Of a stretch of 39,097 nucleotides of DNA, positions 1 through 39,097 are shown piece by piece. Position numbers and translations under genes: made by a program. This DNA is from Thermoplasmata archaeon (GTDB taxonomy: Archaea > Thermoplasmatota > Thermoplasmata > Thermoplasmatales > Thermoplasmataceae), in the NCBI GenBank assembly GCA_021792595.1, contig JAJYUI010000003.1, positions 1-39,097 on the forward strand, in the 5' to 3' direction. Numbering within the stretch: the first letter of the stretch is position 1; the number at the start of each line of letters is the position of its first letter. The notes under the pieces were generated by a model, which worked only from the letters and a program-made list of their open reading frames with translations, did not search any database and was not told where the DNA came from.

Positions 1-282
1 CACACCCCTGGTTTTGTATTTCAATGCCCAGGCCGGAATAGTATCCATGTAATACACATATACATACCATGCATATGAATACATCTGATATCCATGAAGT
101 AATTCCAATGAGCAAAACAAAAGATTTCTATGAGATAATCAGAAACGACAGTTTGGCATGCTATGTAAAAAAGGTGGAGTTAAGGATTTATAAAATTTTT
201 TGAATCTGTGCACTTATGTCAACTTCTCTGCCATTTGAAATTGCAAATTTCCATGAGGAAGGTCTCGCTGCACATTCAGTTT
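1..282. other. AT-rich intergenic stretch without a confident gene
   Basis: No convincing gene was found. A short plus-strand reading frame runs from ATG 69, 75 or 108 to TGA at 201-203 (31 to 44 residues). It ends in a basic, hydrophobic tail and I do not recognise it. A TATA-like run with a T6 tract lies at 186-201 and could serve as a terminator or a promoter. Longer plus-strand frames further right are antisense to the downstream oxidoreductase gene and are not counted. Confidence 0.3.
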
Positions 283-1137
283 TTACATGAATTCCTCGAG
301 ATCCTCAGTTTTAAGGCCTCTGTACGGCATGTCGATAATTGGCCCTTTCTTGTAAACAGGGTCAAGGCCCTCATATGTATCCCTTTTCGCTTGATAGAAT
401 ACTCCAATGGGTATCTTTTCACCCCACTCTTCACATGCCTTGTACGCCTCGGTGAAGTCCTCAAGATTATCAGATTCACGCCTGTAAACCCGCTTTCTGA
501 AGTAATCATAGGTGTTTATCTTGTTGAATGTGACGCATGGGCTCAGGACGTCTATGAAAGAAAAGCCCCTGTGCTGTATTCCCCTCTTGATGATGTCCTG
601 GAGATGCTTTGGATCCCCGGAGAAACCCCTTGCAACAAACGTCGCTCCGGCCGCAAGGGCAAAGGTAAGGGGGTTCACAGGCCTCTCTATATTTCCTTCA
701 GGCGTGGATTTTGAGACAAAACCCATTTCTGAAGTCGGCGATGCCTGTCCAGTGGTGAGGCCGAATATCTCGTTATCCGAGACTATGTAGGTTATGTCCA
801 CGTTTCTCTTCGCTGTGTGAAAGAAATGTTGCGTCCCTTCAAAAAATCCATCGCCGTCTCCTCCGTAACCAATAACGGTCAACTTCGGATTTGCCCACTT
901 GACTGCAGAGGCCACTGGAAGTAGTCTTCCATGCAACCCGTGAAAGCCGTATGCCTTGATGAATTCTGGAAGATTGCTTGAGCAACCTATGCCGGATATT
1001 ACCGCAACGTCCTTCGGTTCAACTTTCAGTTCAACCAGCACATTCTTTATCGCTGAAAGTTGGGAAAAGTTTCCGCATGCCGGGCACCAGTCCGGCTTAA
1101 CTGGGCCTTCATAATCCTTAACTGTTATCATGATCAT
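283..1137 (-). CDS. korB: 2-oxoacid:ferredoxin oxidoreductase, beta subunit
   Basis: This is the TPP- and [4Fe-4S]-binding subunit of a two-subunit 2-oxoacid:ferredoxin oxidoreductase, which makes acyl-CoA, CO2 and reduced ferredoxin from a 2-oxoacid and CoA. Four cysteines (C18 and C21 in WCPACGN, C52 in GIGCSSN, C201 in LSPCVTF) match the cluster-ligand spacing of Sulfolobus-type enzymes. The TPP/Mg motif GDGDGFFEG lies near residue 94 and is followed by DNEIFGLTTGQ. At 284 aa it is normal for the family. It overlaps the alpha gene by 4 nt (ATGA), so the two are translationally coupled. The exact 2-oxoacid (pyruvate, 2-oxoglutarate or branched-chain) cannot be read from the sequence; these enzymes are usually broad. 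Confidence 0.93.
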   Translation of the reverse strand: MIMITVKDYEGPVKPDWCPACGNFSQLSAIKNVLVELKVEPKDVAVISGIGCSSNLPEFIKAYGFHGLHGRLLPVASAVKWANPKLTVIGYGGDGDGFFEGTQHFFHTAKRNVDITYIVSDNEIFGLTTGQASPTSEMGFVSKSTPEGNIERPVNPLTFALAAGATFVARGFSGDPKHLQDIIKRGIQHRGFSFIDVLSPCVTFNKINTYDYFRKRVYRRESDNLEDFTEAYKACEEWGEKIPIGVFYQAKRDTYEGLDPVYKKGPIIDMPYRGLKTEDLEEFM

Positions 1138-2870
1138 GCACCTCCTTTTATCTTTGCCTTCAGTTCAGCAGCCAACTCTCCAGGATAGAATGCCTCACCG
1201 TTGAACTTGTTGACAAACTCTGTTTTTACCAGGAATTCCGACTTCAAGAGCCTGTTGAACTGCCCTGAAAAGTTATTTTCCACGACAATTACTTTCTTCC
1301 CGGACATCAATTCCCGTATGTCCGGATTCAGTGGAAACACATGGGAGACCTCGATGGCTCCAGCCTTTATTCCTTCCTTCCTGAGAACATCGATAGCTTC
1401 CTCGACGACCCCTTTGGTTGACCCCCACTGCACAATGGCAACATCCGCATCCTCGAACCTGTATGTATGAGTAGGTTTCATTTTGGATTTATAGGTGTCA
1501 AGTTTTCTCATTCTCTTCTCCATGATTGCGATCCTCTTGCGCGGGTCGGTTTCCGCATCGCTCACCACATTCCCGTACTCATCATGCTCATCTGAGTCCT
1601 CGTTATGCATGAGACCGCTTTGGCCGGGGAAAGCTCTCGGCGATATTCCGTCTTCCGTGATCAGATATCTCCTGTAGTTCTCCTCGTTGTCTGCTGCCCT
1701 TTTCCCATCATCCAGTTCGAACTCAAGCTCGAGGTCTGGAACAGTTTCAACATGTTCAGAAAGATAAAGATCAGACATAACGATCACAGGAGTCTGGTAA
1801 ACCTGTGCGAGGTTCATCGCTTCTCTCGTCATGTAAAAGCATTCCTCAACAGTGCCTGGTGCAAGGATGATCCTTGGAAAATCGCCCTGAGAAGCTCCAA
1901 GGACAAGGTTAAGGTCACCCTGCTCGGTCTTGGTCGGAAGTCCTGTTGAAGGCCCGGACCTCTGAGATTCATAAACCACCAGGGGTATCTCCAGCATTCC
2001 TGCCATCCCCAGTGCTTCAACCATTAGAGAGAAGCCTCCACCGGATGAACCAGTCATGGCCCTCACTCCTGCGTAGTTAGCGCCGATGGCCATGGTGATT
2101 GCGGAAATCTCGTCTTCGGGAATCTTTACGAACACATCGTACTTGCTTGAGTGGGCAGCGAGAAAATGAAGGCAGGAAGATGCTGGTGTCATCGGGTACG
2201 CTATGTACATCTTCAGTCCACCGCTTACGGCTCCAAGACCTACGGCCTCCCCACCGTTGATCAGGACTCTCTTCTTGCCTGAGTAAGTCACTTTCTTGGA
2301 GACTGGCTTGTAATGCTCGACATAATAATCATATCCCTCCCGTGCTGCGTTAACGTTCTGGTCTGCTACTGCACCCTTGTTTCCAAACGTGTCTTTGATA
2401 ACCTCTGCAAGAACATCAAATTCTATTCCAAGAGAAGCAACTGCGGCCCCTATCGCAACAGTGTTTTTCACCAGGCTTACCTTGCTGTGCTTTGACGCGA
2501 TCCCGGAAAGCGGCATCTTGCAGTATGTTACGTTTCTTTCCTGTGAGGGTGAGATAGATTCGTCAAAAATCGCTATTCCATCAAGGGGGGATGCCCCTCC
2601 TTCATTTATCTCTGGGTTGGTGTGCCTCTCAAGTCCATCCCTGTTAAGTGCTACAAGTACGTCAAGCCCGTCACCCTGCGACCTGACAGGATTATGCGAG
2701 GCCCTGATCTGGTACCAACTCTGACCGCCCCTCACGATATCCTGATAGTAGTTATATGTGACAACGTTCAACCCGGATCTGGAAAATGTCTTGGAAAAGA
2801 TGAGCCCGGCAGACTGGACTCCATCGCCAGCCGCACCTGCTACCCTCACGATAATCTCATTTTCATCCAT
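1134..2870 (-). CDS. korA: 2-oxoacid:ferredoxin oxidoreductase, alpha subunit (gamma-alpha fusion)
   Basis: This 578-aa protein carries the gamma domain first (residues about 1-190, starting VRVAGAAGDGVQSAG, with the typical VRGGQSWYQIR segment). The alpha (pyrimidine-binding) domain follows, with AYPMTPASS, a variant of the YPITP substrate/TPP loop, near residue 225. The C-terminal transketolase-like domain ends the protein. This gamma-alpha order is characteristic of the two-subunit enzymes of aerobic archaea. It is the first gene of the korAB pair. A TATA-like box at 2889-2897 lies about 23 bases before its ATG, suggesting a leaderless mRNA. It pairs with the beta subunit encoded immediately downstream. 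Confidence 0.93.
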   Translation of the reverse strand: MDENEIIVRVAGAAGDGVQSAGLIFSKTFSRSGLNVVTYNYYQDIVRGGQSWYQIRASHNPVRSQGDGLDVLVALNRDGLERHTNPEINEGGASPLDGIAIFDESISPSQERNVTYCKMPLSGIASKHSKVSLVKNTVAIGAAVASLGIEFDVLAEVIKDTFGNKGAVADQNVNAAREGYDYYVEHYKPVSKKVTYSGKKRVLINGGEAVGLGAVSGGLKMYIAYPMTPASSCLHFLAAHSSKYDVFVKIPEDEISAITMAIGANYAGVRAMTGSSGGGFSLMVEALGMAGMLEIPLVVYESQRSGPSTGLPTKTEQGDLNLVLGASQGDFPRIILAPGTVEECFYMTREAMNLAQVYQTPVIVMSDLYLSEHVETVPDLELEFELDDGKRAADNEENYRRYLITEDGISPRAFPGQSGLMHNEDSDEHDEYGNVVSDAETDPRKRIAIMEKRMRKLDTYKSKMKPTHTYRFEDADVAIVQWGSTKGVVEEAIDVLRKEGIKAGAIEVSHVFPLNPDIRELMSGKKVIVVENNFSGQFNRLLKSEFLVKTEFVNKFNGEAFYPGELAAELKAKIKGGA

Positions 2871-2883
2871 TTCCAGTTATCGA

Positions 2884-2925
2884 TTTTATTTATAAAAGGT
2901 TGTTAGCCATTTACGTTTTATATAT
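2884..2925. promoter_or_regulatory. Divergent TATA boxes for korA (-) and aspA (+)
   Basis: On the minus strand the palindrome-like TTTATAAAA (2889-2897) is centred about 23 bases before the korA ATG at 2870. On the plus strand TTTTATATAT (2916-2925) is centred about 23 bases before ATG 2943 of aspA. Both spacings fit archaeal leaderless promoters. No BRE or operator was identified. Confidence 0.55.
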
Positions 2926-2942
2926 CCCAGCGATTGAGAAAC

Positions 2943-4316
2943 ATGCCTCGAATTGAGAAGGACGTAATCGGTGAAGTGGAACTTCCGGACAGTGCATACT
3001 ACGGCATAAACACCATGAGGGCTATTGACAATTTCAGGATTTCAGGCATTGTGGCAGATTCAGATCACATAAACTCAATCGTGACCATCAAGAGATCCGC
3101 AGCCATAGCTAACAACAAGGGTGGGAAGCTCCCGCCTGACAAGGAAGAATTCATAGTCAAGGCTGCAGACAAGATCATATCCGGTTCCTTGCATGACAAT
3201 TTCCGGATTGACGTTTTCCAGGCTGGTGCTGGAACGTCCTTCAACATGAACTCCAACGAAGTTCTTGCCAACTTGGCCCTTGAGTTGGCAGGCAAGAACA
3301 AGGGCGATTATTCGTACATTCACCCCAACGATCATGTCAACATGAGTCAGTCTACAAACGATGTATACCCCACCATGATCAGGATCACCGCAGTGAAGAA
3401 ATTCGCGAAGTTCAGGGAACAGGTAAAGAAGTTAAGTGAATCGTTTGAGTCAAAGGCAAAGGAGTTCGAAAGGACGGTGAAGCCAGGAAGGACGCACCTT
3501 CAGGACGCTGCCCCGGTAACCCTTGGCCTGGAGTTCAGCGCATGGGCCTATACCATGAAAAGGGCAATTAACGAGATAGATTCCGCTGTTGATTACCTCC
3601 TCGATCTCAACATCGGGGGCACCGCGGTTGGAACAGGCATAAACACGGCTCCTGATTTCCAGAAGAATGTCGTCGCGGAGCTTTCGAAATTCACCGGTTT
3701 CGCATTCAGGCAGTCGAGGAATCTTCCCGGGATAATGGAGTTCATGAGCGATTTCTGCAGGGGAATGAATGCTGTTGCCAATGTTGCTGTCGACCTGAAC
3801 AAGATTTCCAACGATTCCAGGCTTATGTATTCTGGACCTGGGGCAGGACTTCATGAGATCAGGATCCCGGCAGTCCAGCAGGGCTCGTCCATTATGCCAG
3901 GAAAGATCAATCCGTCCATAGCCGAAGCCATGAACATGATCTGCCATTCAGTACTTGGTGCACAGCAGGCAGTCAACATTTCGGCGCAGGCGGGTCAGTT
4001 CGAATTGAACGTCATGATGCCGCACATAGATTATGAACTGAACAGGTCACTCGACATACTCACCAATGGGATTTCAATGTTCAGGGAGAAACTCATCGAC
4101 GGGATACAGGCTGACACTGCATCATGTCTCGAGCACATGTCCAAGAGCTTTGGCTCTGCAGCACTGCTGAACCCGTACCTTGGATATGACAATGTCGCAA
4201 AGATTGTGCAGGAGGCACTTCACACTGGCAAGAGCATCAAGTCGCTTGCTCTAGCCACCGGGAAGGTTACTCCTGAGCAGTTTGATGAAATAATGGCCTC
4301 CGGCGTACCGGAGTAA
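2943..4316 (+). CDS. aspA: Aspartate ammonia-lyase (aspartase), class II fumarase superfamily
   Basis: The enzyme reversibly converts L-aspartate to fumarate and ammonia in the cytoplasm. The superfamily signature GSSIMPGKINPS is near residue 316. I prefer aspartase over fumarase because the diagnostic segments read YYGINTMRAIDNFRISG at the N-terminus, GTSFNMNSNEVLAN and NPNDHVN-like HPNDHVNMSQSTND in the middle, and LNPYLGYD with TGKSI near the C-terminus. These match bacterial aspartases, whereas fumarases have GTQT and GAQTQRS-type segments. Length is 457 aa from ATG 2943. An upstream in-frame TTG at 2934 is only about 14 bases from the TATA box, so the ATG is preferred. Its stop abuts the stop of the convergent acyl-CoA dehydrogenase with no spacer. 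Fumarase side activity cannot be excluded. Confidence 0.88.
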   Translation: MPRIEKDVIGEVELPDSAYYGINTMRAIDNFRISGIVADSDHINSIVTIKRSAAIANNKGGKLPPDKEEFIVKAADKIISGSLHDNFRIDVFQAGAGTSFNMNSNEVLANLALELAGKNKGDYSYIHPNDHVNMSQSTNDVYPTMIRITAVKKFAKFREQVKKLSESFESKAKEFERTVKPGRTHLQDAAPVTLGLEFSAWAYTMKRAINEIDSAVDYLLDLNIGGTAVGTGINTAPDFQKNVVAELSKFTGFAFRQSRNLPGIMEFMSDFCRGMNAVANVAVDLNKISNDSRLMYSGPGAGLHEIRIPAVQQGSSIMPGKINPSIAEAMNMICHSVLGAQQAVNISAQAGQFELNVMMPHIDYELNRSLDILTNGISMFREKLIDGIQADTASCLEHMSKSFGSAALLNPYLGYDNVAKIVQEALHTGKSIKSLALATGKVTPEQFDEIMASGVPE

Positions 4317-5342
4317 TCATATCCTGCCTGAATCCGAGCCGTAGATCTTCCTGTAAAGGAGTTCCCTTGGCTTCAGGCCTCCAAATATCATCTTCATTGC
4401 CATGGCGTCCCTGTAGAACTTCTCAATGCCGAAGGACTCAAAGTACCCATAGCCGCCGTGATACTGTACCGAAGTTCTTGCTGAGTTCAGAGCAAGTTCA
4501 AGGGATGCGTGTCTCAGTACCTCGGAGTTCTCCTCCCTGCGTTCTGAGTCTAGGCTGTGCTTCACCAGGTCTATTTCCCCTTTCATGTTAGTGACTGCAG
4601 CAGCGACGGGACCAAAGTCCTTAAGGGGAGTGTTGAAGACCTTCCGCACCTTTGTGTACTCCAGTGTCTTTTCTATGGCCCCTTCAGCTATTCCGAGCGC
4701 CATTGCCGTTATTTCCAGGTTGACCTGCTTGAGGAATATCTCTTCCAGTTTGCCCTTGCCCAGGTCTTCATACTGACTGTTCTTTGTCTCTACCCCGCCC
4801 CATGTTATTGCACGGAAACCAAGTGGCTTTTGTATTTTCCTCACATTGATCTTATCCTTGACCAGTAAAGTTCTTCCGGACTGGTCTGTCATCAGGAGAA
4901 AATCTGAAGAGCCTCCAGCAGCGATTGGAACATCCGATGTGATCGTTGTTTCGGTGGAGTGGGAGCTTATCCTGGAGAACTCCGAAGGTATTGCCGTCAT
5001 AAATGAAATTTCCCCTCTGCCTGCCCTCTTCAGCAGTTCAATTCCATCCTCGAAATGCGACAAGACCCTCCCAGCTACAGAGTTGAGGAAGAACATCTCC
5101 ATCGCGATGGATGGTTCAGCCTTGGCAAATTCCTCAAGAACCGCAATATAGGACTCTGCGTCCATTCCGGTTCCCCCGGCCTCAGCAGGCAATTTCAGGT
5201 TCAGGAAGCCCTGCTCGCCGAGTTTCTTCCTGAGATCCGGGGTGATCCCGGACTTCTCCAGTCCATTCTCTCCGGATGGCACATTCTTGTTTACAAACTC
5301 CATTACACTTGTCCTAAGTATTTCAGTTATCTCGGAACTCAT
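4317..5342 (-). CDS. Acyl-CoA dehydrogenase-like subunit lacking the catalytic glutamate
   Basis: This short (341 aa) acyl-CoA dehydrogenase family member looks like a non-catalytic partner. In the C-terminal block RDAMAMKMIFGG the position of the catalytic Glu of medium-chain-type enzymes (RDAxxxxIWEGT) is Phe320. The flavin/substrate motif TEPxxGSD is replaced by AIPSEFSRIS (about 117-126), and the beta domain is shortened. The motifs that contact FAD across the dimer interface are kept: RKVFNTPLKDF (R233, F236) and QYHGGYGY (Q293, G296, G297). The gene starts 4 nt inside the end of the catalytic acyl-CoA dehydrogenase gene, so the two are coupled. By inference they form a heteromeric enzyme. 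A Glu elsewhere, as in isovaleryl-CoA dehydrogenase, is a less likely alternative. Confidence 0.85.
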   Translation of the reverse strand: MSSEITEILRTSVMEFVNKNVPSGENGLEKSGITPDLRKKLGEQGFLNLKLPAEAGGTGMDAESYIAVLEEFAKAEPSIAMEMFFLNSVAGRVLSHFEDGIELLKRAGRGEISFMTAIPSEFSRISSHSTETTITSDVPIAAGGSSDFLLMTDQSGRTLLVKDKINVRKIQKPLGFRAITWGGVETKNSQYEDLGKGKLEEIFLKQVNLEITAMALGIAEGAIEKTLEYTKVRKVFNTPLKDFGPVAAAVTNMKGEIDLVKHSLDSERREENSEVLRHASLELALNSARTSVQYHGGYGYFESFGIEKFYRDAMAMKMIFGGLKPRELLYRKIYGSDSGRI

Positions 5343-6451
5343 GGCTTCTCACCCTTCAGCATATTTCTGGCGATAATCAGCTTCTCGATCTCACTGGTCC
5401 CTTCCCAGATCTCAAGAATCTTTGCATCCCTGAAAAACCTCTCAAGATCGCTGTCAATACCATCTATCCCTGCTATTTCAAGAGCTTTCTCCGTCACGAA
5501 CACGGCGGTTTCCCCTGCGTACTGCTTTGCCATGCTGGTCAGCGATGGTATGGGCTCGTAACTGAAAAGGTGGGACGCGGCCTCGTATGTCATCAGTCTT
5601 GTTGCCTTGATCCTGGTCGCCATTTCAGCAAGGGCGAATTGTACCTCTTCCCTGCTTGAATACTCCTCCCCGCGGCTCTTGACCAGGTCCATTGCCCTGT
5701 CGAATGCTCCCTGCGCGACTCCGATTCCCTGGGCAGCGACAAATATCCTGCTTATGTTGAAGAATGTCATGATATAGTAGAACCCTTTTCCCTCCTCTCC
5801 CACAAGGTTTTCCTCCGGGACTTCAAGGTTCTCGAACAGGATCTCGGAGGTCGTTGTAGATCTTACCCCAAGCTTCCCGGTAAGCTTGTTAGCGCTGAAC
5901 CCTTTACTGTTTGTATCCACGACAAGAACACTCAGACCGTGATGCCGCTTGGCCTCCTTTGAGGAAGTTCGTACAAGCGTTATGAAGAAATCAGCGAGGT
6001 TGCCGTTTGAAATGAACATCTTGGAGCCGTTAACCACATAATGCCCATCTTTCTTCTCAGCCCTGGTACTGGCCCCTGCCACGTCGCTTCCTCCGCTGGG
6101 TTCTGTCACTGCAAGTCCCATGATTGCCTTGCCGCTGTTAATTCTGGACAGGTACTTTTCCTTCAGATGGTCAGACCCGAACAGCATTATAACTTCTGCA
6201 CCGAAGTATGGTATTGTGACTGATATTCCAAGTCCCGGATCTATGGAGCAAAGTTCCTCTATGGAAATAAGGACCTTCCACGGATCGTCATAGCTGACCA
6301 GTCCATTCTTGTAAGTCAGTTCCCTCAGTTCATCGGGATACTTTTCATTAATGTCCGAATCCCTGATTCTCTGCTTCGTAAACTCTTTCTTCCCAAACTC
6401 TCTTACCTTCTTCCTGAATTCTTCATGTTCTTCCGAAAACTTGAAATCCAT
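5339..6451 (-). CDS. Acyl-CoA dehydrogenase, catalytic subunit
   Basis: This flavoprotein (370 aa) performs alpha,beta-dehydrogenation of an acyl-CoA and passes electrons to ETF. Visible motifs are TEPSGGSD (residues 116-123), NGSKMFISNG, and RDAKILEIWEGTSEIEKL, where Glu350 is the expected catalytic base. Two parts of the family consensus are weak. The RxxFGxPI segment reads RGEEYSSREEV (from R260), and the QxxGG interface motif reads EIAGI (325-329). Both are intact in the overlapping downstream partner, which suggests a shared FAD site between the two proteins. The gene lies 3 nt after thiolase in the same operon, with a GAGGGTG ribosome-binding site. Chain-length preference cannot be told; short branched acyl-CoAs are plausible given the dehydrogenase complex nearby. 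Confidence 0.92.
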   Translation of the reverse strand: MDFKFSEEHEEFRKKVREFGKKEFTKQRIRDSDINEKYPDELRELTYKNGLVSYDDPWKVLISIEELCSIDPGLGISVTIPYFGAEVIMLFGSDHLKEKYLSRINSGKAIMGLAVTEPSGGSDVAGASTRAEKKDGHYVVNGSKMFISNGNLADFFITLVRTSSKEAKRHHGLSVLVVDTNSKGFSANKLTGKLGVRSTTTSEILFENLEVPEENLVGEEGKGFYYIMTFFNISRIFVAAQGIGVAQGAFDRAMDLVKSRGEEYSSREEVQFALAEMATRIKATRLMTYEAASHLFSYEPIPSLTSMAKQYAGETAVFVTEKALEIAGIDGIDSDLERFFRDAKILEIWEGTSEIEKLIIARNMLKGEKP

Positions 6452-6454
6452 ATC

Positions 6455-7645
6455 TTACACCCTCTCAAGAAGCATCGTATAGCCCTGGCCGCCACCCACG
6501 CACAGCGTTGCAGCTCCAAGGTTCTTTCCGTCTTCCTTCAGTGATCTGCACAGAGTACCCGCTAGTCTTGCACCACTTGCCCCAAGTGGATGCCCGATGG
6601 AGATTGCTCCTCCCCTCGTGTTTACCTTCTCTTCTGGAATGCCGAGCTCCTTCATCGCATTGAGAACTACGACTGCAAAGGCTTCATTTATTTCGAAAAG
6701 GTCAATGTCCTCGATGCTCAAACCGCTCTTCTGCAAAGCCCTTCTAGTGGCCGGTACCGGTCCTTCCCCCATTATTGAGGGCTCAACAGCTGCCCAGCCG
6801 AATCCTCTAACTTTTGCCAGTGGTTGTATCCCTGTTTCCCTGACCTTCTTACCTGACATCAACATTACAAGCGAAGCCCCGGCGTTTAGCGGAGATGAGT
6901 TGCCTGCCGTGATACGGCCGCCGGCCTTGAAGGCGGGAGGGAGACTTGAGATCTTTTCAAGTGTCGTGTCCCCCCTTATGCTTTGATCCCTGTCTATAGT
7001 GACTTCCTTGCCCTCATATTCTACGTTCATTGGGAGAATCTCATCCCTGAAGTATCCCCTCTCCTGTGCTTTTGATGCAAGAGAGTGGCTCCTGACGGAA
7101 TACCTGTCCATTTCATCCCTCTGTATCCCCTTAAGGTCTGCCAGCTTCTCTGCAGTAAGACCCATAGAATAACCAACATTCATCTCGTACTTCATGTACT
7201 CTGGCCGGACTAGTAGCTTGATGTTTGGCTTCACATGTGGGTTGTCAGATAATGGGACATGCGTCATGTGCTCCATCCCTCCGGCCATTACAATGTCTGA
7301 ATTCCCCGTCTGTATTTCCATTGCAGCAATGGAGATCGCATTCAGCGAAGATGAGCAGGCCCTGTCCATGCCCATTCCTGGTACTGAGACGGGAAGTCTT
7401 GAAAGCAGCACCGGGTGTCTGCCACCATACGTCCAGTTTTCGTCAGCCTGTATGGCACAGCCTGTGATTACATCATTAACCTCTTCTCCCTTCACCCCCG
7501 TAGCTTCAATCGAATCGTTTATCAACCTCGCAAGGGCTTCATCCATTCTAAGTCCATTGAAAACATCCCTCTCCGGGTCCTTAGGCCTAGATCTTGAAAA
7601 CGGGCTCCTCTTATAGTACACTATATATGCATCTTCGTCAACCAT
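6455..7645 (-). CDS. Acetyl-CoA acyltransferase (thiolase)
   Basis: This 396-aa thiolase catalyses the thiolytic last step of beta-oxidation, or acetoacetyl-CoA formation. The nucleophile Cys97 lies in MDRACSSSLNAI, His352 in GHPLGASGAR, and the acid/base Cys382 in CVGGGQG. This is the complete catalytic set of a degradative-type thiolase, unlike the archaeal HMG-CoA-linked thiolases that lack the last Cys motif. It heads an operon with two acyl-CoA dehydrogenase genes. A GGAGGA ribosome-binding site (complement of 7655-7660) sits about 10 bases before the ATG. The nearest TATA-like element is about 160 bases upstream, so this mRNA probably has a leader, unlike most operon heads here. Confidence 0.93.
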   Translation of the reverse strand: MVDEDAYIVYYKRSPFSRSRPKDPERDVFNGLRMDEALARLINDSIEATGVKGEEVNDVITGCAIQADENWTYGGRHPVLLSRLPVSVPGMGMDRACSSSLNAISIAAMEIQTGNSDIVMAGGMEHMTHVPLSDNPHVKPNIKLLVRPEYMKYEMNVGYSMGLTAEKLADLKGIQRDEMDRYSVRSHSLASKAQERGYFRDEILPMNVEYEGKEVTIDRDQSIRGDTTLEKISSLPPAFKAGGRITAGNSSPLNAGASLVMLMSGKKVRETGIQPLAKVRGFGWAAVEPSIMGEGPVPATRRALQKSGLSIEDIDLFEINEAFAVVVLNAMKELGIPEEKVNTRGGAISIGHPLGASGARLAGTLCRSLKEDGKNLGAATLCVGGGQGYTMLLERV

Positions 7646-7896
7646 TGCAGCAGATCCTCCGTCGACACCCCCGACTGTTCTATGCTGAATTGGGCGATCC
7701 AGTTCCCCTTTGTAATTACAGGTTAGACGTCCACCGGATGGCTTTCGGGATAGAGACCGTCCAACAGCATGGTAATCAGAGTTGTGCTCTCTAATCTCAT
7801 TTGGCTATATTTATTGTTTTTTTGGATCATGCTTCGTACTTCGACGTCCCATTGTGGGATCGACTGTGTCAGGGCCGAATCATACAGCCCTGAGCG
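7646..7896. other. Intergenic region with hairpins and T-tract, possible thiolase leader
   Basis: There is no gene in these 251 bases. Two hairpins follow the aminopeptidase stop: TCAGGGC/GCCCTGA (7869-7893, 11-nt loop) and TCCCA/TGGGA (7847-7859, 3-nt loop). A plus-strand T7 run within 7810-7823 doubles as an AT-rich TATA-like element for the minus strand (about 7804-7814). Transcription from it would give the thiolase mRNA a leader of about 130-140 nt. I found no tRNA-like fold or known riboswitch core. Confidence 0.4.
7847..7893 (-). terminator. Tandem hairpins downstream of the aminopeptidase gene
   Basis: A 7-bp stem (TCAGGGC with GCCCTGA) begins 3 bases after the stop codon at 7897, and a 5-bp stem with a 3-nt loop follows. 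There is no minus-strand T-tract directly after them. A role in termination or 3'-end protection is only suggested by position. Confidence 0.35.
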
Positions 7897-10290
7897 TCAA
7901 TTAGCTGCCTTTATCTGTTCGTAAGTCCTTGCGTTGATCTCAAGGAGTTCCAATCCCTTGGCGAGTCCCATTGATACCTTAGGGTTCTTCAGGGAATCCG
8001 AAAGCTTGAGCGCGTCGTTCCTCCTCGTGGCCCCAAGCGTTGAGATGGAGAGTTCGACAAGTCTAGATCCCTGGATTCCTCCCACAAATATCTCGCTGAC
8101 CCGCGATACAATTCCCGGAATTCTCTTGAAGAGCTCGTCCCGGTTGTATGGGTTTGCTATTGCCTGTACGTAGTAGTATGTAGCGATGTCCTGCTTCTTG
8201 ATCTTTCCTTCTTCTATGTGTTTCGCGACATTGTCCATCGCATCTGGCATGTCTATCCAGCCCAGCGCACTGATGATCTTTGTTCTATCCTCGTCGTTGT
8301 CCAGCGATTCCAAAACCTGCATCATCCTTTCCATGTTCTTTTCACTCCTTGCATATGCAAGCGCAATGGAAAGCCTCAGATCCGGGTTAACAGATTCAAA
8401 TCTCTCAAATTCCACCGCAATCGTTCTTGCAAATTCCATGTCGAGAGTAGCAAGCCTCGACATGATCTTCCCTTCAAGATCCCTGTATTTCCCATCTGTT
8501 TCAGCAAGTTTCTTTATATTTGGGAGTGCAGTCTTGAGGTAGCTCACTGCGAAATCCCTGATCTCGCTGATATCAGGATACAGGACTGAAAGGTGGAAAA
8601 GTTGATCTGCGGCTATAAGGTAAGGCATCTTGTATTGTGAGCCTTGAGTTGCGTTTACCACTGAGAGATAGGTTTTCAAATTTACCCTTCCGCTCTGGAG
8701 AAATGCGTAGAAGTCAGAAACAATCCCCCACTGCTCGAATTCCGACATACCCCTGACCCTGGATAGCGTGATCTCCATTGGTTCATCGTAGAATATCCTG
8801 TAGAATCCCTTCCTCTCAGGATTGATTACGAAATCGCCATTGGCCTCAATGGAAGTTTCCCTGCCTTCGAAGAGGTGATACTTTGATTCGTCGCCAACCC
8901 TAATCTCCACGGGAATTGGCCACGGCATTTCCTCTGATTTCCCTCCAAGAAGGAACCTTTCCTGGATCAGTTTCAGGGAATTCCCCTCTCTCCTGACTGT
9001 CACAACGGGATACCCTTCTCTCTTTATCCAGGCGCTCATTATTCTTCCCACCTCCAGTCCTGATGCTTTCTCCACTTCCTCCCAAAGATCCCTGCCTTCA
9101 GCGTTGCCATATTTGTGCTTTGCCAGATAGCTCCTTATACCATTTCTGAAATTATCAGCCCCCACATATGCCTCAAACATCCTCAGAATGGAAGATCCTT
9201 TTCCATAACTGATTTCATCAAAAATCTGGGAGATAGTGTCAGGGTCTGTCACGTCGACGTCTATGGGATGCGAGCTTTGAAGAGAGTCTCCAAGGAGTGC
9301 AGGACCTTGCCTGAGCTCGAAATAGTACTCGAACGGGTTCCACTCGGGAAAGTAGTGGTCTGTTGCCTTAACACCCATAAAAGTGGCAAAACTTTCGTTC
9401 AGCCATAGGTCATTCCACCATTTCATTGTAACTAGATCGCCAAACCACTGATGCGTTATCTCGTGTGCGATTATCTCGGCAGTTCTCTCCGTGAGCCTGA
9501 AACTGGTGTTCTTGTTTGTGAGCACATACATTTCCCTGAATGTTATGGCCCCCCAGTTTTCCATTGCTCCCGCAGCAAATTGTGGCACTGCAATCAGGTC
9601 CATCTTGGGGAGTGCGTAGTCAATACCAAAGTACTCATTGAAGTATGCAACACATTTCTTGGCAACATCGACGGGATATGATGACGTGGGAGGGACTGTA
9701 CTGAGCGATACCAGAGAATAACTCACCCGGCCGTCCGTTCCATCTAGCCTGGAGAATTTCCCTATCCCAATGTAGAGCAGGTAAGTTGACATCACAGGGG
9801 TCCTGCCGAAAATCACCTTCTTCCTTCCCCCATCAATCTTCTCTTCCTTTTCTGGAAGCATGTTTGAAATTGCCTCCAGATCCGCAGGTATGTTGATTTC
9901 CAGCGTAAACTCAGCCTTTGCGTCAGGTTTGTCAATGCATGGAAAAGTACGTCTTGCACCTGTAGACTCAAACTGTGTGGTGAGCATTTCGTCGCCGAGC
10001 GTGTTTCTGGCGAGGTAGAATCCTCTGAGGGTGTTCGAGATCTCCGCGCTGAACTCAATCTCAATTGACTTCTTTCCAGCGATCTTGTCTTCCACCCTGA
10101 GTGACCCGGCCTCTTTGTTCAGGTTGAATCCTGTTTCCTCTCCATTAACCTTCACGGAGTGAATGTCAAGATTTACGCTATCCAGTTCAACCCCGTCGCT
10201 ATCTGACTCAAGAATTACCTTTTCAGAACCCCTGTACTTCTTTCCCGCAAAATCTATATCAAGAGATATAAAATAACTGAGAACTTTCAT
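7897..10290 (-). CDS. M1-family aminopeptidase, tricorn interacting factor F2/F3 type
   Basis: This zinc aminopeptidase (797 aa from ATG 10290; Thermoplasma factors F2 and F3 are near 780) trims peptides produced by the proteasome and tricorn protease to free amino acids. It has the exopeptidase motif GAMENWGAITFRE and the zinc site HEITHQWFGD followed 18 residues later by Glu in NDLWLNESFATF. The segments FDEISYGKGSSILRM and the C-terminal SMGLAKGLELL also match the Thermoplasma factors. A longer frame reaches 10368, but a TATA-like box (10317-10326) lies inside it about 31 bases before ATG 10290, where the typical N-terminus MKVLSYFISLDIDF begins. The tricorn core gene is not in the window. 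F2 versus F3 cannot be decided. Confidence 0.93.
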   Translation of the reverse strand: MKVLSYFISLDIDFAGKKYRGSEKVILESDSDGVELDSVNLDIHSVKVNGEETGFNLNKEAGSLRVEDKIAGKKSIEIEFSAEISNTLRGFYLARNTLGDEMLTTQFESTGARRTFPCIDKPDAKAEFTLEINIPADLEAISNMLPEKEEKIDGGRKKVIFGRTPVMSTYLLYIGIGKFSRLDGTDGRVSYSLVSLSTVPPTSSYPVDVAKKCVAYFNEYFGIDYALPKMDLIAVPQFAAGAMENWGAITFREMYVLTNKNTSFRLTERTAEIIAHEITHQWFGDLVTMKWWNDLWLNESFATFMGVKATDHYFPEWNPFEYYFELRQGPALLGDSLQSSHPIDVDVTDPDTISQIFDEISYGKGSSILRMFEAYVGADNFRNGIRSYLAKHKYGNAEGRDLWEEVEKASGLEVGRIMSAWIKREGYPVVTVRREGNSLKLIQERFLLGGKSEEMPWPIPVEIRVGDESKYHLFEGRETSIEANGDFVINPERKGFYRIFYDEPMEITLSRVRGMSEFEQWGIVSDFYAFLQSGRVNLKTYLSVVNATQGSQYKMPYLIAADQLFHLSVLYPDISEIRDFAVSYLKTALPNIKKLAETDGKYRDLEGKIMSRLATLDMEFARTIAVEFERFESVNPDLRLSIALAYARSEKNMERMMQVLESLDNDEDRTKIISALGWIDMPDAMDNVAKHIEEGKIKKQDIATYYYVQAIANPYNRDELFKRIPGIVSRVSEIFVGGIQGSRLVELSISTLGATRRNDALKLSDSLKNPKVSMGLAKGLELLEINARTYEQIKAAN

Positions 10291-10316
10291 GTTGTCGATT
10301 TTCAGAATATTCCGCG

Positions 10317-10326
10317 GATATATAGC
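10317..10326 (-). promoter_or_regulatory. TATA box for the aminopeptidase gene
   Basis: GCTATATATCC on the minus strand is centred about 31 bases before ATG 10290. It supports this start over the longer frame. Confidence 0.5.
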
Positions 10327-10484
10327 GATGTGGTAGCATTGTTTCATGGCAATAACTTGATACCCCATAATCCTGGTATCCAGGGATTCCCGAAGCGTTT
10401 TCCGTGAAAGCTGGCTTCAGCAATAACCTAATATGTGAGGTGTCCAATTATTGAGCCCGCCTGAAATCAAGAAGTTGATGACCT

Positions 10485-10898
10485 ATGGCAGATAAAATGT
10501 CTCTGTTACTGGTGTCTGGAACTGCTGACAAGCTCATGGCAGGAAGCATAATCGCTAGCGGTGGAGTTGCGAATGGCATGGATATTGACATCTTTGTCAG
10601 TTTCTGGGGGCTGATGGAAATGAAGAAAGATGCCCCTCCAAATATGAAGTTGAGCTTTGAGGGCAAGGACATGGCTGACCAGATCTTTGCAGTAATGAAG
10701 GAGAAGAAGGTACCGGGATGGAAGGAAATGCTGAGACAGGCCAAGGATGTCGGGAACATCAAGGTCTACGCTTGTGCAATGTTTGCCGATCTCATGGGGC
10801 TAAAGAAGGAAGACCTCGATCCCATGGTGGACAGCATAATTGGAGTGTCAGAATTTGTTGACATGGCAAAAGATTCTAAGGTGACCCTGTTTATATGA
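10485..10898 (+). CDS. DsrE-family sulfur carrier protein
   Basis: This 137-aa protein of the DsrE/DsrF-like fold is of the type that often accompanies TusA and carries persulfide or thiosulfonate sulfur on a conserved cysteine. The only cysteine is Cys97 in [14 protein letters not shown], at the place expected for the sulfur-binding Cys of DsrE3-like proteins. The N-terminal strand [13 protein letters not shown] and the following helix fit the fold. It is the first gene of a compact set (DsrE, TusA, FAD oxidoreductase, DUF1641), and its stop codon lies 10 bases before the TusA ATG. An alternative start at Met5 exists. Its sulfur donor and acceptor are inferred to be its neighbours, not shown. 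Confidence 0.85.
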
Positions 10899-10908
10899 GG
10901 TGAAAGAA

Positions 10909-11151
10909 ATGGCTGAAGAAATAAAAGCGGACAAGGTAGTAGATGCAAGGGGCAGTTTCTGCCCCGGACCACTTATGGAACTGATAAAGGCGTACAAGGA
11001 AGCGAAGGCTGGCGATGTGATAAGCGTCTATTCCACAGACAACGGAACCAAGACGGATGCGCCTGCCTGGATCAAGAAGTCTGGGAACGAGTTGATTAAG
11101 ATAATCGATCGAAACGGATACGTAGAGATCGTGATGAAAAAGGTAAGGTAG
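10909..11151 (+). CDS. tusA: TusA/SirA-family sulfur carrier protein
   Basis: This small (80 aa) sulfur-transfer protein has the family motif at Cys18, in [16 protein letters not shown], a CPxP-type site. The Cys accepts persulfide sulfur and delivers it to partners. ATG 10909 is chosen over the in-frame GTG at 10900 because GAGGTGA (10897-10903) forms a ribosome-binding site with normal spacing to the ATG. The gene sits between DsrE and an SQR-like flavoprotein. That is a sulfur-trafficking context as found in sulfur-oxidising archaea, rather than tRNA thiolation. Confidence 0.9.
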
Positions 11152-11159
11152 TGTGAGTT

Positions 11160-12302
11160 TTGCTAGCTGCTAAAAAGGTCGTGATACTTGGTGACGGCGC
11201 AGCTGGAACCATAATGGCAAACAAGCTGCGCATGCTTACGCACTCCAGCGAAACCAGGATCGTAGTCATAGGAAATTCCAAGAAACACTATTTCAAGCCT
11301 GATGGCGTGCATATCCCCTTCAAACTGAAGAGGTACCAGAACAGCGTGAAACCCACGAGGTTCCTGTTCAACTATGGCGTTGAGTACATATTCGACGAGG
11401 CAACGGGAATTGATGTTTCCCAGAGAACCGTTCGGCTCAAATCTGGCAACAGCACATCCTACGATTATCTCATAATTGCAACTGGGGACAGGTTCGATTA
11501 CAATGAAATTCCAGGTTACATAGGTGAGGCGAGACACTTCTACGACCTTCAGCATTCGTTGGAACTCGCTAACATTCTGGATTCCTTCAATGGAGGGAAG
11601 ATCGTCATTGGTCCGTCCAGTATACCGTACCAGTGCCCTCCGGCCCCTTACGAGTTCACTTTCCTGCTTGACAAGTACCTCAGGGACAGGGGGATAAGGG
11701 ATAAAACGGAAATCCACTATACATTCCCCCTCAACAGGGTCTTCACCATGGAGAATGTCGCAAACTTTGTCAACAGGCTGTTTGACGAGAGAGGAATCAT
11801 TACGCACACCCTCTTCAACGTTGAGTCGATCAATGGCCTCAATAAGACTGTCACTTCAATCGAGGGAGAGGACGTGAAGTATGACCTGCTCATCATGGTG
11901 CCACCTCACAAGGGGCAGAAGATGATCACAGATTCTGAGCTCGCTGGCCCAAGCGGATACATAGACGTTGACAGGCATAAGTTGAGCTACAAGGATTACG
12001 ACGATGTGTTTGCAATCGGTGACGCGACCAACCTTCCGATATCAAAGGCTGGAGCAACCGCTCATTTTGAGTCGGAGTATCTTGCAAACCGAATAGCTCA
12101 CGAGATTTCTGGAAACGTGTACGACGAGACTTACAACGGAGAAGTGGCGTGCACGACGATCACGGGTGCAGGGAAGGCAATGACCCTGTACTTCTCGTAT
12201 GACAGACCCCCAAGGGCCGAGTTCCAGAGCAAGATGGATTACCTGTTGAAGTGGACCTCTGCAGACACCTATTTTTCAGGGATGCTCAGGGGGATAATGT
12301 GA
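11160..12302 (+). CDS. FAD-dependent pyridine nucleotide-disulfide oxidoreductase, SQR-like
   Basis: This 380-aa two-dinucleotide-fold flavoprotein resembles sulfide:quinone oxidoreductases. The N-terminal FAD fold reads KVVILGDGAAGTIMANKLR, and the second flavin motif DDVFAIGDATNLPISKAG lies near residue 282. It has only two cysteines, Cys159 in SSIPYQCPPAPYE and Cys331 in EVACTTITGAG. These correspond by position to the redox pair conserved in SQRs; a third Cys found in many SQRs is absent. The C-terminus (residues 355-380) has hydrophobic residues that could give monotopic membrane contact. The start is TTG 11160, preceded by GTGAG. The likely role is oxidation of sulfide or of a protein persulfide on DsrE/TusA with electrons to quinone; the substrate is inferred. 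Confidence 0.85.
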   Translation: MLAAKKVVILGDGAAGTIMANKLRMLTHSSETRIVVIGNSKKHYFKPDGVHIPFKLKRYQNSVKPTRFLFNYGVEYIFDEATGIDVSQRTVRLKSGNSTSYDYLIIATGDRFDYNEIPGYIGEARHFYDLQHSLELANILDSFNGGKIVIGPSSIPYQCPPAPYEFTFLLDKYLRDRGIRDKTEIHYTFPLNRVFTMENVANFVNRLFDERGIITHTLFNVESINGLNKTVTSIEGEDVKYDLLIMVPPHKGQKMITDSELAGPSGYIDVDRHKLSYKDYDDVFAIGDATNLPISKAGATAHFESEYLANRIAHEISGNVYDETYNGEVACTTITGAGKAMTLYFSYDRPPRAEFQSKMDYLLKWTSADTYFSGMLRGIM

Positions 12303-12312
12303 GGTGAAAGAA

Positions 12313-12798
12313 ATGAATGACGATTCTGTGGAAATCATGAAAGAGGAGAATATTGACGAGATGGCAAGGATGCTTGGAGAACTTGAGGAAAACGCGGACA
12401 TATTCAAGTCGTTGCTCGACATCCTAAAGAGGCTCAAGAAAGCAGGTGTCGTGGGGTTCCTTGACAACCTGTCAAAGGACTTTATGCCCACTGATGTGGA
12501 ATTTCTTGGAAAATTTTTCACTTCAAGGGAGTTCAGTACCGCCACGATAAAGGCGGGCAACACGATGATAGCCATGCTTTACACCCTCTTGAGTGAACAG
12601 AATTCTGACCTTGTCAAGTTGCTCCTTTACAACGCGGAGGGTTTCTCTGAAGCGATCATTGACGGTGCCAAGAATCCAAGGAAGATGTCCCTGCTTTCCC
12701 TTTATTCAATGATCAAAGACCCTGATGTGGCCTCCGGGATGACTGCCCTTCTCAACGCATTGAAGGTGCTTGGGAAGGTAATAAACGAGAAGATGTGA
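12313..12798 (+). CDS. DUF1641 family protein
   Basis: This all-helical acidic protein of 161 aa has the DUF1641 pattern: repeated short helices ending with KDPDVASGMTALLNALKVLGK. DUF1641 proteins are typically encoded beside SQR-like or formate-dehydrogenase-like redox enzymes, but their function is unknown. Here the gene follows the SQR-like gene directly. Its ATG at 12313 is preceded by the same TGAGGTGAAAGAAATG junction used for TusA, so the in-frame GTG at 12304 is less likely. No cysteines or cofactor motifs are visible. A scaffold or partner role for the flavoprotein is a guess from context. Confidence 0.82.
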   Translation: MNDDSVEIMKEENIDEMARMLGELEENADIFKSLLDILKRLKKAGVVGFLDNLSKDFMPTDVEFLGKFFTSREFSTATIKAGNTMIAMLYTLLSEQNSDLVKLLLYNAEGFSEAIIDGAKNPRKMSLLSLYSMIKDPDVASGMTALLNALKVLGKVINEKM

Positions 12799-12841
12799 TC
12801 GTTATTTATGCAGACCTAACTCCTTTTGTCCTTCCCGCAAC

Positions 12842-12851
12842 GTATTTATCC
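12842..12851 (+). promoter_or_regulatory. TATA box for the membrane Fe-S oxidoreductase gene
   Basis: GTATTTATCC is centred about 31 bases before ATG 12878, in the 79-base gap after the DUF1641 gene. It suggests the oxidoreductase can be transcribed on its own. A purine-rich AAGGGAAGGT follows at about 12864-12873 and could be its ribosome-binding site. Confidence 0.5.
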
Positions 12852-12877
12852 TGTGTTAAAAATCAAGGGAAGGTCTC

Positions 12878-14905
12878 ATGATATATCTCTTCTCACTAAT
12901 TCTGATTATAGGCATCGTTGCTTCAGTGATTCTATTCTTCTACTCACTTTATGAATATGCCTGGAACATGCTTAAGATCCCGTTGAAGAAGCCAAGAATG
13001 AAACTGCAGGTCCTCAGAAGGGTCTACACAGTCATAAAGAATGTACTGTTCCAGCGCAAATTGTTCAAGGACCCCAGCGGAGGTGTAATGCATGCCCTCA
13101 TGTTCTGGGGTTTTGTTGCATTCGGGGCATATTCTCTTGACTTTCTCGCAACGGGCGCTGACCCGTCGTTCAGGTTCTTCCTTTCGGGTATTGTGGAAGA
13201 GGCTGCATTCTTCACAGTGGATCTTTTCGCGGTTATTGTGCTAGTGGATGTGTTTTACTCCATCCTCAGGAGATGGGTCATCAAGGTCCCGAGGTACCAG
13301 GGATATAACGGGTTTGAGGCATGGTTCATCCTGCTGCTTATTGGTACCCTGATGGTATCATACTACATTCTCGGCATCCTCAGGCTGCAGGGTTATACCG
13401 CTGGAATTCCTGGATCAATAATGGGAGGATTGCCTGCTTCTGCTACCCCTGTGACAGCGTTTCTCTCTTCGATTTTTGTTGTTCCCGCAAGCTATGCCCT
13501 GGGTATTTACTGGTCTGTGTGGTCAATACATGCACTGGACTTCCTGGTGTTTCTTGTTTACATACCAAGGTCAAAACATCTCCACCTCGTAGCTGCCCCG
13601 CTGAATGTATTACTCTATGATTACAAACCCAGGGGAGAGCTTACGGTGGTTGATTTCGAGAAGGAGACTAGATTCGGGGCCACGGATGTCCGAGACTTTA
13701 CGTGGAAGGACTATCTTGACTTTTACTCATGCACGGAATGCGGCAGGTGTACTTTTAACTGCCCCGCGTTTCTCACCGGGAAGACGCTTTCACCAAGGGA
13801 CATCATATGGGATCTGAGAGAAACACTCATAGCCCAGGGAAGAAATTTGAGGAGGAGCGGTGAAAATCCATCAGAGTCTCAGCAACTCACGAGCGTGATT
13901 GGTGACCCGATACAGGAGGAGGATCTATGGTCATGTACCACCTGTGGCGCTTGCGTTGAGCAATGCCCCGTAATGATTGACCATGTCGACAAGATAGTTG
14001 ACATGAGGAGATCACTTGTCCTTAACCAGGGAAAGGCGCCGAAGGAAGCCCTGGACTTGTTCCGGAACATTGAGTCATACTCAAGCCCCTGGGCATACGA
14101 CCCGTCCACAAGGGGAGACTGGGCCAACGGGCTTGATGTTGTTGACCTGTCAAAGACGCCCGATGCCCCGTTCGACTACCTCTACTGGGTGGGGTGCGTG
14201 GGGAGTTATGACCCCAGGAACCAGGAAATCTCAAAGGCTGTTGTGAAAGTACTTAAGAGCGCCGGAGTAAAGTTTGCAATTCTGGGATCTGAAGAAAAGT
14301 GCACTGGAGACCCCGCCCGAAGAGCTGGCAACGAATACCTGGCGCAGACCATGATACAGCAGAACATGTCAACCCTCAATGGCAAGAATGTCAAGAAGGT
14401 AATCACGAACTGCCCCCACTGTTTCAACTCCTTCAAGAATGACTACAAGGCTTTTGGCCTGGAACTGGAAGTCCACCACCACACCGAATTCATTGATAGC
14501 CTTGTGAAAGAGGGAAAAGTAAAGATCGCCTCGAATGATCAGGACAAGGATGAAAAATACACATTCCACGATTCATGCTATCTTGGAAGATACAACAACA
14601 TTTTCCAGCAACCAAGAGACGTAATCGGGAACTTCGCCGTAAACTACCAGGAACTTGAAATGGCCAAGACCAAGGGATTCTGTTGTGGTGCTGGCGGAGG
14701 GAGGCTTTTTATGGACGAGAAAGTTGGGCAGAAAGTATCCCACAAGAGGATAGAGATGGCGGAAAAGGTCAACGCAACCACCGTAGTCACCGCCTGCCCT
14801 TACTGCATGACCATGTTGGATGATGCACGAAAAGTCAAGAACCTTGAAGACAAGATGAAGATCAAGGACCTTGCAGAACTTGTTTCTGAGAGGCTTTCCA
14901 AGTAA
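12878..14905 (+). CDS. Membrane-bound HdrD-like Fe-S oxidoreductase (candidate ETF:menaquinone oxidoreductase)
   Basis: This 675-aa protein has three parts. Residues 1-255 hold about six membrane helices of the nitrate-reductase-gamma/DsrM type, with histidines that could bind heme b (for example in MHALMFWGF). Two [4Fe-4S] motifs follow, CTECGRCTFNCP (about 285) and CTTCGACVEQCP (about 352). Two CCG domains come last: the first is atypical (SEEKCTGDPARRAGNE, about 474) and the second canonical (GFCCGAGGGR, about 601, ending ACPYC). This architecture matches the Fe-S oxidoreductases found beside ETF and acyl-CoA dehydrogenases in bacteria, which move electrons from ETF to menaquinone. It converges on etfA, 56 bases away. 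Service to the upstream sulfur genes is an alternative. Confidence 0.88.
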   Translation: MIYLFSLILIIGIVASVILFFYSLYEYAWNMLKIPLKKPRMKLQVLRRVYTVIKNVLFQRKLFKDPSGGVMHALMFWGFVAFGAYSLDFLATGADPSFRFFLSGIVEEAAFFTVDLFAVIVLVDVFYSILRRWVIKVPRYQGYNGFEAWFILLLIGTLMVSYYILGILRLQGYTAGIPGSIMGGLPASATPVTAFLSSIFVVPASYALGIYWSVWSIHALDFLVFLVYIPRSKHLHLVAAPLNVLLYDYKPRGELTVVDFEKETRFGATDVRDFTWKDYLDFYSCTECGRCTFNCPAFLTGKTLSPRDIIWDLRETLIAQGRNLRRSGENPSESQQLTSVIGDPIQEEDLWSCTTCGACVEQCPVMIDHVDKIVDMRRSLVLNQGKAPKEALDLFRNIESYSSPWAYDPSTRGDWANGLDVVDLSKTPDAPFDYLYWVGCVGSYDPRNQEISKAVVKVLKSAGVKFAILGSEEKCTGDPARRAGNEYLAQTMIQQNMSTLNGKNVKKVITNCPHCFNSFKNDYKAFGLELEVHHHTEFIDSLVKEGKVKIASNDQDKDEKYTFHDSCYLGRYNNIFQQPRDVIGNFAVNYQELEMAKTKGFCCGAGGGRLFMDEKVGQKVSHKRIEMAEKVNATTVVTACPYCMTMLDDARKVKNLEDKMKIKDLAELVSERLSK

Positions 14906-14922
14906 GTTCCTAAAAGTACATG

Positions 14923-14949
14923 GAGAGGAAACGGACTTTGCCTCCTCTC
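14923..14949. terminator. Hairpin between convergent genes
   Basis: GAGAGGA (14923-14929) pairs with TCCTCTC (14943-14949), giving a 7-bp stem with a 13-nt loop. It sits between the stop of the Fe-S oxidoreductase (14905) and the stop of etfA (14962). It may act as a bidirectional terminator, though archaeal termination does not require hairpins. Confidence 0.4.
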
Positions 14950-14961
14950 TCTTGAATTTCC

Positions 14962-15861
14962 TTACTGTCCAGATTTTATGGCTTCAACCAGTTTTGGTAC
15001 TATCTGGAAAAGGTCCCCCACAATGCCGTAATCTGCCTCCTCAAAAATTGGGGCAGCCTTGTCCTTGTTTATTGCAACCACAGTCTTGGAACCGCGCATA
15101 CCGGCTATGTGCTGTATCTGCCCTGATATCCCCAGTGCTATGTACACCCTGGGCCTTACTTTCTTTCCTGATAGACCGACCTGCCTGTCCTCTGACAGCC
15201 AGTGGTAATCCAGGCAAATTGGCCTTGAACCAGCAAGCTCTCCCCTGACTGCTTCCACAAGGGGGTTCACCTTCTCGATATTCTCCTGCTTGCCTATCCC
15301 CCTTCCAATGCTTACAATGATTCCCGCTTTCTCCAGATCAACTGCGCCTGATGTCTTGTCCTCGGCGCCAATAAGGGTAATCCTGCTTGCAGGTGATTCT
15401 ATTTCTGTCACAGTCCCTTCTTTCGCAGATGATTTCGGTTCTGATATTCCAGGCATTACCGTCAGAATCTTTGCGGTCGAAGATTCCTCCAGAACAGTTT
15501 TTCCTCCGTAGAAAAATCTCCTGGTGATTATTCTTCCCCCCTCTGTTCTGAATCCTGTGATCTCGCTTGCCACCTCAAACCCAAGGTCTTCAGACAACAG
15601 AGCGGCTACATCCCTGCCAATTGCAGTCGATCCGATAAAAATGTAGTCGTAGTCATTTTTCTTCTGTAGTTCCAGAATAGAGGCTGCAATTGACTCTGGG
15701 AACTGCCTCCCCTTAAGAGCGTATATATTACCGGCACAGTACTTCGCCACCCGGTATGGGTCCTTTCCGCTAGTAACAGAATCAGTTTCCATGGTGCCGG
15801 AAAGGAATGAATTGATCTGTATGCCGAGATCGTCCACGTCAGAGAATACCATCGCCTTCAC
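14962..15861 (-). CDS. etfA: Electron transfer flavoprotein, alpha subunit
   Basis: This 299-aa ETF alpha (FixB) subunit holds the FAD that carries electrons from acyl-CoA dehydrogenases. The C-terminal FAD domain is typical: RVYIALGISGQIQHIAGM, then VVAINKDKAAPIFEEADYGI and a final GDLFQIVPKLVEAI. The N-terminal half has the usual Rossmann-like ETF fold with YIFIGSTAIGRDVAA. It overlaps etfB by 4 nt (ATGA). The acyl-CoA dehydrogenase pair lies 8.5 kb away and the candidate membrane acceptor is the convergent neighbour. The compact size favours a non-bifurcating ETF, but this is not decisive. Confidence 0.93.
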   Translation of the reverse strand: MKAMVFSDVDDLGIQINSFLSGTMETDSVTSGKDPYRVAKYCAGNIYALKGRQFPESIAASILELQKKNDYDYIFIGSTAIGRDVAALLSEDLGFEVASEITGFRTEGGRIITRRFFYGGKTVLEESSTAKILTVMPGISEPKSSAKEGTVTEIESPASRITLIGAEDKTSGAVDLEKAGIIVSIGRGIGKQENIEKVNPLVEAVRGELAGSRPICLDYHWLSEDRQVGLSGKKVRPRVYIALGISGQIQHIAGMRGSKTVVAINKDKAAPIFEEADYGIVGDLFQIVPKLVEAIKSGQ

Positions 15862-16604
15862 TTGATCGCCTCCCTGATTGCCTTCGACACTTCGGGAATT
15901 CCTTTTTCCGGATCCTCAAATACAAGTTTCTTCCTCTCACTCTTCGGTGCAAGATTTGAGATTACCTGCACCTCCGAACTGCCAGAGATGGAAGTAGCCT
16001 CCATGTTTATGGGTTTCTTTCCAGCTTGCAGTATCTGCATTACAGGAGGCAGCCTTGGTTCATTTATCTCCTGTGTTACAGATATAACGAGTGGAGTTGC
16101 AGCTTCTGCAGTCAGGTTTTCGCTCTCCGTAGCCATGACGACTCTCGCCTTTCCCTCCTCCACGTCCACCTTTATAGCGTTTGAAAGTAGAGGCTCGCCC
16201 AGTATCTTGGCGATCTTTCCTGCCAGGAGCCCGGTGTAGGATTCTGCAGACTGGTTTCCCATCATAACAATGTCGTGTGGGATGGTCTTGATCTTCTCTG
16301 CAAGAACTTTGGCTGTCCTGGTGGGATCGTTTCGTTCATATCCAGTAATAATCAGTCCCTCATCCACGCCCATCGCGTAAGCCTCTTTCAACGCCGAAGA
16401 AGCCTTTTCAGTACCGAAACAGAGCCCGTATACCTTTCCTCCTTTCTTCTCCTTGATCCTCACGGCTTCCTCTATGGCATTCTTGCTCAGTGTTTCAAGT
16501 CTAAGCGGCAGGTTCTGTACCAGTGGTGACCCGGTCGAAGGGTCCGCTTTCAACAAGTCTATGTCTATAATCTGCTTGAACAGCACTATTATGTTAACTG
16601 GCAT
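15858..16604 (-). CDS. etfB: Electron transfer flavoprotein, beta subunit
   Basis: This 248-aa ETF beta (FixA) subunit opens with MPVNIIVLFKQIIDIDLL and has the NAIEEAVRIKEKKGG segment. The family signature VMATESENLTAEAATPLVISV lies near residues 155-175. It dimerises with ETF alpha, whose gene overlaps by 4 nt. In conventional ETF this subunit binds AMP. An AT-rich TATA-like element (16640-16650) lies about 40 bases before the ATG, implying a short leader. Confidence 0.93.
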   Translation of the reverse strand: MPVNIIVLFKQIIDIDLLKADPSTGSPLVQNLPLRLETLSKNAIEEAVRIKEKKGGKVYGLCFGTEKASSALKEAYAMGVDEGLIITGYERNDPTRTAKVLAEKIKTIPHDIVMMGNQSAESYTGLLAGKIAKILGEPLLSNAIKVDVEEGKARVVMATESENLTAEAATPLVISVTQEINEPRLPPVMQILQAGKKPINMEATSISGSSEVQVISNLAPKSERKKLVFEDPEKGIPEVSKAIREAIK

Positions 16605-16673
16605 TTTGCTCTAACCCGGTATCCTGATTCGTGCAGTAGTTTTATTTTTTGTGCCAAAAACTTCAACCTTCGA

Positions 16674-17510
16674 TCAGAATAATTTTTGCTGGTAAAGACT
16701 AGTGGTATTCTTCCACTCTTCCGACTGGCTGTTTGCCATTACTCCTCTCTTTCGCGCTTCTTCCAGGATACGTGTGCTGACGTCGCTCCACCACCTCGAA
16801 TCATGGGAGAGAGAATTTCGATCAAACCCGGAAGCCACCATCATTGCCTCTGCCGAATGATAACTTGCGTAGCGGTCAAATATTATCCTGGAATTAAGGG
16901 CTCTAGATATCTCAACGATTCCGTTCACGGTTTCAGGATCGTCGTTGAATCCCCTCACGATTGGGCCATAAAATATCCATGAGTTTATTTTCTCATACGA
17001 AAGCTCCTCCAGGGCCCTCACCCTGGAATCTGGAGAAGGGGCCCCTGGTTCAAGCAAATCAGATTTATCCCTGGACAGGCAGGTGAGTGTTATCCCTACA
17101 TCTGAATTACCCCTATAGCCTGAAAGAATATCCAGATCGCGACGGACCAGCGGTGATTTCGTCTGTACCGTAATCCTGAAACCGTTCTCAAGAAGCAACT
17201 TGATTGACTGGCGTGTGAGCCGATACTTGCCCTCAACTGGCTGGTATGCGTCGGTTATTGTGGAGATGCCCACAAGTCCCCTTGGCATCCTAACGACCTC
17301 CCTACCGAGAACGCTGGCAATGTTGGATCGGACAGCCACATGCTTTCCCCAACTCTCACGGGCCTCACGGTCGGATGTAAAGTCGACTGCGAAGCAGTAT
17401 CTGCAGGCATGAAGACATCCCAGATAGGGGTTCAACGAATAGTCAAGCTCTGGCAGTCCTGATTTTGATAGGGCCCTGGCCGCCATGATCTCCTTTACCG
17501 AAATCATCAT
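16674..17510 (-). CDS. Radical SAM protein, SPL/Rv2578c-like
   Basis: This 278-aa radical SAM protein has the cluster motif Cys32-x3-Cys36-x2-Cys39 in LGCLHACRYCFA. The flanking SLNPYLGCLHACRYC, GISTITDAYQPVEGKYRLTR and ITVQTKSPLVRRDLDIL match the COG1533 group, which includes spore photoproduct lyase relatives and the uncharacterised Rv2578c family. The substrate is unknown. It overlaps the upstream Nre-family DNA repair gene by 4 nt (ATGA), so the two are co-translated. That makes a DNA lesion repair or DNA-linked role plausible but unproven. Confidence 0.85.
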   Translation of the reverse strand: MMISVKEIMAARALSKSGLPELDYSLNPYLGCLHACRYCFAVDFTSDREARESWGKHVAVRSNIASVLGREVVRMPRGLVGISTITDAYQPVEGKYRLTRQSIKLLLENGFRITVQTKSPLVRRDLDILSGYRGNSDVGITLTCLSRDKSDLLEPGAPSPDSRVRALEELSYEKINSWIFYGPIVRGFNDDPETVNGIVEISRALNSRIIFDRYASYHSAEAMMVASGFDRNSLSHDSRWWSDVSTRILEEARKRGVMANSQSEEWKNTTSLYQQKLF

Positions 17511-18751
17511 GAATACCTGTCAAGAGTCGGCATCACGTTGAGTTTGTGGACAAATGACCTACCTCTCCACCTCTCGCCTGGAACCTGGAAAAAGGTTTGC
17601 ATATAACATAGGGCCTTGTCGTAATCGTCAAAGAGCATTGGTTTTGACTTGAACAGCTCCCTTATGTTTTCCCTGACATACCACACACCAACTGGCAGAT
17701 CAAACCCCGGGTAGATTTCCCGCCAGACCATGGCCCTGGCCTGCCTTCCCTTGGAACTCAGGCTTTCCAGAAGGGCGAGTTTCGTGGAATAGTAACATCC
17801 CCCAATGTCAGGGTAAGTTTTCCTCCCTTCGTACGGCTCAGAGTCTATCATAACATTAGCGTAATCGGCAAACAGGTTCCATGTAGTCCCTGGAAACCAT
17901 GCTTCTCCCCACTCATATGCCCAGTTTCCTGGAGAAAGAAGGGCTGCGAACAGGTTTCCGTTGACTTTTCTCACATACACTTCATAGTTGTTTACCCATG
18001 GATTTCTCTTGACTTCCTTGAGAATATTGTCAGAGACATTCTTGTCCACGGCAGTTATTGACCATCTGGTGGGAACAGCACGCCTGTTCTTTCCTATTCC
18101 AAGGGTTCCGGTACTGAGCATTCTTGATATTCTGGAAACGTCGATTCCCCTTTCGTAAAGATCCATCATGCCCTCTATGCTCAGTAGGTCCGTATCCCCG
18201 TAGATATACTCAACCCTCTTCTCAACCTTGACATTCCCCATGGAGAAGCCAATCATCTGGCCAGAGGGTCCCATTGGAGGAGAATGTTCGGAGAGCAGTA
18301 TGTCTTTTCCACTGAGGTTCCTGTCCAGTTTGATCTCGACATCGACTGGTTTTTCAGCAAGTGACATCACCTGAAAATCGTGCAAGAACCCCGACGGCTC
18401 TGAAGCGTTCCTTACGTTTATTTCTGTTCCTCCCCTCAGAATTGAAAGCCTCATTGAAAGGAATTCTTCCAGATCAACTCCGAGCCAGGTCTTTGGATCT
18501 TCATAGCTGCCGGTTTCCCCGAATACTGGTGGCGTCCCCGGATAGATTTTCACCTTGGGATAACCGAATCTGCCCACGAACACGCTTGGTGGGGAGGAAC
18601 CGTCTAGTGATTTGGAGTCATACGCGGTTACCTTCCTCTTGAACAGAGAAGTAACCATGACCGGGCAGTAAGATAGTCCGCACAACATTTTAGCCCCCCT
18701 GCACTTTATGCATAGTGATGGGGGAATCTGGTGTGAAGTGCGTATCTCCAT
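17507..18751 (-). CDS. Nre-family DNA repair protein
   Basis: This protein of about 414 aa belongs to the archaeal Nre family. Residues 14-29 form a C4 zinc motif (CIKCRGAKMLCGLSYC), followed by the conserved VGRFGYPKVKIYPG block. A second conserved region contains GNWAYEWGEAWFPGTTWN and YSTKLALLESLSSKGRQA. NreA of Haloferax takes part in DNA repair and binds PCNA through a C-terminal PIP box. Here the last residues MPTLDRYS look like a degenerate PIP box. ATG 18751 is preferred over GTG 18766 because a TATA box (18773-18782) is centred 26 bases before it, giving a leaderless mRNA. It is coupled to the radical SAM gene downstream. Confidence 0.88.
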   Translation of the reverse strand: MEIRTSHQIPPSLCIKCRGAKMLCGLSYCPVMVTSLFKRKVTAYDSKSLDGSSPPSVFVGRFGYPKVKIYPGTPPVFGETGSYEDPKTWLGVDLEEFLSMRLSILRGGTEINVRNASEPSGFLHDFQVMSLAEKPVDVEIKLDRNLSGKDILLSEHSPPMGPSGQMIGFSMGNVKVEKRVEYIYGDTDLLSIEGMMDLYERGIDVSRISRMLSTGTLGIGKNRRAVPTRWSITAVDKNVSDNILKEVKRNPWVNNYEVYVRKVNGNLFAALLSPGNWAYEWGEAWFPGTTWNLFADYANVMIDSEPYEGRKTYPDIGGCYYSTKLALLESLSSKGRQARAMVWREIYPGFDLPVGVWYVRENIRELFKSKPMLFDDYDKALCYMQTFFQVPGERWRGRSFVHKLNVMPTLDRYS

Positions 18752-18772
18752 TGATCTTGGAGCCACTAATCA

Positions 18773-18782
18773 CTATACTATC
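18773..18782 (-). promoter_or_regulatory. TATA box for the Nre-radical SAM operon
   Basis: GATAGTATAG on the minus strand is centred about 26 bases before ATG 18751. The same core, GATAGTATAG, precedes lipA at 38311-38320. Confidence 0.55.
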
Positions 18783-18791
18783 TTTTCTTTA

Positions 18792-19214
18792 TCAGACCAG
18801 GCCACTGATGCCAAGAATGTCGAAAAGCAGTTCAGCCAGTTTCTCACTGTTTTCCTGATCTAGGGAGAGAGCCTTTATCTCCACGCTGGCAACCTTCTTT
18901 GTACTGTCAAGGTACTCCTCAAAGCGGCTCAGTATGTCTGGAAGAATATCCCTGTCTGGAACACAGGCCGAGGTTACACCCGTCTTTGCACAGTAATAGA
19001 GGAACTTTGCAAGGTAGTGATCCATGAAGTTGAACCTCTTATCACCGATCATTACCTGCACAAACTCATCCTTCCTGAACATCATCGTGTCCCCTTCTGG
19101 TATCTCTATGTGCTCACCGTATGGCTCACCGTTCCAGAAATCAAGGGGAAATTTCTTCAGTCTAATGCCCCTGGATATCGACTCAGCCATTTCCTGAAGC
19201 ATGCCGCTGTCCAT
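18792..19214 (-). CDS. Hypothetical protein
   Basis: I do not recognise this 140-aa acidic protein. It has no membrane segment or clear cofactor motif. Three or four short segments look conserved-like: FPLDFWNGEPYGEHIEIPEG, DKRFNFMDHYLAKFLYYCAKTGV and a helical C-terminus. A longer frame to 19298 exists, but it overlaps the divergent permease gene. ATG 19214 lies about 32 bases from the shared TATA-like element at 19242-19252. Downstream is the Nre-radical SAM pair on the same strand, which has its own promoter, so shared function is only possible. Confidence 0.7.
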   Translation of the reverse strand: MDSGMLQEMAESISRGIRLKKFPLDFWNGEPYGEHIEIPEGDTMMFRKDEFVQVMIGDKRFNFMDHYLAKFLYYCAKTGVTSACVPDRDILPDILSRFEEYLDSTKKVASVEIKALSLDQENSEKLAELLFDILGISGLV

Positions 19215-19241
19215 AGCGCAACGGGACAGCAGTACCTCAGT

Positions 19242-19258
19242 GATAAATACGTTTAAGG
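19242..19258. promoter_or_regulatory. Shared divergent promoter element
   Basis: GATAAATACGTTTAAGG is AT-rich on both strands. Its centre is about 25 bases before ATG 19271 (plus strand) and about 32 bases before ATG 19214 (minus strand). The start codons are only 57 bases apart, so both promoters must overlap here. Confidence 0.45.
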
Positions 19259-19270
19259 TATTCTCACAGG

Positions 19271-20908
19271 ATGACTCTTGCAGGTCTCCCCTCCACACTA
19301 CTGGAAATCATCTGGGGGATCGTGCTCACATTTCTCAGGGTCTGGATAATTGTTGTTGTTTCGATGGCGATAAGCATGGTGATTGGGACTCTTGCCGCCA
19401 GAGTTCCTTCCGCCAGGGCGATAATCATCCCCGTTGTGGATGTTCTTGAGTCGATCCCCGTGGTTGCATTCTTCCCCATAGTACTTGTCTTCTTCCTGGA
19501 AGACGTTGGAGGAGGCCTGGGTCTTGAACTCTCCGTGGACTTCCTCATACTCACTGCCACCCTGTGGAACATGATACTTGGAGCGTTTGAGGGAGTTCGC
19601 ACAGTTCCAGAGGAGTGCCTCAATATACAGAATGCCTACAGAATTGGATTGTTATCGAGGATACGACACATATATTTTCCGTCTGCCTACCCAAAGGTCG
19701 TTTCGAATATATCGCCCTCGTTTAACAGTGCACTTTTCTACATAACCCTCTCGGAGGTCATTCAGATAGGAAGCAAGAGCTACGGAGTCTTTGGAATAGG
19801 TTCCCTTTCAGTACAGTACTCCTCGGCAGGAAACATTGCAGGCATAGAGTTGCTCATAGGCATACTGGTTTTATTCATAGTGGCAAACTACTACTTCATC
19901 ATTGATCCATGGATAAGGAGTTCGCAGTCCTACACATTTGACATGGAAGTAAAGTCTACCGAAAGGCAGAATGCCAGGATCATAAACACGTTCGTCAGTT
20001 CCATAAGATACTCCACAAACCAGGTAGTACGAACTGGAGGAATGGTGGCTTCTGCCCTGGGAAGACGCAAACGAACTCGGGCTAAACCTGAGAGGCAGCC
20101 AAGACTTACGGAGCGCCAGCTGAATTTCATTGTTGGGATAATCCTGACAGCGGCGCTCTTGGTTGCAGCTTCTGCGATACTTGAAGCGGGTTTTTACAGT
20201 GCCATATTTCTCTATCTTGTGACGCCTGCATTTCTGGCGGAATCTGCAGTAGCCCTTGCTTATGACATGGGAAGAATAGCTATCGTTTACGTCATCACCC
20301 TGATAACCATGGTTCCCCTCGCAATCGTGCTTGGAACGAGAAAGCGTGCAGGGAGAGTGTTTGCTTCAGCCATTCAAACAATCTACTCGATTCCTGCACC
20401 AATATTTCTCCCCATCCTGCTGATTACTTTGCTTCCATTCATTGCTGCTTCAATTGGAGAGGGATTCGCAATGGAAATCATAGTCATCATAATCACATTT
20501 CTTTCATCAGCTTCATACATATTCTTCAACGTGTACGGGGCAGTGCAGACAATCCCTTCTGAATTAGGAATGGCCGCCGAAGCTTACTCAATAAGGGGGT
20601 GGAAGAGATTCACAAAGATTACTCTTCCTGCGGTATTTCCAAGTCTCGTTACAGGATCAGTAGCGTCGATTGGCTCCTACTGGGGAGGTCTTCTGGTAGC
20701 CGAATATGTACTATTCTCAGGGCATGAGTACTCTGTCAGTAACGGCCTAATGCTGAATCTTGACATGGCCTTGGCTAAGGGAGGTCCCTATCTCCTGTAT
20801 GCCGATGCGATCGACATGTTCCTTGTTGTGATAATTGTCATTTTCTCCTTCCTGGTCACGCTTCGGGCTTACAATATTGCACAGAAGAGATTCTCGATCA
20901 ATGTGTGA
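19271..20908 (+). CDS. ABC transporter permease with two fused permease domains
   Basis: This 545-aa membrane protein contains two binding-protein-dependent permease domains of the nitrate/sulfonate/taurine kind (about 1-220 and 285-545), joined by a basic linker (about 245-275). Each half has about five to six membrane helices. The EAA-loop in the second half is clear, EAYSIRGWKRFTKITLPAVFP; the first is a weaker version, NAYRIGLLSRIRHIYFPSAYP. This fits the duplicated anion-type permease of archaea (COG4986-like). No ATPase or substrate-binding protein is adjacent, so these must be encoded elsewhere. The substrate is unknown. Start ATG 19271 fits a leaderless mRNA. Confidence 0.88.
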   Translation: MTLAGLPSTLLEIIWGIVLTFLRVWIIVVVSMAISMVIGTLAARVPSARAIIIPVVDVLESIPVVAFFPIVLVFFLEDVGGGLGLELSVDFLILTATLWNMILGAFEGVRTVPEECLNIQNAYRIGLLSRIRHIYFPSAYPKVVSNISPSFNSALFYITLSEVIQIGSKSYGVFGIGSLSVQYSSAGNIAGIELLIGILVLFIVANYYFIIDPWIRSSQSYTFDMEVKSTERQNARIINTFVSSIRYSTNQVVRTGGMVASALGRRKRTRAKPERQPRLTERQLNFIVGIILTAALLVAASAILEAGFYSAIFLYLVTPAFLAESAVALAYDMGRIAIVYVITLITMVPLAIVLGTRKRAGRVFASAIQTIYSIPAPIFLPILLITLLPFIAASIGEGFAMEIIVIIITFLSSASYIFFNVYGAVQTIPSELGMAAEAYSIRGWKRFTKITLPAVFPSLVTGSVASIGSYWGGLLVAEYVLFSGHEYSVSNGLMLNLDMALAKGGPYLLYADAIDMFLVVIIVIFSFLVTLRAYNIAQKRFSINV

Positions 20909-20918
20909 CAGTTAACGG

Positions 20919-20926
20919 TTAAATAA
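20919..20926 (+). promoter_or_regulatory. TATA box for the 20947 gene
   Basis: TTAAATAA is centred 24-25 bases before GTG 20947, just after the permease stop codon. It supports the GTG start and independent transcription. Confidence 0.5.
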
Positions 20927-20946
20927 GGAGTCTATCATTTCCCTAT

Positions 20947-21897
20947 GTGAAAGCTACCCCTGCGAATGAAATGCTCAATTTTGATTATGAGATGGTGATC
21001 TCCAGGAGCCTGGAAAAGGAACTTGCATTTCTTAAGGAGATAGAGTTTTCCATACCTTTGGTGTTTTTTGCCAGGCAGAGAGTTGCATACCTGAAGTTTC
21101 ACAGGGATGATGAATCGGCGGAGAACCTGATCAGGAGCATCAGGGCAAGTGGCCTGGAGTTCAAGTCTTCAGGGGGATTTTACTGGACAAGATTAAGCAA
21201 GCAGGAAATTCCCCAGTTTGACCTCAAGATAGGCCAGGATATGGCTTCAATTCCCGGGGTTGTGGGTGATGCTTTCCTTCTGGTAAACTCAGGGGCAATG
21301 AGGTGGAGAGTGCGTTTCCCCGTGGAGTCCCTGAAGGATGTGAATAGCATCATGATGTCAAGGCTTAGGTCCCAAACGGCCAAACCAACATCCCTGGATT
21401 ATCTTGGGGAGCCTAGATCTGAGAGGGATTACCTTGCAGGATATCACCTCAATCGGCACCTGGTCAAGATAGTGATGATTCAGAGGAACTCAGCTGAATA
21501 TATGGGGAAGGACCCATACTTTATGCACCCATTCCGGAAGGAATTGAAAGATATTCCGCGATTGGGGGAAACGCTGAGCGAAGTGACATTTTCAAGGGGG
21601 GCGATCGACCCCGCAGACCTGGGTGACAATAAACAAGTGATCAGGAAGGGAGCCGTCACAATAACAGAAGGAGAATGTTCATCGCTTCTGCCTGACTATT
21701 TTGCAGGAAAGGAAATGATAGACGGAATAACACCGCTGTATTTCACAGACACCTTTGATGGCGAGGTGGAGAGGCATACATGGCTTGCCGAAAGCCAGTA
21801 TGTTCGGGAAATAGTTTCACGGTATACCAGAATAAACTCAGAAAACAGGTTCGGCTCAAAATTCATCCTTCAGGAAGTCTCTGATTTTCCTCTGTGA
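20947..21897 (+). CDS. Hypothetical protein, 316 aa
   Basis: I do not recognise this protein. It appears soluble, mixed alpha/beta, without signal peptide, membrane helix or obvious nucleotide motif. Notable segments are FSIPLVFFARQRVAYLKFH near residue 35, a basic RRSQT-like stretch RSQTAKPTSLDYLGEP near 140, YHLNRHLVKIVMIQRNSAEYM near 165, and an acidic C-terminal third with two Trp/Tyr-rich segments. The GTG start is chosen from the TATA spacing. The gene follows the ABC permease on the same strand after 38 bases but has its own promoter-like box. Codon use (AGG/AGA arginines) is like its neighbours, so it is a real gene of the host. Confidence 0.75.
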   Translation: MKATPANEMLNFDYEMVISRSLEKELAFLKEIEFSIPLVFFARQRVAYLKFHRDDESAENLIRSIRASGLEFKSSGGFYWTRLSKQEIPQFDLKIGQDMASIPGVVGDAFLLVNSGAMRWRVRFPVESLKDVNSIMMSRLRSQTAKPTSLDYLGEPRSERDYLAGYHLNRHLVKIVMIQRNSAEYMGKDPYFMHPFRKELKDIPRLGETLSEVTFSRGAIDPADLGDNKQVIRKGAVTITEGECSSLLPDYFAGKEMIDGITPLYFTDTFDGEVERHTWLAESQYVREIVSRYTRINSENRFGSKFILQEVSDFPL

Positions 21898-21899
21898 AT

Positions 21900-22259
21900 T
21901 TATTGCTTTGAACTTTCCAGTTCCCTGAAGATCTCTTCGTATGGGTTTTCTTCACCTGATGTTTCTTCAGAGTATGAGGCAGCTTTGAAGATGTTATCTT
22001 TCTTGTATGTCCACTGGTTAACGCGCCAGGATTTCCCTTTTATAATGCTGACTTCCTCCCTGTGGGCCTCCAGAAGACCAAATTCCTCGAGATTGTAGAA
22101 AACGTCCCTTTCCGATGCGGAAAGAACGTTGTCGAGAACATAATCCTCGTAACCAAAGAAAGAAAGGAGAAAATCCGAAAGATCCTTGATATCCTTGATA
22201 CCCATGCCTCTCTTTCCATACACATTTTCCAGAGCGGCAATAAGCATTTCCCTGGTCAT
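21900..22259 (-). CDS. Small winged-helix-like protein (DUF6015-like)
   Basis: This 119-aa protein begins MTREMLIAALENVYGKRGMG and continues with LLSFFGYEDYVLDNVLSASERDVFYNLEEFGLL. A short beta-hairpin region with KGKSWRVNQWTY follows, then a charged tail. The pattern resembles the small Thermoplasmata proteins I remember as DUF6015, possibly winged-helix regulators; this could not be checked. ATG 22259 is used; an in-frame TTG at 22268 is also possible. Its stop lies 2 bases from the stop of the convergent unknown gene. A TATA-like TTAAAGAAC is centred near 22300. Confidence 0.72.
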   Translation of the reverse strand: MTREMLIAALENVYGKRGMGIKDIKDLSDFLLSFFGYEDYVLDNVLSASERDVFYNLEEFGLLEAHREEVSIIKGKSWRVNQWTYKKDNIFKAASYSEETSGEENPYEEIFRELESSKQ

Positions 22260-22262
22260 TAC

Positions 22263-22340
22263 GGGCAATGTACTCAGTCAAGCATTGTTAGTAGTTCTTT
22301 AACATTTTGGTCTGCAGTTGGAATGAGGGGGGCAATGTAC
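22263..22340. repeat. Direct repeat GGGCAATGTAC flanking a promoter region
   Basis: The 11-mer GGGCAATGTAC occurs at 22263-22273 and 22330-22340 in the 102-base gap between two minus-strand genes. It brackets the TATA-like element near 22300. An operator pair is possible, but chance is not excluded. Confidence 0.35.
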
Positions 22341-22361
22341 CCTGATAGGGACTCCTGAATG

Positions 22362-23303
22362 TTATCCGGTCTCTATAAACAAAGCCCTGACATTCTCAAG
22401 TGCCTCAATGGAAAATCCCGCGTCGACCGTTACCGTGGAACCCTGGCGACACAATGTGCCGTCCCTGCCGGGAATGAGACAACTACCCTCATCTATCTTC
22501 AGGATCCCTTTCCTCTTTGAGCCGATGTTCGCAATCTCCCGTTCTTTTACGTAAAGTTCTATGACCTTTACAGATTTGCCTTCAGTGTGTGACTTCATGA
22601 ACCCCCATGGATGATCCTTGCGCCCTGCATATTCCTCCCTTGCAAGTTCCACTTCCTTTTCACTGTCGATGCCTATCCAGAAACTCTCTTCCCTGTAGGC
22701 ACCCATTTCTCCCCTCTTTACTATCTCTGGGAATGCGGACTTCTCAAGGTCTTTGTTGTGGTACTTTTGACCAAAGTACTCAAACGCAGATTGTTTTATA
22801 TAATAAATCCCGGCATTTATATAATAGCTCAACAGGGGTTTCTCAACAAATGATGTTATGGAATTTCCGGAGAACTCGACTATGCCATATGGGCTTCTCA
22901 TCCTCACGATGCACATGATCATCTTTTGCTGAAGTCTCTGTGAATATCTGGCGAACTCCCTGTAATTGATGTCACTTACCGTGTCGCCGTTTCTCAGTAC
23001 AATATCTTCATCCATTCTGACGCTGAGAAGGTTGTTTAGAGAGAACAATGTTCCCATGGGCTTTTCCTCCTTCAGGTAATGCATATTCATCCCCAGGTAG
23101 CTATCTCCAAACGTCTCTTCGATCTTTTCTCCCCTGTACCCGGAGAGAATGTAAACATCCCTTATTCCCATGACAGAGAAGTCAAAGAGCTGCCTGTGGA
23201 GAATTGTAACACCTTCGCTGATCTGTATGAGCCCTTTGGGAGTGTCAGGAGAGAAAGACCTCATCCTCTTCCCAAAACCTCCGGCTAGTATCGCCCCGAT
23301 CAT
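22362..23303 (-). CDS. Sugar-phosphate nucleotidyltransferase
   Basis: This 313-aa NTP transferase of the glucose-1-phosphate thymidylyl/mannose-1-phosphate guanylyltransferase type activates a sugar phosphate for glycan or glycolipid synthesis. The nucleotide-binding signature LAGGFGKRMRSFSPDTPKGL opens the protein. VLRNGDTVSDINY (about 100) supplies the metal-binding Asp, and SFVEKPLLSYYINAGIYYI is the family's EKP plus NAGIY block. The last about 80 residues are beta-rich and could be a small cupin-like or regulatory domain. Sugar and nucleotide cannot be decided. A TATA-like AATATAAAAATAG (23320-23332) is centred about 24 bases before the ATG, so a leaderless mRNA is likely. Confidence 0.87.
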   Translation of the reverse strand: MIGAILAGGFGKRMRSFSPDTPKGLIQISEGVTILHRQLFDFSVMGIRDVYILSGYRGEKIEETFGDSYLGMNMHYLKEEKPMGTLFSLNNLLSVRMDEDIVLRNGDTVSDINYREFARYSQRLQQKMIMCIVRMRSPYGIVEFSGNSITSFVEKPLLSYYINAGIYYIKQSAFEYFGQKYHNKDLEKSAFPEIVKRGEMGAYREESFWIGIDSEKEVELAREEYAGRKDHPWGFMKSHTEGKSVKVIELYVKEREIANIGSKRKGILKIDEGSCLIPGRDGTLCRQGSTVTVDAGFSIEALENVRALFIETG

Positions 23304-23319
23304 CAGAACCGTTATCAGT

Positions 23320-23332
23320 CTATTTTTATATT
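23320..23332 (-). promoter_or_regulatory. TATA box for the nucleotidyltransferase gene
   Basis: AATATAAAAATAG on the minus strand is centred about 24 bases before ATG 23303. Confidence 0.5.
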
Positions 23333-23440
23333 ACTTATTGCACAGGTATGTAACTCTTGCAAGATCTTATCCTGTAAAGTTAACTACTCAAGGCCTAAAA
23401 TAAAGGGTATCAGGTAGTCCACAGTGGTTGTGACACAAGA

Positions 23441-23605
23441 AATAAATATAACATGATATTCCGCATTCATATATCTGTGATTTTTCCTTAGGTGGCAGCC
23501 TTGTATGGGGCCATCCTTAACGGAAGCACCAGCAAACTGGCATGCACGCGGGTGAAGGGCTTGCGGCTGCAGGTTTCTGTGCATTCCTGTAAACAGGCGC
23601 GAGAA
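23441..23605 (+). other. Promoter and possible structured leader of the MFS gene
   Basis: A TATA-like AATAAATATA (23441-23450) would place the start of transcription near 23470. Between there and ATG 23606 the frame is open from GTG 23492, but its codons (CGG, CGG, CGA arginines) differ from the AGG/AGA habit of the neighbours. The predicted 38 residues are unlike any MFS N-terminus. The DNA holds small hairpins: CCAG-CAAA-CTGG with an outer GCA/TGC pairing, CCTG-TAAA-CAGG, and complementary GCAGCC/GGCTGC and ATGCAC/GTGCAT segments. I read it as a candidate structured 5' leader; a short N-terminal extension is the alternative. Confidence 0.4.
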
Positions 23606-24964
23606 ATGGTGAACTTAATGGTTGAAAACTCAAATGTAGTGATAGAACAGAACTTGAATATGAAGCAGATTTCGCAGGTTCTTGCTTCGTGGGGCGGTTG
23701 GGTAATGGATGGATACAATTCGATTGCCTTCCTTCTTGCGGCGTTTTACCTGAGCGTGATTATGTTCCCGCCCAGTCTTGGGTACTGGAGGCTGGTACTT
23801 GTGCTAGCCCCGGTTGCTTTTGCCGGTATTGGAAGACCAATCGGTTCACTTGTTCTTGGAAATTTCATTGGTGACAGAGTTGGAAGAAAGGCGCTTCTCA
23901 CCGTATCAATACTGGGATTTTCCATATTTTCTGCCTCTAAGAGCCTGCTTCCCACATATGCCCAGGCAGGAATTCTGGCACCGGCACTCCTTTACGTGAT
24001 TTTGTTCCTTGAAGGGATTTTCGCTGGAGCGGAGTACGGTGCAGGGACGGCCCTGGCCCTTGAGAGCATTCCAAAGAAGAAGAGAAGCATCGTCGGAGCT
24101 TTCGTTCAGAGTGGTTTTGGAACTGGCTATTTCCTGGTTCTGCTTACCTGGTTGCTCATTATCAGTGGGATGACCTCAACAGGAATCGTGGATTATGCGT
24201 GGAGGTATCTCTTCCTTACAACGCTGATTCCGGGATTTATTACCCTGTTAATCAGGCTGACCACCTTTGAAAGCAGCGTCTTTGAAGACATGAAGGATAA
24301 GGGAACCGTTGCCAGGGTACCTGTAAAGAACATGGTAACTGAGTCTGGAAGCAAGGTGATCTATGCCTTGATGATAACCACGGGACTTCTCTTCATCAAC
24401 ACTGCCACCTTTTCATTCTGGTCTGTTCTCGCCTCGTCGACGATTCATTACGCTTCTTTCCCTGTGCAGTTACTCAGTTTCTCAAAATCTGACATGCTGG
24501 AAGCACTGCTGATCATCAACTTTGTTTCATTGTTGGGCGTATGGTCTGGAGGCTTTCTTGCCAACTGGACAACTAGCAGGAGAATCCCGATGTTGATCTA
24601 TGCGTTGGCATTCTCTATCCCCACTGCAGCTTTCATTTATCTGGGCTATTCACAGAACGTTGCCGTATTTACGCTGGTATTCAGCATTCAGGCCTTCCTT
24701 GAAGCGATGATATTTTCCACCCTCCCTGCTTTCCTGTCAGAATCGTTCAGCAAGAAGTACAGGTCCACTGCGATCGGCTTTATCTATAACGGTGGAGCCC
24801 TGATGGGCGGATTTGCACTTGTACTGATACTGATCCCGACTTACTACGTGAGTCTCAAGCTAGTATGGAGTTTGGAAATATATCTGGCCGCCATACTCAT
24901 GATTGCCGGCATATATCTGGTAAGGGAGAAAAAGGATCTGAAGGAGGACAGCATACTGGACTGA
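23606..24964 (+). CDS. MFS transporter, metabolite:H+ symporter type
   Basis: This protein of about 452 aa has 11-12 membrane helices. It shows the MFS loop 2-3 signature GNFIGDRVGRKALL and the helix-1 motif SWGGWVMDGYNSIAFLL, typical of the metabolite:H+ symporter and sugar-porter-like families. The acidic AGAEYGAGTALALESIPKKKRS block follows helix 4, as in that group. Solute unknown; organic acids or sugars would be typical. The start is uncertain: ATG 23606 is preferred on codon use and homolog-like N-terminus, but GTG 23492 is in frame. It converges on coaA with 2 bases between stops. Confidence 0.88.
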   Translation: MVNLMVENSNVVIEQNLNMKQISQVLASWGGWVMDGYNSIAFLLAAFYLSVIMFPPSLGYWRLVLVLAPVAFAGIGRPIGSLVLGNFIGDRVGRKALLTVSILGFSIFSASKSLLPTYAQAGILAPALLYVILFLEGIFAGAEYGAGTALALESIPKKKRSIVGAFVQSGFGTGYFLVLLTWLLIISGMTSTGIVDYAWRYLFLTTLIPGFITLLIRLTTFESSVFEDMKDKGTVARVPVKNMVTESGSKVIYALMITTGLLFINTATFSFWSVLASSTIHYASFPVQLLSFSKSDMLEALLIINFVSLLGVWSGGFLANWTTSRRIPMLIYALAFSIPTAAFIYLGYSQNVAVFTLVFSIQAFLEAMIFSTLPAFLSESFSKKYRSTAIGFIYNGGALMGGFALVLILIPTYYVSLKLVWSLEIYLAAILMIAGIYLVREKKDLKEDSILD

Positions 24965-24966
24965 AC

Positions 24967-25926
24967 CTAGAGACGACGCATAAGAATGCGTTCAACGGAG
25001 TGGTCAAGGTCCTTTTCAAGTATGAGGTGGGCCTTCCATTTCGTATGGACGATATTTTTCCTGTAGTTCAACCCGTTTATTTTATCCCAGATGTCCTCCG
25101 CAACAGAAATTGCCTCTTCCACGGAAAGACTTCCCAGTTTGCGAAAATATGATTTCTCTTCCTGGAATGCAGTTTCCTTCAGGATCAGGAAACGCTCGAT
25201 AAACCACTTCTTTATCCACTCCTCCCTTGCATCCACAAATACGGAGAAATCTATATAATCAGAAACGAAAGCCGAAGATACCGGATGACTGATCATATCA
25301 GACCTTGACTGCATTATGTTCAGCCCTTCAAGAATGAGCACATCAGGGTTATCCACCGTGATGAAGCCACCTGGTACAATGTCGTATTCCAGATGGGAAT
25401 ACACAGGTGCCCTAACCGATTTCTCTCCTGCCTTGACCCTGGTGATGAAATTAATGAGCGCCCTGAGATCGTAGCTTTCTGGAAACCCTTTTCTCGACAT
25501 TATCCCCCTTTCCTCCAGAACACTGTTTGGAAACAGGAACCCATCCGTTGTCACAAGGTCAACCTTGGGCTTTCCAGGAGATCTCTCAAGAAGAATTTTG
25601 AGCATTCTTGAAGTTGTGCTTTTCCCCACAGCTACGCTCCCAGTAACACCAATCACGTAGGGAACCTTCCTTGGGTTGTCTCCCAGAAATTCATTCTGTG
25701 CCTCGTAGAGCCCAGTCCTTGCCCTTATGTAAAGGGCAATAAGTCGAGAGAGAGGGAAGTATATGTCTCTTGCTTCTTCTATTGCTATTCTGTCGTTCAG
25801 CGACCTTATGGCATCTATTTCCTGCCCCGAAATTTCCACGTTGAATGTACCACGCTTCCTGGACCATTCTTTCCTGTCAAAAACCACGTATGGTGCTGAG
25901 TATGGTGCTTCAGGATCGTTCCCCAT
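24967..25926 (-). CDS. coaA: Pantothenate kinase, type I
   Basis: This 319-aa P-loop kinase phosphorylates pantothenate, the first committed step to CoA in bacteria. The Walker A motif is GVTGSVAVGKSTTSRML. The family blocks DLVTTDGFLFPNSVLEERG, RKGFPESYDLRALINF, APVYSHLEYDIVPGG and LILEGLNIMQ are all present in the usual order. Length matches bacterial CoaA (about 316). Most archaea lack CoaA and use pantoate kinase plus phosphopantothenate synthetase. A Picrophilus torridus pantothenate kinase is known, so the trait fits the Thermoplasmatales and points to old transfer from bacteria. The ATG has a GGAAGG site 4 bases upstream. Confidence 0.93.
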   Translation of the reverse strand: MGNDPEAPYSAPYVVFDRKEWSRKRGTFNVEISGQEIDAIRSLNDRIAIEEARDIYFPLSRLIALYIRARTGLYEAQNEFLGDNPRKVPYVIGVTGSVAVGKSTTSRMLKILLERSPGKPKVDLVTTDGFLFPNSVLEERGIMSRKGFPESYDLRALINFITRVKAGEKSVRAPVYSHLEYDIVPGGFITVDNPDVLILEGLNIMQSRSDMISHPVSSAFVSDYIDFSVFVDAREEWIKKWFIERFLILKETAFQEEKSYFRKLGSLSVEEAISVAEDIWDKINGLNYRKNIVHTKWKAHLILEKDLDHSVERILMRRL

Positions 25927-25994
25927 TGGCCTTCCTATATGAGAGCAATGTTCATAATGAATCTGCTAAAGAAAGTAAAGTCTGGGAAGATAAT

Positions 25995-28010
25995 TCATCT
26001 TCCCTTAAATTCTGGTTTTCTCTTCTGCAGGAATGCCGAGACTCCTTCCTTGATGTCTTCTGTCCCAAACAGCATCCCCATTGAGATGGCTTCCATGTCC
26101 AACCCCGTTGTTATGGCAGTGTCTATCCCCTTGTAGATGAGAGTTTTCGCTGTAGCGACTGAGGTTGGTGCAACTTCCGTTGCTATCTTCGTGGCAACTG
26201 AGGTGACTCTTTCGGAGAGGGATTCTGCGGGGACGCTATCCCAGGCGATCCCGATGTTCATGGCACGGGCACCTTTTATGCGCTCCCCCGTAAGGATCAT
26301 GTAAGCTGCCCTGGATCCGCCGATCAACTTGGGAAGTCTCTGGGTGCCGCCCCAGCCTGGCACGAGGCCTCTTGTAACTTCAGGAAGGCCCATTTCTGCA
26401 ACGTCAGAGGTGATCCTAATATCGCATGCAAGTGCAAGCTCAAAGCCTCCGCCAAAGCAGTACCCGGAAATTTCCGCAATTGTCACCTGCGGAAGTTCCG
26501 TGAGTGCACTGAAGACTCTCTGCCCCTTCCTGTCAGTCTCCATGAAGTCAATCCCCCCGGAAAAGAACTGTGAAAGTTCTGCTCCCGCGCTGAATACCCC
26601 ACTCTTGCCTCTGAACACAATGACCCTGGTTTCCCTGTCTTTCCTGAAGCTTTCTATTTTTTCTTCCAGTTCATCAAGCATCTGCGAATTCAGAAGGTTG
26701 AGTCTTCCATTGTTGAGTTCTAGGTAAGTGACAGGCCCCTCCCTTCTCACCATGATTAGCTCACCCTCATGCTGCGGCAACGTGGAGACTGCATTAGACT
26801 CCTGCGCATGCGATATCTTTTCGCCCTCAGGCCTGGCCTCTGCCGGGGCCGGTTTAGAATTAATGACCTCACGAAGCCTGCCTTCCTGGATTGAACGTGC
26901 AGGAAGGAAGTAGTCGCAGCCAAGGTTTCTTGCTATCTCCTCAAGTTTCCCCTTGATCTCAGAGTTGGAAAGGCCCTGTGCCACGGATATGGGGCCGAAC
27001 GGCCTGTTGAGGCCCAGTTTCACCCCTGTTTCTATATCTTCAGGGGTTGCTATTCCCTCCTCGATGACTCTCACCGCTTCGTTCACGTCAATGGCAAATA
27101 TGTCAAGCAGTTGGATCTTGTCTGTCGGAGTGGCCGCAGGAATTACTGCCTTGCCATCCTTCCATTCATAGAATCCCCTTCCTGTTTTCAGGCCCAGTTC
27201 ATTTCTGTCCATCTTTTCCTTCAGGGTGCGGAATCTGGTGAATTCCCCGGACAGGGTACTGGAATAGTACTCCATCGAGTGGACTACTGTGTCGATACCC
27301 ACATAGTCCATAAGTTCGTATGGACCCATGGGCAATCCCTGCGACTTTGCAAACGCGTCCACCTCTTCAGGTCTCGCGATCCCGTTGTCCAGAACAGCCG
27401 AAAAGAAGAGCCCTTCTGGAGCGCTGATCCTGTTTACAACAAACCCCGCCCGGTCTCTGTTGACTCGTATGGGCTTCTTTCCGATCTCCTGTGAAAGTTT
27501 GAACATCAGTTCGAAAACTTCATCTGATGTGGATTCTCCTCTTATGACTTCCACCAGTTTCATCAGAACAGGAGGGTTGAAGAAGTGAAGTCCGACAAAT
27601 CTTGCAGGGTCAGGAACGCTCTTTGAAAGTTCTGTTATGCTAATGTTTGAAGTGTTTGAGGCAATTATTGCACCCTGTTTTGCCACTTTCGAGACGTCCT
27701 CAAAAACCTGTCTCTTCAGGTCCATTACCTCGGGAACCGCCTCTATGATTAGATCAGCGTCCCTGGCTGATTCTGCAAGGTTCTGGGAATATCCTATGAG
27801 CTGCATGGTTCTGTCCTTCTTCCCCTGATCTAACTTTCCCGATGCAAGCATTCTTGCTAGGCTTTTTTCGATGGAGGCCCTGGCCCTTGAAAGTGATTCC
27901 GGGATCACATCCTCCAGGATTACGCTGTAACCGCTAAGAGCGAAGACTTCTGCGATCCCATGCCCCATAATTCCGGAGCCAATAACAACTACCTTCTTGA
28001 TCTCATCCAA
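25995..28010 (-). CDS. 3-hydroxyacyl-CoA dehydrogenase/enoyl-CoA hydratase fusion
   Basis: This bifunctional beta-oxidation enzyme has 671 aa. Residues 1-290 are a 3-hydroxyacyl-CoA dehydrogenase with NAD motif VVVIGSGIMGHGIAEVFA, NTSNISITEL and the catalytic-His segment VGLHFFNPPVLMKLVE. A second copy of the HAD C-terminal domain spans about 300-390. After a flexible linker, residues about 415-671 form a crotonase fold with oxyanion-hole GVFSAGAEL and GYCFGGGFELALACD. Both crotonase Glu positions are present (in GGFELAL and GLPEVTRG). The HAD-then-ECH order is that of archaeal fusions, opposite to bacterial FadB. The SCP2 gene ends 6 bases before its start codon, forming an operon. It should follow the acyl-CoA dehydrogenase pair and precede thiolase. 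Confidence 0.94.
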   Translation of the reverse strand: MDEIKKVVVIGSGIMGHGIAEVFALSGYSVILEDVIPESLSRARASIEKSLARMLASGKLDQGKKDRTMQLIGYSQNLAESARDADLIIEAVPEVMDLKRQVFEDVSKVAKQGAIIASNTSNISITELSKSVPDPARFVGLHFFNPPVLMKLVEVIRGESTSDEVFELMFKLSQEIGKKPIRVNRDRAGFVVNRISAPEGLFFSAVLDNGIARPEEVDAFAKSQGLPMGPYELMDYVGIDTVVHSMEYYSSTLSGEFTRFRTLKEKMDRNELGLKTGRGFYEWKDGKAVIPAATPTDKIQLLDIFAIDVNEAVRVIEEGIATPEDIETGVKLGLNRPFGPISVAQGLSNSEIKGKLEEIARNLGCDYFLPARSIQEGRLREVINSKPAPAEARPEGEKISHAQESNAVSTLPQHEGELIMVRREGPVTYLELNNGRLNLLNSQMLDELEEKIESFRKDRETRVIVFRGKSGVFSAGAELSQFFSGGIDFMETDRKGQRVFSALTELPQVTIAEISGYCFGGGFELALACDIRITSDVAEMGLPEVTRGLVPGWGGTQRLPKLIGGSRAAYMILTGERIKGARAMNIGIAWDSVPAESLSERVTSVATKIATEVAPTSVATAKTLIYKGIDTAITTGLDMEAISMGMLFGTEDIKEGVSAFLQKRKPEFKGR

Positions 28011-28016
28011 AACAGA

Positions 28017-28346
28017 TCATGCCTTCCTGAACATGTCAGTTATTTTCTGTGCTGCGAAGATGTCGCCGCGAACCTTCAGCTTACCGGACATGAAAGACTT
28101 TATTGCATCCGCCTTACCAGTCATGAGATCCAGCATAAGATCTGGAGCCGCCTGTATGGTGGCTGATGGTGACTCAACCGTACCTTCTCCCTGTACAATG
28201 TCCCCGTTTTCAAGTTTGACAAAAAATTTCTCTCCACCTTCGAGGTCAAACTGGAAAGTCTTGTTCATGCTGGAAACCTGGGCGAGCAGTTCTGGTTTAC
28301 CCCTGACCTTTTCAATCAGAGTTGATACCTCTTGCATTACCGACAT
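28017..28346 (-). CDS. SCP2 sterol-carrier domain protein
   Basis: This 109-aa protein is a single SCP2 domain, recognised by FFVKLENGDI, the ATIQAAPDLMLDLMTGKADA block and KSFMSGKLKVRGDIFAAQKI. Such domains bind acyl-CoAs or lipids in a hydrophobic tunnel. It is the first gene of a two-gene operon with the HAD-ECH fusion, so it probably binds or delivers acyl-CoA for beta-oxidation. Its TATA-like box (28364-28375) overlaps the start of the upstream gene's 3' end and is 25 bases before ATG 28346. Confidence 0.9.
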   Translation of the reverse strand: MSVMQEVSTLIEKVRGKPELLAQVSSMNKTFQFDLEGGEKFFVKLENGDIVQGEGTVESPSATIQAAPDLMLDLMTGKADAIKSFMSGKLKVRGDIFAAQKITDMFRKA

Positions 28347-28363
28347 GGTTGAAAATGTTAAAG

Positions 28364-28375
28364 ATGGTTATTATA
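28364..28375 (-). promoter_or_regulatory. TATA box for the SCP2/HAD-ECH operon
   Basis: CTATAATAACC on the minus strand is centred about 25 bases before ATG 28346. It lies at the stop codon of the disulfide oxidoreductase gene (28377). Confidence 0.5.
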
Positions 28376-28376
28376 G

Positions 28377-29045
28377 TTAGTTTTGGGCAGAGTTCATTGA
28401 TGCCTCGAGCACGTATTCTGCGAATTCCTCATCAGGTCTAGCCCCGTCAAACTTGATGTCGTCGTTGATGACGATGTGCGGAACAGCAGTTACCCCTGCA
28501 TCCTGGGCTTCCTTGTTGAACTCGGAAGTCTCTATCATCTCCGCGCTCACTTTCTCGTTGGTGAAAGCAAACTTGTGCGCAGTTTCCACGGCCCTGGGGC
28601 AATAGGGGCAGGTAGGAGTGACGAATACCTTGATTTTTACGGGGTTCTCGACTTTTGAAATGATTTCCATGGCCTTCGAAGAAATCTTCACCTCTGAATC
28701 CGAAACCATCTTTATGTCCTCTATCAGCGAACCAAACTCATATCCTGAAGGAATTCCGGCATATCTGACGCGCCCATGGATGCTCCCCTCCCTGCATACT
28801 ATTGTTGTGGGATACTTGTCCACACCAAGTTCCCTGGCTTTTTCTGCATCCTTATTGAAATCATAAATTGTAAGCTTGATCTTGCCGGTAAGGCTGCTTA
28901 CTTCCTCTGCAAGCTGCACTGTCTCTTTGCAGTACTTGCACTGCCCGTCCTCTGCCGTAAATACAATGAGTTCAATGTTTGACTTCAGGCTTTTTGAGAA
29001 TTCTTCTCTGAGGTACTTCTGATCGGATTCCTGTATTAGAACCAT
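28377..29045 (-). CDS. Protein disulfide oxidoreductase (glutaredoxin-like, two thioredoxin folds)
   Basis: This 222-aa archaeal PDO consists of two thioredoxin folds. The N-terminal unit has C36-KY-C39 and the cis-Pro segment YPTTIV. The C-terminal unit has C146-PY-C149 and cis-Pro VPHIVI. It makes, reduces or isomerises disulfides in cytosolic proteins and often works with a thioredoxin-reductase-like enzyme, which is not in this window. TATA-like TTAATAATC (29071-29079) lies about 30 bases before ATG 29045. Confidence 0.93.
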   Translation of the reverse strand: MVLIQESDQKYLREEFSKSLKSNIELIVFTAEDGQCKYCKETVQLAEEVSSLTGKIKLTIYDFNKDAEKARELGVDKYPTTIVCREGSIHGRVRYAGIPSGYEFGSLIEDIKMVSDSEVKISSKAMEIISKVENPVKIKVFVTPTCPYCPRAVETAHKFAFTNEKVSAEMIETSEFNKEAQDAGVTAVPHIVINDDIKFDGARPDEEFAEYVLEASMNSAQN

Positions 29046-29105
29046 GATATCGGCAACAACATTTTGTACTGATTATTAAGAATTACTGGCTCAGGAAGAA
29101 ACTCA

Positions 29106-29113
29106 TTTTATGC
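29106..29113 (+). promoter_or_regulatory. TATA box for alaX
   Basis: TTTTATGC is centred about 24 bases before the TTG start at 29133. An ATG at 29122 opens a four-codon frame whose TGA overlaps that TTG. Confidence 0.4.
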
Positions 29114-29132
29114 AGTTACGCATGAAGAAAAG

Positions 29133-29855
29133 TTGACAGAGAAGGTTTACCTGCGTGACAGTTACCTGAGAGAAATTGAGTCGGTTGTAACAAGTTCTGA
29201 CGGTAACATGATATGCCTTGACCGGACAATCTTCTATCCACGCGGCGGAGGACAGCCGTCTGATTCCGGAACCATTGTTTTCGGTGAAATTCGATTAAAT
29301 CTCCTGGAAGTTTCAAAGGAAGGTGAAGAAGTGGTGCACATTGCGGATCACGATGGCCCGCCTGTTGGCTCCAGGGTTAAGTGCATTCTTGACTGGGAAA
29401 ACAGGTATGCCTGCATGAGAATGCACACTGCCATCCACATGCTGGATGCTGTTTTCACCAAAACTCTTGGAACCCTTGGCCTAAGCACCGGAAGCCAGAT
29501 CTACAGAGACAGGGCTAGGGTCGATTTCTCTACTGAATCGATATCCAGAAGGGATGCTGAGGACCTTGTAGAAAGGACAAATATAGAGATAAGGAAAGAC
29601 CATGAAGTGAAGGCATATGAGATCTCAAGGGAGGAGGCTCTCTCCATAGAGGGACTTGCCAGAACCAGGCCTGGATACGAACTCATCAGGAAACTTGAGA
29701 CCGTAAGAATCGTAGACATAGTTGGGCTAGACAGGCAGGCGGACGGAGGTACACATGTTTCAAGAACCTCTGAAATCGGGATCATGACCTTCCTCAAGTT
29801 TGAGAGCAAGGGCAGGAATAACAAGAGAGTCTATTTTACGCTTGATGAGCCCTGA
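29133..29855 (+). CDS. alaX: Alanyl-tRNA editing protein AlaX
   Basis: This 240-aa stand-alone editing protein of the AlaX-M size class hydrolyses mischarged Ser- or Gly-tRNA(Ala). The N-terminal half has the glycine-rich FYPRGGGQPSDSG (35-46). The zinc site has H98-x3-H102 in RMHTAIHML and, in the C-terminal second additional domain, the segment QADGGTHVSRTSEIG. In that motif the usual zinc Cys (CGGTH) is Asp204, while His208 is kept. The start is an uncommon TTG at 29133, supported by the TATA spacing and by the family-like N-terminus TEKVYLRDSYLREIES. It converges on a DtxR-type gene with one base between stops. Confidence 0.9.
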   Translation: MTEKVYLRDSYLREIESVVTSSDGNMICLDRTIFYPRGGGQPSDSGTIVFGEIRLNLLEVSKEGEEVVHIADHDGPPVGSRVKCILDWENRYACMRMHTAIHMLDAVFTKTLGTLGLSTGSQIYRDRARVDFSTESISRRDAEDLVERTNIEIRKDHEVKAYEISREEALSIEGLARTRPGYELIRKLETVRIVDIVGLDRQADGGTHVSRTSEIGIMTFLKFESKGRNNKRVYFTLDEP

Positions 29856-29856
29856 C

Positions 29857-30477
29857 TTATTGGATTCTGCGCAATCTCACGCTCTGTGCTGCAGGTCTGT
29901 TGAGTTTCAACTCCCCGTTTTGCGTTTTCAGCGTTGTTACTTCACCCTCGACGAGTTCAACAACAGTTCCTGGCAAGGCCTGGATATCTGCAAGAGACTT
30001 GAGAAGTGAATGGTCCTCCAACGTAACCCTTACCAGACTGTATATTCCGGGTTCTGATGTAGCCGCCCTGACCTCTGGCGGTATTGAATCCGGGGTTACC
30101 GGGTTTCCATGGGGGCATGTGCTCGGATACCCAAGATTCTTGTTAAGGGAGTTAACCATCTTTCCCTTGAAGACATGTTCCATCTCCATAACTGAGGCAT
30201 GAACGTCTTCCCAGGGAACTTCGAGGAACCTGTATGAAAACACCTCTGAGATCCTGTGAACCCTTACAGAAGGTAAAGCCAGTTCCATCCCCCTTTTCGT
30301 CAGGAAGAAGTTTCTTCCCCCTCTCGAGATCAACCCATCCTCCGTCATCTTTGAAAGTGCTTCTGAAACTGTTGCCGGAGAAGTCCCAAGCCGGTCGCAT
30401 ATGTTCTTCTCTGTCACGTGACCGTGAGATTCGCCATATTCCCAGAGGACGAGGAGATAGTCTTCCCGGTTATTCAT
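29857..30477 (-). CDS. DtxR/MntR-family metal-dependent transcriptional regulator
   Basis: This 206-aa regulator has an N-terminal winged helix (residues 1-65, with NICDRLGTSPATVSEALSKM as recognition region). The metal-binding dimerisation domain contains HRISEVFSYRFLEVPWEDVH, EMEHV and GYPSTCPHGNPV. A C-terminal SH3/FeoA-like domain covers about 135-206. It should sense Fe2+ or Mn2+ and repress metal uptake genes. The divergent MFS gene is the nearest candidate target. Its own promoter probably lies at 30500-30516. The metal cannot be decided from sequence. Confidence 0.92.
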   Translation of the reverse strand: MNNREDYLLVLWEYGESHGHVTEKNICDRLGTSPATVSEALSKMTEDGLISRGGRNFFLTKRGMELALPSVRVHRISEVFSYRFLEVPWEDVHASVMEMEHVFKGKMVNSLNKNLGYPSTCPHGNPVTPDSIPPEVRAATSEPGIYSLVRVTLEDHSLLKSLADIQALPGTVVELVEGEVTTLKTQNGELKLNRPAAQSVRLRRIQ

Positions 30478-30499
30478 GCTGTTTCTATAGATGCACTTC

Positions 30500-30545
30500 T
30501 CGTATTTGCTTTAACCTGTTTCCGAGGGATACAGTTTTTTATACT
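30500..30545. promoter_or_regulatory. Divergent promoter region between the DtxR-type regulator and MFS genes
   Basis: On the minus strand GGTTAAAGCAAATACG lies 28-35 bases before ATG 30477. On the plus strand TTTTTTATAC (30535-30544) would start transcription near 30566, close to the in-frame TTG 30568 and before ATG 30598. No clear palindromic metal-regulator operator was seen. Confidence 0.4.
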
Positions 30546-30597
30546 GATGCTGCCTGACATAACTTCTTTGACTGCCGGCAGGGAAAGGTCTCTTCTG

Positions 30598-31776
30598 ATG
30601 AAACTGCTTCTGAATAACCGTGTAATGGCACTGGTTACCCTATCGCAGCTTGTCAGGGTCCTTGGAAGATCTGTCGCATGGATCTTCACCCCCCTGTACC
30701 TTGCAGATTACTACCATGACACCTTCTTTCAGATTGGTGCACTATTCTTCCTCTCGGCATTGGTATCCCTGCCTGTCAGCGTGTATGGTGGAAACCTCAT
30801 AGACAGGGTAGGGAGAAGATTGATCTCTGTGTTACTCCCAGTCGTTTCAGCAAGCATATTTCTTGGCCTTTTCGTGACCTCACTGCTCCCGCTACCGGCA
30901 TTGGTGGTTTACGTGCTCTTCATCGCAGTATATCCTGTAGTGGATCTTGAAGGGATTGCGGACAACGTAATGCTTTCCGATGTGGTTCCTCCAGAGCAGA
31001 GAAATGATGCATACAGCATAACAAGAATTTCCGCGAACGTAGGGTTTGCGATCGGGCCTGCTATTGGAGGATTTGTAGCCCTCTACGGTTTTGGTGACAT
31101 TTACCTGATTCCATGCTTCACCAGCTTTGCAATAGCGGTTGTTTATGCTTTCAAGATGATTGAGACCCGGCCTGAATCAACTAAGCCCTCGGGCAAAATG
31201 TCGTTTCCCTTCGATGACCGCAGTTTCGTCTATTTCGCCATTCTCATTTCCATGGCTTGGTTCGTCGCAGGCCAGTGGGGAACAACTCTCACGCTGTTCC
31301 TCAGTCACGCATACAACTTTACAACCATGCAGATAGGAATCCTCTACTCAGTAAATGGAATCATGGTGATTGTACTTCAGATGCCCCTGACGTTTGCGCT
31401 GAGGAAATTCACCGATCTTTCCAGGATTTCGCTCGGCGCCCTCATTTACGGGGTTTCCTTCTTCGCCTTTGCCTTGACAAGCAATTTCGCATATCTCCTG
31501 CTTGTCACTGTTGTGCTGACCATAGCTGAAAATATCATGGCCCCGTCATCGCAGACGCTTATTGCGAGGCTTGCACCGGAAGAGAGACGCGGAGAATACT
31601 TCGGCGCTTTCGGTGCGATTGGTGGCTTGATAATCCCGATTTCGCCTCTCTTTGGTACCTTTGCATTGGGTTTCCTGATCTCAACGCCGCTGCTCTTCTG
31701 GTCCATATTTCTCTGCATGGGCATAGCCCTTTCAATTGTGCTGAGAATATCTGGCAGGTTAAGCGGGCGGGTGTGA
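30598..31776 (+). CDS. MFS transporter, drug/proton antiporter-like
   Basis: This protein of about 392 aa has 12 predicted helices. The loop 2-3 MFS signature reads GGNLIDRVGRR, and helix 5 holds AIGPAIGGFVALYG, as in DHA1-type exporters. The segment IARLAPEERRGEYFGAFGA is the symmetrical loop of the second half. The start is uncertain: the open frame extends back into the DtxR-type gene (30418), and ATG 30547 lies before the likely transcription start, so ATG 30598 (after GGAAAGGT) or TTG 30568 is preferred. Divergence from a metal regulator suggests metal, siderophore or metabolite export, but the substrate is unknown. Confidence 0.87.
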   Translation: MKLLLNNRVMALVTLSQLVRVLGRSVAWIFTPLYLADYYHDTFFQIGALFFLSALVSLPVSVYGGNLIDRVGRRLISVLLPVVSASIFLGLFVTSLLPLPALVVYVLFIAVYPVVDLEGIADNVMLSDVVPPEQRNDAYSITRISANVGFAIGPAIGGFVALYGFGDIYLIPCFTSFAIAVVYAFKMIETRPESTKPSGKMSFPFDDRSFVYFAILISMAWFVAGQWGTTLTLFLSHAYNFTTMQIGILYSVNGIMVIVLQMPLTFALRKFTDLSRISLGALIYGVSFFAFALTSNFAYLLLVTVVLTIAENIMAPSSQTLIARLAPEERRGEYFGAFGAIGGLIIPISPLFGTFALGFLISTPLLFWSIFLCMGIALSIVLRISGRLSGRV

Positions 31777-31780
31777 CTGA

Positions 31781-31789
31781 TTATTTATC
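31781..31789 (+). promoter_or_regulatory. TATA box for the cobalamin adenosyltransferase gene
   Basis: TTATTTATC is centred 25 bases before ATG 31810, consistent with a leaderless mRNA. Confidence 0.5.
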
Positions 31790-31809
31790 CAGACTCGACA
31801 TGGAGAGTC

Positions 31810-32343
31810 ATGTTCACCAGGAAAGGAGATACAGGAGAAACTGACACAGGAGAAAGAAAGAGAGTGAGCAAGTCTTCCATGATAATAGGATTCCAGGGTG
31901 ACCTGGACTCACTCATTTCATTCATAGGGGATGCACTTGTTTCCTCCAGGTGGGATGACGTGAAGGAGGATCTTGCCAGGGTGCAGAACGACCTCTATAC
32001 GCTTGGTGAGGAGATTATCACGTCCGGGAAGAAGCGGACGCTGGATCCGGGAGCGGTTTCATGGCTTGAGGAAAGAACCATAGCCATAAAGAAAGAGGTG
32101 GGCAGGATAAAGCTCTTCGTTGTTCCTGGAGGCTCAAGGGAGTCGACTTCCCTTCACATTGCCAGGACGGTCTGCAGAGATGCTGAGCGTTCACTGGTCT
32201 CCGTTTCTGAGACCACCACGATCAGGCCCGAACTTCTGCAATACATGAACAGGCTCTCGTCCCTTCTTTTCTTTCATTCGCTAGTGTCCAACAAGAGACT
32301 GGGAATTGAGGAAAGGATCTGGGACATAGGCCGGGAATCCTGA
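31810..32343 (+). CDS. ATP:cob(I)alamin adenosyltransferase, PduO type
   Basis: This 177-aa enzyme makes adenosylcobalamin from ATP and cob(I)alamin. It has the PduO-type N-terminus MFTRKGDTGETDTGERKRVSK and the signature VPGGSRESTSLHIARTVCRDAER, followed by LLQYMNRLSSLLFF. A homologous adenosyltransferase from Thermoplasma acidophilum has a known structure. AdoCbl would serve ribonucleotide reductase or methylmalonyl-CoA mutase, the latter fitting branched-chain catabolism here. Its last 70 bases overlap the 3' end of convergent lipB. Confidence 0.93.
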   Translation: MFTRKGDTGETDTGERKRVSKSSMIIGFQGDLDSLISFIGDALVSSRWDDVKEDLARVQNDLYTLGEEIITSGKKRTLDPGAVSWLEERTIAIKKEVGRIKLFVVPGGSRESTSLHIARTVCRDAERSLVSVSETTTIRPELLQYMNRLSSLLFFHSLVSNKRLGIEERIWDIGRES

Positions 32344-32966
32344 TCTGCCTTGATGAAGGTGAACTTACCGAATCTCCTGGAGTATTCCTTGAGAAGGCCG
32401 TTAATGGCATCTTCCCTTGAAACAGGAACAAAAGACATGGTGTCCGGTGGTAGTCCACATGGCCTTATCTTCTTGAACCCTTCCACGGCTTCCATTGAAA
32501 GGTTTAATGCTACCCCATGGTAGGTTACACCCGATTCAATGGCCATTCCAACTGAAGCAACTTTGAACCCGTTTACCCAGATCCCGGGCTCCTCTCCGAG
32601 TTCAGCGGAGTATCCCTTTTCCATGAGCATGCCGATCAGGGCACCTGTAACCTCCGTCACGAGTTCCCTTATATTGACCCTGTTTCCCTCCCACAGTTTC
32701 ATTATTGGATACACAACAAGTTGTCCGGGTCCATGGTATGTGACATCGCCTCCCCGCTCAGTCCTGGTGACATCGATGCCGGGATAGTTTGCGGGGTCTG
32801 CCTTCCTTCCGATGGTATAAACAGGGTCGTGCTCAAGGAAGAGGAGAATATCTGGAATCTCTTCCCGGGCCCTTTTCCTTACAAGTTCTTTCTGGAGGGA
32901 AAGACATTCTTCATAGCCGATCCTCCCGAGGTCAACGGCCAGTCTTGAAATGTAACGGCTTTCCAT
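32274..32966 (-). CDS. lipB: Lipoyl(octanoyl) transferase
   Basis: This enzyme (230 aa) moves octanoyl groups from acyl-carrier protein, or another donor, to the E2 lipoyl lysine. The catalytic pair is Lys135 (in VNGFKVASVGMAI) and Cys170 (in KIRPCGLPPD). RGGDVTYHGPGQLVVYP (71-87) is the substrate loop. The C-terminus is about 20 residues longer than E. coli LipB, and that tail (from about residue 208) is encoded opposite the end of the cobalamin adenosyltransferase. The start overlaps the end of lpd by 35 nt. It is last in the lipA-E1-E2-E3 operon, next to its substrate protein. Confidence 0.92.
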   Translation of the reverse strand: MESRYISRLAVDLGRIGYEECLSLQKELVRKRAREEIPDILLFLEHDPVYTIGRKADPANYPGIDVTRTERGGDVTYHGPGQLVVYPIMKLWEGNRVNIRELVTEVTGALIGMLMEKGYSAELGEEPGIWVNGFKVASVGMAIESGVTYHGVALNLSMEAVEGFKKIRPCGLPPDTMSFVPVSREDAINGLLKEYSRRFGKFTFIKADQDSRPMSQILSSIPSLLLDTSE

Positions 32967-34260
32967 AAGCCCCTTCCGCAGCTTCCCTTACCCCTTCGGA
33001 GATGGTTGGGTGTGGATGTATTGTCATGCCAATGTCCATTGCGCTGAGTCCTCCCTCCACTGCGAGCGAGATTTCACTTATCATCTCGGATGAGTGTGGC
33101 GCAACAATGCCCGCACCTGTGACTATCCCGGATTCGTCAAAGTATATCCTGTAAGAACCGATCGTTGAGTTCATTCCCAGTGCTCTCCCGTTTGCGGCCA
33201 GTGGAAACATGGACTGATTCTTGCCCTTCCTGCCTGTATACGAAATTTCAGGATCCGAATATATCACGAATGGCATGGCCTGGTATTCAACAACCGCATC
33301 CTCTCCTGCTATGTTGGAAGCAGCCACTTCTGCATCGTAATACGCTTTGTGTGCAAGCATTGGTTCCCCTGAGACGTCGCCAATTGCGTAAACGCCTGGA
33401 ACAGTTGTCATTTTCCTCTCATCTGTCCTGACATACCTGCCATCCATTTCGACTCCCAGGTTTTCGAGCCCGAATCCCTGAGTATTTGGCGTCCTTCCAA
33501 CGGTCAGAAGAACAAGATCACAGTTCAGCGTTTTTCCTCCTTCCAGTGTGACAGAGTATCCCTTTTCCTTGTTGACCGAGCTTACTTTTGTCGAGGTCAG
33601 GATTTCAACTCCCATGGCCTTGAGTTTTCTCTCGACTGGTGCAACAAGTTCCCTGTCCACACCGGGCAGTATGGAATCCATCATCTCCACTACCGTGACT
33701 TCTGATCCCAGTTTTTTCAACGCGGTTCCGATCTCTATCCCGATATATCCTCCGCCTATGATAACGAGGCTTTTTGGTACATTCTCAATATCGAGTATTT
33801 CCCTGTTGCTTACTGCGCTTTCCATGCCGTTAAAATGAACGGGAGAGGATCCGGTTGCTATCACCAGGTTCTCCCCTTCATATCTGTTCTCGCCTACGGA
33901 AACGGTGCGCGCATCGACTATCATCGCATCTCCGTGAATGATCTCGACTCCGTATGACCTGCAGAGCGTCTCTACGCCAGAAGTAAGCTTGTGGATCATG
34001 TCCCACTTCCACTTCTGCCATTCCTTGAAGTCGATGTCGATTGTCGACTTCAACCCGGGTGTTTCATTTGCAGAATAAACTGTATTGGCGAGTTCTATAA
34101 GTGCCTTGGACGGAATGCAGCCATAGTTGAGGCATTCACCACCTATCTTGTCACGTTCTATCATGGCCACTTTCTTGCCTTTCTGCCCCAGTCTTATCGC
34201 TGCAGCATATCCCGCTGGACCTGCCCCTATGATTATTGCATCGAATGACATTTCCACCAC
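32932..34260 (-). CDS. lpd: Dihydrolipoamide dehydrogenase (E3)
   Basis: This FAD enzyme (439-442 aa) reoxidises dihydrolipoamide on E2 with NAD+. It has FAD motif IIIGAGPAGYAAAIRLGQ, the redox disulfide GGECLNYGCIPSK (C43, C48 counted from GTG 34260), NAD motif VIIGGGYIGIEIGTALKKLG, second FAD motif VPGVYAIGDVSG and the C-terminal catalytic His-Glu in IHPHPTISEGV. GTG 34260 overlaps the E2 stop; ATG 34251 with GTGGTGG upstream is an equally good start. It is part of the lipoylated 2-oxoacid dehydrogenase operon. Confidence 0.95.
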   Translation of the reverse strand: MVEMSFDAIIIGAGPAGYAAAIRLGQKGKKVAMIERDKIGGECLNYGCIPSKALIELANTVYSANETPGLKSTIDIDFKEWQKWKWDMIHKLTSGVETLCRSYGVEIIHGDAMIVDARTVSVGENRYEGENLVIATGSSPVHFNGMESAVSNREILDIENVPKSLVIIGGGYIGIEIGTALKKLGSEVTVVEMMDSILPGVDRELVAPVERKLKAMGVEILTSTKVSSVNKEKGYSVTLEGGKTLNCDLVLLTVGRTPNTQGFGLENLGVEMDGRYVRTDERKMTTVPGVYAIGDVSGEPMLAHKAYYDAEVAASNIAGEDAVVEYQAMPFVIYSDPEISYTGRKGKNQSMFPLAANGRALGMNSTIGSYRIYFDESGIVTGAGIVAPHSSEMISEISLAVEGGLSAMDIGMTIHPHPTISEGVREAAEGAYGKPLHFKTGR

Positions 34261-35456
34261 TATACCAGCAATAGAGAGGGTTTTTCAAGTAGTTCCTTGA
34301 GCCTGCTTATGAACCTGGCTGCATCCGCACCATCTATCAGCCTATGATCACACGACATTGAGATGTTCATGATGTAGTGCTGAACCTTGCTTTCTATTAC
34401 TTTTTCCATCCTGTGGAAAGAGGTGATAGCCACCTCCGGATAGTTGATGATTGGACTAGAACTGATACCGCCAATAGTTCCGACATTGGAAACTGTAAAT
34501 GTGGAGTCCTGGACTTCGCTCAGCTTCAATTCTCCCTTTCTTGCCCTCTCTCCCAGATCCCTGGTAACCTTCGCCAGCTCTGCCACTGTCATTGTGTCTG
34601 CGTTCTTGATAACTGCCACTGTAAGGCCATCTGGGGTGTCAACGGCCATTCCAATGTTATAGTGTTTCTTCAGGATATATCTCCTGTTTGCCTCGTCATA
34701 AATTGCGTTGAACCTCGGGAATTCCTTAAGCGCGATGGTACAGGCTTTGATGAAAAAGGGAGTATATGTGATATCCTGGTTCTTCTTCTTGAGTTCTTCC
34801 CTTGTGTCCTTCAGTTCTGAAAGATCAACCTTCTCCAATATGGTGAAGTGAGGAATGATGCTCTTCGACTTGGCCATCTTGTCAAATATTATGCGTCTCA
34901 GTCCCTTAGGCTCGTAAACTTCGTCACCCTCATCCAAAGGTTTCGGAGATTCTTTCTTGGCACCGCTGGTTTCCGGAGTTGATTGTTTTTTCGGTTTTGA
35001 CTTTGCAGCGTCAAGGTCTTCCATTGTAACACGCCCGCCTGGACCTGAAGGCACGATGTCCTCGATGTTGACCCCCATTTCCCTTGCAGCCTTCCTGATG
35101 GCAGGAGACGCAAGCACTTTCCTCTCTGAGATCCTCCCCCTGGGGGTTTCCACATCATGTGTCTCAACTTCCTGAACGGTTTCCTCCGGTTTCGATTCTA
35201 AATTTGTGGTGATTTCAGGCGAACCATCATCTATCTCTACAAGAACCTCGCCAACCTTTGCAACCTTTCCCTCCTCTATCTTTATTGATGCAATCTTCCC
35301 TGCGACCGGCGAGGGAATCTTTGTGGTCACCTTGTCCGTCATGACCTCCACCATGTCCTGGTCTCTTCCGATGGAGTCACCCTTCTTGACGTGCCACTTG
35401 ACTATCTCTCCTTCTGTTAAACCTTCTCCAATGTCTGGAAATCTGAACTGAAACAT
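34260..35456 (-). CDS. 2-oxoacid dehydrogenase E2, dihydrolipoamide acyltransferase
   Basis: This 398-aa E2 core has a single lipoyl domain (1-76, lipoyl Lys42 in MTDKVTTKIPSP). A peripheral subunit-binding domain (113-150, LASPAIRKAAREMGV) follows, then a charged linker and a CoA-dependent acyltransferase domain (about 180-398). The active site ISMSCDHRLIDGA places catalytic His371. The MTDKVTT lipoyl motif is that of branched-chain rather than pyruvate E2s. It is preceded by AGGTGAAG, a good ribosome-binding site, 4 bases after the E1 beta stop. The complex assembles on this core. Confidence 0.94.
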   Translation of the reverse strand: MFQFRFPDIGEGLTEGEIVKWHVKKGDSIGRDQDMVEVMTDKVTTKIPSPVAGKIASIKIEEGKVAKVGEVLVEIDDGSPEITTNLESKPEETVQEVETHDVETPRGRISERKVLASPAIRKAAREMGVNIEDIVPSGPGGRVTMEDLDAAKSKPKKQSTPETSGAKKESPKPLDEGDEVYEPKGLRRIIFDKMAKSKSIIPHFTILEKVDLSELKDTREELKKKNQDITYTPFFIKACTIALKEFPRFNAIYDEANRRYILKKHYNIGMAVDTPDGLTVAVIKNADTMTVAELAKVTRDLGERARKGELKLSEVQDSTFTVSNVGTIGGISSSPIINYPEVAITSFHRMEKVIESKVQHYIMNISMSCDHRLIDGADAARFISRLKELLEKPSLLLV

Positions 35457-35460
35457 ATCT

Positions 35461-36429
35461 TCACCTGAATTCTAACAGCTTGTTCACTGCTTTCATGATC
35501 CTTCTGTCGTCCGGTATGTAGTAATCCTCCATCTTGTATGGGAATGGAGAATCAGGTCCCGTTACCCTGAGTATGGGTGCAAGTAGTGATTCGAGTGCAC
35601 GTTCCGTAATTGAAGCGCTTATCTCCGCCCCAAATCCGCCGGTTCTGGGGGCTTCGTGTATTATCACCACCCTGCCCGTCTTCTCCACAGATTGTATCAC
35701 CGTTCCTATATCCATTGGAACAAGTGTCCTGAGATCGATGATGTCTCCGTTCACCTTGTGCTTTTCAAACGTGTTCTTAACGGTAGGTACCATTGAACCA
35801 TACGTGATGGCAGTAAGATCGTCACCTTCCCTCACAACTGAAGCTTTCCTGAGGGGAACCTTGTATTCACCATCCTTCACTTCCTCCTTTATGGATCTGT
35901 ACAGCCTCTTCGGTTCCAGAAATATAACCGGATCTTCATAGTCAATCGCTGAAAGAAGAAGCCCCTTCGCGTCATATGGACCAGAAGGAGTGACTACGGT
36001 CAATCCTGCAGTGTGAGCGAAATATGCTTCTCCGCTCTGTGAGTGGTACAACCCTCCTTTCACCCCACCGCCGTACGGAGTTCTCAGAACCATGGGAACA
36101 GTGTAGTCACCGTTGGATCGAAATCTCATCTTGGCTGCCTGGTTTATGATCTGGTCCATTGCGGTGTATATGAAATCCTGGAACTGTATTTCGGGTACAG
36201 GCTTGAGCCCTGTCAGCGCCATCCCAATTGCCATTCCTACAATACCTAGTTCGACCAGGGGAGTATCCATAACCCTGTCTTCCCCATACTTCTTCTGAAG
36301 GCCCTCTGTAACTCTGAAAACTCCGCCATTGATCCCTATATCTTCCCCCAGAAGGATCACGGAGTCATCCAGCTTAAGGGCGAGATCGAGCCCGTTGTTG
36401 ATTGCCTGAACCATGTTCATTTCGGTCAT
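35461..36429 (-). CDS. 2-oxoacid dehydrogenase E1, beta subunit
   Basis: This 322-aa beta subunit of the TPP-dependent E1 starts MTEMNMVQAINNGLDLALK. It contains LLGEDIGINGGVFRVTEGL, PLVELGIVGMAIGMALTG and EIQFQDFIYTAMDQI, all diagnostic of branched-chain-type E1 beta. ATG 36429 overlaps the E1 alpha stop by 4 nt (ATGA). The longer frame to 36525 lies inside E1 alpha and is rejected. E1 decarboxylates the 2-oxoacid and acylates E2. Branched-chain substrates are likely, with pyruvate possible, as for the Thermoplasma enzyme. Confidence 0.94.
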   Translation of the reverse strand: MTEMNMVQAINNGLDLALKLDDSVILLGEDIGINGGVFRVTEGLQKKYGEDRVMDTPLVELGIVGMAIGMALTGLKPVPEIQFQDFIYTAMDQIINQAAKMRFRSNGDYTVPMVLRTPYGGGVKGGLYHSQSGEAYFAHTAGLTVVTPSGPYDAKGLLLSAIDYEDPVIFLEPKRLYRSIKEEVKDGEYKVPLRKASVVREGDDLTAITYGSMVPTVKNTFEKHKVNGDIIDLRTLVPMDIGTVIQSVEKTGRVVIIHEAPRTGGFGAEISASITERALESLLAPILRVTGPDSPFPYKMEDYYIPDDRRIMKAVNKLLEFR

Positions 36430-37436
36430 AGTAAATCCTTTACCTCCTCGTCGAGCATCCAGGAAGACTCCTTGTAAACTCCAGTAAATGCCGAGCTGGG
36501 ATCTGCAGCTGGGATCTTGGCGCATTCCTCGAACTTGTCATTTACTATTTTCTCTGCCCTTGTCTTGATGGACTCTATGAATTTGTCATCAATATAACCC
36601 TTTGATTTCAGTAGTTTTTCAGTAATGATTACCGGGTCCTTGTCGCTCCCTTCTTCAACTATAACATCCCTGTACTTTGTTGGATCGTCTGACGTCGAAT
36701 GGGGCCCCATACGGAATGAAACAGCGTCAATCAATGTTGGGCCTTTTCCTTCCCTTGCCCTCTTCACGGCTTCCCTGGTGACCTCATAGGTCTCCAGCAG
36801 ATCGTTTCCATTCGCCCTGACTCCCCGCATACCGTACGCAGAGGCTTTGGTCCAGATTTCCGCGAGAGTCTGCTTTTCAACGGGCATTGAAATGGCCCAT
36901 CCGTTGTTCTCGCACAGGAAAATAACAGGAAGGTTGTATACCGCAGCCAGGTTAAGAGCGGCGTGAAAATCGGGTGCCGAGGTCGATCCCTCACCAAATG
37001 TTGTTAGCACGATTGAGTTTGTTTTCCTGTATTTCTGCGTGTATGCAGAACCAACCGCCAGCGGAAGGTTTGTCGCAACCGGGCTCTGTACAGACATGAA
37101 GTTCCTCTTCTTGTCGCAGTAGTGGCTGGGCATCTGCCTGCCCAGCGCAGAATCTTCACGGTTTCCCATTATCTGGTTGATGATGTTTTCCATTGGTACC
37201 CCCCTGTGAAGCATGAGGGGGACATCCCTGTAGTACCCGTAGATCAGGTCCTTGTCCTGGAGTGCCATCGAAGCGCCTACCTGTAGTGCCTCCTGGCCTA
37301 TGGTGGGAGTGTAGAATCCGACTCTCCCCTGCCTCTGTGATACCACAATCTTATTGTCAAGTGTTCTGGAAAGTACAATTGCCGTGTATGCCTTTATGAG
37401 TCTAGTCTTTTCTTCCGATTTGTCCTGTTCAGGCAT
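36426..37436 (-). CDS. 2-oxoacid dehydrogenase E1, alpha subunit
   Basis: This 336-aa alpha subunit of E1 has the TPP-binding motif as TTFGEGSTSAPDFHAALNLA followed by CENN, with GEG in place of the usual GDG. RQGRVGFYTPTIGQEALQVG and the phosphorylation-loop-like RMGPHSTSDDPTKYR match branched-chain E1 alpha proteins. It follows lipA with an 8-nt overlap and has a strong ribosome-binding site, GGAGGTTGA, 4 bases before its ATG. Together with E1 beta it forms the alpha2beta2 decarboxylase. Confidence 0.94.
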   Translation of the reverse strand: MPEQDKSEEKTRLIKAYTAIVLSRTLDNKIVVSQRQGRVGFYTPTIGQEALQVGASMALQDKDLIYGYYRDVPLMLHRGVPMENIINQIMGNREDSALGRQMPSHYCDKKRNFMSVQSPVATNLPLAVGSAYTQKYRKTNSIVLTTFGEGSTSAPDFHAALNLAAVYNLPVIFLCENNGWAISMPVEKQTLAEIWTKASAYGMRGVRANGNDLLETYEVTREAVKRAREGKGPTLIDAVSFRMGPHSTSDDPTKYRDVIVEEGSDKDPVIITEKLLKSKGYIDDKFIESIKTRAEKIVNDKFEECAKIPAADPSSAFTGVYKESSWMLDEEVKDLL

Positions 37437-38286
37437 TTCTCAACCTCCTTGATGCCCAGGCCTCTGCCGCCCTGTATGAAGTTCTCACAAGTGGCCCGGA
37501 GGCCACAAACGAGAATCCCATCTCATATCCTGCCCTCTCAAGCCTCTTGAATCTATCTACCGAACAATATTCCGTCACTTCTATCTGCATCTTCGACGGC
37601 CTGAGATATTGTCCGATTGTCAGAATGTCCACATCCGATTCTCGCAAGTCACTCATCGTTGATAATACTTCTTCATCCGTTTCCCCGTGCCCCAGCATTA
37701 TTGAAGACTTGGTGAGCTGGGATGGATTCGCTTTCTTGACATGCCTTAGCAGGGATATTGACTGATCATAACCTGCCCTTCCGTCCCTGATGACCGGGGT
37801 AAGCCTTCTGACGGTTTCGACATTGTGCGCCAGGACCGCTGGTTCTTCGTCAACAATCTTCTGTATAAGGTCAATTCTTCCCTGGAAATCCGGAATCAGG
37901 ACTTCTACCAGTATTCCGCTTTGTTTGAGTTCCCTAATCACGGATGCAAAGTGGCTGGAACCCTGATCCGGCAGGTCATCCCTGTCCACAGATGTGACCA
38001 CAACGTATGTCAGTCCCATGCTTGATGCGGCATCAACGACCTTTTTCGGTTCCTCTTCATCCACTGGTTCCATCCTTCCATGCGTGACGGAACAGAATCT
38101 GCATCCCCTGGAGCAATTCTTCCCAAGGATCATGAATGTTGCAGTACCACTTCCCCAGCACTCAGCTACATTGGGACACCTCGCTTCCTCACAAACTGTA
38201 TGAAGTCTCTGTTCCCTGAGCGTTTTCCTTATGGAAACGTAAGTTTCGCCTGCTGGTAAGTATACCTTGGCATACTCAGGCTTCAC
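37429..38286 (-). CDS. lipA: Lipoyl synthase
   Basis: This 285-aa radical SAM enzyme inserts two sulfurs into octanoyl-E2. The auxiliary cluster cysteines are C32, C37 and C43 in CEEARCPNVAEC. The SAM cluster is C58, C62 and C65 in CSRGCRFC. The C-terminal serine ligand motif RSSY appears as RTSY (S270). It starts the operon with GTG 38286. A TATA box (38309-38320) is centred 28 bases upstream, so the mRNA is probably leaderless. With lipB it gives a complete de novo lipoylation pair in the same transcription unit as the target complex. Confidence 0.95.
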   Translation of the reverse strand: MKPEYAKVYLPAGETYVSIRKTLREQRLHTVCEEARCPNVAECWGSGTATFMILGKNCSRGCRFCSVTHGRMEPVDEEEPKKVVDAASSMGLTYVVVTSVDRDDLPDQGSSHFASVIRELKQSGILVEVLIPDFQGRIDLIQKIVDEEPAVLAHNVETVRRLTPVIRDGRAGYDQSISLLRHVKKANPSQLTKSSIMLGHGETDEEVLSTMSDLRESDVDILTIGQYLRPSKMQIEVTEYCSVDRFKRLERAGYEMGFSFVASGPLVRTSYRAAEAWASRRLRNA

Positions 38287-38308
38287 ACTTTCGGATTGTT
38301 GCCAAGTA

Positions 38309-38320
38309 TTCTATACTATC
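38309..38320 (-). promoter_or_regulatory. TATA box for the lipA-E1-E2-E3-lipB operon
   Basis: GATAGTATAGAAT on the minus strand is centred about 28 bases before GTG 38286. The GATAGTATAG core is identical to the Nre operon box. Confidence 0.6.
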
Positions 38321-38380
38321 GAATCACTCGCTTATCTTGAATTTCCATTTCTCAAGATGGCTTCCATGCTTCATTGCATC

Positions 38381-38427
38381 AATAAAAAAGGAAAGAGAAA
38401 AATAAAATAAAATTGTAAATAAAAAAG
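38381..38427 (-). terminator. T-rich terminator after the surface-protein gene
   Basis: Starting about 9 bases after the stop codon, the minus strand has repeated T-tracts (T6 at 38426-38421 and 38389-38384 plus several T4-T5 runs). This matches archaeal intrinsic termination on oligo-T without a hairpin. Confidence 0.6.
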
Positions 38428-38435
38428 AGGGGAAT

Positions 38436-39097
38436 TTAGAATTCCCTTGTTACAGTCTGTGGCATCAGTGTGCTAACGGACTTGAGTGGTTCGTGTACCC
38501 CAATTGTTACGTTCAGAGCGGCAGGTCCAAGGTTGGAATAGCCGAGGCTGAACAGGTTGGGGTATGAGTTGTCATGATACTCTGTGCTTCCTGAGTACCA
38601 GTAGTCCTGCAGTGCGTGGACGTCCTTTGTTGGGGAACTCGTGTATCCCCACTGAACGCTGGTGCCGGACGGCTCTTTCACATTGAGGTAGTAGTGGGTT
38701 CCTCCAGTCAGTTTCACTGGCGTAAAGGTTACGTTCTGCATTCCTCCGGTGGATGGCTGGCTGACACTCACGGTGACAGTTGAGAGCACGTTGTTTGTGA
38801 AAGGTGAGGTCCCAATGCCTACAGTAATGGTTCCGCTGCCCTCAAGGAACAGGTTGATGAAGTTAACCTGCTCACTCGTGCTGCCTACCGTGAACTCTTC
38901 TGCTTCTGGAAGTGTGTAGAAGTAGGTGTTCGAGGGACTTGCGGTTACCTGTGCCCAAACTCCATTGCTCTGGCTTGCCTGCGCGCTGAATGTTATGGAC
39001 ACTCCCGTGTTAGCTCCATTGACCGTTACCGATCCTGAGGAGGGTGACGAGGTGTATCCAGAAACTGATCCAACGGTGTAGGAATAGCTTCCGTCTG
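38436..39097 (-). CDS. Large surface/secreted protein, C-terminal part (5' end outside window)
   Basis: The open frame continues to the window edge, so the GTG at 39002 is not the real start. About 219 residues are visible. The first residues contain SYTVGSVSGYTSSPSSGSVT and VNGANTGVSITFSA, a repeat unit I associate with thermopsin-like and other extracellular proteins of Thermoplasmata. A domain of about 180 residues follows, rich in Ser, Thr, Asn, Gly and aromatic residues and poor in charge, with many NxS/T sites. No membrane anchor is seen at the C-terminus, which ends PQTVTREF. Function unknown; an acid-stable surface protein or peptidase relative is inferred. Confidence 0.75.
   Translation of the reverse strand, partial: DGSYSYTVGSVSGYTSSPSSGSVTVNGANTGVSITFSAQASQSNGVWAQVTASPSNTYFYTLPEAEEFTVGSTSEQVNFINLFLEGSGTITVGIGTSPFTNNVLSTVTVSVSQPSTGGMQNVTFTPVKLTGGTHYYLNVKEPSGTSVQWGYTSSPTKDVHALQDYWYSGSTEYHDNSYPNLFSLGYSNLGPAALNVTIGVHEPLKSVSTLMPQTVTREF

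Follow-up and report, generated by a model that had tools for sequence, protein, structure and literature searches.

The division of an acyl-CoA dehydrogenase (ACAD) between two chains is an already known design that has so far been described mainly for bacterial steroid-degrading enzymes, and heteromeric ACADs have been regarded as peculiar to such bacteria. In the solved α2β2 steroid enzymes, the alpha chain provides the binding site for the isoalloxazine ring, the catalytic base and the contacts to the substrate, while the ADP-ribose portion of FAD is held by the beta chain (PMC11153573). The heterotetrameric state is essential for these enzymes, and each tetramer carries two FAD molecules (PMC8399759). 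For the position of the catalytic base (loop J-K or helix G) we follow the published assignment (PMC11153573).

Here we analyze two ACAD genes on a 39,097-nucleotide stretch of DNA, referred to as the window, from a Thermoplasmata archaeon of the family Thermoplasmataceae (contig JAJYUI010000003.1 of assembly GCA_021792595.1). The two reading frames, named alpha and beta, are both present on the minus strand and overlap by four bases, with alpha positioned upstream (Table 1). An earlier note, made from the DNA sequence alone, had described the products of these genes as an ACAD pair with a complementary loss of active-site motifs, and the sequences bear this out. The alpha protein retains TEPSGGSD and Glu350, possesses EIAGI instead of QxxGG and has no RxxF; the beta protein has kept RKVFNTPL and QYHGG and carries Phe320 at the position of the catalytic Glu. 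While alpha contains the sequence FISN at residues 146-149, neither a TEPxxGSD-like nor a FITN motif was found in the sequence and alignment of beta. Alignment of both chains to complete enzymes revealed none of the missing motifs at a shifted position, which answers an objection that the note had itself raised in advance. Hence, neither alpha (without RxxF and QxxGG) nor beta (without TEPxxGSD and Glu) combines all FAD motifs in one chain in the way homotetrameric SCAD/MCAD enzymes do. By domains and fold, both proteins nevertheless belong to the ACAD superfamily: alpha matches all three Pfam ACAD domains (N, middle, C), and beta, whose middle domain is reduced, matches the N and C domains with no match to Acyl-CoA_dh_M. 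The paired unit is larger than the note had stated, as the thiolase gene listed in Table 1 belongs to it.

Table 1. Features of the window discussed in the text; residue numbers refer to the alpha or beta protein.
Feature	Positions	Strand	Basis
beta: 341-aa degenerate ACAD, predicted supplier of cross-subunit FAD contacts	4317..5342	-	Pfam, fold, purifying selection in relatives
beta Phe320 at catalytic Glu position	4383..4385	-	alignment
beta QYHGG, residues 293-297 (QYHGGYG from 293), cross-subunit FAD motif	4452..4466	-	alignment
beta RKVFNTPL, residues 233-240 (Arg233, Phe236, Leu240), cross-subunit FAD motif	4623..4646	-	alignment
alpha: 370-aa ACAD, catalytic, predicted FAD isoalloxazine and substrate half	5339..6451	-	Pfam N/M/C domains, fold, motif counts
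alpha Glu350 (in WEGTSE), predicted catalytic base, SCAD/MCAD loop J-K position	5402..5404	-	54-alpha alignment
alpha EIAGI, residues 325-329, at QxxGG position	5465..5479	-	alignment
alpha stretch with RxxFGxPI lost, approx. residues 260-266, length-variable	5654..5674	-	alignment
alpha TEPSGGSD, residues 116-123, own-subunit FAD/substrate motif	6083..6106	-	54-alpha alignment
thiolase (acetyl-CoA C-acetyltransferase, PRK06445/NF005033), first gene of the unit	6455..7645	-	NCBIfam above cut-off
EtfD-like membrane Fe-S oxidoreductase: two CCG domains, 4Fe-4S dicluster	12878..14905	+	domain search
EtfA (14962-15861) and EtfB (15858-16604), likely electron acceptor	14962..16604	-	NCBIfam ETF matches below curated cut-offs
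3-hydroxyacyl-CoA dehydrogenase/enoyl-CoA hydratase fusion	25995..28010	-	domain search

In most of the 77 genomes of the window's family, a search with beta found a strong match over its full length. We gathered 40 regions from this family and 14 from other families of the class, 12 of the latter with pairs and two with complete ACADs, and added two named loci ('Thermoplasmata archaeon', L106; 'Euryarchaeota archaeon', L107). In the aligned set of 54 alphas and 55 betas used for all motif counts, the Thr of TEP and the Ser and Asp of GSD are present in every alpha, and the Glu of TEP is present in 50 of the 54, with Asp in the remaining four. The catalytic Glu is found in 54/54 alphas and in 0/55 betas, most of which possess a Phe or Leu at this position. 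Both the Arg and the Phe of RxxF occur in 55/55 betas, and none of the alphas has the Phe; the two Gly residues of QxxGG are likewise present in every beta, preceded at the Gln position by Gln (49/55) or Asn (6/55), while the Gln is missing from all 54 alphas and replaced by Glu in 51 of them. This partition, conserved in all pairs surveyed, is near-invariant; it is far beyond chance and is the product of neither accident nor decay.

Alpha is located directly upstream of beta on the same strand in every beta locus that is not cut by a contig end. The survey of co-encoding proposed in the note found the pair together wherever the contigs permit, with one orphan second copy of alpha as the exception. 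The distance matrices of the two chains correlate with r = 0.79, whereas none of 2000 permutations exceeded 0.21. Among the closest pairs, dN/dS ranges from 0.012 to 0.031 for alpha and from 0.03 to 0.14 for beta, so that beta is maintained by purifying selection. Its divergence is 2.3 times that of alpha, a feature that a partner of less strictly constrained function would show as well.

AlphaFold models of the single chains had mean pLDDT values of 91.9 (alpha) and 83.6 (beta), the weak parts of the beta model falling in its reduced middle domain and C-terminal tail. The alpha model shows a complete ACAD fold and can be superposed on solved ACADs (363 residues, 1.6 Å, Z 49.6), its best structural matches being homotetrameric enzymes; for beta, the corresponding values are 329 residues, 2.7 Å and Z 33.9. 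Since both monomers are modeled as full ACADs, either chain could fill an ACAD subunit position. No chain of 4x28 or 6wy8 was among the best 50 structural matches in VIA-align.

As actinobacterial controls, we used the steroid gene cluster around IpdE2 in genome G534 and the ACAD pairs encoded on the plasmids of Rhodococcus jostii RHA1. The steroid-type pairs of G534 are presumably orthologues of the solved heterotetramers. Both sets of controls yielded the same complementary motif table as the archaeal pair, and we infer from this the same working principle for the latter. Judged by its residues, the archaeal pair divides the FAD contacts between alpha and beta in the same partition. Because alpha-alpha contacts would lack the cross-subunit motifs and beta-beta contacts the flavin pocket and the base, a homo-oligomer of either chain would not possess a full FAD site. 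We therefore consider it highly probable that the two genes encode one heteromeric, probably obligate ACAD, most likely an α2β2 tetramer with two active sites. Alpha would bind the isoalloxazine ring of FAD and the acyl-CoA, and Glu350 would abstract the alpha proton. Beta, with no catalysis of its own, would reach over the subunit interface with Arg233/Phe236 and Gln293-Gly-Gly and hold the ADP half of the FAD in alpha, if the roles of RxxF and QxxGG can be carried over from homotetrameric ACADs.

The thiolase gene is positioned directly upstream of alpha on the same strand (order thiolase-alpha-beta) in 52 of the 54 loci. In 21-23 of these 54 loci, EtfA/EtfB genes lie no more than 5 kb from the pair; an EtfD-like gene occurs in its vicinity in 17 loci, and in 18 the 3-hydroxyacyl-CoA dehydrogenase/hydratase fusion adjoins thiolase-alpha-beta. 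The window has all of them together. No steroid-ring genes were recognised in the window by domain and NCBIfam annotation. These ETF, EtfD-like and 3-hydroxyacyl-CoA dehydrogenase neighbours suggest that the pair is most likely a general dehydrogenase of core beta-oxidation, whose substrates are probably ordinary saturated acyl-CoAs. Electrons would pass from the alpha-beta enzyme to EtfAB and on to the EtfD-like membrane protein, and the general beta-oxidation spiral would be completed by the hydroxyacyl-CoA dehydrogenase/hydratase fusion together with the thiolase encoded in the operon itself. EtfD of M. tuberculosis, a membrane protein required for ACAD activity, has the same domain order (PMC8593149). 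Proteomes of acid-mine Thermoplasmatales contain beta-oxidation proteins, and the authors of that study noted that the roles of individual ACAD genes are hard to discern (PMC3750248). Directly before the EtfD-like gene of the window, DsrE-like, TusA-like, FCSD/SQR-like flavoprotein and DUF1641 genes follow each other in a row (10485-12798), a cluster of the sulfur-transfer/sulfide-oxidation type.

Many Thermoplasmata, nearly all genomes of the window's family included, encode the split pair. An alpha profile matched 68 of the 77 family genomes and all 35 of high quality, and 47 of 250 genomes of the class have alpha. In the class-wide profile searches, the families with alpha are also those with beta (f1, f3, f4, f12, f29), the two genes share the same genomes apart from contig-edge cases, and neither was found in family f2 of the same order. 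Among 292 genomes of the phylum, no true beta was present outside the pair-bearing groups, and the remaining matches to beta were complete-type enzymes of roughly 380 aa scoring below 200 bits. A contig scan with the beta profile gave mostly complete enzymes among the matches listed, the true betas there being L106 and L107. The survey of other archaeal phyla comprised one Asgard genome.

Several loci depart from the regular arrangement. Halves of pairs occur at contig edges (L253, alpha without beta; L256, beta without alpha; L257), and we assign those in L253 and L256 to assembly gaps. In G056 (L254 and L255), many genes are frameshifted, thiolase and alpha among them, as expected of an uncorrected assembly; this apparently broken pair was set aside because the adjoining genes are equally fragmented. 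In G061, a single contig of 1,584,804 bases, the only beta gene is frameshifted (L076, 5750-6759) and alpha is intact, which may reflect a sequencing error or a real loss. G060 carries a second, diverged copy of alpha with no adjoining beta (L252, 3882-5015), and its sister genome G059 has a second complete alpha-beta pair (L060). The orphan alpha of G060 and the frameshifted only beta of G061 count against a heteromer.

In the phylogenetic tree, the archaeal alphas are sister to the complete enzyme L185, which possesses RxxF, QxxGG and Glu (100/99), and the actinobacterial alphas form a separate clade with complete enzymes beside it (100/99). All beta-type chains join (100/99); we do not take this as common descent because they are long branches that have lost the same residues. 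A 33-row AU test rejected a single clade of all three alpha types (p = 0.0006), and in the same test a forced common clade of archaeal and actinobacterial alphas was 29.5 log units worse but not rejected (p = 0.097), so that an origin of the archaeal pair separate from that of the steroid enzymes is favoured as the likely one. The archaeal pair could instead be a branch of the actinobacterial steroid heteromer lineage that was acquired by transfer, as the joined betas and the shared alpha clade left standing by the AU test would allow. We regard this history as unlikely, although it has to be reckoned with, since the sister of alpha is a complete single-gene enzyme, the position of the base differs, and the union of fast-evolving betas is an expected long-branch artefact.

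A third complementary ACAD pair is encoded in a Myxococcales locus behind a complete ACAD gene (L184, 3356-4501 and 4971-6095). Its alpha-like chain joins complete enzymes of Myxococcota (100/98), and this pair probably has a separate origin. In a tandem pair from Zixibacteria (L108, 2-1120 and 1123-2268), one chain is without RxxF and without the second Gly of QxxGG and its neighbour looks complete, an arrangement that may be intermediate on the way to a heteromer. We lean, by a little, toward the reading that, independently of the bacterial steroid enzymes, a core beta-oxidation ACAD of an archaeal order turned into an obligate heteromer while keeping its SCAD/MCAD-type base, and that the split arose at least once more, in the Myxococcales (L184); division of the shared FAD site between duplicated chains would then be a recurrent one-way ratchet in the superfamily.

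Sequence does not reveal subunit numbers, and the two chains might be assembled differently, for example as an alpha-beta heterodimer, or beta might be shared with other ACADs of the cell; the orphan second alpha of G060, for instance, might borrow the beta of the first pair. We give such arrangements a small chance: the solved steroid-type heteromers are α2β2 (PMC8399759), and in the genome examined three of the other ACADs (L002, L003, L005) keep an RxxF of their own, L002 also a complete QxxGG, and hence show no comparable need for a partner. Smaller still is the chance that alpha functions alone as a homotetramer with its FAD held by other contacts, leaving beta as a regulator, chaperone or inert passenger. 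The modeled completeness of the alpha fold, the orphan alpha and the faster evolution of beta would fit such a role, but beta retains precisely those FAD-contact residues that alpha has lost (55/55) while the rest of its flavin pocket has drifted, and adjacency and co-evolution of the two genes are near-universal. The reduced middle domain of beta and the frameshifted copy in L076 might suggest a pseudogene decaying after a tandem duplication. For the whole group, this reading is refuted by the low dN/dS of beta, its invariant R, F and HGGYG residues, and its persistence in 17 genera of one family as well as in further families.

Our searches of the open-access literature, from which most subscription papers are absent, returned no report of a heteromeric ACAD from Thermoplasmatales, in line with the note, or from other archaea. 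What appears to be new, as far as can be read from the genes, is that acidophilic archaea place this division in their ordinary fatty-acid pathway. Automated annotation reports the pair as two separate dehydrogenases, so that pathway reconstructions miscount enzymes, and attempts to express only one of the two genes are expected to fail. A conserved pair with a near-perfect split in many species also offers a clean test case for the passage from a symmetric homo-oligomer to a locked hetero-oligomer.

Among known systems, MmgC (5lnx) and the deltaproteobacterial L185 are the closest relatives of alpha in sequence and fold and share its Glu on loop J-K; such homotetrameric short-chain/butyryl-CoA dehydrogenases, unlike alpha, unite all own- and cross-subunit motifs in a single polypeptide. 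In the fused steroid dehydrogenases CasC and ChsE3, one domain is catalytic and the other is required for FAD binding (PMC8399759); in contrast to the archaeal pair, these are single chains of steroid context in the order FAD-helper then catalytic domain. The fused protein encoded in L239 shows the same motif split inside one chain. IpdE1-IpdE2 (T. curvata homologue 6wy8/6wy9; NF050027) is heterotetrameric and serves steroid ring degradation, a context unlike that of the archaeal pair; beta matches the IpdE2 model NF050027 weakly (25 bits; cut-off 450) and 6wy8_A by profile with an E-value of 9e-20. As in enzymes of the ChsE/IpdE type, the archaeal locus co-encodes two ACAD chains with the catalytic Glu in one of them. 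The note had invoked mycobacterial FadE heteromers as precedent. With respect to descent, this comparison is not clear, given that the nearest relative of alpha is a homomer-type enzyme and that the base position differs: the alpha-like chains of G534 and RHA1 carry Glu on helix G (IVD/LCAD type; xxER) and Gly or Ala at the MCAD position, whereas in the archaeal alphas helix G carries Ser (NISR) and the Glu is on the SCAD/MCAD-type loop. With respect to mechanism, the comparison holds, since the division matches the ChsE4-ChsE5 structures. The cholesterol side-chain dehydrogenases ChsE4-ChsE5 (FadE26-FadE27) and ChsE1-ChsE2 (FadE28-FadE29) of M. tuberculosis serve steroid rather than general beta-oxidation; as in the archaeal pair, they are encoded by adjacent genes, with base, flavin and substrate in one subunit and the ADP-side contacts in the other (PMC11153573, PMC8399759), an arrangement that the archaeal motifs predict for alpha and beta.
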